Positions 1 through 64,000 of a DNA stretch of 64,000 nucleotides are shown piece by piece. Each line of letters opens with the position of its first letter. Positions within the stretch are counted from its first letter, which is position 1. Origin of the DNA: Cystobacter fuscus (GTDB lineage Bacteria > Myxococcota > Myxococcia > Myxococcales > Myxococcaceae); NCBI RefSeq assembly GCF_002305875.1, contig NZ_CP022098.1, forward strand, positions 3,720,001 through 3,784,000. The letters run 5' to 3'. The translations under genes were made by a program, and so were the position numbers. The notes under the pieces were generated by a model, which saw only the letters and a program-made list of their open reading frames with translations, searched no databases and was not told where the DNA came from.

Positions 1-1681
1 GTTCCAGGGCCAGGGCCTGACGCTGGCCGCTCCTACGTTCCAGAAGGGCGGTGTGGCGGTGCTGCGCATGCGCGAGTCGCAGGTGGCGCAACTGGCGCGG
101 GCGATGCACGACAAGCTCAACCGGTGCGCGGGTTTCGTCACCCATGACTCCCAGGCCGAGGCGTTCGCGGCGGTGGAGTCCGACGGCGCTTCCCAGTCTG
201 CCCAGTTGGTGGCCTCGCTCATCACCTACGACATCAACAATGCCCCCTCGGTGAATGCGCTGCTGGACGAAGTGCAGGAGACGGAGATCCGGGGCACCAT
301 CAACTCGCTGTCCACCAACTGGACCAACCGCTACTACGACGTGCAGTCGGGAGCGGATGCGTCCACCTGGCTCGAGAACAAGTGGAAGACGATCACCGCC
401 GGGCGCTCGGACATCACGGTGGAGCTCTTCCCCCATTCCTGGAAGCAATCGTCCGTCATCGCCACCCTCCAGGGCACCACGCTGCCCGACGAGGTGGTGG
501 TGATTGGTGGCCACCTGGACTCCATCAACTTGAGCGACCCCACGACGGGCACGGCGCCGGGCGCGGATGACGACGCGTCGGGCGTGGCCTCGGTGACCGA
601 GGTGCTGCGCGTGGCGGTGCTCAAGGGCTACAGGCCGGCGCGCACGGTGAAGTTCATGGCCTACGCGGGCGAGGAGGTGGGCCTGTTGGGCTCCAAGGCC
701 ATCGCCAATTCGTTCAAGAGCAGCGGCGTGAACGTGGTGGGCGTGTTGCAGTTGGACATGACCAACTACAAGGGCAACACGTTCGACTTCGGACTCGTGG
801 TGGACAGAACCAACGCGGCGCTCAACACGCAGATCAGAAACCTCGTCACCACGTACCAGCCGGGGCTGACCGTCGTCAGCGCCGGGTGCGGCTATGCCTG
901 CTCGGACCATGCCTCGTGGACCAGTGCGGGCTATCCGGCCTCGATGCCCTTCGAAGCCTCGCTGAGCACGATGAACCCGAAGATCCACGGGGCGGAGGAC
1001 ACGCTGGCGTTCATGGGGGGCACGGCGGCCAACTCGGTGAAGTTCGCGAAGCTGGGCGCGTCCTTCGTGGCCGAGCTGGCCAAGGGTGCCACCGAGGGCA
1101 ACACTCCTCCCCCGACGAACGGTGGAGGTGAAGATCCGGGCGGTGGGGGATCGCTCAACACCGCGGTCTTCGACGCGACGTACAAGGCACCCCGTTGCGC
1201 CACGGCGGGCCCGGATTGTGACTCGGGTGCTCTGCTCGACGGCCGCGCTGGCCTGGGCCCCGAACTGAACACGCCCAACACGCTCAACGCGGGCTGCGCG
1301 GACGGCACCTCGGGCAGCTACCACGGGGATGAGTCCATCGATCGCCTCGAGGTGAGCACCACGGATGGGACGACTCTGGCCGCGGGCAAGACGGTGAAGA
1401 TCGAGGCCACCGTGTATGCCTATTCCACCTCGGCGGACAAGCTGGACCTGTATTACACGGGGGACGCCGCGAGCCCCTCGTGGACGTTCATCGGTACGTA
1501 CAGCCCGAGCAGCACCGGCACCACCACCCTCTCCGCCACGTACACCCTGCCCGCGGGCGGTGTGCAGGCCATTCGCGCGAACTTCCGCTACAACGGGAGC
1601 AACGACACCAACAGCACCGCGTCCATCTGCAGCAGCGGCGCCTACGACGACCACGACGACCTGGTCTTCACGGTGCAGTGA
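1..1681 (+). CDS. Secreted M28-family aminopeptidase (5' end outside window)
   Basis: The reading frame is open from the left edge, so the N-terminus, including any signal peptide and propeptide, is missing. The visible part carries the M28 zinc-peptidase signature: GGHLDS near base 511 (His ligand), ADDDASG (bridging Asp), AGEEVGLLGS (catalytic Glu and Glu ligand), LQLDM (Asp ligand) and CSDHASW followed by IHGAEDT (His ligand region). This is the order found in leucine aminopeptidases of the Vibrio proteolyticus type, which remove N-terminal residues from peptides outside the cell. A Gly/Pro/Thr-rich linker (about bases 1100-1150) leads into a C-terminal domain of about 170 residues with paired Cys, probably a beta-sandwich secretion or binding module. 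The M4 protease follows 106 bp downstream on the same strand, so both may serve extracellular protein digestion. The family call is firm; the substrate is inferred. Confidence 0.9.
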   Translation, partial: FQGQGLTLAAPTFQKGGVAVLRMRESQVAQLARAMHDKLNRCAGFVTHDSQAEAFAAVESDGASQSAQLVASLITYDINNAPSVNALLDEVQETEIRGTINSLSTNWTNRYYDVQSGADASTWLENKWKTITAGRSDITVELFPHSWKQSSVIATLQGTTLPDEVVVIGGHLDSINLSDPTTGTAPGADDDASGVASVTEVLRVAVLKGYRPARTVKFMAYAGEEVGLLGSKAIANSFKSSGVNVVGVLQLDMTNYKGNTFDFGLVVDRTNAALNTQIRNLVTTYQPGLTVVSAGCGYACSDHASWTSAGYPASMPFEASLSTMNPKIHGAEDTLAFMGGTAANSVKFAKLGASFVAELAKGATEGNTPPPTNGGGEDPGGGGSLNTAVFDATYKAPRCATAGPDCDSGALLDGRAGLGPELNTPNTLNAGCADGTSGSYHGDESIDRLEVSTTDGTTLAAGKTVKIEATVYAYSTSADKLDLYYTGDAASPSWTFIGTYSPSSTGTTTLSATYTLPAGGVQAIRANFRYNGSNDTNSTASICSSGAYDDHDDLVFTVQ

Positions 1682-1787
1682 GTCCCGATTCCCTTTCCTC
1701 GCCAGCATTGCCCTCCGAACGCATTTCCCCGTCATCGGAGCGGTGTGTTCCAGCCGTTGAGTCTCTCACCCTTGATAAGGAGTCCCC

Positions 1788-3365
1788 ATGCGCCATTCCC
1801 TGTTCGCCGCTTGTGTTTCGCTTTCGCTCGGTGCCTGTGGAGGCACCACACTCCCCGAGCCCACCGGGGATGAAGCCACGCAAGTCCTTGCCCCGGATCT
1901 TCCAGCGGATGTCCGCTCCGCGCTCGCCGCGCTGCCCTCCGCGCGGATCATCGGCGCGCACGAGGACGGGATGCCCTTCATGATTCGGGGCGATTTCGGC
2001 CGGGCGAGTGGCTCTGTGCGCGAGCCCCTGGCCGCCATCGCTCCGGTGTTCCGTCTGCGGGCCTCGGACCTCGTCGTGCGGCGAAGCTCCCGCGACGAGC
2101 GGGGCCACACCCACGTGCGTTATTCGCGCACCTTGAATGGGCTGCCCGTGTTCGGCGAGGAACTCATTGTTCACCTGGATGAGCTCGGGCGCATCTACGC
2201 GGCCAACGGCTCGGCGCGTGGTGGAGAGGCCGTGGCGCTGCCCGCCCAGGCGAGGTTGTCGCGCGAGGCCCTCGAGCATGCCGCGCTCGCGCTCGTTCCG
2301 GGCGGTGAGCGGGTGTGGGGCGAGCCCCGGCTCCAGTACGCCCGTTCCAGCACGGACTCGCGGCTGAAGCTGGCCTACGAGCTGGTGGTGGAGGACGCGT
2401 CGGGCGGCGGGCGCGTGCGGGAGCACGTGTTCATCGATGCCCTGGAGGGCACCCTCGTCCTGCGCTTCTCGGACCACCACGAGGCGGTGGACCGTGTCAT
2501 CTACTCGAGGGCGAACAGTGGCAACGTGCTGGTGCGCCAGGAGGGAGAGGTTCCCACGGGCGATGCGATCGTGGACGTGGCCTACGACAACCTGGGCCGC
2601 TTCTACGATTGCTACCAGAGTCTCTTCTCCCGTGACTCGTATGACAACGCGGGCGCGCCGTTGCAGGCCAGCGTCCACTTCCTGCGCAATTACGGCAACG
2701 CCTATTGGAATGGCTATTCCCAGATCATGTGCGGCGATGGTGATAGCAGCATCAGTGCTCCATGCTCGGACCCGGACATCATCTTCCATGAGATGACCCA
2801 CGCGGTGACCGGTGCCGAGTCCGGCCTCGTCTATACGGGTGAGTCCGGTGGCCTCAACGAGTCCATGTCCGATATCGCCGCCGTCTTCTGCTCGAGCTGG
2901 GAGACGGGCTGGTCCACCGGGCCCGACATCTGGAAGCTGGCCGAGTCCTCCTGGACGCCGGCCACCGCGGGGGATGCGCTGCGCTACCTGGATGATCCGC
3001 GCAAAGACGGCCGCTCGCTGGACTACTACCCCGACTACACCTCGAGCACGAGCGTGCACTACAGCTCGGGTATCAGCAATCTGGCCTTCGCGCTGTTGTC
3101 CAAGGGAGGCCTGCACCCGCGGGGCAAGACGAGCGTCACCGTGGCGGGCATCGGCGTGGAGCAGGCGGCGCGGATCTTCTACAAGGCGGGCACGGACTAC
3201 TTCACGGCGAGCACCACGTTCGCCCAGGCGAGGGCGTACACCGAGCAGGCCGCGCAGGATCTCTCCTACTCCACGGGCTCCGTGACGGCGGCCTGGGAGG
3301 CGGTCGGCGTGGGCCTCACACCTCCTCCTGCCCTCGCGGCGGGGGGTGCACCCCGTTCGCGCTGA
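1788..3365 (+). CDS. M4 (thermolysin-like) metalloprotease, lipoprotein
   Basis: This is a zinc endopeptidase of the thermolysin family, about 525 residues. The start ATG has a good Shine-Dalgarno (aaggag, 8 bases upstream). The N-terminus is a lipoprotein signal with lipobox LGAC, then a propeptide of FTP/PepSY type (about residues 40-200). The catalytic domain has HEMTH (His334, Glu335, His338), the third ligand Glu358 in GGLNESMSD, and the catalytic His424 in VHYSSG. The protease is expected to be processed by removal of the propeptide and to act on the cell surface or outside the cell. It follows the M28 aminopeptidase, an endo/exo-peptidase pairing that fits a predatory bacterium. No key residue is missing. 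Confidence 0.93.
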   Translation: MRHSLFAACVSLSLGACGGTTLPEPTGDEATQVLAPDLPADVRSALAALPSARIIGAHEDGMPFMIRGDFGRASGSVREPLAAIAPVFRLRASDLVVRRSSRDERGHTHVRYSRTLNGLPVFGEELIVHLDELGRIYAANGSARGGEAVALPAQARLSREALEHAALALVPGGERVWGEPRLQYARSSTDSRLKLAYELVVEDASGGGRVREHVFIDALEGTLVLRFSDHHEAVDRVIYSRANSGNVLVRQEGEVPTGDAIVDVAYDNLGRFYDCYQSLFSRDSYDNAGAPLQASVHFLRNYGNAYWNGYSQIMCGDGDSSISAPCSDPDIIFHEMTHAVTGAESGLVYTGESGGLNESMSDIAAVFCSSWETGWSTGPDIWKLAESSWTPATAGDALRYLDDPRKDGRSLDYYPDYTSSTSVHYSSGISNLAFALLSKGGLHPRGKTSVTVAGIGVEQAARIFYKAGTDYFTASTTFAQARAYTEQAAQDLSYSTGSVTAAWEAVGVGLTPPPALAAGGAPRSR

Positions 3366-3409
3366 ACCGGCCAGTTGCGGCAACCCGGTGGGCTCACTCC
3401 TGAGCCCGC

Positions 3410-5107
3410 TCAGGTCCGGGGCATCCGTACGAGGAAGGTCGTCCCTTCTTCCTTCGAGGACTCCACGTCGATGTGGCCACCGTGCGCCATGACGATGTGC
3501 TTCACGATGAAGAGCCCCAGACCAATGCTTCGGCTGCCCTTGTCCTTGGGGGGGGAACCTCGCTGCATGGGCTCGAAGAGCCGCGAACGCAGCTCGGGAG
3601 GGATGGGCTCCCCCAGGTTGTGGATGGTGATCACGGGCTCGTCGCTGCTTCCGTGTACCGCCACCTGCACTGGGGTGTCCGGGGGGCTATAGGCCAGAGC
3701 GTTACACAGCAGGTTGGAGAGCACCTGGGCGAGCCGGTCTCCATCCCACTGGCCCCACCCGTCTCCCTCGAGATTCAACTTCACCGTCCTGTCCGGATGA
3801 GCCAGCCGCACCTCCTCCACCGCATGGTGGGCCAGTTCGTGGAGGTTCACCCGCCTGCGGTCGATGGGAATGCGGCCCAGCCGGGCCTGCGTGAAGTCGA
3901 GGAGGTCTCGAATCATCCGGGTGGCGCGCTCGGCGACGGAGTGGATGCGGACGACGGCCTTCGTCGTCTTCTCGTCCAGCTCGCGGCGTAACAACGATGC
4001 CGTGGAGAGGAGGATGGCGTTGAGGGGAGTCTTCAGATCGTGAGACACGATGCCGACGATCTGCTGCGCGAAGTCCGCACGCTGCCGCTCCTCCTCCTGC
4101 TGGCGCGTGTACCGGGTCACATCCCAACTGATGCTCAACACGGAGCCCACCTGTCCGCGTGCGTCGCGCTCGGGAACGAAGCGCGTCTGGAAGCAACGTT
4201 CTCCGCGCGAGTTCCTGAAGGGGACGACCATCGTCCCGTCCTCGCCCGCGAACGCCCTGTCGAGTGTCGCCGCGCAGAGTGTCTCCGCCTCGGGTGACAA
4301 TCCCAGCTCATGAGGGGTCCGGCCCAGCAGTGCGTCGGGCCCACGGTCCATGGTGTGGCAGGTGGCTGGGTTGGCATAGATGAGCCGACGCCGTGGGTCG
4401 AAGCGCGTGACGAGGTCCGGGCTGTTCTCGGTGAGGCGGCGGAAGCTCTCCTCGCTTTCACGCAGGGCTGACTCCGTCAGGGCCTGCCGACGGTAGCCCG
4501 CCCAGGCCGAGCCACCGACCAGGGCCAGGGCAACGCATATCGAGAAGATGAAAAGCCGCAACTGGTGCCCGCGGTGTTGCGCCTGTGCCGCGAGCACCGT
4601 CAGCAGGTGTCGCTCCTCCTGGTTCATCTCCTGGAGAACGCCGCGGACCTCGTCCATCGTTCTCCTGCCCAGGTCCGTGCGAACGATGGCCAGGGCCGCT
4701 TCCTGGCCTCCCGCTTGCCGTCGGAGGTGGATGGTGCGCGCGAGCTCCTCCATCTTTGTTCTGACCAGGGGCTGCAGCCTCTCGACGCGTTGCCGTTGAG
4801 CGGGGCTGTAGTCGGCGAGCTGCTTCACCTCCGAGAGGGCTGCCCGGTACCTGTCCAGGGCGTGCCGGTATGGGGTGAGATACGACTCGTTGCCCGTGAC
4901 GAGAAAACCACGCTGACCTGTTTCGGCATCCACGAGGATGCTCTGAAGGCGCTCCGTCGCGAGTTGAATGTCCTGGGTATGCTTCACCCAGGAGTCGGCT
5001 TCGATGAGACTTCGCCAGGAACGGTTGGAGGCCCAGAGGAGGAGCGCGAGGAGCAGACTGGCGACAAGGGCCAGTCCGGCCGGCTGAAGCGGCTGCTTAC
5101 GTCTCAT
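3410..5107 (-). CDS. CHASE3-PAS sensor histidine kinase
   Basis: A membrane sensor kinase of about 565 residues. An N-terminal transmembrane helix is followed by a CHASE3-type extracytoplasmic domain (about residues 30-170; note the QRGFLVTGNESYL motif), a second membrane helix near 190-205, a PAS domain (about 215-330), a HisKA domain with H-box GIVSHDLKTPLNAI and an HATPase domain (N-box NLLCNALAYSPP, G2 region SIGLGLFIV). The G1 box reads IHNLGEPIPP, without the usual DxGxG Asp, a change that recurs in myxobacterial kinases. I chose the ATG at 5107 (MRRKQPLQ) because it directly precedes the membrane helix; an in-frame ATG at 5164 adds 19 residues. No response regulator is adjacent, so it is an orphan kinase. 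Confidence 0.9.
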   Translation of the reverse strand: MRRKQPLQPAGLALVASLLLALLLWASNRSWRSLIEADSWVKHTQDIQLATERLQSILVDAETGQRGFLVTGNESYLTPYRHALDRYRAALSEVKQLADYSPAQRQRVERLQPLVRTKMEELARTIHLRRQAGGQEAALAIVRTDLGRRTMDEVRGVLQEMNQEERHLLTVLAAQAQHRGHQLRLFIFSICVALALVGGSAWAGYRRQALTESALRESEESFRRLTENSPDLVTRFDPRRRLIYANPATCHTMDRGPDALLGRTPHELGLSPEAETLCAATLDRAFAGEDGTMVVPFRNSRGERCFQTRFVPERDARGQVGSVLSISWDVTRYTRQQEEERQRADFAQQIVGIVSHDLKTPLNAILLSTASLLRRELDEKTTKAVVRIHSVAERATRMIRDLLDFTQARLGRIPIDRRRVNLHELAHHAVEEVRLAHPDRTVKLNLEGDGWGQWDGDRLAQVLSNLLCNALAYSPPDTPVQVAVHGSSDEPVITIHNLGEPIPPELRSRLFEPMQRGSPPKDKGSRSIGLGLFIVKHIVMAHGGHIDVESSKEEGTTFLVRMPRT

Positions 5108-5262
5108 CGAACGGGTCCCCCCGAGGGCACTGGCACGACAGGCCGAAGGTGTTGGCACTGCCATTCGTCATCAGCACCTCACCGGGCACTGGCATGGACA
5201 ACGAATGGGCAACACCCTCCTGGCTCATCCCTATTCTGAGGTGTCGGGAGGGAGGCGGGCGC

Positions 5263-5311
5263 CCCCTCGTCCGTGCCTCGATTCTCGAGGGTTCCCCTCA
5301 CGAACGAGGGG
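5263..5311. repeat. GC-rich inverted repeat in the 280-bp gene-free stretch before the ankyrin gene
   Basis: In the spacer between the divergent CHASE3 kinase and ankyrin genes, CCCCTCGT (5263-5270) is complementary to ACGAGGGG (5304-5311). A nested alternative stem is CCCCTC/GAGGGG (5294-5299 and 5306-5311). It may be a transcript hairpin or a copy of a dispersed intergenic repeat. Nothing else is recognisable here. Confidence 0.3.
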
Positions 5312-5387
5312 CAGGGGGCGAGGGAGAGCTCAATCGCCCTGCCTTGGCCGAACCCATGAGCCCATTCGGTGTGGCAGTTTACGCGTC

Positions 5388-7379
5388 ATGCCCCGTACCC
5401 AGACTCCCAAGAAGGTGGATGTCGCCGCGCTGATGAAGAAGGCGGACCGGTTGCTCGACGAGTCGCCGCCCGAACTGGAAGAGGCGATTCCGCTCCTGCG
5501 CCAGGTGATTGCCGCCGAGCCGGACCACCTGCGGGCGTTGCACTCCCTGAACTGGGCGTTGGACCCGACGAGGCGCGGAGATCCTCTCCGATGGGAGCGT
5601 GAGCTCAAGGCCGAGCACTGGCGGATCCGCGACCACCTCCTCACGCTGACCCGGGGCACGAAACCCGGCGGAAAGCTGACGGATGCCCAGCGGGCCCGCT
5701 CCCTGGCGCTGAGCCAGTGGGCGGAAGAGGTGGTGAGGGGCCATCCCACTCCGGCTCAGCTCGATCAGGTGGAGTCCGCACTGGATGAAGCCCATCGCCT
5801 GCGGGAACTCGTGGATCATGCTCGTGCTCGCCGGGGACTCGAGGCCTGGCGCCTGCTGACCGGGGAGAAGCCGGGGAAGGGGTACCAGGAGTTGCTCGCC
5901 CGGGTGGAGGAGTCGCCGGGGCTGCGAGCCTTTGACGTGGAGGGTGACGACGATCCGCTCAACTTCCAGGGACTGGAGGGGGCGTTCTCCGATGGGGGCT
6001 TTCTCGCGTGGCTGCGCGAGCGGAAGCCCGCGGCTCGTCCCAAGGGACAGAAGGGCAAGGCGCTGGATGAGGGACTCCTGCTCGCGGCGGGGCTGGATGC
6101 CTCGCCTCACTTCGGTCCCGGCTTCGTCAGCGGCGGGCGGGTGGGCCGGGTGCTGGCCCTGCGAGCGCTGGGTGCGAACCTGGAGGCGCGAGACAGCGAC
6201 AAGCGCGGCGCTCTCCATCTGGCCGCGATGGTGGACGACGCGGCGCTGGTGCGGGAACTGCTCCGCCTGGGGCTCTCACCGCTGGTCTCCGATGACACCG
6301 GGGCCACGCCCCTGCACGCCGCCGCCGAGCATGACGGTGTGTCCTGCATCTCCCTCCTGGCCCGGGGCGGGGTGCCGGTGGACGCGCTCGACAGCGACGG
6401 CAGGTCGGCGCTCTTCAATGCACGGCAGCCGGAGGTGGCCAGGGCGCTCCTCGACGCCGGTGCCAACCCCAACGCTGGCAAGGGCTGGACGCCGCTGCAT
6501 CAGCACGCGCGCTTCAAGGAGCGTGGGCCGGTCATCGAGGTCCTGCTCCAGGCGGGGGCGGATACCACCCGTAAGTCCTCGGAGGGGAGGACCCCCGCGC
6601 AGGAGGCGCTGGACGAGAAGAACCCGCACCTCGCCCAGCTCATGGGCGCGAAGGCTCCCTCGGGCAAGGGCGGACGCCTGGACGTGCGGCCCCTGCTGGA
6701 CGCACTGGGCAGGCGGGGGACGGCGCTGCTCGAGGCCTGGTACTTCGAGGACGAGGACGTGGCGTCGGTGGAGCGCGTCCTGAAGAGCCTCGTGCTGGGG
6801 GGCGCGACCTCCTGGGATCAGGCCGCGGCGGAGCTTCGGGGCGAGCGGCCCTGGGTGGCCATGGCGGTGGTGGATCTCGCCCGCGCCGTCCTTCCACCCG
6901 AGCAGAAGGTGCCGTCCTTCTCCAAGGCTCCCCGCTTCGTGCGGGGGGACCTCACGATCCAGGGCGACGTGGACCTCGCCGGGCCGCTGCTCGTGACGGG
7001 GCACCTGAAGGTGGAGGGAGTGCTTCGCAACGCGGGCCCGGAAGGACTGCTGGTGGTGGGTGGTTCATTGCGTGCCACCGGAATGGACACGAGCGGTGAG
7101 GTGGTGGTGGGCGAGGACGTGGAGGCCCAGGTCGTGTGGGGCCATGGCAACGATCACTCGCTCCGGGTGGGGAGGGCCTTGAAGGCGGAAGTGGTCATCG
7201 AGGATGACCACGACGTCCAGGCCCGGGTGAAGGCCAGGCACCACTTCGAGAGTGGCGGGTTCGACGCCTCGGATGCGGCGCTCGGGAAGGTCTTCGCCCG
7301 CGGCGCCTTCTCTTCCGACGGGCTGGACAGGGACAAGCTCTTCAACCTGTTGCGCAAGGGCAGGTCCGTGCTGGCCTGA
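5388..7379 (+). CDS. Ankyrin-repeat protein with C-terminal beta-helix-like (bactofilin-type) domain
   Basis: About 663 residues, cytosolic (no signal or membrane segment). The start is ATG 5388 (MPRTQTPKK); longer in-frame starts would add an unlikely Arg/Pro-rich tail. The N-terminal part (about residues 1-120) is helical and begins like a tetratricopeptide unit (EEAIPLLRQVIAAEPDHLRALHSLNWAL). Four or five ankyrin repeats occupy about 265-420 (for example GALHLAAMVDDAALVRELL and TPLHAAAEHDGV). The C-terminus (about 515-640) is a run of short beta repeats (DLTIQGDVDLAGPLLVTGHL, GLLVVGGSLRATG, VVVGEDVEAQVV) that suggests a bactofilin-like beta-helix or shell. Ankyrin repeats bind proteins; the role is unknown. 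The gene converges on the downstream esterase gene. Confidence 0.8.
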   Translation: MPRTQTPKKVDVAALMKKADRLLDESPPELEEAIPLLRQVIAAEPDHLRALHSLNWALDPTRRGDPLRWERELKAEHWRIRDHLLTLTRGTKPGGKLTDAQRARSLALSQWAEEVVRGHPTPAQLDQVESALDEAHRLRELVDHARARRGLEAWRLLTGEKPGKGYQELLARVEESPGLRAFDVEGDDDPLNFQGLEGAFSDGGFLAWLRERKPAARPKGQKGKALDEGLLLAAGLDASPHFGPGFVSGGRVGRVLALRALGANLEARDSDKRGALHLAAMVDDAALVRELLRLGLSPLVSDDTGATPLHAAAEHDGVSCISLLARGGVPVDALDSDGRSALFNARQPEVARALLDAGANPNAGKGWTPLHQHARFKERGPVIEVLLQAGADTTRKSSEGRTPAQEALDEKNPHLAQLMGAKAPSGKGGRLDVRPLLDALGRRGTALLEAWYFEDEDVASVERVLKSLVLGGATSWDQAAAELRGERPWVAMAVVDLARAVLPPEQKVPSFSKAPRFVRGDLTIQGDVDLAGPLLVTGHLKVEGVLRNAGPEGLLVVGGSLRATGMDTSGEVVVGEDVEAQVVWGHGNDHSLRVGRALKAEVVIEDDHDVQARVKARHHFESGGFDASDAALGKVFARGAFSSDGLDRDKLFNLLRKGRSVLA

Positions 7380-7414
7380 CGCGCTCGGGCCGGAAGCCCC
7401 TGGGCCACCGGGGA

Positions 7415-8407
7415 TCAGCGCGTGTGCTGTTTGAAGAAGTCCCACATGAGGGTGGTGGCATCGGGACCGGAGGGATCGGAGAACAGGTAGGCGGGGTCAC
7501 CGCCGGGCCAGGCGTGACCCATGCCCTGCATCTCATACTTCTGGACCAGCAGACGTCCGGCATAGACGTAATCCTTGACGGTGTAGGCGCGGCCTCCGGG
7601 TACACCGCCATTGCGGACCTGGGTGGGACGGTAGGGCACGCTGTCGTTGTCGGCACCGTCATCACCGTAGTCATTGGTCTGCAGGAGTTGCCGGACGGCC
7701 TGCTCGCCGTTCGTCGGGTTGACGACGTCATCCTCGGTCCCGTGGAGGACGAGCACGGGGATCTGCCTGCGCGGCTTGCCCGAGCACGCCCAGGCGTCAC
7801 GGCCGCGATCATCGGGGTTGTAGATACTGCCAAAGAGCATGGCGAAGGCGCTGCCGGAGGCGGTGGTCGCCGCCTTGTACATCGCCCCCGCTCCCACCAT
7901 GCCGGCGGCGAATACATCCGAATAGCAGGCGAGCAGGATGCCGCTCATGACCGCTCCGGCGGAGACTCCCCCGACATACACGCGGCGCGCGTCCACCGCG
8001 TACTGGCTCTTCACCCAATCCACCATGCCCACGATGAGGGAGGGCTCGCCGATGCCGCGCTCCATGTTGGTGGCGATCATGAAGTTCCAACATTGTGTGC
8101 CATTGGAGAGCGTCGCCTGGTTCGGGTAGAGGACCAGGAACCTCTCCGCGTCTGCTTTCTGGTTCAGACGCGTGAGGCCAGCGAACTGATCCGGATTCTG
8201 GAAACATCCATGCAGTGCCACCACCAGGGGAAGTTCCTCGCCCGGCTGATATCCGGTGGGGACCCAGAGCTGGAAGCCTCGGGCGCCCCAGGAATTCGCG
8301 TAGTAGCCATGCACCCAGGCGCCGGCATGGGCCGGGGCCGCGGACAACGCGAAGAGCACGAGCAGCAATGCACCGACGCGCACGAATGCGCCATGACTCC
8401 GCTTCAT
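7415..8407 (-). CDS. Secreted PHB-depolymerase-family esterase
   Basis: An extracellular alpha/beta-hydrolase of the polyhydroxybutyrate depolymerase / feruloyl esterase group, about 330 residues. A Sec signal peptide ends near APAHAGAW. The oxyanion region is VVALHGCFQNPDQF, the nucleophile is in the lipase box GVSAG (with the typical VDARRVYVGGVSAGAVM), the Asp candidate is in LHGTEDDVV, and the terminal His is in GMGHAWPGG. Two in-frame ATGs overlap the Shine-Dalgarno (aaggagATGaccATG). The second, at 8407, has the proper 6-base spacing and is chosen; the other is 8413. It shares orientation with the TetR gene upstream (88 bp), so the two may be co-transcribed. The natural substrate (PHB, short esters or plant polymer esters) cannot be told from sequence. 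Confidence 0.88.
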   Translation of the reverse strand: MKRSHGAFVRVGALLLVLFALSAAPAHAGAWVHGYYANSWGARGFQLWVPTGYQPGEELPLVVALHGCFQNPDQFAGLTRLNQKADAERFLVLYPNQATLSNGTQCWNFMIATNMERGIGEPSLIVGMVDWVKSQYAVDARRVYVGGVSAGAVMSGILLACYSDVFAAGMVGAGAMYKAATTASGSAFAMLFGSIYNPDDRGRDAWACSGKPRRQIPVLVLHGTEDDVVNPTNGEQAVRQLLQTNDYGDDGADNDSVPYRPTQVRNGGVPGGRAYTVKDYVYAGRLLVQKYEMQGMGHAWPGGDPAYLFSDPSGPDATTLMWDFFKQHTR

Positions 8408-8495
8408 GGTCATCTCCTTGCTTCCTGCTTCAGTGTGGGCACTTCAGTCGGTGCACGCGGCGGCGCCTTCTGGTGGGCGCGGAGGTGCTGCTCCG

Positions 8496-9128
8496 TCAGC
8501 GTCCTCCCAGCATGCGGAGCGCCAGCTCGGCGTGGATATCGGCGAGGGTGTCGACCTCGAGCGAGCCATCCGGCTCGTACCAGTACGGGATGCGCACCCC
8601 CATCGCGGAGATCGCCGCCGCGGTCGCGACCGCGTGGGGAGGAGAGAACCGTCCCATCGCCACACCCCGTTCGATCACCTCGAGCAGGAAGGCGGCGGAT
8701 TGGTTTCGCAGCGCCACCGCCGGTGCGGCGAGCTCGGGTGGCAGGGCGTGGCTCTCCTCATTCACCACGACTGACAGCTGCGGGTGGGTCGCATGCATGA
8801 CGGTGTGGGCCCGGATGAGCGCTCGTACCTGTGCCTCCGGTTCGTTGCCCGCGCCCAGCAACGCCTTGCGGAGCGCCTGGTGGTGCGCCTCGTGGCCGAG
8901 CTGGACGAGTTCCGCCAGGATGTGCTCCTTGGAGGGGAAGTGCGCATAGAGCGCGCTCGGCTGTAGCTCCAGCGCCTTCGCGACATCCCGGATCGACGTG
9001 CCATGAAACCCCTGGCCCGCGAAGAGCCGCAGGGCCATCTCCAACACCCGCCGCCGGGTGCCGTCGGGCACCGTCGTGGGCAGGGTCGCCTTCTGGACCT
9101 GTAGACGTGACCGGGGAAGGGAGCGCAT
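8496..9128 (-). CDS. TetR/AcrR-family transcriptional regulator
   Basis: About 210 residues. The N-terminal helix-turn-helix is classic (RRRVLEMALRLFAGQGFHGTSIRDVAKALELQPSALYAHFPSKEHILAEL, residues about 25-75 in separate helices), followed by an all-helical ligand domain. It is divergently arranged with the alpha/beta hydrolase at 9252. A near-perfect palindrome lies 13 bp upstream of its start codon, which suggests autoregulation together with control of the divergent gene. The effector is not predictable. Confidence 0.92.
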   Translation of the reverse strand: MRSLPRSRLQVQKATLPTTVPDGTRRRVLEMALRLFAGQGFHGTSIRDVAKALELQPSALYAHFPSKEHILAELVQLGHEAHHQALRKALLGAGNEPEAQVRALIRAHTVMHATHPQLSVVVNEESHALPPELAAPAVALRNQSAAFLLEVIERGVAMGRFSPPHAVATAAAISAMGVRIPYWYEPDGSLEVDTLADIHAELALRMLGGR

Positions 9129-9140
9129 GAATCGCCTTGC

Positions 9141-9158
9141 TGAACGATCGTTCGTTCA
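9141..9158. promoter_or_regulatory. TetR-type operator palindrome
   Basis: The 18-base element tgaacgatcgttcgttca has perfect outer half-sites (TGAACG/CGTTCA), with only two mismatched central positions. It sits between the TetR gene and the divergent hydrolase gene. On the plus strand it lies between a weak -35 (TTGCTG, 9137-9142) and a weak -10-like element (TAGGGT, 9161-9166), so a bound regulator would block transcription. TGAACGNNCGTTCA-like sites are common for TetR regulators; assignment to the neighbouring regulator is inference. Confidence 0.6.
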
Positions 9159-9251
9159 ATTAGGGTGGATAACACATCCTGCTGGCCCTGTTCAATCGCT
9201 CGAATGGGAGATCGATCGTACAGGAGCCCATTGGAACCCGAGGCCCCGTCC

Positions 9252-10067
9252 ATGCCCATGATTCGGCTTGATGACCTGTCCCTGCACCTCGAGGAGTCCG
9301 GTGCGGGAGAGCCTGTATTGCTCCTCCATGGGCTTGGCTCCTCGGGGCGGGATTGGGAGTTCGTCGCGCCTGGGCTCGCGACGCATCACCGGATCCTCGT
9401 TCCGGATGTCCGGGGCCACGGGCGCAGCGACAAACCGGCGGGGGCCTACGGGGTGCCGCTCTTCGCCCGGGACATGGCCGCCCTCTGCGCACGCCTGGGC
9501 GTCACCCGTGTGCATGTGGTCGGGCTCTCGATGGGAGGCATGATTGGCTTTCAGCTCGCGGTGGAGTGCCCGGCGCTCGTGCGCAGCCTGACCGTCATCA
9601 ACAGCGGACCCGACATGGTTCCGCGGACACCCGGCATGCGGCTCATGTTCGCCACGCGGATGCTGCTGTTGAAGACGCTCGGACCGAGGATGCTGGCCAG
9701 GCTGATCGCGCCGAAGCTCTTTCCCAAGCCGGAACAGGCGGAACTGCGGCGGCGGGTCGAGGAGTCCATTGGCTCGAACGAGCCAGACGCCTACCAGCGT
9801 GCGACGCGTGGGCTCGTTGGCTGGAGCGTTCTGGAGCGTCTGAAGGAGATCTCCTGTCCGGTCCTGGTCCTCGCCTCCGACCACGACTACACGCCGCTGT
9901 CCGCGAAGAAGGCGTATGCCAGTCTCCTCGCGAACGCTCGCCTCCAGGAGTTGAGGGACTCGCGTCACGCGGCGCCGATCGATCAGCCCGGGCAGATCCT
10001 CGAGGCGGTGAAGGGCTTCTTCGCCGAGGTCGAGGGACCGGCTCGCGGCGAGCGGCGCGTGGGCTGA
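9252..10067 (+). CDS. Alpha/beta-fold hydrolase
   Basis: About 271 residues, cytosolic. Features of the fold in order: HGLGSSGRDW (oxyanion), VPDVRGHGRSDKP, nucleophile elbow GLSMGG (catalytic Ser), Asp candidate in LASDHDYTPL and His in DSRHAAPID. The closest general type is the 3-oxoadipate enol-lactonase / pimeloyl-ester esterase group; the substrate is unknown. The chosen start is ATG 9252 (MPMIRLDDL); ATG 9258 and ATG 9204 are in frame. It is transcribed away from the TetR gene and is probably its target. Confidence 0.85.
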   Translation: MPMIRLDDLSLHLEESGAGEPVLLLHGLGSSGRDWEFVAPGLATHHRILVPDVRGHGRSDKPAGAYGVPLFARDMAALCARLGVTRVHVVGLSMGGMIGFQLAVECPALVRSLTVINSGPDMVPRTPGMRLMFATRMLLLKTLGPRMLARLIAPKLFPKPEQAELRRRVEESIGSNEPDAYQRATRGLVGWSVLERLKEISCPVLVLASDHDYTPLSAKKAYASLLANARLQELRDSRHAAPIDQPGQILEAVKGFFAEVEGPARGERRVG

Positions 10068-10185
10068 ACCACGGGAGGTGTCGGACTGTCCATGGGTGCA
10101 TGGGCAGGCGAGGGAACGGTCTCGGGGGTCACTCCCTTTTCCCGGCCCCGGGGAATGTCCACCTTGTGGCCGGTCAGGAGGCACG

Positions 10186-10815
10186 GTGGAAGAGCAGATC
10201 GCCCTGTGGATCGCCGGTTTCTCGTATCCCGCCGTCTTCCTGCTGCTCGTGCTGTGCGGAGTGGGTGCGCCGCTGAGCGAGGAGCTGGTCGTCCTCACCG
10301 GAGGGCTGGTGGTCGCGCGCAGCGGCGCGAGCTTTCCCCTCATGGTGCTCGCCGCCTGGCTGGGCATCCTCGCCGGAGACAGCGCGCTGTACCGGATCGG
10401 CTACGCGCTCGGCCCTCGGGTCTTCTCCCATCCGAGGCTGGCCAGGATGTTGCCGCCCGCCCGCGTCACGCTCCTGCAGGAGATGTACATGAAGCGCGGG
10501 CCCATGGCGGTGTGGCTCGCGCGCTTCCTGCCCGGGTTGCGCGCTCCGGCCTTCCTGCTCGCGGGCGCCACGCGGCTGCCCTACCGCCAGTTCGTCCTGG
10601 CCGATGGCTCCGCCGCCTGGATTCCGGCCCTGGGCATGACCTGGCTGGGCATGCGCTTCGGTCCCCGGGTGCTCGCGGATGTGCAGGGCGGGCTGCGCTG
10701 GCTGCTCGCGCTCGTATTCGCCGTGGGTGTGGCCGTGCTCGTGCGCCGCTGGTTCCGGCAGCGCGCCGCGCTTCGGGCCGCGCGCATTCTCGGCACTCCC
10801 GAGCAGGAGGCCTGA
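10186..10815 (+). CDS. DedA-family membrane protein
   Basis: About 209 residues with several hydrophobic helices. It has the SNARE-associated/DedA pattern: VFLLLVLCGVGAPLSEEL, GDSALYRIGYALG, and the conserved RFLPGLRAPAFLLAGATRLPYRQF segment with the Arg and Pro-Gly thought to be essential in this family. DedA proteins act in membrane homeostasis and probably lipid scrambling. The start is GTG 10186, preceded by caggagg 4 bases upstream; earlier in-frame ATGs lack a ribosome site. Its C-terminus is basic (RRWFRQRAALRAARI) and cytosolic. The next gene converges on it after 10 bp. Confidence 0.85.
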   Translation: MEEQIALWIAGFSYPAVFLLLVLCGVGAPLSEELVVLTGGLVVARSGASFPLMVLAAWLGILAGDSALYRIGYALGPRVFSHPRLARMLPPARVTLLQEMYMKRGPMAVWLARFLPGLRAPAFLLAGATRLPYRQFVLADGSAAWIPALGMTWLGMRFGPRVLADVQGGLRWLLALVFAVGVAVLVRRWFRQRAALRAARILGTPEQEA

Positions 10816-10825
10816 GCCTCCGCCT

Positions 10826-11845
10826 TCACTCCGGCAGGCGTGGCAACAGGACGGTCAGCTCGAGCCCCGTGTCCTCCTGCGCCACCGAGACCTGACCCTC
10901 CGCCCGGCGCGCGAGCCTCTCCAGCGAGGCCTGGGCGCGGGGAAGGGGAGGGCGGACGACCTGGGCCTGGACGCGCAGCCGCCACTGCCGCGCTCCCTCT
11001 GGGAGATCCACCCGCATCACCGTCTCCGAGGCGCCCGCGCCCGTCAGCAGCCGCTCCAGGGCCCGCACCATCAACCCCAGGGTCATCCGGGGAGCCCGCA
11101 CGCGCATGGGCTCCTCGGGCAGCTCCAACCTCGCGGCGCACGGCCGTCCGGGACCGAAGGCCGCGCTCAACAGGGACCGTCCATCTACCGCGGGAGGGCC
11201 ATCGCCCCGGTGCCGCCGCTGGAGCCGGGTGTTGAGATCTCCCGCGGACTGGCGCATGCGCTCCAGGTAGCGCTTCATGGGCGGGCTGAGCTCCCCGGCC
11301 ATGCCCTTCATCATCATCTCCACGTAGCCCTGGAGCACCAGCAGGGGCGTCCTCATGTCATGGGCCGCGCGAGACCAGGCGCGCTCCCTCGCGGCGAGCT
11401 GCTCCACGAGCCGCAGCCGCTCCTGACGCAGCCTCTTCTGCTCGGCCCGGGCCGCGTCCTCGCGCGCCAGGGACGCCAGCAGCGCGTCGCCCAGCCCCGT
11501 CAGCCGCGTGAGGTGCTGACGCAGGAGTTGATCCCGGCAGGGCTCGCCGAGCACCAGCACCGCGCGCCCCTCGTGGAAGCGCTGCCAGGGATGGGCCCGG
11601 GCCGGCGCGGGAGGCTCCTGGCCGCGCAGCGCGATCCGAAGCTCCTGTTCATGCAAGGCGGCCCCGCCCGTCCCCGTGAGGCCAACGGCCGCCTCCACGA
11701 GGGCGTTCAAGCCCGCTCTCGCGCCGTGGTGCAGCGCCTGCTCGGCGATCGCCGACAACAGCCGCTCCACCCCGGAGGCGCCCACGCCCCTTCCCGCCTC
11801 TTGCCCGCTCCAAGCACCGTCCAGCACATCCAGAGGAATGGGCAT
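10826..11845 (-). CDS. Histidine-kinase-like protein with degenerate ATPase domain
   Basis: About 339 residues, soluble. Residues about 15-140 form a helical or GAF-like N-terminal region and a coiled coil (about 130-165, rich in Arg/Glu/Leu). A recognisable HisKA dimerisation box follows (RAAHDMRTPLLVLQGYVE, phospho-acceptor His). The C-terminal 130 residues should be the HATPase domain, but the N-box is replaced by MVRALERLLTGAG and no DxGxG or GxGLG box is seen; only the final strands (LELTVLLPRLPE) resemble the fold. It is therefore probably unable to bind ATP and may act as a phosphotransfer or dimerisation partner. The chosen start is ATG 11845, but its Shine-Dalgarno is poor; a TTG about 25 bases upstream with aaggag is an alternative. 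Confidence 0.7.
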   Translation of the reverse strand: MPIPLDVLDGAWSGQEAGRGVGASGVERLLSAIAEQALHHGARAGLNALVEAAVGLTGTGGAALHEQELRIALRGQEPPAPARAHPWQRFHEGRAVLVLGEPCRDQLLRQHLTRLTGLGDALLASLAREDAARAEQKRLRQERLRLVEQLAARERAWSRAAHDMRTPLLVLQGYVEMMMKGMAGELSPPMKRYLERMRQSAGDLNTRLQRRHRGDGPPAVDGRSLLSAAFGPGRPCAARLELPEEPMRVRAPRMTLGLMVRALERLLTGAGASETVMRVDLPEGARQWRLRVQAQVVRPPLPRAQASLERLARRAEGQVSVAQEDTGLELTVLLPRLPE

Positions 11846-12000
11846 GGCGCGGGGTGGACGCAATGCTCCTTCTTCAGGGAACTCGGGGAGCCAGGGAATG
11901 AAAACCTTTCCACTCCCGTGGGCCTCCACCTCCCACTTTTTTACCGGCCTCCGGGGCGCACCCTGGCCCCCGGTGCGGCTCCTTCCCTCGGAAAAACGGG

Positions 12001-12016
12001 TGGCAGGCCAATTGCT
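12001..12016 (+). promoter_or_regulatory. Sigma54 (-24/-12) promoter candidate for the heparinase-type gene
   Basis: The sequence TGGCAGGCCAATTGCT matches the sigma54 consensus TGGCAC-N5-TTGC(A/T). GG at 12002-12003 and GC at 12014-12015 are exactly 10 bases apart. Transcription would start near 12027, giving a 20-base leader before ATG 12047. Sigma54 promoters are frequent in myxobacteria and depend on enhancer-binding proteins; no such gene is in this window. The assignment is from pattern only. Confidence 0.5.
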
Positions 12017-12046
12017 AATGATGCGTCCGGCAAGGAACGGAGCGCG

Positions 12047-14122
12047 ATGAGCACGCTGAGCTACTACTCGACGATCGCAAGGCTGGCACCCGCTGGGCTC
12101 GCCCGAGGCATGGTGCGCCGGGTCCACGGGGTGGCGCGGCAGGCGCTCTACAAGAAGCGCGAGCGGCTCGACGAGCGGGGGCTGCTGGCGGCCTTCGGCG
12201 TGGACTCGGCGGAGGCGCTGGCCGACCGGGCATTGGAGGTGGGGGCGGGGGGCGCCTGGTGTGACGTGGCGCGGCGGGCCTCCGTGTTGGAGGCGCTCGC
12301 GCGCATGCCGGGGGCGGCGGAGCGGGCGCTGGCGCGGGCCCGGGCCGCGTTCCGGGGCGAGTTCGACGTCTTCGGCACGCACGTGTGCTTTGGCGAGGGC
12401 CAGCCGGTGGACTGGTCCCTGGACGTGGGCAGCGGGTACCGCTACCCGGTGGTGCCGGTGGAGAGCCTGAAGCTGGCGCAGCCGGGAGTGGATCCGAAGT
12501 ACCCGTGGGAGCTGGGGCGGCTGGATTGCCTCGTGGCGCTCGGCCAGGGCTACTGGGTGGAGCGCGAGGAGGCCGCGCGCCGTGCCTTCGCGCGCGACTT
12601 CGTGGCGCGCACGCTGGACTTCCTCCAGGCCAACCCCGTGGGCGAGGGCGTGCACTGGACGTGCGCCATGGAGGTGGCGCTGCGCGGGGCCAACCTGGCG
12701 CAGGCGCTGTGGATGTTCGCGGATGCGCCCGAGGCGCGCCGGCCGGAGTTCCTCGTGCCGGTGTTGCAGGCGCTCGCCGAGCACTGTGCCTGGGTGGAGA
12801 CGCACCTGGAGGATGGGGGCGCGGTGCCCAACAACCACCTCGTCTCCAACCACGTGGGCCTGCTCGTGGTGGGGCTGCTCTTTCCCCGGTTGCCGGACGC
12901 GCCGAGGCAGGTGGCGCTGGCGGCGGCGGGGCTGCGCACCCAGGTGGAGGCGCAGGTGCACGTGGACGGCAGCTCCTTCGAGGGCTCCGTGCCGTACCAC
13001 CGCCTGTCGGTGGAGCTCTTCACGCTGGCCTTCGTGGTGGCGCGCTCGAAGGGCGTGGAGCTGGGCGAGGTCTACACGCAGCGCCTGCATGGCATGTTCG
13101 CGGCCTCGCGCGCGTGGTGCTCCGAGCGCGGCCTCGCGCCGCAGATTGGCGACAACGACTCGGGCCGCGTCTTCCCCTTCCGGGAGCGGGAGCCCCGCGA
13201 GCAGGGCTACCTGGTGCCGTTGGGCGCCGCGCTCCTGGGCGATGCGTCCCTGGCCGAGGGCGAGTATCCGGACGAGGCGGCGTGGCTGCTCGGGCAGCCG
13301 GGGCTGGCTCTCTTCCAGGCCCTCCCGGCCGCGCCGCCCGCGGTCTCCACGGGGTTCGCCGCGGGTGGCTTCCACGTGCTGCGTGGCGCGGGCGCGGTGG
13401 TGACGGTGAGTGCCGGGGCCCAGGGGCAGGGCGGGGTGGGAGGGCACAGCCACAACGACAAGCTTTCCTTCGAGCTGCACCTGGACGGGCGCCCCGTCAT
13501 CGTGGATCCCGGCACGGGCACGTACACGCGCGATCCCTCGGTGCGCAATGCCCTGCGCTCCACGGCCTCGCACAACACGCCGCAGGTGGATGGCATGGAG
13601 CAGGCGCGGCTGGAAGCGCACCGCCTGTTCGCGCTGCCCGAGGCGGCGCGGGCGCGCGTCGAGGTGTTCCAGACGGGTTCCGGGTTGGATCGCCTCATCG
13701 CGCGGCATGATGGCTACCGCCTGCTGTCCTCTCCCGTGGGCGTGGAGCGCACCTTCGTGCTCGACAAGCGCGAGCGCGCGCTGGGCGTCAGTGATTCTTT
13801 CGTGGGGGTGGGGCTTCACGAAGTGGTGAGCCGGATCCACCTTCCGGACCGTGAGGCGAGGGTGCGCGAGCCCACGGCCGGAGAGCTGGCGCGGGCGCTG
13901 CGAGTCCCCCAGGCCCCGCGGACTTTCGAACCGCTCGCGGTGGAGCTGGGGCCAGAAGGCTCTCCCGTGGCGGTGGTGCTCTTCGAGCGGGGTGTGAGCC
14001 CGCGGCTGGAGACGTCCCGGTACTCACCGGGCTACGGGCTCCTGGTGGAGTCGCGGGTGGTGGTGTTCGGAGCGCGGTTGTCGCCTCCGGCGTGGCTGCG
14101 GTGGGTGGTTGTTTTCGGGTGA
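12047..14122 (+). CDS. Heparinase II/III-family protein (polysaccharide lyase-like)
   Basis: About 691 residues. The N-terminal half is an alpha-barrel (EVALRGANLAQALWMF, NNHLVSNHVGLL, SFEGSVPYHRLSVELF); the C-terminal half is the beta-sandwich with the heparinase II/III signature GGHSHNDKLSFELHLDG, VDPGTGTYTRD and STASHNTPQVDG. Enzymes of this group cleave uronate-containing glycans by beta-elimination; many homologues lie in exopolysaccharide gene sets. No Sec signal is obvious. The start ATG has aagga upstream. The gene sits behind a sigma54-like promoter and 57 bp before a nucleotide-sugar dehydrogenase gene, so both probably belong to one operon handling a uronate-containing polysaccharide. 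The specific substrate is unknown. Confidence 0.88.
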   Translation: MSTLSYYSTIARLAPAGLARGMVRRVHGVARQALYKKRERLDERGLLAAFGVDSAEALADRALEVGAGGAWCDVARRASVLEALARMPGAAERALARARAAFRGEFDVFGTHVCFGEGQPVDWSLDVGSGYRYPVVPVESLKLAQPGVDPKYPWELGRLDCLVALGQGYWVEREEAARRAFARDFVARTLDFLQANPVGEGVHWTCAMEVALRGANLAQALWMFADAPEARRPEFLVPVLQALAEHCAWVETHLEDGGAVPNNHLVSNHVGLLVVGLLFPRLPDAPRQVALAAAGLRTQVEAQVHVDGSSFEGSVPYHRLSVELFTLAFVVARSKGVELGEVYTQRLHGMFAASRAWCSERGLAPQIGDNDSGRVFPFREREPREQGYLVPLGAALLGDASLAEGEYPDEAAWLLGQPGLALFQALPAAPPAVSTGFAAGGFHVLRGAGAVVTVSAGAQGQGGVGGHSHNDKLSFELHLDGRPVIVDPGTGTYTRDPSVRNALRSTASHNTPQVDGMEQARLEAHRLFALPEAARARVEVFQTGSGLDRLIARHDGYRLLSSPVGVERTFVLDKRERALGVSDSFVGVGLHEVVSRIHLPDREARVREPTAGELARALRVPQAPRTFEPLAVELGPEGSPVAVVLFERGVSPRLETSRYSPGYGLLVESRVVVFGARLSPPAWLRWVVVFG

Positions 14123-14179
14123 TGGTCTTGGATGGGCATGACGGGAAGACCCGCATGCCCTCAGGTGGAGGGTGAGAAG

Positions 14180-15505
14180 ATGCGCGTTATGGTGAGCCCG
14201 TTGCTGACCCGGATCCGTCGGCGTGAGGCGAAGGTGGGCGTGGTGGGAATGGGCTACGTGGGTCTCCCGCTGGGCATGGCCTTCGCGGAGGCGGGGTTCC
14301 CGGTGACGGGGCTGGATGTGGACACCCGCAAGGTGGAGAGCATCGGCAAGGGTGAGAGCTACATCAAGCACATCAAGAGCGAGCCCCTCAAGGAGCTGAC
14401 CCAGGCGGGCAAGCTCACGGCCACCACGGATTTCGCCAAGGCGAAGGAGCTCGACTGCATCATCATCTGCGTGCCCACGCCGCTCACCGCGTCGCGTGAG
14501 CCGGACATGAGCTACATCATCAAGACGGGCGAGGCGCTCGCGCCGCACGTGCGCGAGGGCCAGCTCTTCATCCTCGAGTCCACCACGTACCCGGGCACCA
14601 CGGACGAGGTGCTCAAGCCCCTGCTGGAGAAGGGCGGCCTCAAGGCGGGCGTGGACTTCCACCTGGCGTTCAGCCCCGAGCGCGAGGATCCGGGCAACAA
14701 GAACTTCAACACCAAGACGATTCCGAAGATCGTCGGTGGGCATACGCCCGCGTGCCTCGAGGTGGCCCAGGCGCTCTACTCGAGCGCCCTCAAGGACACG
14801 GTGCCCGTGTCGAGCACCCGCGTGGCGGAGCTGGCCAAGCTGCTGGAGAACATCTTCCGCTGCGTGAACATCGCCATGGTCAACGAGATGAAGATGCTCT
14901 GCGACCGCATGAACATCGACGTGTGGGAGGTCATCCAGGCCGCCAGCACCAAGCCCTTCGGCTTCATGCCCTTCACACCGGGCCCGGGCCTGGGCGGGCA
15001 CTGCATCCCCATCGATCCGTTCTACCTCACGTGGAAGGCGCGCGAGTACGAGTTCCACACCAAGTTCATCGAGCTGGCGGGCGAGGTGAACCAGCAGATG
15101 CCCTACTACGTGGTGCAGCGCACCATGGAGGCGCTCAACAAGGTCAAGAAGACGCTCAACGGCTCCAAGGTGCTCTGCATCGGCGCGGCGTACAAGAAGG
15201 ACATCGACGACATGCGCGAGAGCCCGAGCCTGCGCGTCATCACCCTGCTCAAGGGCACGGGCGCCGAGGTGGACTACCACGATCCGTACGTGCCCAGGCT
15301 GGAGGAGGGCCACGGCTTCAACTTCAGCATGAAGTCCGTGCCGCTCACCCCCGAGACGCTCGCCGGTTATGACGCGGTGCTCATCCTCACCGACCACTCG
15401 AACATCGACTACGCCGAGGTGGTCAAGCACTCCGGCGTCGTCGTCGACACGCGCAACGCCTGCAAGAACGTGGGCCCCGGGCGTGAGAAGGTGACCAAGG
15501 CCTAG
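14180..15505 (+). CDS. Nucleotide-sugar dehydrogenase (UDP-GlcNAc/UDP-glucose 6-dehydrogenase family, WbpA-like)
   Basis: About 441 residues. It has the NAD-binding Rossmann motif VGVVGMGYVGLP (residues about 15-27), the three UDPGDH domains, and the catalytic Cys in GLGGHCIPIDPFYL. It oxidises C6 of a UDP-sugar to the uronate using two NAD+. The sequence style (ICVPTPL, SEPLKEL, LAFSPEREDPGN, FKPDIDD replaced by YKKDIDDMRESP) resembles WbpA/WecC-type UDP-HexNAc dehydrogenases more than UDP-glucose enzymes. The start is ATG 14180, with ggaggg 7 bases upstream. The uronate product fits the heparinase-type gene just upstream. A strong hairpin follows the stop codon. Confidence 0.9.
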   Translation: MRVMVSPLLTRIRRREAKVGVVGMGYVGLPLGMAFAEAGFPVTGLDVDTRKVESIGKGESYIKHIKSEPLKELTQAGKLTATTDFAKAKELDCIIICVPTPLTASREPDMSYIIKTGEALAPHVREGQLFILESTTYPGTTDEVLKPLLEKGGLKAGVDFHLAFSPEREDPGNKNFNTKTIPKIVGGHTPACLEVAQALYSSALKDTVPVSSTRVAELAKLLENIFRCVNIAMVNEMKMLCDRMNIDVWEVIQAASTKPFGFMPFTPGPGLGGHCIPIDPFYLTWKAREYEFHTKFIELAGEVNQQMPYYVVQRTMEALNKVKKTLNGSKVLCIGAAYKKDIDDMRESPSLRVITLLKGTGAEVDYHDPYVPRLEEGHGFNFSMKSVPLTPETLAGYDAVLILTDHSNIDYAEVVKHSGVVVDTRNACKNVGPGREKVTKA

Positions 15506-15515
15506 TTTGACACGA

Positions 15516-15540
15516 GCGGATGGCGCGAGGCGCCGTCCGC
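15516..15540 (+). terminator. Probable terminator hairpin after the nucleotide-sugar dehydrogenase
   Basis: GCGGATGGCGC (15516-15526) pairs with GCGCCGTCCGC (15530-15540) across a 3-base loop, giving an 11-bp stem with one G-U pair, 10 bases after the stop codon. No U-run follows, which is usual in very GC-rich genomes. Confidence 0.55.
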
Positions 15541-15678
15541 GCGCGTGGATGGCCCCGGGGAGACGCCTCGAGGAGGGGGGTCACCCCGGGGTCTGCTCGT
15601 TTCGGGCGTGGCGGATGACTTGAGGAGTCACATGCGTGCGTGCTTGACTGCGCCGTCCCAGTTCTGTGGAGGCTCTTC

Positions 15679-16218
15679 ATGGCTCGCGGCAATCTCGCTC
15701 CCGGCGTCGAGGTCCAGGGTCCCATCATCCAGGCCTTGATCTCCTCCGTGGAGATCGTGAGGCCCGAGGTGCTGCGCATCCTGGCCTCGCATGGGATTTC
15801 GACCGCCTCGCCCCGGCCGTGCTACCCCCTTCCGGATGTCCTGCGCTGCCTGGAGGACATCCAGGGGCGGGTGGGCCGCGTCACCGTGCGCGCCATCGGC
15901 CAGCAGGTTCCCCGGCACACGGCTTATCCGCCCCACATCACCAGCTTCGCGATGGCCCTGTTCCTGATGAACAAGGCCTACCGCACCAACCACCAGGGCG
16001 CGCAAGACATCGGTGGCTACCACCACGAGCCCGTGGACGGGCGGTCCTCGCGCATGCGGTGTGACAATCCCTATCCCTGCGACTTCAACCAGGGCGTGCT
16101 GGAGGGTCTCCACGCGCGCTTCACGGGCCAGGGCTCGCTGCGGCTGCGCATCGACCACGAGTCCGAGGACTGCCGCGCCCGGGGCGCCACCACATGCACC
16201 TACCGTCTCAAGTGGTGA
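15679..16218 (+). CDS. Conserved hypothetical protein with V4R-like C-terminus
   Basis: About 179 residues, soluble. The start is ATG 15679 with ggagg 8 bases upstream. It has the size and layout of a single-domain sensor. The C-terminal third has a long pattern (DNPYPCDFNQGVLEGLHARF, then SLRLRIDHESEDCRARG and CTYRLKW) that resembles the end of 4-vinyl-reductase (V4R) / activator domains, where two Cys bracket a 'C..G...C.Y' motif. V4R domains bind small hydrophobic ligands or metals. The N-terminal half (APGVEVQGPIIQALISSV) is not recognised. The neighbours do not indicate a role. The V4R link is tentative. Confidence 0.6.
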   Translation: MARGNLAPGVEVQGPIIQALISSVEIVRPEVLRILASHGISTASPRPCYPLPDVLRCLEDIQGRVGRVTVRAIGQQVPRHTAYPPHITSFAMALFLMNKAYRTNHQGAQDIGGYHHEPVDGRSSRMRCDNPYPCDFNQGVLEGLHARFTGQGSLRLRIDHESEDCRARGATTCTYRLKW

Positions 16219-16368
16219 GCGGGCCGGGTGGCGCCGTGTGTTTCGTTTCGTGGATATGGAGTGTGCTCACGACATGAGGGAGCGGTCTTCCCCGCGGTGA
16301 AGTGGTTCAATCCCGTGCATTTCTTCGAGGATGCTTTTCCGCGAAGTGCGCGATGCAAGGGGATTGGA

Positions 16369-17013
16369 ATGTCGCGAGTCACTCAGCTTCTACTGGCGAT
16401 TCTACTCCTCGGCACGGGATGCAGACCGGGGGCACAAGGTGAACCAGGGCCGCAGGGGGTGGCGGGGGAGCCAGGACCCATGGGGCCGCAGGGGCCAGTG
16501 GGGCCGCAGGGGGTGGCGGGGGAGCGAGGACCCATGGGGCCGCAGGGGCCAGTGGGGCCGCAGGGGCCGGTGGGCCCCGCCGGGCCTCCCGGCTCCTCCG
16601 TGCCGTTCGTCTCCGTCCGGACGACGCTCGTCTACACGAATCAGACGAAGGACCTGGAGCCCTCGGAAACGCCCAAGCTCCTCAGGACGCTGGGCACCTT
16701 CACCAAGGAGTTTCCAAACACCGTGATTGAAGTCACCTGGCAGTCGCACATCCGGACGGAGGGGGATGGCGGCTACTGCAGCTTCGACGTCCGCATCGAT
16801 GGTGAGCCGATGCCCGTGCCGTCCGGCCTGTGGCTCGGTGCAACGCTCCACGATGCGCATGATGCGCCGGTGAACCTGTACCTGGAGTTCCCTGGCCTCG
16901 CACCCGGCGCGCACGAGGTGTCGCTCTGGGCTCGTGGCGTGAATGGCGCCACGGCTTGCATCGACAACCACGGGAACTTCCTGAGGACGGTCCACATCGT
17001 CGAGACGTACTAG
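16369..17013 (+). CDS. Collagen-like repeat lipoprotein
   Basis: About 214 residues. A lipoprotein signal with lipobox LLLGTGC is followed directly by about 18 Gly-X-Y triplets (residues about 22-78, Pro-rich: [17 protein letters not shown]) and then a globular C-terminal domain of about 135 residues (start [10 protein letters not shown]; two Cys at CSFDV and ACIDN, possibly disulfide-bonded). The triplets should form a collagen triple helix, so the mature protein is probably a trimeric surface stalk with a C-terminal head, as in bacterial collagen-like adhesins. The start ATG has aagggg upstream. It appears monocistronic. Confidence 0.82.
16447..16554 (+). repeat. 54-bp tandem duplication in the collagen-like region
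   Basis: Bases 16447-16500 and 16501-16554 are two copies of an 18-residue block ([18 protein letters not shown]) that differ at one base (cca versus cga, Pro to Arg). This shows that the collagen region grew by recent in-frame duplication and could vary in length between strains. Confidence 0.85.
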
Positions 17014-17130
17014 GTCCGCCGGCGGGACGACGGCGGAGACGGCCAGCCGGAGGGCCCGGGGCGTCCGATGCCCCCCGCACGAGGCCTCGGGTGCCTCCGT
17101 CGCCCTTGACGGCGGGCCTCCATGTCCTGT

Positions 17131-17157
17131 AATTGAGAATGATACTGATTCTCAATT
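17131..17157. promoter_or_regulatory. Fur/Zur-type operator upstream of the S4 paralogue
   Basis: Arms AATTGAGAAT (17131-17140) and ATTCTCAATT (17148-17157) form a perfect 10-bp inverted repeat around a 7-base spacer (gatactg). This is AT-rich in an otherwise GC-rich region and contains TGAGAATGAT, close to Fur-superfamily boxes. It lies about 40 bp before the S4 start. Because the downstream S4 has lost its zinc ligands, control by the zinc sensor Zur is more likely than by Fur; this is inference. Confidence 0.65.
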
Positions 17158-17158
17158 T

Positions 17159-17181
17159 CATCTGGCGGGACGCGCCAGATG
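17159..17181 (+). promoter_or_regulatory. 5'-leader hairpin next to the S4 ribosome binding site
   Basis: CATCTGGCG (17159-17167) pairs with CGCCAGATG (17173-17181) across the loop ggacg. The stem ends at the start of the Shine-Dalgarno (aggagg from 17182). It has no U-tract, so it is not a typical terminator. It may set translation efficiency or be a target for S4 autoregulation. Confidence 0.45.
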
Positions 17182-17195
17182 AGGAGGAGTGGGAC

Positions 17196-17828
17196 GTGGC
17201 ACGAGATACGGGACCTCGCGGCAGGGCGTGCCGTCGGTTGGGGGTAGCGCTGTCGAACATCTCCGCGAAGGATCCGGACAAGGATCCGGTGTTGCGTCGG
17301 CCGTATCCCCCCGGGCAGCACGGGGCGGCGTCCAAGCCCTCGGTGAGCGACTTCGGGCGGCGGTTGCGCGAGAAGCAGAAGCTCAAGCTGTTCTACGGGC
17401 TGCTGGAGAGTCAGTGCCGCCGGGCGTTCCTGGAGGCGCGCCGCTCGCCGGGCAATACGGGCACGGTGTTGCTGCAACAGCTGGAGAGCCGCCTGGACGT
17501 GGTGCTGCTGCGCGCGGGGTTGGCGACGAGCATCCGCCAGGCGCGGCAGTTCGTGCGCCACGGCTACGTCCAGGTGGACGGGGTGCGCACGAACATCCCC
17601 AGCTTCCGGCTGCGGCCGGGCCATGAGGTGCGCTTCGGCCAGAACCACCGGGAGCTGCCGGTCGTGCGCAACAGCTTCGAGCGGATGAAGGGCCGGATCG
17701 TTCCGGCCCACCTCGCGGTGGTGGAGGAGGGGCGGGGCGTGCGCTACACGCGCGTGCCCGAGCGCGAGGAGATTCCCGTGGACGTCAACGTGCCTTTCAT
17801 CGTCGAGTTCTACGCGCAGCGCGCGTGA
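17196..17828 (+). CDS. rpsD: 30S ribosomal protein S4, zinc-ligand-deficient paralogue
   Basis: About 210 residues, full length: N-terminal S4 domain ([25 protein letters not shown]), the S4 RNA-binding fold ([34 protein letters not shown]) and the typical ending [11 protein letters not shown]4 nucleates 30S assembly at 16S rRNA. The start is GTG 17196, with gaggagg 7-8 bases upstream. The four-Cys zinc site of the ancestral form (Cys9, 12, 26, 31) is reduced to Cys12 only; the others are Gly9, Asp26 and Pro31. The gene stands alone, away from the ribosomal protein operons, behind a Fur/Zur-type palindrome. This marks it as a C-minus paralogue likely made in zinc shortage. The housekeeping copy should be elsewhere in the genome. 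Confidence 0.9.
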
Positions 17829-17851
17829 GCGCCGGACGCTCGGGGGGAGCG

Positions 17852-18610
17852 TCAGGCGTCCCGGGGCGCGCCGGTGTCCGGCGAGGCGTAGTACGCGAGC
17901 ACCTCCCGGACGTGCTCGGGCCGCGTGTACACGTCGCCGCGGGGCCGCTCGATGAGCTCCTGGATGACGGCGGCGACCTCCTCGGCGCTCTGGGCTCCGG
18001 GAATGGCGCGCGAGTCGGGTCCCCCGCCGAGCGCGTTGTCGCCGAAGTCGGTGGCCACCGGGCCCGGGAGTACGGCGGACACGTGGATGCCGGGGAAGCG
18101 CTCGCGCACCTCCTGCCGGAGGTTGGCCGTGAGCGCGTTGAGGGCATGCTTGGCGGCGTTGTAGGCGGAGCGCTCGGCCACGTGGGGCACGCGCCCGAGC
18201 ATGGACGAGACGTTGATGAGGTGCCCCGTGCCGCGCTCCTGGAAGTGCGGCAGTACCGCCTGCATGCCGTAGAGCGCCGACTTGACGTTGACGCGCATCA
18301 TCTCGTCGAAGTCCTCGTCCGTGAGCGCGGAGACGGGCCGGGTGATGCCACGCCCGGCGTTGTTGACCCACACGTCCACGCGACCGAAGCGGGCGAGCGC
18401 CGCGTCGAGCACCCGCCGCACGTCCTCGCGCAGGGTGACATCCGCGGGCACGGCCAGTGCCTCGGAACCCGAGCAGGCGGCCACCCGCCGCAGTGCGGAC
18501 TCACGCCGCGCGGCGAGCACCACGCGGGCACCCCGGGCTCCCAGCACCTGGGCCAGGGCGGCGCCGATGCCCGCGCTCGCGCCGGTGATGACCACGACCT
18601 TCCCTTCCAC
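17852..18610 (-). CDS. Short-chain dehydrogenase/reductase (SDR)
   Basis: A classical SDR of about 252 residues: cofactor motif TGASAGIG (residues about 9-16), NNAGRG, active-site Ser in NVSSM, YNAAK (catalytic Tyr and Lys) and PGPVATDF. Arg residues after the second strand (AARRES) point to NADPH. The start is GTG 18610 with aaggag 7 bases upstream. The substrate is unknown. It converges with the S4 gene and diverges from the TldD-like gene. Confidence 0.9.
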   Translation of the reverse strand: MEGKVVVITGASAGIGAALAQVLGARGARVVLAARRESALRRVAACSGSEALAVPADVTLREDVRRVLDAALARFGRVDVWVNNAGRGITRPVSALTDEDFDEMMRVNVKSALYGMQAVLPHFQERGTGHLINVSSMLGRVPHVAERSAYNAAKHALNALTANLRQEVRERFPGIHVSAVLPGPVATDFGDNALGGGPDSRAIPGAQSAEEVAAVIQELIERPRGDVYTRPEHVREVLAYYASPDTGAPRDA

Positions 18611-18710
18611 GAGACGCTCCTTTCCGGAGCACGTTGCCTCTCCGGTCCGTACCTGGCGGGTCCTCTATCGCCTCGACCCCCCAGGAGGCCAGTCGGGATA
18701 GAGTCGCGGC

Positions 18711-20444
18711 GTGAAAACCCGAACCTCATCCGTGCTCGTGCTGTTCGCCAGCTCCGTCTTCCTCACCGCCGCCACGCCCGCGCCGGACGCGCGCGTGTCC
18801 CTGTTGGACGCGATGGAGGAGGAGCTTCAGCGCAACCAGCGCCAGCTCAAGCTGCAGAACCACGAGCCGCCGTACTTCATCAGCTACCAGCTCAAGGACA
18901 CGGAGCAGACGAGCCTCGTCGCCCGCTACGGCTCGCTCTTCCAGGACAACACCGCGCGCTACCGCCGGATGTACGTGGACACGCGCGTGGGCTCGTACGA
19001 GTTCGACAACTCGGGCCCCGAGGAATACACGTACTTCGTCGGAGGCGGACGCGGCACGAGCTACGTCGTCAACAAGGAAGGGCCGCTGGACGAATCGTCG
19101 CTGGCGCTGCGCACCGCGCTGTGGCTCGCCACGGACGAGAAGTACAAGGCCTCGCTCTCGCAGCTGCTCAAGAAGAAGGGGGAGAACGTCTACACGGTGG
19201 AGGATCCCAAGCAGCCGCCGTCCTTCTCCAAGGAGAAGCCGGTGCGCTCCATCCAGCCGCCGGTGGCCTTCCCCTTCGACCATGATCGCTGGGCGCGCGT
19301 GGCGCGCGAGCTGTCGGCGCGCTTCAAGGAGCACCCGGAGATCTTCGACTCGGAGGTGCGGGTGACGGCGGACAAGGTGGGCCGCTACTTCGTGTCCTCC
19401 GAGGGCAGCCGCATCCTCTCCGAGGAGGTGATGTATGGCGTGCACGTGACGGCGGTGACGCGCGCCGATGACGGGCAGCTCTTGGATGACTCGCGCAACT
19501 ACTACGCGCCCACCGAGGCGGGGCTGCCGGACGAGAAGACGCTGGAGGCGGCGGCCACGCGCATCGTCGAGGAGCTCAAGGCGCTGCGCAAGGCGCCGGT
19601 CATCGATCCGTACACGGGGCCGGCGATCCTCGCGGCCGAGGCGGCGGGGGTGCTCTTCCACGAGGCGGTGGGGCACCGGCTGGAGGGAGACCGGCAGGAT
19701 GGGGAAGGGGAGGGAAAGACGTTCCGGGGCCAGGTGGGCCGGCAGGTGCTGCCCACGTTCCTGAGCATCGTGGATGACCCGACGGTGCGCGCGCTTAAGG
19801 GCGAGCCCCTCAATGGCTTCTACGAGTACGACGAGGAGGGGGTGAAGGGGCAGCGCACGGTGCTGGTGGACAAGGGCGTGCTGCGCAACTACCTGCTGTC
19901 GCGTCGGCCCGTGGAGGGCTTCCTGCAATCCAACGGACACGGCCGCAGCCAGGGGACGGCCAAGCCGGTGGCGCGCATGGCCAACCTCATCGTCGAGTCC
20001 ACGAAGCAACTGGATGACGGGGAGCTCAAGAAGCAGCTCATCGCGGAGGCGAAGCGGCAGGCCAGGCCGTATGGCCTCATCATCCGGGACATCACCGGGG
20101 GCAATACCAACACGTCGAGCTATGGCTATCAGGCGTTCAAGGGCGTGCCGCGCATGGTGTTCCGGGTGGATGTGAAGACGGGCGAGGAGACGCTGGTGCG
20201 GGGGGTGGAAATCGTGGGCACACCGCTGTCGGCGGTCAATCGCATCATGGCGACGGGCCGCAAGCAGGGGGTGTTCAACGGCTTCTGTGGCGCGGAGAGC
20301 GGCAACGTGCCGGTGTCGACGGTGGCGCCGGCCATGCTGCTGCAGGAGATCGAGCTCCAGCGGGCCGAGGAGGGCAAGGATCGGCCGCCGCTCCTGCCGA
20401 GCCCCGCGCGGGGTGGTGGCACCACGAGCGGCGCGGCGAAGTAG
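18711..20444 (+). CDS. Exported TldD/PmbA-family metallopeptidase-like protein
   Basis: About 577 residues. Residues 1-22 look like a Sec signal peptide (MKTRTSSVLVLFASSVFLTA), unusual because Escherichia coli TldD/TldE are cytosolic. The core is TldD-like: the zinc motif HEAVGH (in VLFHEAVGHRLEGD), GQVGRQVLPTFLSIVDDPT, LLSRRPVEGF, and the C-terminal GGNTNTSSYGYQAFKG. TldD/TldE form a heterodimeric protease that trims modified peptides and antitoxins; here no TldE partner is adjacent. The protein ends in a Gly/Ser/Ala tail. The start is GTG 18711. It may act in the periplasm as a homo-oligomeric peptidase. Confidence 0.85.
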   Translation: MKTRTSSVLVLFASSVFLTAATPAPDARVSLLDAMEEELQRNQRQLKLQNHEPPYFISYQLKDTEQTSLVARYGSLFQDNTARYRRMYVDTRVGSYEFDNSGPEEYTYFVGGGRGTSYVVNKEGPLDESSLALRTALWLATDEKYKASLSQLLKKKGENVYTVEDPKQPPSFSKEKPVRSIQPPVAFPFDHDRWARVARELSARFKEHPEIFDSEVRVTADKVGRYFVSSEGSRILSEEVMYGVHVTAVTRADDGQLLDDSRNYYAPTEAGLPDEKTLEAAATRIVEELKALRKAPVIDPYTGPAILAAEAAGVLFHEAVGHRLEGDRQDGEGEGKTFRGQVGRQVLPTFLSIVDDPTVRALKGEPLNGFYEYDEEGVKGQRTVLVDKGVLRNYLLSRRPVEGFLQSNGHGRSQGTAKPVARMANLIVESTKQLDDGELKKQLIAEAKRQARPYGLIIRDITGGNTNTSSYGYQAFKGVPRMVFRVDVKTGEETLVRGVEIVGTPLSAVNRIMATGRKQGVFNGFCGAESGNVPVSTVAPAMLLQEIELQRAEEGKDRPPLLPSPARGGGTTSGAAK

Positions 20445-20581
20445 GTCGCGGGGCGGACAGGCTCAACCCCTGTTTGCCGGGTCCGTCCCGTGGTTGATAG
20501 GGATTGCAGGGGGTGGATGCCCATTCCTCCTGGTGACCGAGGTCCCAGGAGGACGGCTGTCATCACCTTCGTGCACTCCGC

Positions 20582-21685
20582 TTATTTGCTGCCCCCGAGA
20601 GGACGCTTCAGCGGCAGCACGTCGAACGGGAGGCTGAGGACCGCCTTGAAGTCCTGCACCTTGTCCGGCAGGGCACGCAGCGCCTCCCTGGTGAGCCCGC
20701 GCTCGGCGACGATGAAGACGACGGACTCGCCCTTGTAGTTGCCCGCGGCCACGCGCGCGATCCCCTTCATTCCGGTCAGGAGCCGCTGGGCCTCGGACAC
20801 CGCGCCCGTGAGCGCCGCCGAGACCTGCGGGTGGTTGGCGGCGTACTCGCTCAAGAACGTTCCCACGGCCTTGCCCGCGCTGAGCAGGGTCCGGGCATCC
20901 GGCGGTCGTGACGAGCGCGTGGGCGCGGAGCTCGCCGCGGAGGAGGTCGCGGGGCTTCTCGGAGGGGCGGCTTGCCCGAGCCGCTCCGCTGCCGCGGTCC
21001 TGAGTGGAGCGGTGGAGACGGGCGCGGCGGGCGCAGTGGGGGCGGCGGTCGCGGTGGTCGCAGAGCTGCTCGATGGAGCCGCCTCACCGGTCGGCTTCTT
21101 GAGCATGGACCCGTAGACGTTGCGCTTGGGGTCAGCCTTCGCTGCCTTCTGCATCTCGGCGGTGAGCCGCTGCTCCAAGGAGCGCTGCGGGTTTCCCCCG
21201 TGGGCCTGCTCACCCTCCGGCTCCGGCTTCTTGGCCGAGTTGAGCACGAGCTGCTCGTCCATCCGCGGCAGCGCGGCGCTCGCGGAAGGGGCGGTGGTGG
21301 AACTGGCGGCGCCGCCCGGCACGGACTTCTGCGCCTCGAGGGCGGGCTTGCGCGTCTGGGGCGTGTTCGGCCCCGGGATGAAGGCCTCGACGCTGCCCTT
21401 GCCCCCGTGTGACGCATCTTCCTCGGAGTTCGACTTGAACTCCTGGCGGTCCTGCCGGTACTCCTTGAGCTTGATCAGGGCCTCGTCGCCCGCGTCCCTC
21501 CTGTCCTCCCCCTCGAGAGGCCGCTCGTCTCCCTCGAGTTCGGCCTCCTCCATCTGCTGGGTGGCGTCGGTCTTGGAGGTCTTCCCCGCCGGAGACCGGC
21601 CCCGGGCCCTGTCCGTCCGTTGTGGACCTTTCGACGAGCCGGGCAGGCGAGGAGCTCCATGCGGGGGGCGGTTTGTTTTGATCAC
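20582..21685 (-). CDS. Hypothetical low-complexity protein
   Basis: About 367 residues, no recognised domain, no signal peptide or membrane segment. The first 270 residues are low-complexity and charged or Ala/Ser/Pro/Thr-rich (for example ATTATAAPTAPAAPVSTAP), probably disordered. The last about 95 residues look folded (LLSAGKAVGTFLSEYAANHP, then VVFIVAERGLTREALRALPD). The start is taken as GTG 21685, with no good Shine-Dalgarno; ATG 21553 is an alternative. It is divergent from the small zinc-finger gene and heads a group of similarly built proteins (to 25.3 kb), which could be secreted or regulatory. No function is assigned. Confidence 0.6.
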   Translation of the reverse strand: MIKTNRPPHGAPRLPGSSKGPQRTDRARGRSPAGKTSKTDATQQMEEAELEGDERPLEGEDRRDAGDEALIKLKEYRQDRQEFKSNSEEDASHGGKGSVEAFIPGPNTPQTRKPALEAQKSVPGGAASSTTAPSASAALPRMDEQLVLNSAKKPEPEGEQAHGGNPQRSLEQRLTAEMQKAAKADPKRNVYGSMLKKPTGEAAPSSSSATTATAAPTAPAAPVSTAPLRTAAAERLGQAAPPRSPATSSAASSAPTRSSRPPDARTLLSAGKAVGTFLSEYAANHPQVSAALTGAVSEAQRLLTGMKGIARVAAGNYKGESVVFIVAERGLTREALRALPDKVQDFKAVLSLPFDVLPLKRPLGGSK

Positions 21686-21710
21686 AGTACGTGCTATTTA
21701 TCAGACCCCC

Positions 21711-21935
21711 ATGAGTGGAAGCTACGGAGTTAGTGAGTTCGATTATGGTCAGTGCCCCTGCACGGGGAATTACGAGCACCGGCTGATCGAGGTGGATGTG
21801 GTCGTGGAGCAGCGCAACGTGGTGCTCACGAACATTCCGCAAGGGGAGTGCCCCCTGTGCGGTTCCCAGGTCTACAAGATGCAGATCATGGAGCGCATCG
21901 AGACCTTGATGGCGACCGCGGAGCGCTCTTCCTGA
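21711..21935 (+). CDS. Small YgiT-type zinc-finger protein
   Basis: About 74 residues. Two Cys pairs (QCPCTGNY and ECPLCGS) bracket about 30 residues, the arrangement of YgiT/MqsA-type zinc ribbons (N-terminal half of some antitoxins). Here no helix-turn-helix follows; the C-terminus is a short helix (MQIMERIETLMATAERSS). The start is ATG 21711, 25 bp from the divergent gene's start. No toxin gene is adjacent, so an antitoxin role is not supported; it may be a stand-alone zinc-ribbon protein. Confidence 0.65.
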   Translation: MSGSYGVSEFDYGQCPCTGNYEHRLIEVDVVVEQRNVVLTNIPQGECPLCGSQVYKMQIMERIETLMATAERSS

Positions 21936-22084
21936 GTGACGCGGGGGGCCGTGCCGGGTCGCCGATCAATCGACGGCCCAGCGCGACACTCGCTGTTTCT
22001 TGGAAGTCGAGACGGCACGGTTCTCATTCCTTGTGACTTGGATTGAGACCGCCTCTATCACTGGCATGAGTGCCCCATGGGTTT

Positions 22085-23170
22085 TCAGTGGGGATCCGTG
22101 ATGACGACGGAGACGCCCGTGTCGGCGTATCGCCCCGCCTTCGTCCGCTGGTTCAGCTGGCCGGGATTGTCGTGGTTCTGCCCCGTGGCGGGATCCATGA
22201 CGGTGCCATCCGGGCGCTCCAGGACGTAGCGCAACCGGTTGGGGGCGGGCTCGGGCCCGGTCGGGTGGGGGACGAAAATGACCATGCGGAGCCTGCGTTG
22301 ATGGGGGCCGAGTGGCTCTTCGGGTCCGTTCTGGAGGTGAATCCTCATGGAGCGTATCTCCTCCATGATTCCCCCGCCGAACATCGCGACCAGGCTCGAG
22401 TCGATTGGGGGAACCACGTGCAGGTGGCCATCCAATTCCAGCCGGCGTATCGCTTCGATGAACCAGGTGGGGACTGACTCCCCTTCCGCCTGGAGGTCCC
22501 GCTCAGGGGGGATCCGGTTGATGAACTGAAACAAGAGACGCTCGGCTTGCGCGGGCTCGGTGTCGATCGGACAGCCATTCCAGAGCCTGGTACGTCCCAA
22601 CTCCATCGCGGCACACAGCAGACCCGTCGCGCCACAGGAATGGGTGAACTCCTCTTGTTTGGCGATGCCGAGGCGATAGGCCTGAGAGGACTTGGCGCGC
22701 GAAGGACCGCTCGGCGCTGGATTCCTCCCGACGTCGTCATAGAACGAGCCTCCGTGGCGAGGCCGCAGCGGGACGTAGGCTCTGGGCGGAGGCATGAGCT
22801 TGACGGGGTCCCGCTTGGGCCGCTCGCTGTACCTGTCACGGAACCGGAAAGGGCGTGGAGGCGCTGGCGGAGGGGGTGGAGCGCCCGCCTGCGGAGGTGG
22901 ATGGCCCGCCTGCGGAGGTGGATGGCCCGCCGGAGGGGCAGGAGGAGGCGGGTTGACAGCCGGGGCCGGGTCGGGCCTGTGACCCGCGCTCAGTGGATTC
23001 TTGGATGATGAGAATTCAGAGTGGCTCGTGTAGCCCGGACGGCGTTGGGGGGGGGGCTGGACCGGCTCACGTGGCGGGTGGGCTTGTTCCTGGGGGCTCG
23101 GCGCTCCCGTAGCGGGGTCGCTCGACGGGTTGGCGGGAGGAGGTGGCGAGCGCCCGTCTCTGTTGGACAT
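22085..23170 (-). CDS. Pro-rich protein with papain-like/C39-like C-terminal domain
   Basis: About 361 residues. Residues 1-135 are extremely Pro-rich (repeats of PPPQAGHP) and presumably disordered. Residues about 165-361 resemble a small cysteine-peptidase fold: EEFTHSCGATGLLCAAMELG places Cys179 at the start of a hydrophobic helix, as in C39/papain-like enzymes, and the late strand pair RYVLERPDGTVMDPATG matches the usual '(H)yvlv..dG...DP..G' segment with Asp326. The position where the catalytic His is expected holds Arg (LRYVLE), so the protein may be inactive or use another His (His251, His302). No signal peptide. It may be an effector or toxin; unproven. Confidence 0.6.
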   Translation of the reverse strand: MSNRDGRSPPPPANPSSDPATGAPSPQEQAHPPREPVQPPPQRRPGYTSHSEFSSSKNPLSAGHRPDPAPAVNPPPPAPPAGHPPPQAGHPPPQAGAPPPPPAPPRPFRFRDRYSERPKRDPVKLMPPPRAYVPLRPRHGGSFYDDVGRNPAPSGPSRAKSSQAYRLGIAKQEEFTHSCGATGLLCAAMELGRTRLWNGCPIDTEPAQAERLLFQFINRIPPERDLQAEGESVPTWFIEAIRRLELDGHLHVVPPIDSSLVAMFGGGIMEEIRSMRIHLQNGPEEPLGPHQRRLRMVIFVPHPTGPEPAPNRLRYVLERPDGTVMDPATGQNHDNPGQLNQRTKAGRYADTGVSVVITDPH

Positions 23171-23327
23171 GGGAAGTCCGCCTTTCTGCGGCGACCATAG
23201 CTTGAATCACGACTCGGGGAGAGCAGTCGTGAGCGCGGGTGAGGCAACCTGGGGCTGGACTCGGCGATAATGGAGACGGGACCTGTCCTCCGTGCAGGAG
23301 GGTGAGGTGATCCCTCCAGGAGGCGCC

Positions 23328-23699
23328 ATGTCTACCATCTCCGGTCCGACCGGTCCCCGCGTGCCCACCCAGACTCCGTCCACGACACGGCAGGTCTCGG
23401 GGACGAGCTTCCTCTCGCGCGTGCAGGCGAGCACCAGCGGCGCGGCGGCCCTGTCGAAGCCGGGCAATGCTCCCCTCGTCTCTGGCCGCGAGATCGTCTC
23501 GAAGGCCGTCGCCTCCGCCCAGCAGACGGTGAAGTCCGGTTCCGCTCAAGGGACGGGGAGCGCCGCGGAGGCGGATCCCGCGCTCGATCAGCGGCAAGCC
23601 CTCCAGGAGATGTCGCGCGCGTTTCTGATGGGCAGCATCCAGTCCACCTTCGCGGGAGTCGCCCAGGCGGGCTCCATCCGTCCCGATCTGGAGGACTGA
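23328..23699 (+). CDS. Small hypothetical protein
   Basis: About 123 residues. The start is ATG 23328 with aggagg 4-5 bases upstream. The N-terminal 55 residues are Ser/Thr/Pro/Gly-rich. The C-terminal half is predicted helical (GREIVSKAVASAQQTVKSG; QALQEMSRAFLMGSIQSTFAGVAQ). No Cys, no signal, no membrane segment. It is flanked by genes with similarly low-complexity N-termini. The compositional style (disordered start, short helical end) is seen in some secretion-system rod or substrate proteins, but I see no specific motif, so no function is given. Confidence 0.6.
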   Translation: MSTISGPTGPRVPTQTPSTTRQVSGTSFLSRVQASTSGAAALSKPGNAPLVSGREIVSKAVASAQQTVKSGSAQGTGSAAEADPALDQRQALQEMSRAFLMGSIQSTFAGVAQAGSIRPDLED

Positions 23700-23801
23700 G
23701 GGCGCGGGAACGGCGGGGCGCGCTCCTCCCAGCACGATGCGAGTCGCCCTTCGCAAGCATGTGGGCTCTCGGACAGCGAGAAGGGCGCGAGTGGATGGGG
23801 G

Positions 23802-25334
23802 TTACTTCTTCAGCTCGAGCATCTGGGAGTGCAGGAAGAACTTGACGGTATCGAGGTTGTTGTCATGCATGCCCGCCAGCTTGCGTGCCTCGGCCATCCA
23901 GGCGTTGAGATGGGGTCCGTTGGCGGCCTCCTTGAAGACGACCTGATGCGTGTCGTCCAGGGCCTGGCGTAGCTCCGTATCGGACGGGGGTGGAGGCCTG
24001 GCGCCAGGGGCGGGGAGCGGCTTGCCACGCAGCAAGCCGTGCAGGGCGAACTTGACGGCGTTGAAGTCGTTCTTGAGCTGGCTCGCCAGCTCACCTGCCT
24101 TGGCCATCCAGGTGTCGACCCGGGTCCCGCTGGCGCTCTTGCCGAAGACGAGCGTGTGCGCCTCGTCCAGCGCCTGGCGCAACTTGTCCTTGGACAGCGG
24201 CGCGGCGGTCTCGCCGGCGGGCGGGGCGAGCATGCCAATCATCAAGGCGTGCAGGGCGAGCTGGATGACCTTGAAGTTGTTGTGGTGTTGGCTCGCCAGC
24301 CCCTGTGCCTGCGCCATCAAGTCGTTGGCGCTGGTGCCGCTGGCGTTCATGCCGAAGGCGAGCTGGTGCGCATCGTCCACGGCCCGGCGCAGATTCGTGT
24401 TGGACATGGGCGCGGGCGGCGCGCTCGGCTTGACGGTGGCCAGCTTGCCGAACAGCTGGTTCTGCATGGACTGCCTGGCGTGGTTGTTCACGGCGTAGGA
24501 GAGGGGATCTCCGATGCTCATCCCAGAGGAGAAGGCGCCCGGGGACATCGCGCTGTTGAGAATCTGGGATTGCAAGGCCGTCTGGGCGTAGGAGTTGGCG
24601 CCACTGGTCTTGTTGTGTGTGATTTTCTGACCCGTCTTCTCGGAGAGTATCTCGGCGTGCAGGGTGTATTTGATGTCGCTGAAGTCGTTGCCCTCGCTCG
24701 CGAGTTGCTTCGCTCGAGCCATCAGGGCCTCGGCCTTGGGTCCACTGGGCTTGCCGCCGTGGACGAGCTCGTACGCTTCGTCCAGGGCCTTGCGCAATCC
24801 CGCGTCGCCCTGTGTGTGGGACGTGGGGCTGGAGGGGGCCGACGTGCCCTGGGTCTGGGCGAACATCTCGGAGTGCAGGCCGTATTTGACGGCGTCGAAG
24901 TCGTTGCCGTGCTCGCTCGCGAGCTGACGCGCCCGTGCCATCCAGTCGTCCACCTGGGAGCCACTGGCCTTGCCCCCGTGGATGAGCTCGTGTGCCGCGT
25001 CCAGGGCCTGCCGCAGCTCGTCGTCGCCCATCGCACTGGCCTGGGCCGAGGCGTGTCCTGGCGGAGGGGGCGTGACGAAGTTCTTCGCTTTCGCCGAGGC
25101 ATTGCGTCGCACCGGGGCGCCGAAGTTGCTCTGGAAGCGGGCTTCTCTGCCGGCCTTGCCCGGCTGCGCGGCGGCTGGGGGAGTGGAGTGCGTGGCCTGG
25201 GGGGTGGTGGTGGGCGCCGCCTCACGCGCCTTCATCTCCTGCCCTGATACCGAAGGTGGCTTCTGTCCGATGCGAATGGGGGGCACGCGATAGTCTAACC
25301 CGAGACGCCTCGAATGGACAGGCGGGGCGGCCAT
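23802..25334 (-). CDS. Protein with five copies of an unrecognised ~55-residue helical repeat
   Basis: About 510 residues. After a Pro/Ala/Gln-rich N-terminus (1-100), five repeats lie at residues about 104-158, 177-230, 312-366, 382-436 and 452-506. The consensus is 'LRQALDxAHxLxxGxxASG' followed by 'WMAxAxxLASxxxNDFxxVKxxLHxxM'. Each unit looks like three short helices with invariant Leu, His and Asn-Phe positions. A central linker (about 231-310) separates units 2 and 3. No signal or membrane segment. I do not recognise the family. The start is ATG 25334, with gaggag directly before it; a second ATG at residue 34 is possible. It may be a scaffold or ligand-binding repeat protein. Confidence 0.72.
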   Translation of the reverse strand: MAAPPVHSRRLGLDYRVPPIRIGQKPPSVSGQEMKAREAAPTTTPQATHSTPPAAAQPGKAGREARFQSNFGAPVRRNASAKAKNFVTPPPPGHASAQASAMGDDELRQALDAAHELIHGGKASGSQVDDWMARARQLASEHGNDFDAVKYGLHSEMFAQTQGTSAPSSPTSHTQGDAGLRKALDEAYELVHGGKPSGPKAEALMARAKQLASEGNDFSDIKYTLHAEILSEKTGQKITHNKTSGANSYAQTALQSQILNSAMSPGAFSSGMSIGDPLSYAVNNHARQSMQNQLFGKLATVKPSAPPAPMSNTNLRRAVDDAHQLAFGMNASGTSANDLMAQAQGLASQHHNNFKVIQLALHALMIGMLAPPAGETAAPLSKDKLRQALDEAHTLVFGKSASGTRVDTWMAKAGELASQLKNDFNAVKFALHGLLRGKPLPAPGARPPPPSDTELRQALDDTHQVVFKEAANGPHLNAWMAEARKLAGMHDNNLDTVKFFLHSQMLELKK

Positions 25335-25437
25335 CTCCTCGCTCGAGGAGTGGCGCTGGCATGCCTGCCGGCGCGCCGCGCCCCCGTTCCTCGTATTCGA
25401 AGAAAATGGACCTGGGCCGTTCGCGTGGCTTCAGCGT

Positions 25438-26865
25438 CTAGAAGTAGACCTGGACGCGGTTGAAGAAGACGAACTCGGTGGGCCGCGAGCCGCCCTCCGC
25501 CGCCCCGCCGGTGAACGCGGTGCGCTCCCCCGTGAAGGTGATGCGGGTGTTGCCATTCAGGTACCAGTGGGCGCCAAGGCCCCAGGACTGGGCACCATTC
25601 GCCGAGCGGGCCGGGTCCGCGAAGATCGGGAAGGCGTTGGGATCGATGCGCAGCCCGGAGTAGCGGCCCACGAGCTCCACGGCGCCCCAGTGGCCCGCGG
25701 CGGGGTTCAGCGCGTGCTCGGGCTTGAGTCCCTCGTAGGAGGCCGTGCCCCCGAACAGCACGTACGAGGCGGACAGCTGCCAGGCGGTGTTGGTCAACCG
25801 GGTCTCCTCGCCACCGCGCCGCACGTCCTGCGTGGAGGAGACGTACTCGGCCATCACCCCGAGCGGCCCCGAGAAGTAGTAGGCCTGGGGAGAGAGCCGG
25901 TAGTGCCGGCCGCTGGCGAGCACCGTGACGTCCGCGGTCGCGCCCGAGAGGTAGGTGAAGAAGGTCTGCTGCCCTTCCGCGCGCAGCGTCGGCTCCTGGG
26001 TCGCGCCCAGCGTGCCATACTCGCTGCCCACGGTGGCGGCGATGCCCAGGCCCAGCCCCTCGAGCGGTTTGAGCCCCGACTTGCGGAAGGGGTGCGAGAA
26101 GAGGCGGCCCTCCAGCTCCACGTTGTCATCGACGTTGAGATCCGCCGCGCCACCGTCGGGCGAGCCGTTGAACGCGCCCACCGCGTAGCTCAACACCCCC
26201 CCGGCGATGTCGCCGGAGAACTGGATGCCCACTTCCCGGTTGGGCACCAGACTGGTGGGCAGGGCGAACTCGGGGAACATCAGGGCCGCGACGGGCTGCA
26301 GGCGCTCGAGGCCCACGGGAGCCTTGAACTTGCCCACGCGAATCCGGAACTCGCGCGCCGGGTGGATGTCCACGTAGCCGTCCTGGATGGGCTGGGCGTT
26401 GGGTGCCAGATCCAACTGGAAGCGGAAGTCGACCAGCCCCGCCAGCGTGCCGTCGAAGGTGGGCTGGAACCGGCGCAGCAGGAAGGTGTTGTTGCCGTTG
26501 CGCTCCTTGCCCTCGGCGAAGTAGCGCGCGTCCGACTGGAGGATGCCGCGCAACTTGAGCTGGTACTGCTTGTCCCCGCTGGAGAGCGTGAAGCCCTCGG
26601 CTCCGGCGGTGAAGAAGGGGGCCGTCGCGGCCGGAGCCTTGGCCGGCTCGGGCGCGGGTGGGGGGGCCGCGGTCGTGGCCGGGTTGCTGGCCGGATCACG
26701 GGGCGTGTCGTCCTTGGGCGTATCCGCCTGGGGCTGGGGCGCGGGGCCCTGCTGGGCCGCGGCTCTGCCCGCCAGGGTCAGGCAGGACAGGGTCAGGAGG
26801 ACACGAGGAAGGGTTTGACGACGGAAGAGGCCAGAGAACCGCGCCCTGCGAATCGAATCGTTCAA
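25438..26865 (-). CDS. OprO/OprP-type phosphate-selective porin family protein
   Basis: About 475 residues. A Sec signal peptide (hydrophobic stretch VLLTLSCLTLAGRAAAQ) is followed by a Pro/Ala-rich linker and then the porin domain, beginning FTLSSGDKQYQLKLRGILQSDARYF and showing FLLRRFQPTFDGTLAGLVDFRF, VGKFKAPVGLERLQ and many amphipathic strands, ending in the outer-membrane-type aromatic C-terminus (RVQVYF). The family is the trimeric anion/phosphate porin OprP/OprO, in the outer membrane. The start is uncertain: TTG 26865 gives MNDSIRRARF before the hydrophobic core; there is no nearby in-frame ATG. Phosphate selectivity is not provable here. Confidence 0.82.
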   Translation of the reverse strand: MNDSIRRARFSGLFRRQTLPRVLLTLSCLTLAGRAAAQQGPAPQPQADTPKDDTPRDPASNPATTAAPPPAPEPAKAPAATAPFFTAGAEGFTLSSGDKQYQLKLRGILQSDARYFAEGKERNGNNTFLLRRFQPTFDGTLAGLVDFRFQLDLAPNAQPIQDGYVDIHPAREFRIRVGKFKAPVGLERLQPVAALMFPEFALPTSLVPNREVGIQFSGDIAGGVLSYAVGAFNGSPDGGAADLNVDDNVELEGRLFSHPFRKSGLKPLEGLGLGIAATVGSEYGTLGATQEPTLRAEGQQTFFTYLSGATADVTVLASGRHYRLSPQAYYFSGPLGVMAEYVSSTQDVRRGGEETRLTNTAWQLSASYVLFGGTASYEGLKPEHALNPAAGHWGAVELVGRYSGLRIDPNAFPIFADPARSANGAQSWGLGAHWYLNGNTRITFTGERTAFTGGAAEGGSRPTEFVFFNRVQVYF

Positions 26866-27045
26866 GCGGACACCATCATTCGGAAACCGAGCCGTGCAGT
26901 GGAGGCGTCCAGGACGCAGCCGTGACGTATCGGTTCCCTGGGAGAGGAAAAACAAATCCGGGACGGAATGACCCCGCCGCGGGTTCCCCGTGCCCCACGT
27001 GGGGCGCGCACCGGAGGGCGCGAGCAGAGGGGAACTCCTGCTTGA

Positions 27046-28230
27046 ATGGCCCGAGGAAGTCTGACTTCCTCCCGGCGCATGGTGTCCTCCTCCTCCGCCC
27101 ACCAGCGCTTCCTCCACTCCCGCTTCTTCGGAGGGCTGGACGGGCTGCGTTGCCTGAGCATCGTGGCGGTGGTGCTGCACCACGCGGCCAGCAGCCACCA
27201 CGGCGTGTTCGTCCGGTTCAATCAGGGCGTCTCGCTGTTCTTCGCCATCAGCGGCTTCCTCATCACCACCCTGCTGCTGCGCGAACGCGACAGCCGGGGA
27301 GACATCTCGCTGACGGGCTTCTACGCCCGGCGCTCGCTGCGCATCTTCCCGCTCTATTACGCGGTGCTCGGGCTCTACACCCTGTTGGTCGTCTTCCTCG
27401 AGAAGGACGTGCAGGCGCGGATGGATTTCCTCCACAACCTGCCCGCCTTCCTCACCTACACCTCCAACTGGTTCGTCTCGCTCGAGGGCCGCGTCATCTT
27501 CTACTTCGCCTGGTCGCTGGCCACCGAGGAGCAGTTCTACCTGCTGTGGCCCCCGGTGATGCGCTACGCGAGAGCCGCGGGCGCGCTCGCCTTCATGTCC
27601 GGGGTGCTCGCGCTGTCCCTGCTGGCGCCCCTGGCCGTGAGGGCGGGCTACATCGACACGCACGTGCTCTGGGGGCGCATCCTCACCAGCTTCCATCCCT
27701 CCATCAGCATGGGCTGCCTGGCGGCCCTCGTGGCCCACTCGTCCCGGGGCTTCGCCTGGCTCTACCGGGTGCTGGGCCAGGCGTGGAGCGCCCCGCTGGC
27801 CTTGCTGCTCGTGGCCGGCGCGTTCTTCTGGGACTCCACCCCCAAGGCGCTGTTCTCGTTGCTCTTCACCGCCCTGGTGGTCGCCACCTGCATCCGTCCG
27901 GACCACGTGTTGATGCCCGTGCTGGGGCTGTCCTGGGTGCGCTACGTGGGCACGGTCAGCTACGGCGTCTATCTGCTGCACATGCTCGTCTTCAACCTCG
28001 TGCGGCGGGCGATGCCCAGGCCGTTCACCTCGCTGCTCGAGTCCTCGCTGGGATCCGGGATGGTGGTGTTCGTCAACTTCGTGCTCGGACTGGGCGTCTC
28101 CGTCCTCCTGGCGGGGCTCAGCCACCGCTACTTCGAGAGCCGCTTCCTCGCGTGGAAGGAGCACTTCGACTGGCGCACGAAGCCGAGCCCCGCCGAGCCC
28201 GTGGTCTCCAGTTCCAACAGCCCGGCCTGA
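27046..28230 (+). CDS. Acyltransferase family 3 membrane protein (OafA/YrhL-like)
   Basis: About 394 residues with some ten membrane helices. Acyltransferase-3 motifs: FGGLDGLRCLSIVAVVLHH (catalytic-type His), GVSLFFAISGFLITTLLLRE, FYARRSLRIFPLYY, and WSLATEEQFYLLWP. Such enzymes O-acetylate sugars of surface polysaccharides or natural products from acyl-CoA at the inner membrane. ATG 27046 is used; ATG 27079 is an alternative. The gene is divergent from the porin gene. A small hairpin (aggaagt/acttcct) lies in the first codons. Confidence 0.88.
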   Translation: MARGSLTSSRRMVSSSSAHQRFLHSRFFGGLDGLRCLSIVAVVLHHAASSHHGVFVRFNQGVSLFFAISGFLITTLLLRERDSRGDISLTGFYARRSLRIFPLYYAVLGLYTLLVVFLEKDVQARMDFLHNLPAFLTYTSNWFVSLEGRVIFYFAWSLATEEQFYLLWPPVMRYARAAGALAFMSGVLALSLLAPLAVRAGYIDTHVLWGRILTSFHPSISMGCLAALVAHSSRGFAWLYRVLGQAWSAPLALLLVAGAFFWDSTPKALFSLLFTALVVATCIRPDHVLMPVLGLSWVRYVGTVSYGVYLLHMLVFNLVRRAMPRPFTSLLESSLGSGMVVFVNFVLGLGVSVLLAGLSHRYFESRFLAWKEHFDWRTKPSPAEPVVSSSNSPA

Positions 28231-28277
28231 CAGGCGGAGCCTCGCATGGAGGCTCGGCCACGTCGGTTGGCGGCCGC

Positions 28278-29435
28278 TCAGTCCTCGCCGACCGTGTTCT
28301 CGATGCGGTGCCAGGACCCGAACCTGGAGACGCGGGCACGCACCGTGCGGCCGATCGTCCAGGGGCGCTCCTCGGGATGGAGGGTCCACGTCGTCGTGTT
28401 GCCGCTCGCCTCCCAGGAGGCCGTCCCCGTCACGAGGTTCTCGTGCTCGTCCGTGGACAACGAAAAGCCATCCTCGGTGGACAGGCGGAGGGTGAAGCCC
28501 TGGGCGGCGGGCGGGACGTCCTCCTGTTTGCCGATGCGGCCCGTGGCCCGGACGGAACGCAGCAGGAGTTGTCCCTCCAGGCGTTGGAACGTGAGGATTT
28601 CCTCCGGCAGGAACGACGACGTGGTGGTCTTGTGGAGGGTGAGCAGATCTCCGTCGATGCCGATGATCTCGTATTGGTGCAGGTTGCGCAGGTTGTCCCA
28701 ATACAACCAGCGCTCGCCCACCGCGAGGCGCTTGGGGGCCCAGGCCAGCCACAATCCCAGGTTTCCCTCGCGGATGACGCCGATCAGGAAGTCTTTCGAG
28801 TAGATGAAGAACGGCGCTCCCGGTCGCGGGGCGGGGCGGAACTGATAGGAGGTGCCGTCGAAGGTCACCTGACTGCTGGGGTTGGCGAAGGCGCTGGCGT
28901 TCGACCACATCATGGGAAGGGCAGAGCCTCCCGCGTGCTCTCCAGGATTGATGAGCCCGCCCATCTCGGGAGAAGGGGGGGCGGCAGCCGCGAACGAGAG
29001 CGCGATTCTCTCACCCCGATGAGAGGTGAAGTGTAGCTGCATCGTTGGCAAGCCATTGCTCTCGCCTTCCTCGTACTGCATGGGCCGGTAGATCGTCCGT
29101 CGGTCGGTCAATACCGCGGCGCGCTCTCGAGCCACCTCCCGGTCGTTGACGAAGTCGAACTGAACCCCATCGAGCTGCTTGATGATGGCTCGGAGCAGGG
29201 GAGGCCGCCCGGCTCGTCGGGTCACCATCACCTCGAGGGCATCGTATTCGGGGTGATTGGCGAGCAAGGCGATCGCGTGGACCTCGTGGCGCTCGAAGGT
29301 GATGAGGAATGGCTGGGCGACGCTCTCCTGAAGCATCGGGCCCGGGCGCGGGGGCTGGGCAGCCGGGACATTCGTCCCGACCAGCAAGAACGTGACCAAC
29401 GCAACGAAGGTGAATCTGTTTCGATAGGACCGCAT
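28278..29435 (-). CDS. Hypothetical secreted protein
   Basis: About 385 residues with a Sec signal peptide (FVALVTFLLVGTNVPAAQ). The start is ATG 29435 with ggagga 8 bases upstream; longer frames are not supported. The rest is mixed alpha/beta with no recognised domain: FERHEVHAIALLANHPEYDAL, YRPMQYEEGESNG, a probable beta-rich C-terminal half (EIIGIDGDLLTLHKTTTSSF, GFTLRLSTEDGFSLS). No Cys in the mature region, no catalytic motif. It converges with the acyltransferase gene. Probably periplasmic or extracellular. Confidence 0.65.
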   Translation of the reverse strand: MRSYRNRFTFVALVTFLLVGTNVPAAQPPRPGPMLQESVAQPFLITFERHEVHAIALLANHPEYDALEVMVTRRAGRPPLLRAIIKQLDGVQFDFVNDREVARERAAVLTDRRTIYRPMQYEEGESNGLPTMQLHFTSHRGERIALSFAAAAPPSPEMGGLINPGEHAGGSALPMMWSNASAFANPSSQVTFDGTSYQFRPAPRPGAPFFIYSKDFLIGVIREGNLGLWLAWAPKRLAVGERWLYWDNLRNLHQYEIIGIDGDLLTLHKTTTSSFLPEEILTFQRLEGQLLLRSVRATGRIGKQEDVPPAAQGFTLRLSTEDGFSLSTDEHENLVTGTASWEASGNTTTWTLHPEERPWTIGRTVRARVSRFGSWHRIENTVGED

Positions 29436-29810
29436 GACGGCTTTCCTCCCACTGTCGGCGCTCGCCGAGCAGAGGGGGCCAAGATGTGCTCCTGCACCTA
29501 CATGGTGAAGCAACCCCGCGGATGCAGGGGATGATCGCGCGAGAGACTTTTTCGAGCCCAGGACAGAGGGGCATTCCGTGGGAGGGAGCAGGCTGCACCC
29601 TGGGGCAGGGTCGTTGGCGTCTGGAGACACGGTCCATCCTGTCGCCATCCTCTGTCTTGGGTTCCCATGAACTGGATTCTCAGGGGGGCCGAGTGGCTCG
29701 GATGCTTGGAAATCGAAATGGGCGGGGGAGGGGATGGTTTGTGTTGCTCTGGCTCCAGGGTCATCTATGGGAGAACTCCTTTCAAACCCCGTGGAACCAG
29801 GAGTCGCGGA
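29436..29810. other. 375-bp stretch without a gene
   Basis: This lies between the divergent hypothetical gene (start 29435) and the RCC1 remnant (start 29811). I see no coding frame with a proper start and composition, no clear -35/-10 or sigma54 pair, and no repeat. The part after about 29640 is the presumptive leader of the RCC1 gene. Confidence 0.4.
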
Positions 29811-30254
29811 ATGCGAAGCAGTGCGAGGTGGTGGCTGATCAGGTTGTTGGGCGTCTGGCTCGGTGTCTTGTGGATGGGCTGTGGGCAGTCGGGGCCGGGC
29901 GGAGTGTCAGACGAAGGGGAGGAGGTACAAGGCTCTTCCCTGTTGGCCACGCGGGCTCGTGCCCGTATCGCCGCGGGAACAACTCATTCCCTGGCGGTGC
30001 GCCCGGATGGCACGGTTTGGGCAACGGGCGGCAATGGCCATGGCCAGTTGGGAGATGGGACCACGCTGTCTCGCCGGGTCCCCGTTCAAGTGCAAGGGTT
30101 GAGTGGGGTGGCGGCCGTGGCCACGGGCCAGTACCACTCGCTGGCGGTGCGCTCCGACGGCACCGTGTGGGCCTGGGGGAACAACGACCTTGGCCAGTTG
30201 GGCGCTCAACCCTCCACGTACGTGACCACCGCCGTTCGCTCCTTGTTGTATTGA
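29811..30254 (+). pseudogene. Truncated RCC1-repeat lipoprotein
   Basis: About 147 residues. A basic/hydrophobic signal with lipobox-like LWMGCGQ is followed by an acidic linker and only two RCC1-type repeats (AAGTTHSLAVRPDGTVWATGGNGHGQLGDG and ATGQYHSLAVRSDGTVWAWGNNDLGQLG, seen in pieces). The frame then leaves the repeat pattern (AQPSTYVTTAVRSLLY) and stops. Intact bacterial RCC1 lipoproteins have about seven repeats that close a propeller, so this one cannot form a complete propeller. The start ATG has aggag 7 bases upstream. It is probably the 5' remnant of a longer gene after deletion; expression of a short protein is possible. Confidence 0.65.
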
Positions 30255-30392
30255 GCGCGAGGTCTCATCCGAGCCGGGCTCCCGCCCGCTCCATCCACTC
30301 GCCGCGGCGGAGGGCTCGTGCGCTCCACCTTCCCGCTGCTCGCAATCCCAATCGGGAGGGTGTTGTTCCCCCTCTCAGAAGGGGCTTCGTCG

Positions 30393-32210
30393 ATGGAGGA
30401 GCAAACACACGGGGGCCCGGTGGCGTCTTCCGGGCAGGACGACGGCTCCGGGCCGAAAGACGCGTCGCGGGAGTTCCAGCAGGTCCTCCGCCGTGAGAGC
30501 CGGCTGGACGCCCTGCGCCGTACGGCCCTGATGGACACTCCCGCCGAGGAGGCGTTCGACCGACTGTCACGGCTGGCGGTCCGGGTGCTCAATGCCCCCG
30601 TGGGGCTCGTCACCCTGGTGGACGGGGAGCGCCAGTTCTTCAAGAGCTGCGTGGGCCTGCCCGCTCCCTGGTGTGACCTGCGCCAGACGCCCCTGACCCA
30701 CTCCTTCTGCATGCACGTGGTGGCCACTGGAAAGCCCCTCGTCGTCCAGGACGCGCGCCGGCACCCCGTGCTCCGCGACAACCTCGCCGTCGATCAGCTC
30801 GGGGTGGTGGCCTACCTCGGCATGCCCCTCACCGCGTCCAAGGGAGAGACGCTCGGCACCTTGTGTGTCATCGACACCCAGCCGCGCGTCTGGACGGAGG
30901 CGGACCTGTACGTCCTCCAGGAGCTGTCCGTCTCGGTGATGAAGGAGATCGAGCTGCGCGCCGTCCGGGAACAGGAGGCGAGGGCCCAGGCGGCGCGAGT
31001 GGCTGGCGCCGAGGCGGAGGCGGCGCGCCAGCGCTTCGCCCTGCTGGCCGAGCTGAGCGCCGTGCTCGCCGAGGGGTTCGATCTCCAGGCCGTGCTCGCC
31101 CGGGCCGTGCGGTTGGTCGTCCCCCTGGTGGCGGATGGCTGCTCGGTGGTGTTGCTCGAGGCACAGGGCCGGCTGCGCCGGGTGGCGGTGGCGCATGCGG
31201 ACCCGCGCGAGGAGGCACGGCTGCTCGCCCTGCCCGAGCCATCCGCCCTGCTCACACCCGAGCGGATGGATGCACCTCCGGTGGCGGGGCATGTCCCCAT
31301 CACCGGGCCCGAAGGTGCCTCGCTCCGGCTGCCGTTGACGAGTCACAGCCGGGTGCTCGGCGCCGTGAACTTCTCCCTGGGACCCGGGCGCCCCCTGGGA
31401 GAGCTCGAGGTGTCGCTGGCCGAGGAGGTGGCACGCCGCATGGCGTTGGCGGTGGAGAATGCCCGGCTCTACGAGGCGTCCTGCGAGGCGACGCTGCTGA
31501 GGGACAAGTTCCTCTCCATCGCCTCGCACGAGTTGCGCACGCCCCTGACGGCGCTGGGGTTGCAGGCGCGGACGTTGCTGCGCGACGCGAGCCATCCGGA
31601 ACGGCCGCTCGCGCCGGAGGTGCTCGCGCGCAAGGCGCGGGTCATCACCCGGCAGGTGGAGCGGTTGGGCCATCTGGTGGACGAGCTGCTGGACATCTCC
31701 CGGATCGCCCAGGGGCACCTGTCCTTCCCGCTCGAGGACGTGGACCTGGCCGAGCTGGTGCGCGACGTGGCGGCGAGCTTCCGCGAGGAGCTGACGAGCC
31801 CGGGCATCCAGCTGTTGCTCTCCGGGGTGGAGGCTCCCGTGGTGGGGCGGTGGAACCGGTTGCGGCTGGAGCAGGTGATCGTCAACCTGCTGACCAATGC
31901 CATCAAGTATGGGCGGGGCCGGCCCATCACGCTGGAGCTGAAGGTGGACGAGGCGCACGCATGGCTCACCGTGCGCGACGAGGGCATCGGCATCTCGCCG
32001 GGAGACCAGGAGCGCATCTTCGAGCGCTTCGAGCGTGCCGTCTCCGAGCAGCACTACAGCGGCTTCGGGCTGGGGCTGTGGATCGTCCGGGAGATCGTCC
32101 ACCGGCTGGGGGGCACCATCTCCGTGAACAGCACGACCGGCGTCGGCTCGGCCTTCACGGTGGCGCTGCCCCGAGGCCCCTCACGGAGGACCGGCCCCCT
32201 CCTGCACTGA
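30393..32210 (+). CDS. GAF-domain sensor histidine kinase
   Basis: About 605 residues, soluble. A first GAF domain (about residues 30-185: LMDTPAEEAFDRLSRLAVRVLNAPVGLVTLVD, with Cys and His in HSFCMHVV), a coiled linker, a second GAF domain (about 215-370), HisKA with H-box SIASHELRTPLTAL, and HATPase with N-box VIVNLLTNAIKYG, G1 VRDEGIGISP and G2 GFGLGLWIV. All catalytic boxes are intact. The start is ATG 30393; ATG 30318 is an upstream alternative. No regulator gene is adjacent. Input is probably a cytosolic small ligand or redox signal. Confidence 0.88.
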   Translation: MEEQTHGGPVASSGQDDGSGPKDASREFQQVLRRESRLDALRRTALMDTPAEEAFDRLSRLAVRVLNAPVGLVTLVDGERQFFKSCVGLPAPWCDLRQTPLTHSFCMHVVATGKPLVVQDARRHPVLRDNLAVDQLGVVAYLGMPLTASKGETLGTLCVIDTQPRVWTEADLYVLQELSVSVMKEIELRAVREQEARAQAARVAGAEAEAARQRFALLAELSAVLAEGFDLQAVLARAVRLVVPLVADGCSVVLLEAQGRLRRVAVAHADPREEARLLALPEPSALLTPERMDAPPVAGHVPITGPEGASLRLPLTSHSRVLGAVNFSLGPGRPLGELEVSLAEEVARRMALAVENARLYEASCEATLLRDKFLSIASHELRTPLTALGLQARTLLRDASHPERPLAPEVLARKARVITRQVERLGHLVDELLDISRIAQGHLSFPLEDVDLAELVRDVAASFREELTSPGIQLLLSGVEAPVVGRWNRLRLEQVIVNLLTNAIKYGRGRPITLELKVDEAHAWLTVRDEGIGISPGDQERIFERFERAVSEQHYSGFGLGLWIVREIVHRLGGTISVNSTTGVGSAFTVALPRGPSRRTGPLLH

Positions 32211-32248
32211 GGGCCGAGCCGTCTGGCCTCGCCCGACCGGTGCCTCCG

Positions 32249-34030
32249 TCACAGCTCGACGGGAGTGCCATCCAGGCGGGTGAAGGCGAACCCCTGGAAG
32301 ACCGACTCGGGGTAGGTGGGGCTCTCCTCCTGGAGGAAGCGGATGGTCACATCCTCGCCCAGACGGAAGCCGGCGAGATCGTCGGCCCGGTAGTGGATGC
32401 CGTATGCATCCCGTCCCATCGCGGTGTTGTGGGCGAGCTTGTTGAGTTCCCCGGCCACGGTGAGGGGGGGTCCGTCCACACCGGGCACGTAGGGCTCGAG
32501 CGCCGTGCCATCGCGGTTGGGTTTGACGGGGTTGGGGATGACGAAGTCCTCCTTGAACCAGGCCTTGAGGAGGGCGGAGCGGGAGCCCGCGGTGTAGCCG
32601 TGTCCCCCCGGGTGGGCGGGATCCGTGGGCGAGCCGATGGGCATCATGACGGGCAGCAGGAACGAGCCCTGGCCGTCGTTCAAGCCCCGCCGCTTGTTGA
32701 CCAGCTCGTTGTAGGCCTGGATGCGATCGAGCACGGGCGAATCCAGCAGCTCCGAGTGGATGGGGTAGTCCGCGGCCCCTCTGCGGCGGTTGTGGACTCG
32801 CCCGCCAAAGGCATCCGGCCGCAGGTAGCGGTGGATGAACCACTTGCCATAGAAGCCGTGGTGGCTGAGCCGGGTGAGGCAGCCCAGCAGCGTGAGCAGG
32901 TGGGACGGTCCGAAGCTGGCGAATCCGGCCTGCGTCCTGCTCGACTTGTAGGGGTTGCGGTCGCTCAGGGCCTCATTGCCCAGGCTCAGGAGGATGAGGG
33001 CCGCCCGGAGATAGGGCGTGTAGTGCAGGTCCACGCCGGCGTTCTGGCCCACGGAGCGCAGATCGTGGATGTACCGGGGCACGGGATCCATGCGCGGAGG
33101 GGTGATGGTCGTCCCCGCGGGGAAGCCGCGCTGTGCCGCCAGCCACTCGTCATACGACGTCAGGAAGTCGATGCCCTCTCCGGTGGTCACGGGCAGCGGG
33201 ACCAGGAGCCGGGACTCGATGGGGATGCCATCGTAAGTCCAGGGCCGCAGCAGGAACTGGGAGACCATGGGCCCCTCCAGGACTCCGGGGCTGTCCATGC
33301 GGAAGATCGTCTGCGGGGTGAGGGGATTGGGGCCCAGGTAGCCGGAGTAGCGCTTGAGATCCTCGATGGCCGCGGCGATGGTGGGATCGCTGGCGTAGTC
33401 GGTGAAGGGGATGTCGCGGCAGAGCGCCATCCAATACAGCTCCGCCACTTGTGCGGCCGCCTCGGGACTGGCCAGGGCGGGGGGCGTGTCCAGACGCACG
33501 GCGGCCGCATCCGGTCCCACCAGATCGTACGTCAGGCCGCCCAGGGGGTTGGTCAGTTGCAGCCGGCCGCCCAGGGGGAGGGCCTCGAAGTCCTCGAAGC
33601 GGCCAGTGGCGAGTGCGCGCAGCATCGCGTCGTAGGCACTGGGGTCCACTTCTCCCAGTTCATTGTGGGGCAGGCCCTTGGAGTAGTTGCCAATGCGATG
33701 GGGGTAGCGCTCTTCATCCCCGTTGGTCCGCTTGGGGAAGATGCCCCGCTTGAACTCGTTGAAGGCGGCCTGCTGGCGCAGTTGGTATGAACGGATGCGC
33801 CGGGCCTGGGCCCTGCGCGTATCCGGGCGCGTGGGGTCCTCGAGCAGCTCGAGGGAGGAGTCGCTCACCGGTGGGGTGCCAGCCGCCAGGGCGGCCATCG
33901 CCGTGCCTCCCAGCCCGCTCAGGAAGCCGCGGCGGCTGGTCAGGGCCTCCGGGTTCATCTCCTCGGGTGTGGCCTGGGCGTGGCCCGCCGCTGATTCTCG
34001 CGGCGGAGAATCCTCGTGTTGCTTCTTCAT
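32249..34030 (-). CDS. Tat-exported vanadium-dependent haloperoxidase
   Basis: About 593 residues. A Tat signal (TSRRGFLSGLGGTAMAALAAG, near residues 30-50) predicts export of a folded enzyme. The C-terminal PAP2-type core has the vanadate-binding residues in order: Lys396 and Arg404 in KWFIHRYLRP, HPGGHGYTAG with His477 as acid-base, Arg540 and His546 in GRDAYGIHYRADD; His546 would bind vanadium. The usual Ser of the PSGH motif is Gly here. Such enzymes oxidise chloride or bromide with H2O2 to hypohalous species, in the periplasm or outside. The start is ATG 34030, preceded by a G-rich Shine-Dalgarno. Preferred halide is not predictable. It stands alone, convergent with the GAF kinase gene. 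Confidence 0.87.
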   Translation of the reverse strand: MKKQHEDSPPRESAAGHAQATPEEMNPEALTSRRGFLSGLGGTAMAALAAGTPPVSDSSLELLEDPTRPDTRRAQARRIRSYQLRQQAAFNEFKRGIFPKRTNGDEERYPHRIGNYSKGLPHNELGEVDPSAYDAMLRALATGRFEDFEALPLGGRLQLTNPLGGLTYDLVGPDAAAVRLDTPPALASPEAAAQVAELYWMALCRDIPFTDYASDPTIAAAIEDLKRYSGYLGPNPLTPQTIFRMDSPGVLEGPMVSQFLLRPWTYDGIPIESRLLVPLPVTTGEGIDFLTSYDEWLAAQRGFPAGTTITPPRMDPVPRYIHDLRSVGQNAGVDLHYTPYLRAALILLSLGNEALSDRNPYKSSRTQAGFASFGPSHLLTLLGCLTRLSHHGFYGKWFIHRYLRPDAFGGRVHNRRRGAADYPIHSELLDSPVLDRIQAYNELVNKRRGLNDGQGSFLLPVMMPIGSPTDPAHPGGHGYTAGSRSALLKAWFKEDFVIPNPVKPNRDGTALEPYVPGVDGPPLTVAGELNKLAHNTAMGRDAYGIHYRADDLAGFRLGEDVTIRFLQEESPTYPESVFQGFAFTRLDGTPVEL

Positions 34031-34190
34031 GTGTGTCCCCCCACTTCCGCGGCTCGCGTCACACGAGTCCCGCCCCCCCACCTCAATCACTCATCCTCCG
34101 AGGCCGTCAATTTCACCTCCCCAGCCCGGTTGATTCGCCGACGCTCATGAATGACAACTGTTGGCCCTCCGCCCGCGAAGGTGTCTTGCA

Positions 34191-35495
34191 TCAAACCGCG
34201 CCCGGCTCGCCCAGTGCCAGCCGGCGCGCGAAGGACTCCCGCTCGGCGTCCGCGCCTTCACGGGGGTTCACCAGGTCCGCCAGCGTGTGGAGGTGGACCG
34301 GTCTGAGCACCACCGTGGCCTTGCGGTTTCCCTGGACGACGTCGTTGATCTCGACGATCTGCTCCCGGGCTTCCGGGGCCAGGGTCGGGTAGAGGATGGC
34401 CGCGCTCCCCGTGGAGCCCTGGCTCAGTGCGTAGATGGCGAGCTGGTAGAGCATGTCCCGTGGGAGCTGCGTCTCCCACAGGTCACGGTATTTCGCATCG
34501 ATCAGGGTGAGCACCCGCTGCCCTCGCAGGATGGCGAAGTCGGGTCTTGGCGTGGGCGCCTGACGCCTCCGGGGATTGTGGGTCGCGGCGTAGGCCATCA
34601 TCCCCACGAGCCGGAACTCGTCGCGCACGGTGTGGTCTCGCAGGTTCTCCTTCAAGAATCGCGACAGGAGCGCCTGGAAGAAGCGGTTCATGTCGAAGAG
34701 GAACCCCGGAAGCTCTACTGCTCGTGAGGACTCCTCCAGGAGCGTGCCTCGCGCGTCGAGCAGCACCTGGATGAGGGACAGCGCCGGTCGGTAGGCGGCC
34801 GTCATCCGGTCGGTCTCGCGGATGCGCTGCTCCAGGAGCGCTGGATACAGCGCCACCCGCTGGACGCCCGGCAGCAGGGCATCGAGCCGGTGGAGTCGGG
34901 TCCTCAGTCCGACGTCGCTCGTGAGCGTCAGGGCCAGCAGGAGCCCGGCACGCAGCACTTGGTTGAGCGGGTGATCCTCCAGCCGGGGGTGGTGCGCGCA
35001 GCGCAGCGACGCCCGGCCCGCGCCGGCGTGCCGCATCCACCAGCCCAGGTCGATCCTTCCCCGAGGGCTCGCGAGTTCCTCCTCTCGACGCACGTACCCG
35101 CGATGCAGGCCCCGGTGGACGAGCTCCCGGGTCTCCGCCTCGAGCTGGTGGATGAGGAGATCCTGGAACGCCAGCCGGGAGGTCTCCTGCTCGAGCCCGG
35201 GGAAGAGCTCGAGGTCGCGCAACCCGTAGGCGTAGCGCAGCAGCGAGAGGAGCCGCGCGCCTCCCAGCTTGGGGCGGATGATGACGGGCAGGCTCCCGAG
35301 CCGGAGGGTGCCGACGTAGGACGTCGCCTCGAGGCGCAGGCCCGTCTTGAGGTCTCGCACCCGGAGCATGCGCTCCCGGTCGAGGTATTCGGCCAGCCTG
35401 CGCACCTCGGGGTCGTCATCCAGGTGGAGGGGTGCCTCGAGTGAAGCGCCCTCCGGTGGCCAGCTCCGCCATTCCGAGAGCTCGGCGGGGATCAT
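34191..35495 (-). CDS. mcrC: McrC-like nuclease subunit of a type IV (modified-base) restriction system
   Basis: About 434 residues. The N-terminal beta-rich region (TSYVGTLRLGSLPVIIRPKLG) is typical of McrC. The C-terminal PD-(D/E)xK nuclease is visible as PRPDFAI followed by LTLIDAKYRDLW (Asp, then Asp-x-Lys). The start ATG overlaps the stop of the McrB gene by four bases (ATGA), so it is translationally coupled. In the known system McrC stimulates McrB GTP hydrolysis and cuts DNA carrying methylated or otherwise modified cytosine. It is the last gene of the coupled operon. Confidence 0.88.
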   Translation of the reverse strand: MIPAELSEWRSWPPEGASLEAPLHLDDDPEVRRLAEYLDRERMLRVRDLKTGLRLEATSYVGTLRLGSLPVIIRPKLGGARLLSLLRYAYGLRDLELFPGLEQETSRLAFQDLLIHQLEAETRELVHRGLHRGYVRREEELASPRGRIDLGWWMRHAGAGRASLRCAHHPRLEDHPLNQVLRAGLLLALTLTSDVGLRTRLHRLDALLPGVQRVALYPALLEQRIRETDRMTAAYRPALSLIQVLLDARGTLLEESSRAVELPGFLFDMNRFFQALLSRFLKENLRDHTVRDEFRLVGMMAYAATHNPRRRQAPTPRPDFAILRGQRVLTLIDAKYRDLWETQLPRDMLYQLAIYALSQGSTGSAAILYPTLAPEAREQIVEINDVVQGNRKATVVLRPVHLHTLADLVNPREGADAERESFARRLALGEPGAV

Positions 35496-37828
35496 GGCGC
35501 GCCGGGCTCCGTGCCGATGTCGTCGTCGTCCTCGGTGAGGGCCCGGGCGCTCGCCTCCGAGGCGATGACCGGTGCCGAGGAGCCGATCTCCGGGCTCGGA
35601 GCGAGCAGCGCCTGGATCAGGTCCGACTGCCGCTCCGGGTCGAACAGCTCGTGGCACACCCGCTGCTCCTTGCGGCTCACCAGGCTGCTTCCCAGGATCT
35701 TCTCCAGGGCGGCCCAGTCCTCGTAGCAGTACTCCTCCAGCAGCGGAATGAGGTCCTCCTGCACCACGCGCGAGAACCGGGGGAAGTCGGTGAGGGGCTC
35801 TCCGCGCTCCATGAGGTAGGCATGGCCGACCTGGAGGTTGCGTCCGTCGCGCCCGACGTGCTCGCAGATGCGTGCGTTGAGCGCCTTCAGCCAGGGGCCG
35901 AGCGGGATGCCCTCCACCATGGCCTTGCCGAGCCGCGTGATGTCCGGCATCAACTCCAGGAAGCCGAACCGGCGCCGCAACGCCGTGTCGAGCAGCGCGA
36001 TGGAGCGGTCCGCCGTGTTCATCGTGCCCACGAGGTAGACGTTCTCCGGCACCAGGAACGGAGCACCACTCATCGGCAGGAGGATGGACTTGCCCCGCTT
36101 GCTCTTCTCCATCACCGTGAGCAGCTCGCCCATGATGCGTGGGATGTCGCCCCGGTTGATCTCATCGATGATGAGGTAGAAGCGCAGGTGGGGTCGGCGC
36201 CGTGCATCCAGGCACAGCCGTTTGAAGATGCCATCGCGCAGCACGAAGCGCATCGGTCCACCCGAGCCGTCGTCCCGAGGCCGGTAGCCCTCGAGGAACT
36301 CCTCATAGCCATAGGAGGGGTGGAAGCAGCACATGCGCACCAGGGGGCCCTCGTCCTCCGTCCCCTTCGTGATGACGTCCTGCTGTTCGGCGTCGAGGGC
36401 CGCGAAGGGCGCTCCGAAGGCCGCGTGCGCGGACAGCTCCCGCACCGTCTGCTCGGCGAGGTAGGTCTTCCCCGTGCCCGGTGGGCCATAGAGGATGACC
36501 TGTCCCTTGCGTTCCAGCACGGCCTGGATGCGTCCGTGAATGCCCGCGAGGTGCGGGGTGGGGTGGCCGCCCTGGACGTTGCCGGGCACGGGCCTGGGCC
36601 TCGGGATGGGTGCCGGCGCTGAGGTGCTCAACAGGTGCCTCTCGATGGCGACGATGCTCTCGGACGACTCCACCTCGCGAAGCATCGTCTGGGCGTCGGC
36701 GCCCATGCCCTCGGGAATCTGGAACGTGCCCAGGGACAACCACTGGACGGGATGGCGGTGGGGGAAGTCCGACGCGGAGACATGGCAATAGCCCCCTTCG
36801 ACGCGTCCCACGCCCAGCACCTGCTCGCCCCGGGTGGCGAGGACGAAGTCCCCCTCGAGCACCTTCACCACGAAGGAGAAGAGCTGCTTGGACACCGTCC
36901 CCTGTCGTGGCGCCAGTCCCCCGTGGCTCCCCAGGAGGACGCCCAGGCGTTTCAAGCCTTCCCGATCGGGCGTCGTCTCCGAGAGATCTCCCAGCGCCCG
37001 TCCTTCCACCGCGATGCAGTTGCCCTCACGCATCTGCGGCCAGTGCGCGGTGGGCCCGCCGCCGTCCAACGTGCCGAGGCACCAGTAGCGATGCGGGCCG
37101 CCATGGCGCAGCTTGAGCAACCGGGTCGCGGTGTTCATGGGGACGCCGAGCTCCCGGGCCAGGGCGACGAAGCGACCCGCGCACACGTACCGTCCCTCGC
37201 CTCCAGGCGGAATCTGGAGGAGCTTCATCAGGTGGAAGCGCTGGGAGTCGGCGCTGTGGTGGTCGTCGAGCTTGTCGGGAAACAGCAGGCTCCAATACTT
37301 GTGGCTCCAGGACAGGTCACAGAGCTCGGGCGCCGCGGCCTCGAGCCGTTCCTGGAGCCGGAGATAATCCGAGTCGCTCCCGTCCGAGGGAAGCCGTTCG
37401 AGCAGCCTGACACCCAGCAGGAGTTGATCGCGGTGGCGCTGCGCGATCCGCACCGCCTCGGACTGGGAGAGTTCCCGCTGATTGGTGGGGCTGCCCGCCA
37501 TCCAGGCACCCGTCTCCTTGCGCCGATAGATGCCGAACTTGAGCGCGCTGCCTCCGGCGATGCTGCCGAAGATGGCCGGGAACTCCTCGTCGTCCTTGAA
37601 CTCGAGCCAGTACACCAGCCCGTCGCGCCGGCCATGATCGTGCATCAGCGACAGCAGCTCGTCCCCGTCCAACTGGCGCAGCCGCTCCGGGCCGAAGCGC
37701 TCCCGGAAGAGCGCGTAGAACCCCTCGAGCTGGGCCCGCGAATGAAGCTTGCCCTCGTCATCGAGCTTGCGCCGGAGTTCCTCCAGCGCATGGCCGAGCC
37801 GTTCATCGAGCACGAAGGGTCTCCTCAT
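35492..37828 (-). CDS. mcrB: McrB-like AAA+ GTPase with distinct N-terminal and PUA-like domains
   Basis: About 778 residues. The AAA+ motor has Walker A GPPGTGKT at Gly448, Walker B FYLIIDEINRGD, and the McrB GTP signature MNTADRS at Met603, then RRRFGF. The N-terminal 250 residues are helical and unlike the DNA-binding domain of Escherichia coli McrB. Residues about 315-385 (SFVVKVLEGDFVLATRGEQV, VLGVGRVEGGYCHVS) look like a PUA/EVE-type domain that could read a modified base. It is the middle gene of three coupled genes: its ATG overlaps the stop of the MBL gene by four bases, and its stop overlaps the McrC start. Together with McrC it should restrict DNA with modified bases, such as phage DNA. 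C-terminal residues are acidic. Confidence 0.88.
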   Translation of the reverse strand: MRRPFVLDERLGHALEELRRKLDDEGKLHSRAQLEGFYALFRERFGPERLRQLDGDELLSLMHDHGRRDGLVYWLEFKDDEEFPAIFGSIAGGSALKFGIYRRKETGAWMAGSPTNQRELSQSEAVRIAQRHRDQLLLGVRLLERLPSDGSDSDYLRLQERLEAAAPELCDLSWSHKYWSLLFPDKLDDHHSADSQRFHLMKLLQIPPGGEGRYVCAGRFVALARELGVPMNTATRLLKLRHGGPHRYWCLGTLDGGGPTAHWPQMREGNCIAVEGRALGDLSETTPDREGLKRLGVLLGSHGGLAPRQGTVSKQLFSFVVKVLEGDFVLATRGEQVLGVGRVEGGYCHVSASDFPHRHPVQWLSLGTFQIPEGMGADAQTMLREVESSESIVAIERHLLSTSAPAPIPRPRPVPGNVQGGHPTPHLAGIHGRIQAVLERKGQVILYGPPGTGKTYLAEQTVRELSAHAAFGAPFAALDAEQQDVITKGTEDEGPLVRMCCFHPSYGYEEFLEGYRPRDDGSGGPMRFVLRDGIFKRLCLDARRRPHLRFYLIIDEINRGDIPRIMGELLTVMEKSKRGKSILLPMSGAPFLVPENVYLVGTMNTADRSIALLDTALRRRFGFLELMPDITRLGKAMVEGIPLGPWLKALNARICEHVGRDGRNLQVGHAYLMERGEPLTDFPRFSRVVQEDLIPLLEEYCYEDWAALEKILGSSLVSRKEQRVCHELFDPERQSDLIQALLAPSPEIGSSAPVIASEASARALTEDDDDIGTEPGAP

Positions 37829-38604
37829 TCGTACCAGTTGCGCACGCGTACCTCGACGCCCACGTCCGTGCCGACGAGCCGGGTGAACTCGTTCAGGTCG
37901 CTGCCGCGCGAGTGATAGGGATAGACGACCTTCGGCTTGAACTCGCGCACCGCGTCCGCCGCCTGGGCGACCGTCATGGTGTAGGGCAGGTTCATCGGAA
38001 CGAAGGCGACGTCGATGTCGCGCAGCTGCCTCATCTCGGGGATGTCCTCCGTGTCCCCCGCGATGTAGACGCGCCTGCCTCCCACGGTCAGCACGTAGCC
38101 ATTGCCTCGGCCCTTCGCGTGGTACTGAAGGCGGTCCGCCGTGAGGTTGTACATGGGGATCGCCTCGGCGGCGATGTCCGCCACCGTCAGGGTCCCTCCA
38201 TTGGCGAGCACCTGCGTGGCACCCCGCAGGCTCTCGGGCAGGGCGTCACGTACCGCCTGGGGCGCGACGATCACCGTCTCGGCCTTCACGAGCGCCGTCA
38301 GCGTGTCGGCGTTCAGGTGATCGCCGTGGATGTCCGTCACGATGATGACATCGGGCGTGGGCAGGCCCTCGAAGGGCGCCGCGCCGCCGACCGGGTCGAC
38401 GTAGATCGTCTTCCCCGCCCAGCCCATGAGGAAGGTCGCGTGATTGACCGGGTGGACGATCAGGTCGCCCCGTGACGTGGGGAAGGCATCTCCCGAGAGG
38501 GTCGGCGCGGGAGGGGCAGGGGGCTCCTCGGGAGAGGACGTGCACGCCGGAAGGGACATCGAGAGCCAGAGGGTCGACAAGGCAATCAGCCGAGCATTGA
38601 GCAT
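37825..38604 (-). CDS. MBL-fold metal-dependent hydrolase, lipoprotein, first gene of the mcrBC operon
   Basis: About 259 residues. A signal peptide with lipobox (LSMSLPAC) predicts a lipid-anchored protein. The metallo-beta-lactamase fold follows: IVTDIHGDHLNADT (HxxDH-type metal site), GDTEDIPEM (bridging Asp), and the C-terminal metal His in YPYHSRGSD. It resembles the UlaG/UPF0173 hydrolase group. Its stop codon overlaps the McrB start (ATGA), so it is translationally coupled to the restriction genes. A periplasmic MBL lipoprotein has no obvious place in restriction, so the coupling is either coincidental operon packing or an accessory function (finding listed). It is divergent from the hybrid kinase gene at 38786. 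Confidence 0.85.
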   Translation of the reverse strand: MLNARLIALSTLWLSMSLPACTSSPEEPPAPPAPTLSGDAFPTSRGDLIVHPVNHATFLMGWAGKTIYVDPVGGAAPFEGLPTPDVIIVTDIHGDHLNADTLTALVKAETVIVAPQAVRDALPESLRGATQVLANGGTLTVADIAAEAIPMYNLTADRLQYHAKGRGNGYVLTVGGRRVYIAGDTEDIPEMRQLRDIDVAFVPMNLPYTMTVAQAADAVREFKPKVVYPYHSRGSDLNEFTRLVGTDVGVEVRVRNWYE

Positions 38605-38785
38605 GGTCCCGCTGTAATGGCTCGTCCGCCTCGCGGCAAGCGTGGCGGAGTTCCGATGTTGGGTGGGCTCGTAGCGCTCCTCGTCCTTGGCGTGGACGCG
38701 CCGGATGGCCGCGATGTGCAGCGGCATGATCTCCAGCTCAGCCGGAATTTCTTCGAGAACCTGAGCGCGGGGGGTTGGCGTTTGC

Positions 38786-41080
38786 ATGACCCGTGACGTT
38801 TCGTTACGGTTGGCGAGAGCGTCCCCCTTGCCCTTTGCTTCTCCCCAGCCCCTCCCGCTGCGCTGGCACCTCGTCCGGCTCGTGAGCGGGACGCTTCTGC
38901 CCGCGGTCGCCTTCGCCGCGGTCGTGGCCTTCCAACTGGCGCGGTTGGAGCGCGGAGCCGTCGAGAGGCGCGCGGTGTACTCGGCCCGCGAGCTCGCGGA
39001 GTCCTTCGAACGCGAGATGTCCGGCTCCATCCTGGCGCTTCAGGCGCTGGCCGAATCCGACCGGCTCGATCGGGGCGAGCTGGCGTCCTTCCAGGTGGAG
39101 TGCGAGCGGGTCCTCCGCACGCAGTCGTCGTGGAAGCACGTGTTGCTGCTCTCGCCAGAAGGGCAGCCGCTGGTGAACACCGCCTATGCGTTTGGCACCG
39201 CGCTCCCGGCTCTCGCCGAGCGGGAGAGCTTCGTGCGCGTCCTCGAGACACTCCAACCCCTCGTGGGAAGTCTCGCGGTGGGCCGGGGCGCCGGGAAGCA
39301 GCTCGCCTTTCCCGTCCGGGTGCCGGTGTTGCGCGAGGGCGTCCTCCGGTACGTGCTCACGGCTGTCATCACGCCGCAGTCGCTCTCGCGCGTCGTCGAC
39401 AGTCCGTTGTCCGAAAGCGGGGAGTGGACGCGTGTGCTGGTGGATCGCGCGGGGACGGTGGTGGCCCGCACCCGGGAGCCCGAGCGCTTCGTCGGGCGGA
39501 CGGCCACGGGCCCTTTTCTCGAGAAGACCCGGGCCGTGTACGAAGGCATGTATGCCGACGTGTCGATGGACGGCGAGCTGGTCTACGTGGCGTTCAGCCA
39601 TTCGAACCCCTCGGGGTGGACCACGGCGATCGTCAGTCCCAGGCGGCTTCTGGACGCGCCCGTGTGGGACTCGATGCTCGCCGTCGGGGGACTGGGGCTC
39701 GCGTTCCTGCTGGTGAGCGCGAGCGGCGCCTGGGTCTTTTCCCGGCGGATCGAGCGCTCCATCTCCGAGGCCTCCGCCGCCGCGACCGCGCTCGCCGAGG
39801 GCCACCCTCGCGGCATGGAGCCCTCCAGCGTGTGGGAGCTCGTACGGCTCGGTGAGGCCCTGGAGCGCTCCAGGTTGTTGCTGCGCGAGCGGGAGTGCGA
39901 ACGGGACGCGCACCTCGCCAGCGCCGAGGCGGCACGGGCCGAGGCCGTCGCGGCGACGCGGGCGAAGGACGAGTTCCTCGCCATGCTCGGACACGAGCTG
40001 CGCAATCCCCTCGCGCCCATCGTGAGCTCGATGGAACTGCTGCGCAGGCGGGGGCTCGCGCGGACACCCGAGCACGAGGTCATCTCGCGGCAGCTCCGGC
40101 ACGTCGTCCGGCTCGTGGATGATCTGCTCGACGTGGCGCGCATCACCCGCGGGCAGATGTCGCTGCGCCGCGAATCGCTCGAGCTCGCGTCCGTGGTCAC
40201 CCGGGCCGTGGAGGCGGCTTCGCCCCTGATCGAGCAGCGGCGGCATTCGCTGGAGGTCCACGTTCCCTCCTCGGGGTTGCTCGTCCTGGCGGACGCCGAT
40301 CGACTGACGCAGGTGGTGTCCAACCTCCTCACCAACGCGGCCCGCTACACGCCTTCCGGAGGACACATCCGGTTGCGGGCCCACGACCATGAGGGGGGCA
40401 TCGCGCTCGCCGTCGAGGACGATGGACAGGGAATCCCACCGGAGCTGCGCTCGCGGATCTTCGAGCCGTTCGTCCAGGGGCCCCGGTCGCTCGATCGCAG
40501 CGAGGGAGGACTCGGCATCGGTCTGGCGCTCGTGCGCAGCCTCGTCGAGGCGCATGGCGGGCAGGTCGAGCTGCACAGCGACGGACCCGGCCGGGGCAGC
40601 ACCTTCACGGTCTGGCTGCCGAGACACGTTCAGGCGGAGCTTCCGGTCCTCGAGGAGGCGCGCGAGGTGTCTGTTCCCCTCGCGGCCGCGCCCGAGCACG
40701 CCGTGCGGGTCCTCGTCGTCGACGACAATGTCGATGCCGCCGAGGCACTGGCCGAGTTGTTGGGCCTGAGCGGATACGAGGTGGCCGTGGCGCACGATTG
40801 GGCGAGTGCGCTGAGCCGGGCCGAGGCCTTCCGGCCGGACATGGCGCTCCTCGATATCGGCTTGCCCGAAGTGGATGGGTACGGGGTCTCCGAGCGCATC
40901 CGGGAACGCCTGGGGCCGGCGAGCCCCGTCTTCGCCGCGCTCACGGGCTTCGGCCAGGAGACGGACCGTGCACGCAGTGCCTCGGCGGGCTTCCGTCGGC
41001 ACTTCGTGAAACCCATCGACATCGGCGAACTGACCGCCTTCATCGAGTCGCTGCGACCGGCGCGAAGCGGAGCCGCGTGA
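38786..41080 (+). CDS. Hybrid sensor histidine kinase / response regulator
   Basis: About 764 residues. A membrane helix near residues 30-50, a large extracytoplasmic sensor domain (about 55-290, dCache-like layout), a second helix near 300-320, a HAMP-like/coiled linker, HisKA with H-box AMLGHELRNPLAPI, HATPase with N-box NLLTNAARYTP, G1 VEDDGQGIPP, G2 GLGIGLALV, and a C-terminal receiver (VVDDNVDAAEAL, phospho-Asp in LLDIGLPEVDGY, Lys in HFVKPID). All active-site residues are present, so the receiver can take up phosphate. ATG 38786. The signal is unknown. It is divergent from the MBL-mcrBC operon. Confidence 0.9.
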   Translation: MTRDVSLRLARASPLPFASPQPLPLRWHLVRLVSGTLLPAVAFAAVVAFQLARLERGAVERRAVYSARELAESFEREMSGSILALQALAESDRLDRGELASFQVECERVLRTQSSWKHVLLLSPEGQPLVNTAYAFGTALPALAERESFVRVLETLQPLVGSLAVGRGAGKQLAFPVRVPVLREGVLRYVLTAVITPQSLSRVVDSPLSESGEWTRVLVDRAGTVVARTREPERFVGRTATGPFLEKTRAVYEGMYADVSMDGELVYVAFSHSNPSGWTTAIVSPRRLLDAPVWDSMLAVGGLGLAFLLVSASGAWVFSRRIERSISEASAAATALAEGHPRGMEPSSVWELVRLGEALERSRLLLRERECERDAHLASAEAARAEAVAATRAKDEFLAMLGHELRNPLAPIVSSMELLRRRGLARTPEHEVISRQLRHVVRLVDDLLDVARITRGQMSLRRESLELASVVTRAVEAASPLIEQRRHSLEVHVPSSGLLVLADADRLTQVVSNLLTNAARYTPSGGHIRLRAHDHEGGIALAVEDDGQGIPPELRSRIFEPFVQGPRSLDRSEGGLGIGLALVRSLVEAHGGQVELHSDGPGRGSTFTVWLPRHVQAELPVLEEAREVSVPLAAAPEHAVRVLVVDDNVDAAEALAELLGLSGYEVAVAHDWASALSRAEAFRPDMALLDIGLPEVDGYGVSERIRERLGPASPVFAALTGFGQETDRARSASAGFRRHFVKPIDIGELTAFIESLRPARSGAA

Positions 41081-41154
41081 GAGGGTGAGACGCTCTTCGG
41101 AGAGGGCCTGGTGAGCTTGAACGCAGGGTGGTCGCGAGCCAGACTCCCATCCAG

Positions 41155-43602
41155 ATGATCCCGACCTCCCTCCTCGCCGCGCTCCTGTCCGCTACCGCCA
41201 CCGCTCCGTCCCCGGCGATCGACAGTGGCTACCACATGCCGCCCGCGCCGATCGCGCGGATCCTCGCGGCGCCTCCCACGCCCATGGTGCGCGTGAGTCC
41301 GGATCACCAGACGATGGCGCTCCTGGGCCGCGAGAACCTGCCGACCATCGCCAACGTGTCGAAGCCCATCCTGCGGCTGGGCGGCTACCGCATCGATCCG
41401 GTGACCAACGGACCGGCGGAAGTACGCGTGCAGTGGCTCAACGCGCTGTCCTTCCAGGAGGTGGTGAGCGGGAAGGTGACGCCGGTGCGCCTGCCGGCCG
41501 ACGCGCGCTTCTTCGCGCCGGACTGGTCACCGGACGGCAAGCGGCTCGCGCTCGTCGTCCAGCAGCCCGACGGACTGTCACTGTGGGTGGTGGAGCGGGA
41601 CGGCTCGGCGCGGCTCCTGGTGACGGGGCTGAACGCCGCCTTCGGCTCGCCCTATGAGTGGACGCCGGACAGCCGCGCCCTGATCGTGCGGCGGGTGAAG
41701 GCGGATCGGGGCGCGCCACCGGTCGCTTCTGGCACTCCCACCGGCCCGATCGTGGAGGAGAGCATCGGCCGGGTGACGGCCGCGCGCACCTATCAGGACC
41801 TGCTCCAGAACGCGACGGACGAGGCGCTGTTCGACCATTACTTCACCGGCCAGCTCGAGCGCGTTCCCCTCGATGGCTCGGCGCCGCGAGCGATTGGCGC
41901 GCCGGGGCTGATCACCCACTTCTCCGTGTCGCCGGACGGCCGCTATCTGCTCACCGAAACGCTGAAGCGGCCTTATTCCTATCTGCTGCCCGCCCCCTTG
42001 TTCCCCACCGTGATCGCGGTGTCGACCCTGGACGGGCAGCCGGTGAAGACGATCGCCGACCGGCCGCTGGCGGATGATCTGCCGGTCGATTTCGATGCCA
42101 CCGTCAAGGGACCGCGCGAGGTGGAGTGGCGCTCCGATGCTCCGGCGACGCTGCTCTGGGCCGAGGCCCAGGATGGGGGCGATCCCAAGGCGAACGTGCC
42201 CTTCCATGATCGCCTCTGGATGCAGGCGGCCCCGTTCGATGTGGCGCCGGTGAAGCTCGCGGACCTCCAGAACCGGTTCGAGAAGATCCTCTGGGGCCGC
42301 GGCGATCATGCGCTGGTGATCGATCGCAAGTGGAAGACGCGCACGGAGCGGCGCTCGGCGGTGGATCCCTCCAAGCCCGGCACGGCACGGCTGATCACCG
42401 AGCGCAACTACCAGGATCAGTATGGCGATCCCGGGATGCCACTGCTGGAGGACAACGCCGCGGGCAAGCCGGTGATGCGCTACACGTCCGATGGTCGCGC
42501 CCTCTTCGTGTCGGGCGAGGGCGCGACCCGCGAGGGCGCCTTTCCCTTTCTCGATCGGCAGGAGCTCGCGGACGGCAAGGCGACGCGGTTGTGGGTCGCC
42601 AAGGCCCCCTACTATGAGGACGTGGTGGCGCTGCTCGACGAGGGCGGCAGCCGCATCCTGACCCTGCGTGAGAGCGCGAAGGAGACGCCGAACTACTTCA
42701 TCCGCACGGTGAAGACTGGCAAGGCCAAGGCGGTCACCGCCTTCGCGGATCCGGCGCCGATCTTCGCGGGCGTCACCCAGAAGACCATCACCTATGCCCG
42801 GGCCGATGGACTGCCCTTGTCGGGCACGCTCTACCTGCCGGCTGGTTACGAGCCGAAGCGGGACGGACCGCTGCCGACGCTGCTGTGGGCCTATCCGGCC
42901 GAGTACACGGATCCCAAGGTCGCAGGGCAGACGGTGGATCAGGGCAACCGCTTCACCCGCCCGCGCGGCACCAGCCACCTGTTCATGCTGACCCAGGGCT
43001 ACGCGGTGTTGGACGATCCCTCCATGCCGATCGTCGGTCCGAATGGAACAGAGCCCAACGACACCTATATCGAGCAACTGAAGGCGGGCGCCGAGGCCGC
43101 CGTCGACGCGGTGGTGAAGTTGGGCGTGGCGGATCGCCACCGGCTCGCGGTGGGCGGTCACAGCTATGGCGCCTTCATGACGGCCAACCTGCTCGCCCAT
43201 ACCGATCTGTTCCGCGCGGGCATCGCGCGCTCGGGCGCGTACAACCGGACGCTCACCCCATTCGGCTTCCAGTCGGAGCAGCGCACCTACTGGCAGGCGA
43301 CGGACATCTACACGAAGATGAGCCCCTTCACCTTCTCCCATCGGATCAACGAGCCCCTGCTGCTGATCCATGGTGGAGCCGACGACAACCAGGGCACCTT
43401 CCCGGTCCAGTCGGAGCGCTTCTACGCCGCGCTCAAGGGCAATGGCGCGACCGTGCGCTACGTCGTGTTGCCGAACGAGCCGCATGGCTACCGCGCCATG
43501 GAATCGACCGGGCACACGCTCTGGGAGATGGCCCAGTGGCTCGACCGCTACGTGAAGAACGCGCCCGCGCCCGTGGCTGGTGGAGAGCCGGAGGCACGGT
43601 AG
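41155..43602 (+). CDS. S9-family prolyl-oligopeptidase-like peptidase, secreted
   Basis: About 815 residues. An N-terminal signal-like segment (LLAALLSATATAPSPA) is followed by a beta-propeller (about 60-560, repeated 'SPDGxxL' strands: FAPDWSPDGKRLALV, SVSPDGRYLL) and an alpha/beta hydrolase domain with the triad Ser in GGHSYGAFM, Asp in GGADDNQGTFP and His in NEPHGYR. The overall layout resembles the glutamyl-endopeptidase branch of S9 enzymes. Start alternatives: ATG 41155 (used) or GTG 41128. Codon choice (many GAT, ATC, TAT) and an alphaproteobacterial sequence style differ from neighbours, suggesting acquisition by transfer. Confidence 0.85.
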   Translation: MIPTSLLAALLSATATAPSPAIDSGYHMPPAPIARILAAPPTPMVRVSPDHQTMALLGRENLPTIANVSKPILRLGGYRIDPVTNGPAEVRVQWLNALSFQEVVSGKVTPVRLPADARFFAPDWSPDGKRLALVVQQPDGLSLWVVERDGSARLLVTGLNAAFGSPYEWTPDSRALIVRRVKADRGAPPVASGTPTGPIVEESIGRVTAARTYQDLLQNATDEALFDHYFTGQLERVPLDGSAPRAIGAPGLITHFSVSPDGRYLLTETLKRPYSYLLPAPLFPTVIAVSTLDGQPVKTIADRPLADDLPVDFDATVKGPREVEWRSDAPATLLWAEAQDGGDPKANVPFHDRLWMQAAPFDVAPVKLADLQNRFEKILWGRGDHALVIDRKWKTRTERRSAVDPSKPGTARLITERNYQDQYGDPGMPLLEDNAAGKPVMRYTSDGRALFVSGEGATREGAFPFLDRQELADGKATRLWVAKAPYYEDVVALLDEGGSRILTLRESAKETPNYFIRTVKTGKAKAVTAFADPAPIFAGVTQKTITYARADGLPLSGTLYLPAGYEPKRDGPLPTLLWAYPAEYTDPKVAGQTVDQGNRFTRPRGTSHLFMLTQGYAVLDDPSMPIVGPNGTEPNDTYIEQLKAGAEAAVDAVVKLGVADRHRLAVGGHSYGAFMTANLLAHTDLFRAGIARSGAYNRTLTPFGFQSEQRTYWQATDIYTKMSPFTFSHRINEPLLLIHGGADDNQGTFPVQSERFYAALKGNGATVRYVVLPNEPHGYRAMESTGHTLWEMAQWLDRYVKNAPAPVAGGEPEAR

Positions 43603-43659
43603 GCGCTCATTTCCTCCGGGGCGATACCGGGCCCTTGATCTTCACTGAGACGAGGGCCC

Positions 43660-44319
43660 CTATTTGCCCGTTGGGTGACTGCCCGTTGGGTGACCGAGCT
43701 GCTTCCCGAGCGGCCGGGTGTTGGTGACCTGGAGCCCCGAGCCGGCGGCGTAGACGAACACCTCGCTGGCGGGAGGAACGTCGATGGACGCGCGTCGGAC
43801 TCCGCCACCGAGCACGAGTTCCGTCTCGACCTGGTGGGTGCCCGGCGGCAGGCCGTGGATGATGGCGGTCCGCCCATCACCGGAGGGCCTGCGCACATGG
43901 TCCACCGACACGGTGCAGGACTTCTGGCAGCGGACGTGGAGGACGGAGCTGGCCTCCTTCTTCCTCACCACGGGAGCCACCGGGCGGGAGTCCGCTCCGG
44001 TCTTCGGAGACGAGGACTCCCGTGGGGACACGAGCAGCCCGCCCTTCGCGTCGACATAGACGCTGGTCTCGGGCACGTCTGGAATGTCGAGATAGCGGAT
44101 GGCCAGGGAACGGCCGAGGAAGCCCTTCACCTCGAGGCGCCGCTTGCCGGGAGCAACATCCTTGAACTCCCAATCCCACGGGGCGTCATGAAGGCGCCGG
44201 CCGGGTTTCCCCTCGAGAAGGACGGTGCAGGTCTCGACGCAGCGGATCCGCAGCGTGGTGCCCTCGGCGGCGAGCGTGGGGGTCGCGAGCAACAGGAGGA
44301 GGAGGCAGAGCGCACGCAT
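43660..44319 (-). CDS. Secreted protein with two PEGA-like modules
   Basis: About 219 residues. A clear Sec signal peptide (LCLLLLLLATPTLAAEG) is followed by two similar modules, each starting with a strand and two Cys (LRIRCVETCTVLLEG; LHVRCQKSCTVSVDH) and ending with the 'PPGTHQVETELVL'-type segment typical of PEGA domains. Each CxxxC pair could be a disulfide. The C-terminal end is Gly/Lys/Pro-rich. The gene lies 6 bp behind the GAF-PAS kinase gene, in the same direction, and is probably co-transcribed. The role is unknown, perhaps envelope-related. Confidence 0.7.
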   Translation of the reverse strand: MRALCLLLLLLATPTLAAEGTTLRIRCVETCTVLLEGKPGRRLHDAPWDWEFKDVAPGKRRLEVKGFLGRSLAIRYLDIPDVPETSVYVDAKGGLLVSPRESSSPKTGADSRPVAPVVRKKEASSVLHVRCQKSCTVSVDHVRRPSGDGRTAIIHGLPPGTHQVETELVLGGGVRRASIDVPPASEVFVYAAGSGLQVTNTRPLGKQLGHPTGSHPTGK

Positions 44320-44325
44320 GAAGGG

Positions 44326-46338
44326 TCAAGACGCGCCGCCCGGAGGCGGGGAAGGGGAGCGGAGGGAGGCGGCGCGCAGCAGGCGGAGGACGGCGGCGCG
44401 CAGCTCCTCATTGGTGGCACGGGACTTCACCAGCATGGCGGAGACCTGGCGGGCCAGCTCTGGTTCGGCCTCGCGCACGGAGAAGAGCACCACCGGGGCG
44501 GCGGCGAGCAGTGGCTCCAGGGGCAGCAGTCCGCCTTCGGGCAGGACGTTCTCGGCGATGACCAGTGGGAAGGACTCGGCGCGGAGCGCGGACTCGGCCT
44601 CTGGCGGGCTGCGCGCGGGGACCACGTCCGCCACGTCCCTCAACACGTCCGCCACCACGCGGCGGTTGTCCTCGTCCGCCTCCACGTGCAGCAGGCGGGG
44701 ACGCCCGGACCCTGGGCCGGGCTCGCTGGCCGTCTTCTCCCGGAGCGGCACGGGTATGTTTCGGGTGTCCGCCGGGGCATGCCATTCGGGCAGCTCCACC
44801 CGGAAGGTGGTGCCAACGTCCTCGCGCGAAACGAAATCCAGCGTGCCTCCCAGTTGCGTCACCAGCGCCCGGGTGATGGAGAGCCCCAGTCCGGTGCCTC
44901 CCTTGCGCCGGCTGTCCGAGCCATCCGCCTGGGCGAACTTCTCGAAGATGCGCGCGCGGAAGGACTCGGGGATGCCCGGCCCGTGATCCTCCACGCTCAC
45001 GCGCAGCCGCGAGCCCACCCGCTCCAGCCGCAGCGTGACGCGCTCGCCGCGTGGGGAGAACTTGAGCGCGTTGGACAACAGGTTGGCCAGCACCTGGAGG
45101 AAGCGGTCCCCATCGACGAGCGCCCGGGCGCCAGGTGCCGCCAGCGCCAGCTCCACCCGCGCGTCGCACTCCTCCGCGTAGCCCTGGTGCGCCTCGACGG
45201 CCTGGGCGAGCAGCGTGCCCAGCTCCAGGGGTTCGAGCTGGAAGTCCAGCTTGCCCGACTCCATCTTCTCCAGGTCGAGGATGTCGTTGATGAGGCGGAT
45301 GAGGCGCTCGGTGTTGGTCCGCGCGATGCGCACCATGTCCTGGGCCTGGGGAGGCAGCTCCCCGAGGATTCCTCCCTCCAGCAGGCCGAGCGAGCCGCGG
45401 ATGGAGGTCAAGGGCGTGCGCAGCTCATGGCTGACGGTGGAGACGAACTCGCTCTTCATCAGCTCCACCTGGCGCTGCTCGGCCTCCAGGCGCTTCTGCT
45501 CGGTGACGTTGCGCGCCACCCCGTAGAAGATGCCCTCCTCCACGTTGACGGTGGCGTTCCACTGGAGCCAGTGCCAGGTGCCGTCCTGACCCCGGCAGCG
45601 GTGCTCGAAGCGGGGGAGCGGCTCGCCCCGGGCCCCGCGCGCCAGCCACTCGGCGGTGGTGGCGCGATCCTCCTCGTGCACCAGCTCCAGCAGCGGCCGC
45701 GTCAACAGCGCCTGCTCGGAGTAGCCGAGCGTGCGGGTCCACGCCTGGCCGAGCTGTCGGAAGGTTCCATCCAGCCCGGCGATGCAGAGCATGTCCACCG
45801 ACAGCTCGAAGAAGCGCTCCTGCTGGGCCAGCGCGGTGCGTGCCTCCTTCATGGAGAGGGCATTGAGTTCCAGCTCCACCCACGAGGCCAGATCCTCCAA
45901 CTGCTGGCGCTCCGCCTCGGTGAAGTCGCGCGCCCGGCGGTCGAGGAGGCAGAGTGTCCCCACGGGGCTGCTGTCCGCGGCGTGAATGGGATGGCCCGCG
46001 TAGAAGCGCACGTGGGGCGAGCCCGTGACGAGCGGGTTGTCGGCGAAGCGTGGATCCTCCAGGGCGTCGCGCACCACGAAGGTGTGGGGGGCGAGGATGG
46101 CGTGGCCGCAGAAGGAGATGCCACGCGCCGTGGAGGCGGTATCCAGGCCCACCTTCGCCTTGAACCACTGCCGCGACTCGTCCAGCAGCGAGACGATGGA
46201 GATGGGCACCTGGAACATCCGCGCCGCCATCCGGACGATGCGGTCGAAGCGCTCCTCGGCCGGGGTGTCCAGCAGACCCAGACGCAACAGGGCCTGGAGA
46301 CGCCTGGGTTCATCGAGCGGCAGGAGGGGGGGGATCAT
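44326..46338 (-). CDS. GAF-PAS histidine kinase with degenerate receiver-like C-terminus
   Basis: About 670 residues, soluble. A GAF domain (about 15-160, LLDTPAEERFDRIVRMAARMF), a PAS domain (about 175-295), HisKA with H-box STVSHELRTPLTSI, HATPase with N-box NLLSNALKFSP, G1 VEDHGPGIPE and G2 GGTGLGLSI. After residue about 550 there is a receiver-like segment (LLHVEADEDNRRVVADVL), but the phospho-acceptor position reads LVIAENVLPEGG, with no Asp, so it cannot be phosphorylated in the usual way. The kinase itself appears active. It is closely followed by the PEGA-like gene. Confidence 0.87.
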   Translation of the reverse strand: MIPPLLPLDEPRRLQALLRLGLLDTPAEERFDRIVRMAARMFQVPISIVSLLDESRQWFKAKVGLDTASTARGISFCGHAILAPHTFVVRDALEDPRFADNPLVTGSPHVRFYAGHPIHAADSSPVGTLCLLDRRARDFTEAERQQLEDLASWVELELNALSMKEARTALAQQERFFELSVDMLCIAGLDGTFRQLGQAWTRTLGYSEQALLTRPLLELVHEEDRATTAEWLARGARGEPLPRFEHRCRGQDGTWHWLQWNATVNVEEGIFYGVARNVTEQKRLEAEQRQVELMKSEFVSTVSHELRTPLTSIRGSLGLLEGGILGELPPQAQDMVRIARTNTERLIRLINDILDLEKMESGKLDFQLEPLELGTLLAQAVEAHQGYAEECDARVELALAAPGARALVDGDRFLQVLANLLSNALKFSPRGERVTLRLERVGSRLRVSVEDHGPGIPESFRARIFEKFAQADGSDSRRKGGTGLGLSITRALVTQLGGTLDFVSREDVGTTFRVELPEWHAPADTRNIPVPLREKTASEPGPGSGRPRLLHVEADEDNRRVVADVLRDVADVVPARSPPEAESALRAESFPLVIAENVLPEGGLLPLEPLLAAAPVVLFSVREAEPELARQVSAMLVKSRATNEELRAAVLRLLRAASLRSPSPPPGGAS

Positions 46339-46556
46339 CCAGCCCTAGTCTATCCCGCGCCCCTGGTACGTGGGGGGTTGCCGTCCACTCGTCCGCCCGG
46401 GGAGAAGGGGCTCCGGGGGGAGTCGGGACGTGTCCTGGACGCCGACGAGCCAGGGCCTGGTTCGGGAGGCCCCTGGCGCATCAGGGAAGCGGGCCCGTCA
46501 TCCGCGCGGCGCACGCCTTACGGTTCAAGGGCAACACGACAGCGCGGAGGCGCCCC

Positions 46557-46937
46557 ATGACACACATCAACCAGGAGATTCCCCGGGAGCAATGGGCGGA
46601 TTACCTCGCCCGGATCAGCAAACAGGAACACGACGAATGGGTGCGCGTCGAGTCCATCAGTACCGATATGGGAGACCAGCCCCTGTCCGAACGCCTGCCG
46701 CTCATCGACATCATGCTGGAGACCAAGGGCAGTGACGCGGGCGCGGTGCAGATCACCGTGGGCCGCGAGAACGAGCAAATCACCCATCGCATCCTCGAAC
46801 CGGAGCGCCTCGTCGCCGAGCTGAACGGGAATGGCGGCGTGTTGGAGTGCCTGGAAATTTGTGAGCGTGGAAATGCCAAGACGCTCATCTTCTTCGAGCG
46901 CACTTCCATCTTCGATGACATGGCGGCCCCGATCTGA
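46557..46937 (+). CDS. DUF5335-type small protein
   Basis: About 126 residues, no signal or Cys-rich motif except one Cys pair near the end (CLEICERG). Sequence features such as IPREQWADYLARISKQEHDEWVRVE and LPLIDIMLETKG match the style of the DUF5335 family, often found beside stress-response genes. No biochemical role is known. The start ATG 46557 has a G-rich region upstream. It converges with the DUF2277-type gene. Confidence 0.7.
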   Translation: MTHINQEIPREQWADYLARISKQEHDEWVRVESISTDMGDQPLSERLPLIDIMLETKGSDAGAVQITVGRENEQITHRILEPERLVAELNGNGGVLECLEICERGNAKTLIFFERTSIFDDMAAPI

Positions 46938-46983
46938 ACGCCGAGCCGGCGGCGCGCCTGGAGCCCGATCCAGGCGTGCCGGC

Positions 46984-47253
46984 TCAGCGGGGCTCGGCCT
47001 TCTTGAAGCGCAGCCGCCTGGCCGCCTCGAAGCTCACGCGATCCCGTGGCGGCGTCGTCGCCACCAGCCCCTCGAGCATGCGCTTGGAACTCTGGAAGAT
47101 CTCCTCGACGGCGATCTCGAAGGCGTCGGCGTTCTGTTTCGACGGCTTGCGGGTGCCGGCGATCTTCCGGACGAACTGCAGCGCCGCCGCGCGGATGTCT
47201 TCGTCGGTGGCGGGAGGCGCGAAATTGAACAGGGGCTTGATGTTCCGGCACAT
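46984..47253 (-). CDS. DUF2277-family protein
   Basis: About 89 residues, typical full length. The N-terminus MCRNIKPLFNFAPPATDEDI and the pattern AALQFVRKIAGTRKPSKQN match the DUF2277 family, small cytosolic proteins of unknown function common in actinobacteria and myxobacteria. It is rich in Arg/Lys. It shares orientation with the alpha/beta hydrolase gene 46 bp upstream. Confidence 0.85.
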   Translation of the reverse strand: MCRNIKPLFNFAPPATDEDIRAAALQFVRKIAGTRKPSKQNADAFEIAVEEIFQSSKRMLEGLVATTPPRDRVSFEAARRLRFKKAEPR

Positions 47254-47299
47254 GTCCCAAGCCTAGCAGCTCGCGGCCCACGCTTCCGCGCTCCGGGCT

Positions 47300-48169
47300 T
47301 CAGCCGAGGAAGTGGGCCAGGTGACGCAGGAGCTCCTCCGGGCGCTCCTCCGGAATGGCGTGGCCGCATTCGGGAATGAGGTGTCCGGCCACGTCGTCGG
47401 CGATGGGTACCAGCTGGCGATACAACGCCTCGCCGACCACGTTTCCGCCCAGCGCCAGGGTCGGGACCTTCAGGCGGGCCCGCGCGGCCTCCTGGATGAG
47501 GGCGGCGTTGCCCTTGAATGCCCGGTAGGGTCCGAAGCCGCCCCGCAGGCCCTCCACTCCGGAGAAGGCGGCCACGTATTCCTCCCGCGCCTCGGGCCGG
47601 ATGCCCCGTTGCCCGTACGTGTGATGGACGTAGAACCAGTCGAGATAGGCCCCCTCGTTGCCGACCAGGACGCGCTCCGCCAGCTCGGGCACCTCGTGGA
47701 AGCCGAACCACCACGGTCTGCCCTGCGCGAGGAAGGACTCCGCGCCCGGCAGGCCCGCGAGGATGGCCTCGCTCAACACCAGCCGGCGCACCTTGCCTGG
47801 GTGGCGCAACGCCAGCATGAAGGCGACCTCCGTTCCGAGATCGTGCGCGACGACATCGGCGCGGCCTGCTCCGAGATGCTCGAGCAGGGCGGCGGCATCG
47901 TCGGCCAGGGTGTGCAGGTCATAACCCGTCTGGGGCCGGCTGCTGTGCCCGAAGCCGCGCAGGTCCGGGGCGATCACCATCCGGGTCGTGGCCAGGGTGG
48001 GAATGACGCGGGCCCAGGTGAACCAGGTGAACGGCCAGCCATGCAGCAGCAGCACGGGTTCGCCGTGACCGGCGAGCGTGTAGTGCACCTGGATGCCATT
48101 GACCCGCGCGAAGTGGTGCCCGAAGCCGGGGGCCTCGAGGGTCTTGAGCGGTCGTGGGGAGGGATTCAT
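47300..48169 (-). CDS. Epoxide-hydrolase-like alpha/beta hydrolase
   Basis: About 289 residues. HGWPFTWFTW (oxyanion with HGWP), APDLRGFGHSSRP, and the nucleophile elbow VAHDLGTEVAF, where Asp replaces the usual Ser; this Asp marks the epoxide hydrolase / haloalkane dehalogenase branch. The terminal His is in PECGHAIPEE. Epoxide opening is the likely reaction, but the substrate is unknown. The start is ATG 48169 with gaggaga 6-7 bases upstream; the longer frame to 48205 is less likely. Divergent from the HxlR gene, with three direct repeats between; probably its target. Confidence 0.87.
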   Translation of the reverse strand: MNPSPRPLKTLEAPGFGHHFARVNGIQVHYTLAGHGEPVLLLHGWPFTWFTWARVIPTLATTRMVIAPDLRGFGHSSRPQTGYDLHTLADDAAALLEHLGAGRADVVAHDLGTEVAFMLALRHPGKVRRLVLSEAILAGLPGAESFLAQGRPWWFGFHEVPELAERVLVGNEGAYLDWFYVHHTYGQRGIRPEAREEYVAAFSGVEGLRGGFGPYRAFKGNAALIQEAARARLKVPTLALGGNVVGEALYRQLVPIADDVAGHLIPECGHAIPEERPEELLRHLAHFLG

Positions 48170-48213
48170 GCGCGTCTCCTCGATGGGAAGGTGCGCATTA
48201 GTCACTTTGGGAA

Positions 48214-48256
48214 ACCTGGTGTAAAGAGGATACCTGGAAGTGTTCTGGTTACCTGG
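48214..48256. promoter_or_regulatory. Three ACCTGG direct repeats in the HxlR/hydrolase intergenic region
   Basis: ACCTGG occurs at 48214-48219, 48232-48237 and 48251-48256, with start-to-start distances of 18 and 19 bases, so nearly on one face of the helix. The element lies between the divergent hydrolase and HxlR genes. The last copy overlaps the HxlR Shine-Dalgarno (ggagga). HxlR-type winged-helix regulators often bind direct repeats upstream of a divergent gene; binding here is inference. Confidence 0.5.
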
Positions 48257-48267
48257 AGGAAACCCTG

Positions 48268-48642
48268 GTGGCGATGAAGAAGGAACGCAAGGGAGATGCC
48301 TACTCGGCGCGCTGTCCGGCGCGTCTGGTGTTGGATCAGATCGGAGACAAGTGGACCGTGCTGATCCTGGGTGTACTCGTGAAGCAACCCACGCGTTTCA
48401 ACGAGTTGAAGCGCCGGCTCCAAGGGGTATCGCAGAAGATGCTGGGACAGACGCTCAAGAAGCTCGAGCGCAACGGACTGGTGACTCGGCAGGTCTTCGC
48501 CACGGTTCCGGTCACCGTGGAGTACGCCATCACACCGCTCGGGCGGACGCTCGCGGGTACGGTGGACGCGCTTCGCCAGTGGGCCGAGCAACACATCGAC
48601 GAGGTCACCCGGGCCCAGGAACGCTTCGACGCGCGTCCTTGA
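48268..48642 (+). CDS. HxlR-family winged-helix transcriptional regulator
   Basis: About 124 residues: CPARLVLDQIGDKWTVLILGVL (conserved Cys, Gly-Asp-Lys-Trp) and the winged helix TRFNELKRRLQGVSQKMLGQTLKKLERNGLV, then the wing YAITPLGRTL. Such regulators often respond to aldehydes, quinones or oxidants through the conserved Cys. The start is GTG 48268, with ggagga 7 bases upstream (ATG 48274 is less well spaced). Likely controls the divergent epoxide-hydrolase-like gene and itself. Confidence 0.9.
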   Translation: MAMKKERKGDAYSARCPARLVLDQIGDKWTVLILGVLVKQPTRFNELKRRLQGVSQKMLGQTLKKLERNGLVTRQVFATVPVTVEYAITPLGRTLAGTVDALRQWAEQHIDEVTRAQERFDARP

Positions 48643-48740
48643 ACAGGGACGGGACGGGCGTCCGGATGGCCGCTGGCCTGGGTCCGCCTTCTTCACATCC
48701 AGCGTTCGCTGCCCTCTGCCTCCTCGAGGAGGACGGAGCG

Positions 48741-49799
48741 ATGATGGAACCCGACAAGGTGGATCTGGTGTTCGAGGGGGGAGGTGTCAAGGGCATCGCC
48801 CTGGCGGGGGCGGTCGAGTGCCTGGAGACGATGGGGCTGAAGCCGCAGAACGTCGTGGGCACTTCGGCCGGAGCCATCGTCGCGGCGCTGGTGGCGGCGG
48901 GGTACTCGGCGAGGGACGTGCGCGGCATCGTGGCGGGGCTCGACTACCGGCGCTTCCGGGACATGCGCCTCCTGGATCGGTTCCCCGTGGTGGGTCCCGT
49001 GCTGGGCCTGCTCCGGGAGAAGGGCCTCTACGAGGGTGCCTACCTCGAGAGCTGGTTGCGCAAGCTGCTGGCCGAGTCGCCTCGCCAGGTGCACACCTTC
49101 AAGGACCTGCACTGGGAGGACGAGGAGGGACGGGAGGTCGACCCGAAATACCGCTACAGGCTCCAGGTCGTCGCCACGGATCTCTCCCGGCGCAGGCAGA
49201 TCGTCCTGCCGTGGGACATCCGGGACTATGGGAGGGATCCCGATCAGCTCGACGTGGCCTGGGCGGTGCGGATGAGCATGAGCCTTCCCTTCTTCTTCGA
49301 GCCCGTGCGACTCGAGGATGGTCAGGGCCACACGAGCTTCATCGTGGACGGTGGCGTGCTCAGCAACTTCCCCGTCGACATCCTCGATGACGAGAGCGCC
49401 CATCCGCGGTGGCCCACGTTCGGACTCAAGCTGGTGGAGCGGACGCGGGCGGATGGCCGGGAGGAGGTGGTGCCGTGCCGCATCCAGGGGCCCGTCTCGC
49501 TGCTCAAGGCGGTGATCTCCACCATGCTCGAGGCGCACGACACGCGCTACATCGAGCAGAAGAACTTCGATCGCACCATCGCCATCCCCACCCTGGGCGT
49601 GAAGACCACGGACTTCGGTCTGCGCGAGGAACAGGTCCACGCGCTGTACCAGGCGGGCTACACGGCCGCCGAGCGGTTCCTCCAGACGTGGGACTTCCAG
49701 GGGTGGATCCGGAGGTACCGCCAGTCCGAGCCGCCGAGCCAGGAGACGGCGGGCGAGAGGGCCCGGGAGGGTATCACGGCCCTGGCGGCGTCGATGTGA
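48741..49799 (+). CDS. Patatin-like phospholipase
   Basis: About 352 residues. Patatin hallmarks: oxyanion loop FEGGGVKG (residues about 11-18), nucleophile motif GTSAG, and the catalytic dyad Asp in DGGVLSNFP. A long insert (KLLAESPRQVHTFKDLHWED) lies between them. It hydrolyses acyl chains from phospholipids or other esters. No signal peptide, so cytosolic or delivered by another route; some homologues are secreted effectors, unproven here. The start is ATG 48741 (tandem ATGATG), with gagga upstream. Confidence 0.88.
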   Translation: MMEPDKVDLVFEGGGVKGIALAGAVECLETMGLKPQNVVGTSAGAIVAALVAAGYSARDVRGIVAGLDYRRFRDMRLLDRFPVVGPVLGLLREKGLYEGAYLESWLRKLLAESPRQVHTFKDLHWEDEEGREVDPKYRYRLQVVATDLSRRRQIVLPWDIRDYGRDPDQLDVAWAVRMSMSLPFFFEPVRLEDGQGHTSFIVDGGVLSNFPVDILDDESAHPRWPTFGLKLVERTRADGREEVVPCRIQGPVSLLKAVISTMLEAHDTRYIEQKNFDRTIAIPTLGVKTTDFGLREEQVHALYQAGYTAAERFLQTWDFQGWIRRYRQSEPPSQETAGERAREGITALAASM

Positions 49800-49952
49800 G
49801 GGGGGTCCGTTCGTGGGAGGAGGCGCGTGATGGCTCCTCCACGAGCGCCTGGCTGGCGGCTTCCCGTCCGCCCCTTGGGAAAAATCCTGTCCCCGAGGAC
49901 AATCGCCCGAGCCGCGCCGCGAGCCCATCCCCGCGAGTGCCGCCACGCAGCC

Positions 49953-51899
49953 ATGGCGAACCTCCCCATGCCCGAGACACTCCCCTCCGCCCATCCGCCA
50001 CCCGAGCCTCGGGAGGAGGCTTCCGCGCCCCCCATGCTCCGCTCCTGGCTCTGGGAGCAGCTGGACTCGATGCTCTCGGAGTCCCTGCGGCGGGCGGAGC
50101 CCTCGGAGCTCATCCGCTACCGGATCATGGTCGGCGCCGCCTGCTTCTTCTCGCTGATCAACGGGGTGTTCCTGCTGCGCTCCTTCTCGCAGGGCAACTT
50201 CCCGTATGCGGCCATCCTCGCCAGCTTCGGCTACGTGGGGACTTTGGTGTTGGCGCGCAGGGGCCGCACGCCCATCGCGCCCGCGATGGTCCTGCTGGCG
50301 ACCCTGACCCTGGGGCTGGTGATCACCACCTTCACGAGCAGGAAACCCACGGGCGGCGATCATGCCGTGAACATGTTGCTGCCCGTCCTCGCGGTGTACC
50401 TGGTGGGGCCACGACTGGGGTTGTCCATCACCCTCGCCCTGTTCGTGACGCTGGGCCTCATCCACCCGTATTACCGGTCGCAGGTGGGCATCGATCCCAG
50501 CACCCTCACCCTCAGCGGCCTCTGGTTCAGCCATGTGTTCGCGGGCATCTCCTCCCTGGGCGTGTGGGCCCTGAGCTCGCTGCACAGCACCGCGCGCGAC
50601 GCGGCGCAGGCCACCATCGAGCGGACGGTGCGGGAGCTTCGCGACAGCCAGAGCAAGCTCAACAGCGTCTTCGAGAGCACCGACGACATCGTGGTCTCGA
50701 TCGATTCACAAGCGCGCCTGCTCACCGCGAACTCGGCCGCGAGGTTCATCTACGAGCACCGCGGCGGCATCGTGCTCGAGCCCGGGATGCCGCTCTTCCA
50801 GCATGAGGCGCCCGAGATCCGCAAGGCCTGGGATGCCCGGCTCGTCCAGGTGCTCCAGGGCCAGCGCCTGCGCTTCGAGCAGACCTACCAGGACCAGCAG
50901 GGCCTGTTGGTGCTGGACACCAGCGTGCATCCCATCGTGGAGGAGGGAGGCCGGGTCGTGGGGATGACGATCTTCGGCCGTGATGTCACCGCCCGGAGGC
51001 AGGCCGAGGCCCGGTTGGGGGAGATGCACCGCACCCTGGTGGACGTGTCGCGCCAGGCGGGCATGGCCGAGGTCGCCACGGGCGTGCTCCACAACGTGGG
51101 CAACACCCTCAACAGCGTGAACATCTCCACCAGCCTCGTCATCGATCAGCTCCGCAAGTCCCGGGTGACGAGCCTCGCCCGGGTCGCCACCCTGCTGCGT
51201 GAGCACCTCGCCGACCTCCCCGCCTTCTTCGCCCGGGATGCCCAGGGCCAGCAGCTGCCGCCCTTCCTCATCGCGCTGTCCGCGCAGCTCCAGGAGGAGC
51301 GGGCGGCCATGCTCCGGGAGATGTATTCCCTGGGGGAGAGCGTCGAGCACATCAACTCCATCGTCAGCATGCAGCAGAAGCACGCGCGGGCCGCGGGCGC
51401 CGTGGAGCATGTGGCCGTGCCGCAGCTCATCGACGAGGCGTTGCGCCTGCATGCCGTCTCCTTCGATCGTCAACGCATCCAGGTCGAGTGCGACTACGCC
51501 GAGGTGCCCCCCATCTTCGTGGATCGGCACAAGCTGCTGCAGATCCTGATCAACCTGGTGAGCAACGCGCGGCACGCGCTGGTGGCGAGTCCGAAGACGG
51601 ACAAGCGGATGGGCATCCACGTGCGGCGCGCACCCGATCCGGGGCATCTGCACATCGAGGTGACCGACAATGGGGTGGGCATTGCTCCGGAGAACCTGGG
51701 GCGCATGTTCTCCCAGGGCTTCACCACGAAGAAGATGGGGCACGGCTTCGGCCTGCACATCAGCGCCCTGGCCGCCGCCGAGATGAAGGGGCGGCTGTCC
51801 TGCTCCAGTCCTGGTCTGGAGCAGGGTGCCACCTTCCTCCTCGATCTGCCGATGCAGACCGAGGTCCCCCCGGTCCAGGAGGACGCGGAACCCTCATGA
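49953..51899 (+). CDS. Membrane PAS-domain histidine kinase
   Basis: About 648 residues. The N-terminal 55 residues are Pro-rich; about six membrane helices occupy residues 60-200 (MVGAACFFSLINGVFLL, MVLLATLTLGLVITT, LGLSITLALFVTLGLIH), a multi-pass membrane sensor. A PAS domain follows (about 220-345; FESTDDIVVSIDSQ), then the phospho-acceptor region TGVLHNVGNTLNS, a non-standard H-box, and HATPase with N-box ILINLVSNARHAL, G1 VTDNGVGIAP and G2 GHGFGLHISAL. The start is uncertain; ATG 49953 (MANLPMPETL) is chosen over the upstream ATGs at 49827/49830. No regulator adjacent. Confidence 0.86.
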   Translation: MANLPMPETLPSAHPPPEPREEASAPPMLRSWLWEQLDSMLSESLRRAEPSELIRYRIMVGAACFFSLINGVFLLRSFSQGNFPYAAILASFGYVGTLVLARRGRTPIAPAMVLLATLTLGLVITTFTSRKPTGGDHAVNMLLPVLAVYLVGPRLGLSITLALFVTLGLIHPYYRSQVGIDPSTLTLSGLWFSHVFAGISSLGVWALSSLHSTARDAAQATIERTVRELRDSQSKLNSVFESTDDIVVSIDSQARLLTANSAARFIYEHRGGIVLEPGMPLFQHEAPEIRKAWDARLVQVLQGQRLRFEQTYQDQQGLLVLDTSVHPIVEEGGRVVGMTIFGRDVTARRQAEARLGEMHRTLVDVSRQAGMAEVATGVLHNVGNTLNSVNISTSLVIDQLRKSRVTSLARVATLLREHLADLPAFFARDAQGQQLPPFLIALSAQLQEERAAMLREMYSLGESVEHINSIVSMQQKHARAAGAVEHVAVPQLIDEALRLHAVSFDRQRIQVECDYAEVPPIFVDRHKLLQILINLVSNARHALVASPKTDKRMGIHVRRAPDPGHLHIEVTDNGVGIAPENLGRMFSQGFTTKKMGHGFGLHISALAAAEMKGRLSCSSPGLEQGATFLLDLPMQTEVPPVQEDAEPS

Positions 51900-51902
51900 G
51901 GG

Positions 51903-52559
51903 TCAGGCCCTTCGCCAGAGCAGGGCGAGCAGCCGGGGTACGTCCGAGCGCGGTGCACCCGGGTCCCGGCAATCCCTCGCTCGCACCAGCACGAAGCCCG
52001 CGTCCGCGGCCGCGTTCAGGTACTCCGAGACGTCGTGCAGGTGGCTGCGGACGTTCTGGAGGGCGCCGGTGTCCGGGTCCACGAAGTACGCCTGCTTGCC
52101 CTGGAGCTGCCGGAAGGGGTGCAGCTCGCAGACGAAGAGCGCGCCGCCTGGCCTGAGCACTCGCCTCGCCTCGGAGAAGACGAAGGACAGCTCCTCGATG
52201 TGCTCCAGCACCAGGTTGCAGGTGACGGTGTCGCGAGAGGCCTCCGCGGCGGGCCAGCGCTCGCGCAGGTCCTGCAGGAAGAACTGGACGTGTTGAACCC
52301 CCGGGCGCTCGCGGGCGCGGTTCAACATCTTCTCCGAGGCATCGAGCGCGAGCAGGCTGCGGGCCTGGGGGGCGAGCCACTCGGTGTTCTTCCCGGTGCC
52401 GCAGCCGATCTCCAGGACGTCACCTCGGAAGAGGGACGGCTCCTGGTCGTGGAGGATGGCGGCGTCGAGGTCACGCGTGGCGTTGGCCTGGGTGTCGTAC
52501 ACCTCGGACCAGACGTCGTACGCGGTCGCCACTTCGTCGGGGGGACGCTTCGTGGTCAT
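51903..52559 (-). CDS. Class I SAM-dependent methyltransferase
   Basis: About 218 residues. Motif I is VLEIGCGTGKNTEW (SAM binding), motif II LLALDASEKML, and motif IV VTCNLVLEHIEE, then VLRPGGALFVCELHP. This is the UbiE/Coq5-like layout, acting on a small molecule. Start: two ATGs lie in the Shine-Dalgarno (ggaggagATGaagATG); ATG 52559 is chosen because its spacing is better. The stop is 3 bp from the kinase gene stop on the other strand (convergent). The substrate is unknown. Confidence 0.87.
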   Translation of the reverse strand: MTTKRPPDEVATAYDVWSEVYDTQANATRDLDAAILHDQEPSLFRGDVLEIGCGTGKNTEWLAPQARSLLALDASEKMLNRARERPGVQHVQFFLQDLRERWPAAEASRDTVTCNLVLEHIEELSFVFSEARRVLRPGGALFVCELHPFRQLQGKQAYFVDPDTGALQNVRSHLHDVSEYLNAAADAGFVLVRARDCRDPGAPRSDVPRLLALLWRRA

Positions 52560-52653
52560 CTTCATCTCCTCCGTGGGGAGGTGACGAAGGCTCGCCACCT
52601 TCCCGTGTCTGGGGCCTCGCGGCCCACGGGTTCAGGTGACGTAGCTTTGTTCG

Positions 52654-52730
52654 CCCCCTCGAGGAGGAGGCCCGCAGCAGCGTCACTGCTGCGGTCCAGC
52701 GGTCGTCTGGCTACCACGCCCTCGAGGGGG
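52654..52730. repeat. Nested inverted repeat upstream of the P450 gene
   Basis: Outer arms CCCCCTCGAG (52654-52663) and CTCGAGGGGG (52721-52730) are perfect 10-bp complements. Within them CCGCAGCAG (52672-52680) and CTGCTGCGG (52686-52694) form a 9-bp hairpin with a 5-base loop. The whole could fold as a branched structure in RNA or act as a protein site. It lies in the 281-bp gene-free gap between the divergent methyltransferase and P450 genes. No coding role is seen. Confidence 0.6.
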
Positions 52731-52840
52731 GTGTCAAAGCGCTCCGTTTCCTCGGGGAGGGGGCTCTCTTTCCCGTGAGGTAGGATTGTAATCTTTCATC
52801 TCCAAGGGCCACTTCCTCCCATGGCCCGGAGACGCGCGAC

Positions 52841-54181
52841 ATGACTGCCCAGGCCGATCCCCACGCTCCCTCTCCCGAGAACCTTCCGCTTCCGCCCGGC
52901 AGGACGGGACTCCCGCTGCTCGGGGAGACATTGGACTTCCTGCGCTCCAGCCGTGCCTTCACCGAGCAACGGCGGAACCAGTACGGCCCCGTCTTCCGCT
53001 CGCACGTGCTGGGCTCGCCCGCCGCGTTCCTGACCGGCCCGGACGCCATCCAGTGGATCTTCGCGGGAGAGGGCAAGTACCTGAAGAACCGCTGGACGCC
53101 GGGAGTCCGCCGGCTGCTCGGAGCCAACAGCCTGTCGCTGCTCGAGGGCGAGGAGCACCTGGAGCGGCGCCGCCTGCTCGCACCCCACTTCAGCTACGCG
53201 ACGATGCGCGGGTTCGTGCCCGCCATCGAGTCGCTCGCCACGCGGCACTTCGAGCGCTGGGCGGCGCTCCCGGGGGACTTCACCCTGTGGCCCGCCATGC
53301 GCGAGCTGGCCTTCGAGATCGCCCTGTCGCTCATCTTCGGCCAGGACACCGTGGACGTGCCGTTCCTGATGCGCCACTTCCAGGCGTGGACGGCGGGGCT
53401 CTTCGTCCCCCTGGCGGTGAACCTGCCCTGGACGAAGTTCGGACGGGCGCTCGCCGCGAAGAAGGCGATGATCACCTATCTGGATCAGCTCGTCGCCGAG
53501 CGGCAGAAGCGGACCGAGCAACCGCCGGATCTGCTGGGCTCGCTGCTGCGGCACCGGGACGGGGAGGAGCCCCTGCCGCGAGAGACGATCGTCGAGGAGC
53601 TGCAGTTGCTGCTCTTCGCCGGACACGACACCACCGTCACCGCCACCTCCAACCTGATGCTGCTCCTGGCCCAGCACCCGGACGTGCTCCAGAAGGGCCG
53701 CGAGGCGGTGGCGGACATGGAGGGCCCCCTCACGTTGGATGGGCTGCGGGCGATGCCCTACCTCGTGCAGTTGATCCACGAGGGAATGCGCCTCATTCCG
53801 CCCATCGGTGGGGCCTTCCGCGTCACCACGCGGGACGTGGCCTTCAAGGGCTTTCGCATCCCCAAGGGATGGATGGTGCCCGTGAGCATCCGGACGGCGC
53901 ACGCGGGCGATCACTGGCCCCTCCCGGAGCGCTTCGATCCCGAGCGCTTCGGCTCCGAGAACAACGAGCAGCGCAAGCCGGGCACGTTCATCCCCTTTGG
54001 GGGGGGACCGCGCATCTGCCTGGGGCAGCACTTCGCGATGGTGGAGATGAGCGTGATGCTGGCGCTGCTGCTCAAGCACTACACGTGGGAACTCGTGCCG
54101 GGGCAGGATCTCTCGTACCTCCTGGTGCCCTTCCCCCAGCCCCGGAGCGGCATCCAGCTGCGGTTGCGCCGGCGGAGCTGA
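52841..54181 (+). CDS. Cytochrome P450
   Basis: About 446 residues, soluble, full length. I-helix LLFAGHDTTVTA, K-helix EGMR (ExxR), the PERF region DPERFGSEN, and heme loop FGGGPRICLGQHFA with the Cys ligand. N-terminal proline segment PLPPGRTGLPLLGE is typical of the CYP120/CYP26-like group. It monooxygenates a lipophilic substrate using an external redox partner; none is adjacent. The start is ATG 52841. The nested inverted repeat lies upstream. Possible role in terpenoid, retinoid-like or fatty-acid oxidation; not determined. Confidence 0.93.
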   Translation: MTAQADPHAPSPENLPLPPGRTGLPLLGETLDFLRSSRAFTEQRRNQYGPVFRSHVLGSPAAFLTGPDAIQWIFAGEGKYLKNRWTPGVRRLLGANSLSLLEGEEHLERRRLLAPHFSYATMRGFVPAIESLATRHFERWAALPGDFTLWPAMRELAFEIALSLIFGQDTVDVPFLMRHFQAWTAGLFVPLAVNLPWTKFGRALAAKKAMITYLDQLVAERQKRTEQPPDLLGSLLRHRDGEEPLPRETIVEELQLLLFAGHDTTVTATSNLMLLLAQHPDVLQKGREAVADMEGPLTLDGLRAMPYLVQLIHEGMRLIPPIGGAFRVTTRDVAFKGFRIPKGWMVPVSIRTAHAGDHWPLPERFDPERFGSENNEQRKPGTFIPFGGGPRICLGQHFAMVEMSVMLALLLKHYTWELVPGQDLSYLLVPFPQPRSGIQLRLRRRS

Positions 54182-54225
54182 GACCACGCGCCTGCCTGAG
54201 CCGCGCCGCCCGGTGAAGCGTCACG

Positions 54226-54999
54226 TCAGAGGACGGCGTCCACGGCTCGGCGCACACGGGCCCAGTCGAAGTTGTCGGCGGGGTCCGTCTTGCGGCCCGG
54301 GGCCACGTCACGGTGGCCGAGGATGTTCTCCTTGGGTACCCGGTACGTACGGGCCAGGTACGGCACGAGCCGCTCCAGGATGCGGTACTGCTCTTCCGTG
54401 AAGGGCGTCGTGCCGGAGCCGTCGTTGGTGAGCTCGATGCCGATGGAGCGCAGGTTGACGCTGGGCTTCGTCTCCCCGCGCAGCGAGGACACCCCGGCAT
54501 GCCAGGCGGCTCGCGAGTCCTGCACCAGTTGGTAGAGCGTCCCTCCGGGTGCCACCAGGTAGTGCGCGCTCACGCGATTGGGGCCGCTGCCCTTGCGCAG
54601 CGTGGCCAGGTCCACGCTGGCTCGGTTGGAGGCGGTGTGGTGCAGGAGGATGACGTCGATGTCCGTGCCCCGGCGCGGCTCGTGGTTGGGAGAGGGCCGG
54701 GAGACCACCGTCGGCTTGTAGACGGGCACCAGGGCCTTGAGGAGCGCCGCGCGCGTGCCGGGCCCATAGACGCCGTCCGGGGTGAGCCGCCAGTCGCTCT
54801 GGAAGGCCTGGAGCGCGGTCTTCGTCTTCGGCCCGAAGTCCCCATCCGCCCGGGCTGTCAGGTACTTGAGCCGCACGAGCACCGTCTGGAGTCGTTGCAC
54901 CTCGGGTCCTTGCGCGCCCTCTTGGAGCTCACCCTCGGGCAGCGACGAGGAGGTCGGAGCGGCGGAGGAGGGAGATATGGCGGAAGCAGTAGTGGACAT
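54226..54999 (-). CDS. N-acetylmuramoyl-L-alanine amidase with peptidoglycan-binding domain
   Basis: About 257 residues. A Ser/Ala-rich N-terminus, then a peptidoglycan-binding type 1 domain (about 30-85: GPEVQRLQTVLVRLKYLTA, DGDFGPKTKTALQAFQ), and an Amidase_2 domain (about 110-257: VILLHHTAS with the first zinc His, WHAGVSSLRGE, GIELTND, and GHRDVAPGRKTDP with the remaining ligands). It cleaves the bond between MurNAc and the stem peptide. No convincing signal peptide. Start candidates are ATG 54999 (used), 55011 and 55050; none has a clear Shine-Dalgarno. Confidence 0.87.
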   Translation of the reverse strand: MSTTASAISPSSAAPTSSSLPEGELQEGAQGPEVQRLQTVLVRLKYLTARADGDFGPKTKTALQAFQSDWRLTPDGVYGPGTRAALLKALVPVYKPTVVSRPSPNHEPRRGTDIDVILLHHTASNRASVDLATLRKGSGPNRVSAHYLVAPGGTLYQLVQDSRAAWHAGVSSLRGETKPSVNLRSIGIELTNDGSGTTPFTEEQYRILERLVPYLARTYRVPKENILGHRDVAPGRKTDPADNFDWARVRRAVDAVL

Positions 55000-55180
55000 G
55001 GGTTCGATCATACCGGGAAGCCATTCGGCGAGCCGCTGGCTGGCGGCCAACTGTCCAGCCGAGCGCTGAAGGACACGCCCGCGAGAGTTGGCTCGCCCAC
55101 GGCATTGGCCGCCAGCCCATGGGGGGCTCCCTCTGCTGGAGGGAGGCTCCCTATCTTGAATGTGACGACAGGAGGCCTCC

Positions 55181-56665
55181 GTGGGTCAGGCCCTCGACAA
55201 AGAGGAGTTCACTCCGGAAGACGTGGCGCGCTTCTCGGCGCGGCTGGAGGAGTCGCTCGAGGCGCTGGAGCGAGTCCTTGCCCGTCCAGGCTTTGGCGTG
55301 GGGCCTCGCACGTTGGGTGCCGAACTGGAGGCGCACCTCGTGGACCGTGGAGGGCGCGCCCTGGGTGTCTGCGGGGAGGTGCTCGCGCGTGCCCGTGATC
55401 GTCAACTGACGGTGGAGCTGGGCCGCTTCAACGTCGAGTTCAACGCGGGGGTGGTGTCGCTGGCCGGGAGGCCGTTCCGCGAGTTCGGGGAGGATTTGAC
55501 GCGCATGCTCGCGCGGCTGCGACGCGCCGCGGGCGAGGTCGGCGGCCGGGTAGCGCTCGTGGGCGTGCTGCCGACCCTGCGGCTGGAGGATCTGGAACCG
55601 AGCGTGCTGTCTCCCTTCGCCCGCTACCGCGCCCTCCAGCATGGCTTGCGGAGCCACCGCGCGCGTCCCTTCCGGCTCCACATCGAGGGCGAGGAGACGC
55701 TCAGCCTCGAGATGGAGTACGTCAGCGCGGCGAGCGCTTGCACCTCGATGCAGTACCACCTGAAGGTGGATCCGGTGGACTTCGCGCGAGCGCACAACGC
55801 CGCCCAGCTCGCCATCGCCCCGGTGCTCGCGCTCTGCGGCAACTCGCCCCTCTTCCTCGGGCGCCGGTTGTGGCACGAGACGCGCATCCCGCTCTACCGC
55901 CAGGCGACGGACGGGCGCTCGAGCGAGGAGGAGTCGATGGAGCTTCCCTCGCGCACGGGCTTTGGCCACGGCTGGGTGCGGCAGGGCGCGCACGAACTCT
56001 TCGCCCAGGGGGTGGCACTCCATTCCCCCCTGCTCCCGGTCGTGGGCCAGGAATCACCGCTCGAGGTCGTGGCCGGTGGTGGGGTACCGAGCCTGAGTGA
56101 GCTGCGGATGCATCAGGGCACCCTCTATCCCTGGAACCGCGCGGTGTACGACCCCTCGGGTGGTGGCCATGTGCGGGTGGAGATGCGTGCGCTCCCCTCG
56201 GGGCCCAGCGTGCCGGACATGCTGGCCAATGGAGCCTTCGCGCTCGGACTCACCCTGTCGCTGATGAAGGAGGTGGAGGGGCTCGTGACGCGGATGCCGT
56301 TCCGCTGCGCGCGCACGAACTTCTACCGCGCGGCGCGCGAGGGGCTGGACGCGCCCTTGTACTGGCCGGGCCTCCCTGGCCAGCTCCTCGCGGTCCAGCC
56401 CGTCCGGCAACTCCTGCCCCGCCTGCTGGCGCGGGCGCGGGAGGGGCTCGTCGCGGCGGGGGTGGACCCGGAGGATGTGGAGCCGCTCTTCGAGCTCCTC
56501 GAGGGCCGGCTGCGCACGGGCCGCACCGGAGCGCGCTGGCAGCTCGACATGCTCGCACGGCTCGAGGCGGACCGGCCCCGGAACGAGGCGCTCACCGCGA
56601 TGTTCGAGCGCTACCTGGCGCATTCCGAGGAAGGCATGCCGGTGCATACCTGGCCGGATGTGTGA
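55181..56665 (+). CDS. GCS2-family glutamate-cysteine ligase-like carboxylate-amine ligase
   Basis: About 494 residues. The GCS2 fold pattern is present: TLGAELEAHLVDRGG (ATP/metal Glu pair), LGRFNVEFNAGV, CTSMQYHLKVDP, and VRVEMRALPSGPS. Family members ligate glutamate to cysteine or another amine using ATP; the exact partner is unclear because no glutathione synthetase gene is adjacent. The start is GTG 55181 with caggagg 6 bases upstream. It is the last gene before the putative transferred RiPP locus. Confidence 0.82.
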   Translation: MGQALDKEEFTPEDVARFSARLEESLEALERVLARPGFGVGPRTLGAELEAHLVDRGGRALGVCGEVLARARDRQLTVELGRFNVEFNAGVVSLAGRPFREFGEDLTRMLARLRRAAGEVGGRVALVGVLPTLRLEDLEPSVLSPFARYRALQHGLRSHRARPFRLHIEGEETLSLEMEYVSAASACTSMQYHLKVDPVDFARAHNAAQLAIAPVLALCGNSPLFLGRRLWHETRIPLYRQATDGRSSEEESMELPSRTGFGHGWVRQGAHELFAQGVALHSPLLPVVGQESPLEVVAGGGVPSLSELRMHQGTLYPWNRAVYDPSGGGHVRVEMRALPSGPSVPDMLANGAFALGLTLSLMKEVEGLVTRMPFRCARTNFYRAAREGLDAPLYWPGLPGQLLAVQPVRQLLPRLLARAREGLVAAGVDPEDVEPLFELLEGRLRTGRTGARWQLDMLARLEADRPRNEALTAMFERYLAHSEEGMPVHTWPDV

Positions 56666-57087
56666 GGATCCGGTTTCATCCATACCTGCCAACAGCCATT
56701 CCCATCCCAGTCAGTGATGCTGGCTCTTCTTTCGCTGCAATGGCCTGGCGGCGCCCCTCTGAGACAGTCTCCGCGAGCGTTTGGAGCCGGAGTCCCTACC
56801 AGATTCAATGTCACGGTTGGGCCACGGACTTGAAACCGCTGGTTGGGCATCAGAATCCGTACGGCTTGTTCTATACTTGACGGATTACCAGACGGAACGG
56901 CAGCCGGGCCCACTCAGCCGCAGGCGCCGCGCGGTGGTGATGAATTCCCAAGAAAAGTTTCTCCACCATCTTCTTTGTATGGTACGACGAGGCCGCAACC
57001 GGTTGGCTTGTCCGGGATTGCGTCGAGAGAGCGCGTAGGGGCAGGAAACCTTGTACGCCGCATAAGACCGCGGGGGGGAAAGGTCGA
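56666..57087. other. 422-bp gene-free leader of the RiPP locus
   Basis: No convincing gene. G+C falls visibly (56941-57000 is close to half), unlike the flanking coding DNA. A -10-like TATACT lies at 56872-56877, without a good -35. A weak sigma54-like pair is at 56720-56736 (CTGGC, then TCGCT; GG and GC 10 bases apart). Either could drive the RiPP genes, but neither is convincing. The composition change may mark a transfer junction. Confidence 0.4.
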
Positions 57088-59187
57088 ATGAGCAAGAGCG
57101 CAGGGTTGTCGGCTTCGCTTGGAGCGCATGAGGCCCCACGGGATGCTGAACCCCCAGCGTATCCGTTCCGCTCCGGCGCCATTGATATGGTGTTCTTGTG
57201 CATGCCCTATGCGTCCGTTGAGCGGCCGTCGCTCGCTCTCGGCACGCTGGCCGCGGTGTTGAATCGGGAGGGAATCACCACCCGGTCCATCCATGCCAAT
57301 TTGGAGTTCATGGCCCGCATCGGCCGGCTGGTCTACGAAACCATCAACAGTACAGAGATCACCCTCCAGATCGGAGAGTGGACCTTTTCCGAGGCGGTGT
57401 TCGGACCCCAGCCTGACATTGACGGCTTCGTCGACGGGCTGGTTCACCGCGGCTATCCCAGGGACGGGCTGAGGGAGATGCTGCTGGGCGTGCGCGCCGA
57501 GGCCACGAAACTCGTGGATGATCTGGCCCACCAGGTTCTGGCGCTGAAGCCAGGGATTGTCGGTTGCAGCTCGGTCTTCCAGCAGCATTGCGCCTCGCTC
57601 GCGCTGCTCCGCCGCATCCGGGAACTGGCTCCCTCGGTGGTGACCATGTTGGGAGGGCCGAATTGCGAGGGGGAGATGGGCGCCGCCACGCACCAGCAGT
57701 ACCCGTGGGTGGACTTCGTCGTCTCCGGCGAGGCCGACTCGCTGCTGCCAGAGCTCTGCCGGCGGATCTTCACCCATGGTCCTGGGATGGCGATGGAGCT
57801 GCTGCCCCATGGCGTCCTCGGTCCTGCCTCTCGAGGTGCCGACGCCGCGGGAATCAATGCCGGAGCGCCGGCCGATGCCGGGCGTGCGCTGATCCCCAGA
57901 CTCGACGAACTGCCAGTGCCGGATTTCGATGACTACTTCGAGCAGTTGGCGGCCTCGCCGCTGTACGAGTATGTCATTCCAGGCCTGCCGATCGAGACCT
58001 CCCGCGGCTGCTGGTGGGGCGCCAAGCACCATTGCACCTTCTGCGGCCTGAACGGTTCCGGCATGGAGTTCCGCGCCAAGTCGCAGGAGCGTGTACGAGA
58101 GGAGGTTCTCCAGCTCTCGGCCCGCTACGGCATCAAGAAGTTCCTCGCGGTCGACAACATCCTCGACAACAAGTACTTCTCAAAGGTCCTGCCTTTCCTC
58201 GCCGAGTCCGGCGACATGCTGTGGTTCTACGAAACCAAGGCGAATCTCCGCCGGGAGCAGGTGGAGTTGTTGTCCCGAGCCGGGGTGCGTTGGATCCAGC
58301 CGGGCATCGAGGCGTTGGACGATGGGCTGCTGGGGTTGCTGCGCAAGGGCTGCTCGACCGTCATCAATGTGCAGCTGCTGAAATGGGCCTATGACTACGG
58401 TATCTGGGTGGTTTGGAACCATCTGTACGGCGCGCCGGGGGAGAAGCCCGAGTGGTACGAGCGTGTCGCCGACTGGCTGCCATTGATCGTGCATCTGCAG
58501 CCACCGTCGGGTGGTGCCTTGACCAGCATCCGCTTCGACCGTTTCAGCCCCTACTTCAACAAGCCGGAGAGCTTCGGCCTGAACCTCAAGCCCTGCTGGG
58601 GTTACGGACAGGCCTATCCGGTGGCGCCCGAGCAGTTGGCGCGGCAGGCTTATTTCTTCTTCGACGACAACCCGCCCCGCCCGCCGCCACTGCGGCTGAT
58701 GGAGCGGATGGCGGACTGGGCGAGCCGGTTCTATGCCTCGCGCTCCAGTCTGACCGCACTGCTCCGGCGCAGCGAGAACGCGCCGGTGCTGGAGATGAGC
58801 GCCGACGGCCCCCGCTTGAAGATCCGCGACACCCGGCCCTGTGCCGTGGCGCCGCTGCACGAGTTGACCGAGCTGGAAGCACGGGTCTGCCATGCCCTCG
58901 ACGGCGCGCTTGGAGCGCAAGCGCTGGTGCAGAGCCTGCGCCGCGCCGGATGTGACGCGCGGGACGCGGAGATCGAGCAGGTCCTCCAGCGGTTGGTTGA
59001 GCTGAAGATCGTCGGGGATTTCGGCGGAAGGTACCTCTGCCTCGCCACCGACGAGCACCCGGTTCCCTATAGGTCGTTCGGTGATTTCGCCGGCGGTCTG
59101 CTCAGTGTCAACGCCCGCCGGGCGCAGATGAGCCCCGAGGCACCCTGGGATGTCTCGTTGAGTGAGTTGTTCGCCGCCTCCCAGTAG
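57088..59187 (+). CDS. Cobalamin-binding-type radical SAM protein, RiPP maturation (rSAM_ocin_1-like; PoyB/PoyC-like candidate)
   Basis: About 699 residues. The N-terminal third (about 30-270) is a B12-binding-like Rossmann domain (MVFLCMPYASVERPSLALGTLAAVL, VTMLGGPNCEGEMG). The radical SAM core has the cluster C308-x7-C316-x2-C319 in SRGCWWGAKHHCTFCGLNG, the signature of 'ribosomal peptide maturation radical SAM protein 1' enzymes found next to nitrile-hydratase-leader precursors. The C-terminal about 120 residues are a wing-like domain (ALDGALGAQALVQSLRRAG), which may bind the leader. Expected to C-methylate unactivated carbons (Val/Ile/Thr side chains) of the core. The start ATG 57088 has ggggg 8 bases upstream. 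It is directly followed (46 bp) by the precursor gene. Confidence 0.85.
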   Translation: MSKSAGLSASLGAHEAPRDAEPPAYPFRSGAIDMVFLCMPYASVERPSLALGTLAAVLNREGITTRSIHANLEFMARIGRLVYETINSTEITLQIGEWTFSEAVFGPQPDIDGFVDGLVHRGYPRDGLREMLLGVRAEATKLVDDLAHQVLALKPGIVGCSSVFQQHCASLALLRRIRELAPSVVTMLGGPNCEGEMGAATHQQYPWVDFVVSGEADSLLPELCRRIFTHGPGMAMELLPHGVLGPASRGADAAGINAGAPADAGRALIPRLDELPVPDFDDYFEQLAASPLYEYVIPGLPIETSRGCWWGAKHHCTFCGLNGSGMEFRAKSQERVREEVLQLSARYGIKKFLAVDNILDNKYFSKVLPFLAESGDMLWFYETKANLRREQVELLSRAGVRWIQPGIEALDDGLLGLLRKGCSTVINVQLLKWAYDYGIWVVWNHLYGAPGEKPEWYERVADWLPLIVHLQPPSGGALTSIRFDRFSPYFNKPESFGLNLKPCWGYGQAYPVAPEQLARQAYFFFDDNPPRPPPLRLMERMADWASRFYASRSSLTALLRRSENAPVLEMSADGPRLKIRDTRPCAVAPLHELTELEARVCHALDGALGAQALVQSLRRAGCDARDAEIEQVLQRLVELKIVGDFGGRYLCLATDEHPVPYRSFGDFAGGLLSVNARRAQMSPEAPWDVSLSELFAASQ

Positions 59188-59233
59188 CCGTAGCAGCGTC
59201 CGTCCCGCGACACCGCCACGAAAGGAACAGCAG

Positions 59234-59668
59234 ATGACCACCACCACGCCCGCCCCCGCGCCGAAGCCGATGAGCCGGCGCGAATTGGAAGCCCGTATCA
59301 TCGCCAAGGCCTGGAAGGACCCGGCCTACAAGCAGCGCCTGACCAGCGATCCCAGGGGGGTGCTGCAGGAGGAGTTGCAGGCCATCGACCCGGCGATCAA
59401 GCTGCCCGGCGCCCTGCAGATCCAGGTGCACGAGGAGAACCCCAACCTCTTCCACCTAGTGTTGCCGCGCAATCCGAACGACGTCAAGCTGAGCGAGGTG
59501 GTGGGCGACAACCTCGAGGCGGTGGCGCCCCAGACCATCGTCGTGCTGGTGGCGGCGGCCATCGCCGTGGTTGTCAACGCCGCGGCCGCGGCCAACGTCA
59601 ACGCCGCGGCCAACGTCAACGCCGCGGCCAACGCCAACAGCGTGGCCAACGCCAACTCCGTCGTTTGA
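59234..59668 (+). CDS. Proteusin-type RiPP precursor (nitrile-hydratase-like leader; polytheonamide-like core)
   Basis: 144 residues. The start is ATG 59234, with aagga 7 bases upstream. The leader, residues about 1-100, has the nitrile hydratase alpha-subunit-like sequence (SRRELEARIIAKAWKDPAYK, LTSDPRGVLQEELQ, IQVHEENPNLFHLVLPRNP). The core, about 101-144, starts with Thr101 after VAPQ: a hydrophobic half (TIVVLVAAAIAVVV) and then an Ala/Val/Asn half. Asn occurs at 115, 121, 127, 133, 139 and 123, 129, 135, 141, each set spaced exactly six residues. Polytheonamide's precursor has the same hydrophobic start, first Thr and six-residue Asn spacing. The usual Gly-Gly cleavage site is missing. 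The product is expected to be a long, epimerised, N-methylated beta-helical peptide. Confidence 0.88.
   Translation: MTTTTPAPAPKPMSRRELEARIIAKAWKDPAYKQRLTSDPRGVLQEELQAIDPAIKLPGALQIQVHEENPNLFHLVLPRNPNDVKLSEVVGDNLEAVAPQTIVVLVAAAIAVVVNAAAAANVNAAANVNAAANANSVANANSVV
59594..59665 (+). repeat. Four 18-bp modules encoding the hexapeptide Asn ladder
   Basis: Modules at 59594-59611, 59612-59629, 59630-59647 and 59648-59665 encode NVNAAA, NVNAAA, NANSVA and NANSVV. The first two are identical at DNA level (aacgtcaacgccgcggcc). The 18-base period equals one beta-helix turn of six residues, so the core can grow by turn-sized duplications. Confidence 0.9.
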
Positions 59669-59682
59669 GGGGGACCGCCCCC
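59669..59682 (+). terminator. GC hairpin immediately after the precursor stop codon (attenuator candidate)
   Basis: GGGGG (59669-59673) can pair with CCCCC (59678-59682) across the loop accg, directly after the precursor stop. The stem is short (5 bp) and has no U-run. It might partly stop transcription so that the precursor is made in excess over the downstream enzymes, or protect the 3' end; this is tentative. Confidence 0.3.
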
Positions 59683-59894
59683 CCAGCATCCCGCTTCCCT
59701 CGCATTCAGGCGAGCGGGGTGTCGAACCTCCAGCGGGTGGTCGTCGCCTGATCACCCGCAGTCCCCAACCGAGCCCCTAGAGGAGGGGCACCCCCGAGCC
59801 CGGGCCCTCCCACGCCCCAGAAGATGAGTTGCCCATGGACCACAGCCCTCGCGATTCGCAGAGCAACGAAATGACCTACCCGGAGGGGATGAGC

Positions 59895-61403
59895 ATGACT
59901 GAAGCGCAGCCCGCTACGGTGTCCGCGCATGCCTGGCCGCCGCTGACGATCGGTCAGGCCAAGCGCGTGCTGGAATGGTGGTCGTCCTCCGCCGCATTCC
60001 GCGAACGGGTCATGGCCGATCCGGAGCGCGCCGGGCATGAGTACAAGCTGGGGTTCAACCCCGACCTGATCCGCCCGCTCTGGGACGACGGCTACCACAA
60101 GGACCCGGCCAACGAAGGGCGGCCCACGCATCCGGTGGTCGAGGCCTACCGCGCGTTCTTCCGGAAGAAGACGCAGTGGCGCGAGCAGGTCAAGAAGGAG
60201 TGCGCTCCCGACGAACCGCGCTTCAAGGCCTGGCGAGCCCGCCAGATCGCGCGAAACGCCATGGAGAATGGCCAATACGACAACGGCATCATCCACGCCC
60301 CTTTCGCCATCGAGCTGAACGATGGTTGCTCGGTCGGCTGCTGGTTCTGCGGGGTCGGCGCGACGAAGTTCGTCGAAACCTGGCGCTACACGGAGGAGAA
60401 CGCAGCGCTGTGGCGCTCGGTGCTGAAGGTGATGAACGCCAAGATCGGCGCCGCCGCCAGGTGGGGCTTCTGCTACTGGGCGACCGACCCGCTGGACAAC
60501 CCGGATTATGAGCACTTCGCTGGCGACTTCGCCGACATCACGGGCATGTACCCGCAGACGACCACCGCTCAGGGCCACAAGGACCCCGAGCGGGTCCGCA
60601 AGCTGCTCGCGGTCTCGGAATCGCGTGGCTGTCTGATCAACCGCTTCTCGGTCCTGACCGAGCCGCTGTTGCGGCAGATCCACGCGGAGTACACGCCGGA
60701 CGAGCTGACCCGGGTCGAGATCGTCGCCCAGATGCGCGACGCGACGGTGCCCAAGGCCAATGCCGGCGCCTTCCGGGCGCTGGCCAAGACCCGCGGCAAT
60801 GTCCTGTCGATGGAGCAGCGGAAGCTGGCGCAACTGGCCGGAGCCACCCGCGCCGCGGCCGACGCGGGGCAGGAGCCGACGACGGTGACGGTGCCGCAGC
60901 CCGGGACCATCGCCTGCGTCTCGGGCTTCCTGATGAACATGGTCAAGCGCTCCATCAAGTTGATCAGCCCCTGCCGGGCCTCCGAGAAGTGGCCGCTCGG
61001 CTACATCGTTTTCGAGGAGCGCACCTTCACCGACGCCGCCGACCTGCAGCGTTCGATCGAGGAGATGATGGCCACCCACATGCCGCTCGAGCTCAAGCCG
61101 GAGGATCCGATCCGTATCAACCCGAGCTTCCGGTTGGAGCCGGCGCCCAATGGCTTCCGCGTGATGTCGCCGATGACGGGCGTGGAGTTCATGCGCCCCG
61201 ATAAGGCCGAGTTCATCGGCTCGATCGGCCAGCTCGTCGGCTCGGGGGAGCGCACGGCGGGGCAGATCGCGTTGTCGACCCTGTTCCAGTATGGCGTGCC
61301 CGAGGTGAGCACGCTCGGCACCCTGGGCGCGATGTTCGAGCTGGGGCTGCTGGTCGACGCACAGGGCCGCATTGCCGGCGAACTCCCGGGTGGGGCGCGA
61401 TGA
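59895..61403 (+). CDS. Radical SAM RiPP amino-acid epimerase (PoyD/OspD/AerD-like)
   Basis: About 502 residues. The radical SAM cluster C145-x3-C149-x2-C152 sits in DGCSVGCWFCGVG. Upstream, AIELNDGCS and downstream the region WGFCYWATDPLDNPDYEHF match proteusin epimerases, which convert L- to D-residues in the core by abstracting the alpha hydrogen. A possible hydrogen-donor Cys is Cys360 in SPCRASEKWPLGY. Its N-terminal domain (about 15-100: LTIGQAKRVLEWWSSSAAFRERVMADPERAG) resembles a nitrile-hydratase-like fold. The start is ATG 59895, with ggagggg 6 bases upstream (ATG 59889 lies in that site; ATG 59835 is an alternative). It ends by overlapping the methyltransferase gene (ATGA). Confidence 0.87.
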   Translation: MTEAQPATVSAHAWPPLTIGQAKRVLEWWSSSAAFRERVMADPERAGHEYKLGFNPDLIRPLWDDGYHKDPANEGRPTHPVVEAYRAFFRKKTQWREQVKKECAPDEPRFKAWRARQIARNAMENGQYDNGIIHAPFAIELNDGCSVGCWFCGVGATKFVETWRYTEENAALWRSVLKVMNAKIGAAARWGFCYWATDPLDNPDYEHFAGDFADITGMYPQTTTAQGHKDPERVRKLLAVSESRGCLINRFSVLTEPLLRQIHAEYTPDELTRVEIVAQMRDATVPKANAGAFRALAKTRGNVLSMEQRKLAQLAGATRAAADAGQEPTTVTVPQPGTIACVSGFLMNMVKRSIKLISPCRASEKWPLGYIVFEERTFTDAADLQRSIEEMMATHMPLELKPEDPIRINPSFRLEPAPNGFRVMSPMTGVEFMRPDKAEFIGSIGQLVGSGERTAGQIALSTLFQYGVPEVSTLGTLGAMFELGLLVDAQGRIAGELPGGAR

Positions 61404-62584
61404 CGCCGCGGCTCTCCACCGCCGTCGACGGGCTGCGCGACCACCTTGACCGGGTTGGCTTTCGCCAGCTCTACAAGTACATCGCGACGGTGAACCACTA
61501 TGCCGTGATTCCCTCCCTGGTCACGCGCGACACGGCCCCCGCGGTCCACCGCTTCTTCGACACGGTGCTGGAGGGCGCGGCGGAATTCGCCCTGCTGCAG
61601 TGTCTGATGACCGGGCGCGCCGCGAAGCATGCCTCCCTGCCGGACAAGGATCGGGTATTGGCCGACGCGCTGGTGGAGGCCGGGTTGCTGCGGGCAAGCC
61701 CGGACGGGCGCGAGGTCTCGGGCGCTGACCGCCAATTGATCTCGGCCTTCGGAGTGGACCTGCTGATCGACCGGCGGATCCACTTCGGCGGCGACGTTCA
61801 CGAGGTCTACATCGGGCCAGACAGCTACTGGATGCTCTACTACATCGATGTCGCCAGCATCCGCCGGGACCATCGTGCCGTTGACCTCTGCACCGGCAGC
61901 GGCATCGCCGCGCTCTATCTCTCGCTGTTCTCCGACCATGTCCTGGCCACCGACATTGGCGACGTGCCCCTGGCCCTGGTCGAGGTGAACCGCCGCCTGA
62001 ACCGGCGCGAGGCGTCGGTGGAGATCCGACGCCAGGACCTCCGCGACACCCTCGAGGGCCGGGAACGGTTCGACCTGCTCACCTGCAACCCGCCCTTCGT
62101 GGCCATCCCGCCCGGCTACCAGGGCACGCTCTATGCCCAGGGAACCGGCGTTGACGGCTTGGACTACATGCGCGACATCGTCGCCCGCCTGCCCAGGGTG
62201 CTGAACCCGGGCGGCTCGGCCTACCTCGTCGCCGATCTGTGCGGCGATGCCCACGGTCCGCACTTCTTTGGGGAACTGGAGCGCTTCGCCGCGGACGACG
62301 GCATGCGAATCGACGCGTTCATCGACCATGTCCTGCCGGCCTCGGCGCAGGTCGGCGCGATGTCTTCCTTCCTGAAGCGTGCCGCCAGGCTGCCCGCCGA
62401 AGCCGACGTCGCCGCCGACGTGGTGGCGTTCCAGCGCGACACGCTGCGCGCCGAGCATTACTACCTGACCACGCTTCACCTGCGGACCGCGGCGCCGAAT
62501 CCCGGGCTGCGGGTGATGCGACGCGGGGCCTTGCCGAAGAGCCGCTCGGAGGACACATGGCCGGCGCTGCTGCTCTCGTCGTGA
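61400..62584 (+). CDS. SAM-dependent N-methyltransferase, likely acting on core Asn side chains (PoyE/AerE-like)
   Basis: About 394 residues. Residues 1-150 are a helical substrate-binding part; the Rossmann domain follows with motif I VDLCTGSGIAALYL (near residue 160) and the NPPF motif at Asn230 (LTCNPPFVAIPP). NPPF/NPPY is the active-site motif of enzymes that methylate amide or exocyclic nitrogens, as in HemK/PrmC (Gln amide) and the proteusin Asn N-methyltransferases. The core's nine Asn at six-residue spacing are the evident targets. The start ATG overlaps the epimerase stop by four bases, and the next gene starts within its 3' end, so the three are translationally coupled. Confidence 0.85.
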   Translation: MTPRLSTAVDGLRDHLDRVGFRQLYKYIATVNHYAVIPSLVTRDTAPAVHRFFDTVLEGAAEFALLQCLMTGRAAKHASLPDKDRVLADALVEAGLLRASPDGREVSGADRQLISAFGVDLLIDRRIHFGGDVHEVYIGPDSYWMLYYIDVASIRRDHRAVDLCTGSGIAALYLSLFSDHVLATDIGDVPLALVEVNRRLNRREASVEIRRQDLRDTLEGRERFDLLTCNPPFVAIPPGYQGTLYAQGTGVDGLDYMRDIVARLPRVLNPGGSAYLVADLCGDAHGPHFFGELERFAADDGMRIDAFIDHVLPASAQVGAMSSFLKRAARLPAEADVAADVVAFQRDTLRAEHYYLTTLHLRTAAPNPGLRVMRRGALPKSRSEDTWPALLLSS

Positions 62585-64000
62585 CCACGCCCGACATGAT
62601 GCTGCACGAACTCCTGCGAGAGGAGCCGGACCGCGCCACGGAACGGATGAGCGAGGCGCTCCGTCAGCGTTGGCAGGCACAGTTGGGACCGGGCCGCCTT
62701 GCCCGGCGGCTGGCCTGGGCGGCGGAGGGGTCTTCCGGCCCGTCCACGGCCCCAGCCCACGGGGAGGCCTTGCTGGCGGCGGCGCTGGAGAACCCCGAGG
62801 CCCCCGTTCTGTCCGGCGGCCTCGACCCCGCGGCGCCCATTCCCTTCGAGGAGGTGCTCCTGCCCCTGCTCGTTGCCGCCCGGTCCGAGCTGGAGCGGGA
62901 GGCCGGTGCGGCGCTCCGACTCTTCACGCCGTCGGCGCTGGCCAGTCTGGAGCGTGGCCTGCTCGTATTGCTCTCCCATCTCGCCTTGCCCGTTCTCGGG
63001 TCCGAGTTCTCGCTGCGGCGGGCGCTCGCCGGACGATTGCCGTGGCTCGAGCGCCCGGGGTCCACCGACGATTACCGGTCCTTCGTCACCGCGATGCGCT
63101 CCGGGGAGCTCGGACTGCTGTTGCGGGAATACCCCGGCCTGGCCCGTCTGCTGGCGATCGCCGCACGGGGTTGGGTGACAGCTCATGGCCGGCTCATGGT
63201 GCGTCTCGGCCGGGACTGGCCCGACCTGCGCGCCAGCTTCGGCTTCTCCGACGGCGAGTGCCGGGTGGAGGGGATCGCGACATCCTGCTCCGACCCTCAT
63301 GACGGAGGGCAGAGCGTGGCCATCCTGCACCTGACGGGGGCCCGGCCCCTGGTCTACAAGCCGAGGCCCCTCGACATGGACGACGGCCTGCGGGAGTTGC
63401 TCGGGTGGGCGAACAGCGCGGGCTTTCCCTGGCCGTTCCGCGAGGTAGGCCTGCTGCCCCGGCAAGGGTATGGATGGATGGAGCATGTGGCCGCCGCCCC
63501 GTGCGATGACGAGGCGGCCGTCACGCGTTTCTATGTCCGTTCCGGGGCGCTGTTCTGCTTGTGGTGGCTCCTGCAGGGCACCGACATCCACCACGAGAAC
63601 CTGATCGCGAACGGTGAGCAACCGGTGATCGTCGATGCCGAGACGCTCCTGCACCCACGCCCCTTCCCGGGCGTCGCTCGCGGCCTCGGCCCCGGCGCCG
63701 GCCGCGGTGACGACGCGGAAGGGGACTTCGCCCGGGCGCTGCGCGAGAGCGGCTTCCTGCCCTCCGGAATGGCCGTGGATCTTTCCTGCTGGGGTACTGG
63801 CGGAGGGCTCGACACTCCCTTCCTGGTGACCCGGTGCCGAGCGGTCAACTCGGACGCCATGGCCGTGTGCCATGAGCCCTTCCATGTGGCGCCGCGGCCC
63901 AACCTGCCCGTGCTGCACGGCCGGAGCGTGCCGGCTGCACCCCATGCGGAGGCGATCATCGACGGCTTCACCGCGATGTTCCGGCTGGTGCTACGCGAGC
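62557..64000 (+). CDS. LanM-type dehydratase (PoyF-like), 3' end outside window
   Basis: At least 481 residues visible, frame open to the right edge. It has a lanthipeptide-synthetase dehydratase (DUF4135-like) domain: LVYKPRPLDMDDG (Lys268, phosphate-binding), and the kinase-like active site DIHHENLIANGEQPVIVDAETLLHP (Asp343, His345, Glu347, Asn348). In class II systems this domain phosphorylates and eliminates Ser/Thr. In polytheonamide biosynthesis the matching enzyme, PoyF, dehydrates the first core Thr; Thr101 fits. Whether a cyclase domain follows cannot be seen. The start is ATG 62557, with ggagg 4-5 bases upstream, overlapping the methyltransferase gene by 28 bases; GTG 62581 is a shorter alternative. 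Confidence 0.85.
   Translation, partial: MAGAAALVVTTPDMMLHELLREEPDRATERMSEALRQRWQAQLGPGRLARRLAWAAEGSSGPSTAPAHGEALLAAALENPEAPVLSGGLDPAAPIPFEEVLLPLLVAARSELEREAGAALRLFTPSALASLERGLLVLLSHLALPVLGSEFSLRRALAGRLPWLERPGSTDDYRSFVTAMRSGELGLLLREYPGLARLLAIAARGWVTAHGRLMVRLGRDWPDLRASFGFSDGECRVEGIATSCSDPHDGGQSVAILHLTGARPLVYKPRPLDMDDGLRELLGWANSAGFPWPFREVGLLPRQGYGWMEHVAAAPCDDEAAVTRFYVRSGALFCLWWLLQGTDIHHENLIANGEQPVIVDAETLLHPRPFPGVARGLGPGAGRGDDAEGDFARALRESGFLPSGMAVDLSCWGTGGGLDTPFLVTRCRAVNSDAMAVCHEPFHVAPRPNLPVLHGRSVPAAPHAEAIIDGFTAMFRLVLRE

Follow-up and report, generated by a model that had tools for sequence, protein, structure and literature searches.

The stretch of Cystobacter fuscus DNA analysed here (the window, 64,000 nucleotides) ends in a locus that raises the question of whether a myxobacterium carries a pathway like that of polytheonamide, and how its product might be released. 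Polytheonamide originates from an uncultured symbiont; C. fuscus has a closed, published genome, and a compact insert in it with an aeronamide-type pathway and a new core with two ladders of asparagines would make the maturation and release of such channels directly testable. The original prediction was of a polytheonamide-like proteusin locus, and it is borne out with a narrowing: the locus is probably an aeronamide-type pathway rather than poy in the strict sense, with a 44-residue, Asn-laddered core predicted to become a D/L beta-helix that likely forms membrane channels. On sequence comparison it is predicted to add a new peptide of the aeronamide kind, closely related to the characterised pathway, and its less expected part is a protease.

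The five proposed genes, for a B12 radical SAM enzyme, a precursor, an epimerase, a methyltransferase and a dehydratase, were all found in that order on one strand using open reading frames and profile searches, with support from motifs and a PDB match (Table 1). The overlaps described among the last three are also there, amounting to 4 nt between epimerase and methyltransferase and to 28 nt between methyltransferase and dehydratase, provided that the ATG at 62557 is the start. The right edge of the window does cut the locus: the dehydratase frame stops at window-numbered 64416 and is followed, after a gap of 12 bases, by the gene for a trypsin-fold serine protease (window-numbered 64429-65514). 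A protease had been anticipated beyond the edge, and one is present, with a trypsin and not a C1 fold. The further radical SAM enzyme, hydroxylase and exporter anticipated with it did not appear; the eight insert ORFs scanned for families, a set without the small and overlapping ORFs such as those in 67957-68480, include no second B12 enzyme, oxygenase, C1 protease, transporter or PoyG-type inhibitor. A 97-residue ORF 3' of the protease gene at a related locus (L006) was considered as a PoyG analogue and rejected, having no significant match and no Pfam family. No sigma-70-type promoter was seen in 56600-60000, the sigma-70 consensus being a weak guide in a myxobacterium. At loci L005, L006 and L007 homologous precursors are flanked by genes of these kinds too, as had been expected of such a pathway.

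Table 1. Features of the C. fuscus locus, in window coordinates; positions above 64000 continue the window numbering beyond its right edge.
Feature	Position	Strand	Basis
Insert, 11.8 kb	56703 to 68480 (in window 56703..64000)		Absent at orthologous site in two same-genus genomes
Cobalamin-dependent radical SAM C-methyltransferase	57088..59187	+	TIGR03975, 655 bits vs cut-off 282; PoyC-like motif CX7CX2C
Proteusin precursor, NHLP leader ending LEAVAPQ and predicted 44-residue core	59234..59668	+	TIGR03793, 66.8 bits vs cut-off 50.9
Predicted core peptide	59534..59665	+	Junction by alignment to P0079
PoyD-family radical SAM peptide epimerase	59829..61403, start codon unsure	+	TIGR04517, 515 bits vs cut-off 325
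AerE/PoyE-family Asn side-chain N-methyltransferase	61400..62584	+	79% identity to P0002; 685 bits to PDB 7rc2; tree
LanM-type dehydratase, no cyclase domain detected	62557..64000 in window, on to 64416	+	DUF4135 only

Profile searches place the precursor, epimerase and C-methyltransferase in the proteusin-type families foreseen for them. The B12 enzyme scores 30.8 bits against the Pfam B12-binding model, slightly below its cut-off of 32.1, and the epimerase carries the motif CSVGCWFC at residue 167; a PDB sequence search with these two enzymes returned nothing at 0.001. The N-methyltransferase contains an NPPF motif and its nearest relative is P0002. It has no dedicated profile model, and its family call comes from the match to PDB 7rc2, which we take to be AerE and nearly identical in sequence to P0002, and from its grouping with P0002-P0005 in one small clade (fork support 93/92; the order inside the clade is unsettled). 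The tree was built from 59 of 61 close relatives and two loci, with P0041 and P0061 omitted as short, and the alignment (A1) from 52 of the 61. The dehydratase reaches 351.9 bits against the LanM model (cut-off 304) as a full-length frame and 280 as cut by the window edge, and its match to LicM2 (6st5) stops at LicM2 residue 520 of 979; DUF4135 alone matched in a Pfam scan of the full-length protein. A second precursor, epimerase or B12 enzyme acting in trans was rejected, as TIGR03793, TIGR04517 and TIGR03975 each match once over cut-off in the genome; below the cut-offs are one NHLP match (31.1 bits, genome 989550-989771) and two B12-enzyme matches. A dedicated NHLP exporter was likewise rejected, the best match genome-wide scoring 624 bits against a cut-off of 853.

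The junction between leader and core was placed by alignment with 28 relatives, predicting a cut at PQ/T with Thr1 as the first core residue. The core has nine Asn residues, all at odd positions (15, 21, 23, 27, 29, 33, 35, 39 and 41), which form two i,i+6 ladders with seven i+6 Asn-Asn pairs (NX5N). None of 100,000 shuffles reaches that number of pairs and 126 of 100,000 put all nine Asn in one parity, although these two results are not independent because the core is a hexad repeat. In 72 homologous cores, odd positions account for 438 Asn and even ones for 62; this set represents 72 of 78 precursors (P0094 and P0141-P0145 were dropped by the junction pattern), includes three cores of 14 residues or fewer, and has some members in which the i+6 pattern is missing. 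Since 18 of the 44 core residues are Ala and the alignment with relatives is loose, the modified residues may differ from those of the relatives.

The closest parallel is the pathway of the cytotoxic peptide aeronamide (aer) in Microvirgula aerodenitrificans, a different host from the myxobacterium considered here. The Microvirgula precursor P0079 is also of the NHLP type with a leader ending LEAVAPQ/T, the methyltransferases are alike (79% identity to P0002), and Microvirgula curvata has a protease of the same family (P0151, 69%). The aeronamide core has 46 residues and five Asn, whereas the core here has 44 residues and nine Asn in two ladders. The five core Asn of P0079 are at 25, 31, 37, 41 and 43, positions that have been put forward as methylated in aeronamide (PMC11285071). 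The kinds of maturases and the NX5N core are shared with polytheonamide (poy) of Entotheonella, as far as the excerpts describe it (PMC9505594, PMC11285071, PMC9259500). In the excerpts poy has two B12 enzymes, the Fe/2OG oxygenase PoyI, the C1A protease PoyH, the inhibitor PoyG and a leader ending LDQAAGG (PMC9505594, PMC10885120), whereas here there is one B12 enzyme, the scanned insert ORFs include no counterpart of PoyI, PoyH or PoyG, and the leader ends LEAVAPQ and is accompanied by a trypsin-fold protease. The polytheonamide-like cluster of Candidatus Caria hoplita, of 25 kb and from a sponge symbiont, can be likened by its description in excerpt, with an NHLP precursor, a PoyD-like epimerase and an Asn-Ala hexapeptide core repeat (GANANA there) (PMC7157528).

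In the scheme that we propose, the leader would recruit the maturases, and the epimerase would act on every second residue, giving the D configuration to all nine Asn, which occupy odd positions. The N-methyltransferase would methylate the side chains of these D-Asn; being spaced i,i+6, they would form two ladders in which neighbours lie one turn of the helix from each other. Thr1 would be the substrate of the dehydratase, and C-methylation by the B12 enzyme would fall on the hydrophobic part of the core towards its N-terminus. The protease would likely cut after LEAVAPQ to free the core, and we infer that the product is a D/L beta-helical channel.

Comparison with two genomes of the same genus suggests how the locus arrived. 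In one (G092) the alignment covers 53706-56702 and picks up again over 68481-69468, leaving 71 bp unmatched between, and the other (G091) aligns up to 56675 and again from 68481, with 10 bp between. Because both have the same site without the insert, horizontal gain is its most likely origin; with 67.7% G+C in the insert and 68.4% in the window, base composition gives no signal of foreign origin. Among 385 genomes of the class of the L006 organism, the methyltransferase (E up to 1e-40) was found only in the genome on which the search was centred.

The protease itself scores 21.6 bits against the Pfam Trypsin model, marginally over the cut-off of 20.6, and 24.4 against Trypsin_2, below 27.6. 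His173, Asp224 and Ser309 are invariant in 77 aligned members (alignment A3, comprising 75 of the 120 listed, themselves the best 120 of 181, with the C. fuscus and L006 proteins), and the structure model has a chymotrypsin-type fold; triad and fold predict a trypsin-fold (clan PA) serine protease. The C. fuscus genome has a single match to the family. For 19 of 60 methyltransferase clusters a protease relative seems to lie on the same contig, as judged indirectly from equal-sized longest contigs, and for 17 of 36 when only contigs of at least 8 kb are counted, both among the matches listed. This comparison covered 60 methyltransferases (without the C. fuscus P0001 and the distant P0062-P0067), 77 of 78 precursors (without P0137) and the best 120 of 181 proteases. 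Protease and methyltransferase co-diverge (Mantel r 0.845, 19 pairs; reached by 0 of 20,000 permutations), a value computed without the pair P0002/P0151, whose matching rests on what we take to be the origin of AerE. Three genomes whose leaders end PQ/T have the protease. On metagenome contigs of at least 8 kb, 9 of 23 PQ leaders and none of five others were matched with it among the listed matches, by a hand tally in a sample too small to carry weight. We predict that the protease is the pathway's leader peptidase, belonging to a class other than that used for polytheonamide and acting at a cut site placed by alignment.

An aeronamide-type pathway could also be served differently, with the protease acting in self-protection or regulation and the leader removed by a distant C39 transporter-peptidase or an unspecific protease. 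This is unlikely, though not negligibly so: outside the locus the genome has four ABC transporters that cover the NHLP exporter-peptidase model almost from end to end at 614 to 624 bits, short of the cut-off, and a role other than leader peptidase would fit a protease that has no strongly hydrophobic N-terminal segment and whose activity is itself a prediction. The co-divergence with the methyltransferase argues the other way, as does the one GG/T-leader genome examined, where the protease was not found and which has its own NHLP C39 exporter-peptidase. The leader here ends in PQ, not in the GG-type site used, in the excerpt, by C39 peptidases and PoyH (PMC10885120).

Silent or decaying cargo, with intact frames and no product in nature, is an improbable account of the cluster. 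It would suit the broken GCS2 pieces on the right flank and the finding that, among 195 genomes of the phylum, this one alone has a full-length AerE-type methyltransferase match, but all six pathway frames are open and tightly packed or overlapping, with third-position G+C of 82.7 to 94.4%. Least credible by far is a landornamide-type or other lanthionine-ring proteusin that forms no channel; a LanM-type enzyme beside an epimerase brings it to mind, but the core has no Cys and seven NX5N pairs, the dehydratase has no detected cyclase, and no arginase occurs among the eight insert ORFs scanned, and a landornamide-type product was rejected for want of Cys and of a cyclase.

Within the aeronamide-type reading, release by the protease would make it a cutting tool of defined sequence specificity (PQ/T) and an easy marker by which to spot a rare pathway in genomes. 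The best Foldseek hit to its model by E-value (9.3e-16), and the best sequence-profile hit in the PDB, is the serine protease NARROW LEAF 1 (NAL1) of rice, a plant protein with 18-20% identity; the TM-score of 0.45 and rmsd of 13 over the whole chain indicate that the domains are placed differently. We suggest, tentatively and with some doubt, that this NAL1-like family is a dedicated aeronamide-type leader peptidase, which would cut after Pro-Gln in place of the Gly-Gly of PoyH and C39, be held off by an N-terminal segment that may even hold a copy of the leader, and represent the first known case of RiPP release by a clan-PA enzyme. One family member, P0152, contains an entire NHLP leader within its N-terminal segment.

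Five genes had been claimed in the original prediction, encoding a B12 radical SAM C-methyltransferase, a precursor with a nitrile-hydratase-like leader peptide (NHLP), a PoyD-family epimerase, a methyltransferase and a LanM-type dehydratase, and all five are borne out by profile; NPPF is present in the methyltransferase. The window covers 3,720,001-3,784,000 of its source genome, which is one contig of 12,349,744 bases and scores six MYXO-CTERM family matches above the cut-off, against none in any of 14 control genomes. The region past the window edge was covered with two 20-kb stretches, the first sharing 8 kb with the window. The full-length frame of the dehydratase contains no cyclase detectable by family scan, and its alignment with LicM2 stops at LicM2 residue 520 of 979. 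A protease had been suggested as possible beyond the edge and is present, as a trypsin-like serine enzyme; the C1 protease, second B12 enzyme, hydroxylase or other oxygenase, and transporter to be looked for there are absent from the eight insert ORFs scanned for families.

Genes at and beyond the right edge of the window (window-numbered coordinates, continued along the same contig past 64000)
Gene product	Coordinates	Strand	Remarks
LanM-type dehydratase	stop at 64416		DUF4135
Trypsin-like serine protease, 361 residues	64429-65514		12 bases past dehydratase stop
Alpha/beta hydrolase	65780-67432	minus	opposite strand to cluster
Small bacterial PH-domain (bPH_5) protein	67429-67863	minus	one strongly hydrophobic segment

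The cluster is part of an insert. The same-genus genome G092 matches 53706-56702 and, after 71 unmatched bases, matches again from 68481 onward; a second, G091, matches up to 56675 and, after 10 bases, again from 68481. Because these flanking matches nearly abut, about 11.8 kb comprising the cluster, the hydrolase and the PH gene is absent at that spot in both genomes. The latter two genes, both within the insert, share 4 nt (65780-67863, minus strand; L002:9781-11864 in the stretch continuing past the edge). The adjacent GCS2-family gene recurs at the right end of the insert as two fragments: 68381-68481, 89% identical to 56466-56566, and 68315-68382, 93% identical to 56254-56320. They form a scar consistent with recombination. 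A second stretch without a G092 match (69469-71707, window-numbered) contains a 181-residue ORF and the greater part of another of 657 residues, with a 61-base repeat of 68248-68308 near its right end.

In a profile search of 195 genomes of the phylum, a full-length methyltransferase match is seen only in this genome (654.8 bits), and the next best reaches 78.8 bits, its alignment covering positions 64-276 of the 392. Matches of any kind at E 0.001 occur in 156 of the 195 genomes and are likely general methylases. Close relatives make up 61 of 67 matches, and the window's own methyltransferase, P0001, groups with P0002-P0005 (support 93/92) in a 61-row tree in which the branching order inside the group is not settled. 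Its nearest relative is P0002, at 79% identity, which is equal in length (384) and nearly identical in sequence to PDB 7rc2, an entry titled only 'methyltransferase family protein' that we take to be AerE. The available text of a review describes a co-crystal of AerE and its substrate (PMC11285071).

A scan of the genome collection gave three named loci, in a Sphingomonadales bacterium (L005), Rhodospirillaceae BRH_c57 (L006) and a Kiritimatiellae bacterium (L007). As predicted, the same kinds of genes accompany homologous precursors: all three loci encode a B12 enzyme, one or more precursors, an epimerase and a methyltransferase, arranged in much the order of the window. L006 and L007 carry extra B12 enzymes, extra precursors and the dehydratase; L005 has a second precursor, and its contig stops past the methyltransferase. 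A 41% identical relative of the insert PH protein is encoded upstream of the L005 cluster. L007 has a weak relative of it, a DUF6141 protein (23%). Right after the L006 protease gene is a 97-residue ORF without a Pfam match (L006:13639-13929), possibly a protease inhibitor by likeness to PoyG.

The leader would end at LEAVAPQ, with Thr as core residue 1. This numbering is supported by P0079, a Microvirgula precursor, since its five Asn, numbered from its Thr (25, 31, 37, 41 and 43), coincide with the putative localisation of the methylated Asn of aeronamide in the available review text (PMC11285071). The nine Asn of the window's core (15, 21, 23, 27, 29, 33, 35, 39 and 41) are all at odd positions and form two ladders, 15-21-27-33-39 and 23-29-35-41. 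None of 100,000 shuffles of this core reached seven i,i+6 pairs, and 126 of 100,000 put every Asn on positions of one parity, although the two are not independent events because the core is a hexad repeat. The spacing matches NX5N, the named core motif of polytheonamide in the text available (PMC9259500). Among 72 relatives' cores, 438 Asn have odd and 62 have even positions, and i+6 is the commonest Asn spacing in most, some differing; more than nine Asn are also seen in relatives (eleven in precursor P0074), so the double ladder is not unique to the window's core. Precursors P0143 and P0144 have similar Asn-Val-Asn repeat cores with other leader ends, that of P0144 being GG ahead of Cys. A sub-threshold NHLP-leader match (31.1 bits) lies at genome 989550-989771.

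A plausible scenario is that the leader would guide epimerisation of the core and that D-Asn side chains would then be N-methylated, D being reportedly the form methylated by AerE. C-methylation and dehydration of Thr1 would also occur, and the protease would free the core as the last step. In the portions of the sources available, AerE acts on only one form of Asn (PMC11285071), polytheonamide Asn is described as d-configured (PMC9505594), and the D/L-alternating polytheonamide chain with stacked N-methyl-Asn gives an ion-conducting beta-helix (PMC9505594, PMC11285071); by analogy, the window's product would form such a helix. The PH protein and the alpha/beta hydrolase, both in the insert, are candidates for immunity or self-protection, or for export.

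This kind of pathway is already known. The original aeronamide papers aside, the literature seen in part on proteusins in myxobacteria or Cystobacter yielded no description of this locus, and the Cystobacter work concerns another cluster, in DSM 2262. With the same exception, nothing was found on proteusins with a trypsin-like protease and leader peptide; the protease may already be reported in those papers. The available text of a review of RiPP leader proteases lists C39, C1A, C96, S8, S9 and metalloprotease types and, Table 1 cells aside, contains the word 'trypsin' a single time, for a laboratory reagent, and does not contain 'chymotrypsin'. A 430-residue protease of the same family, P0152 (on a 70258-base contig), has an entire NHLP leader embedded in its N-terminal linker (56.6 bits, leader end GVAPPQ) and is, judged by its sequence, a natural leader-protease fusion.
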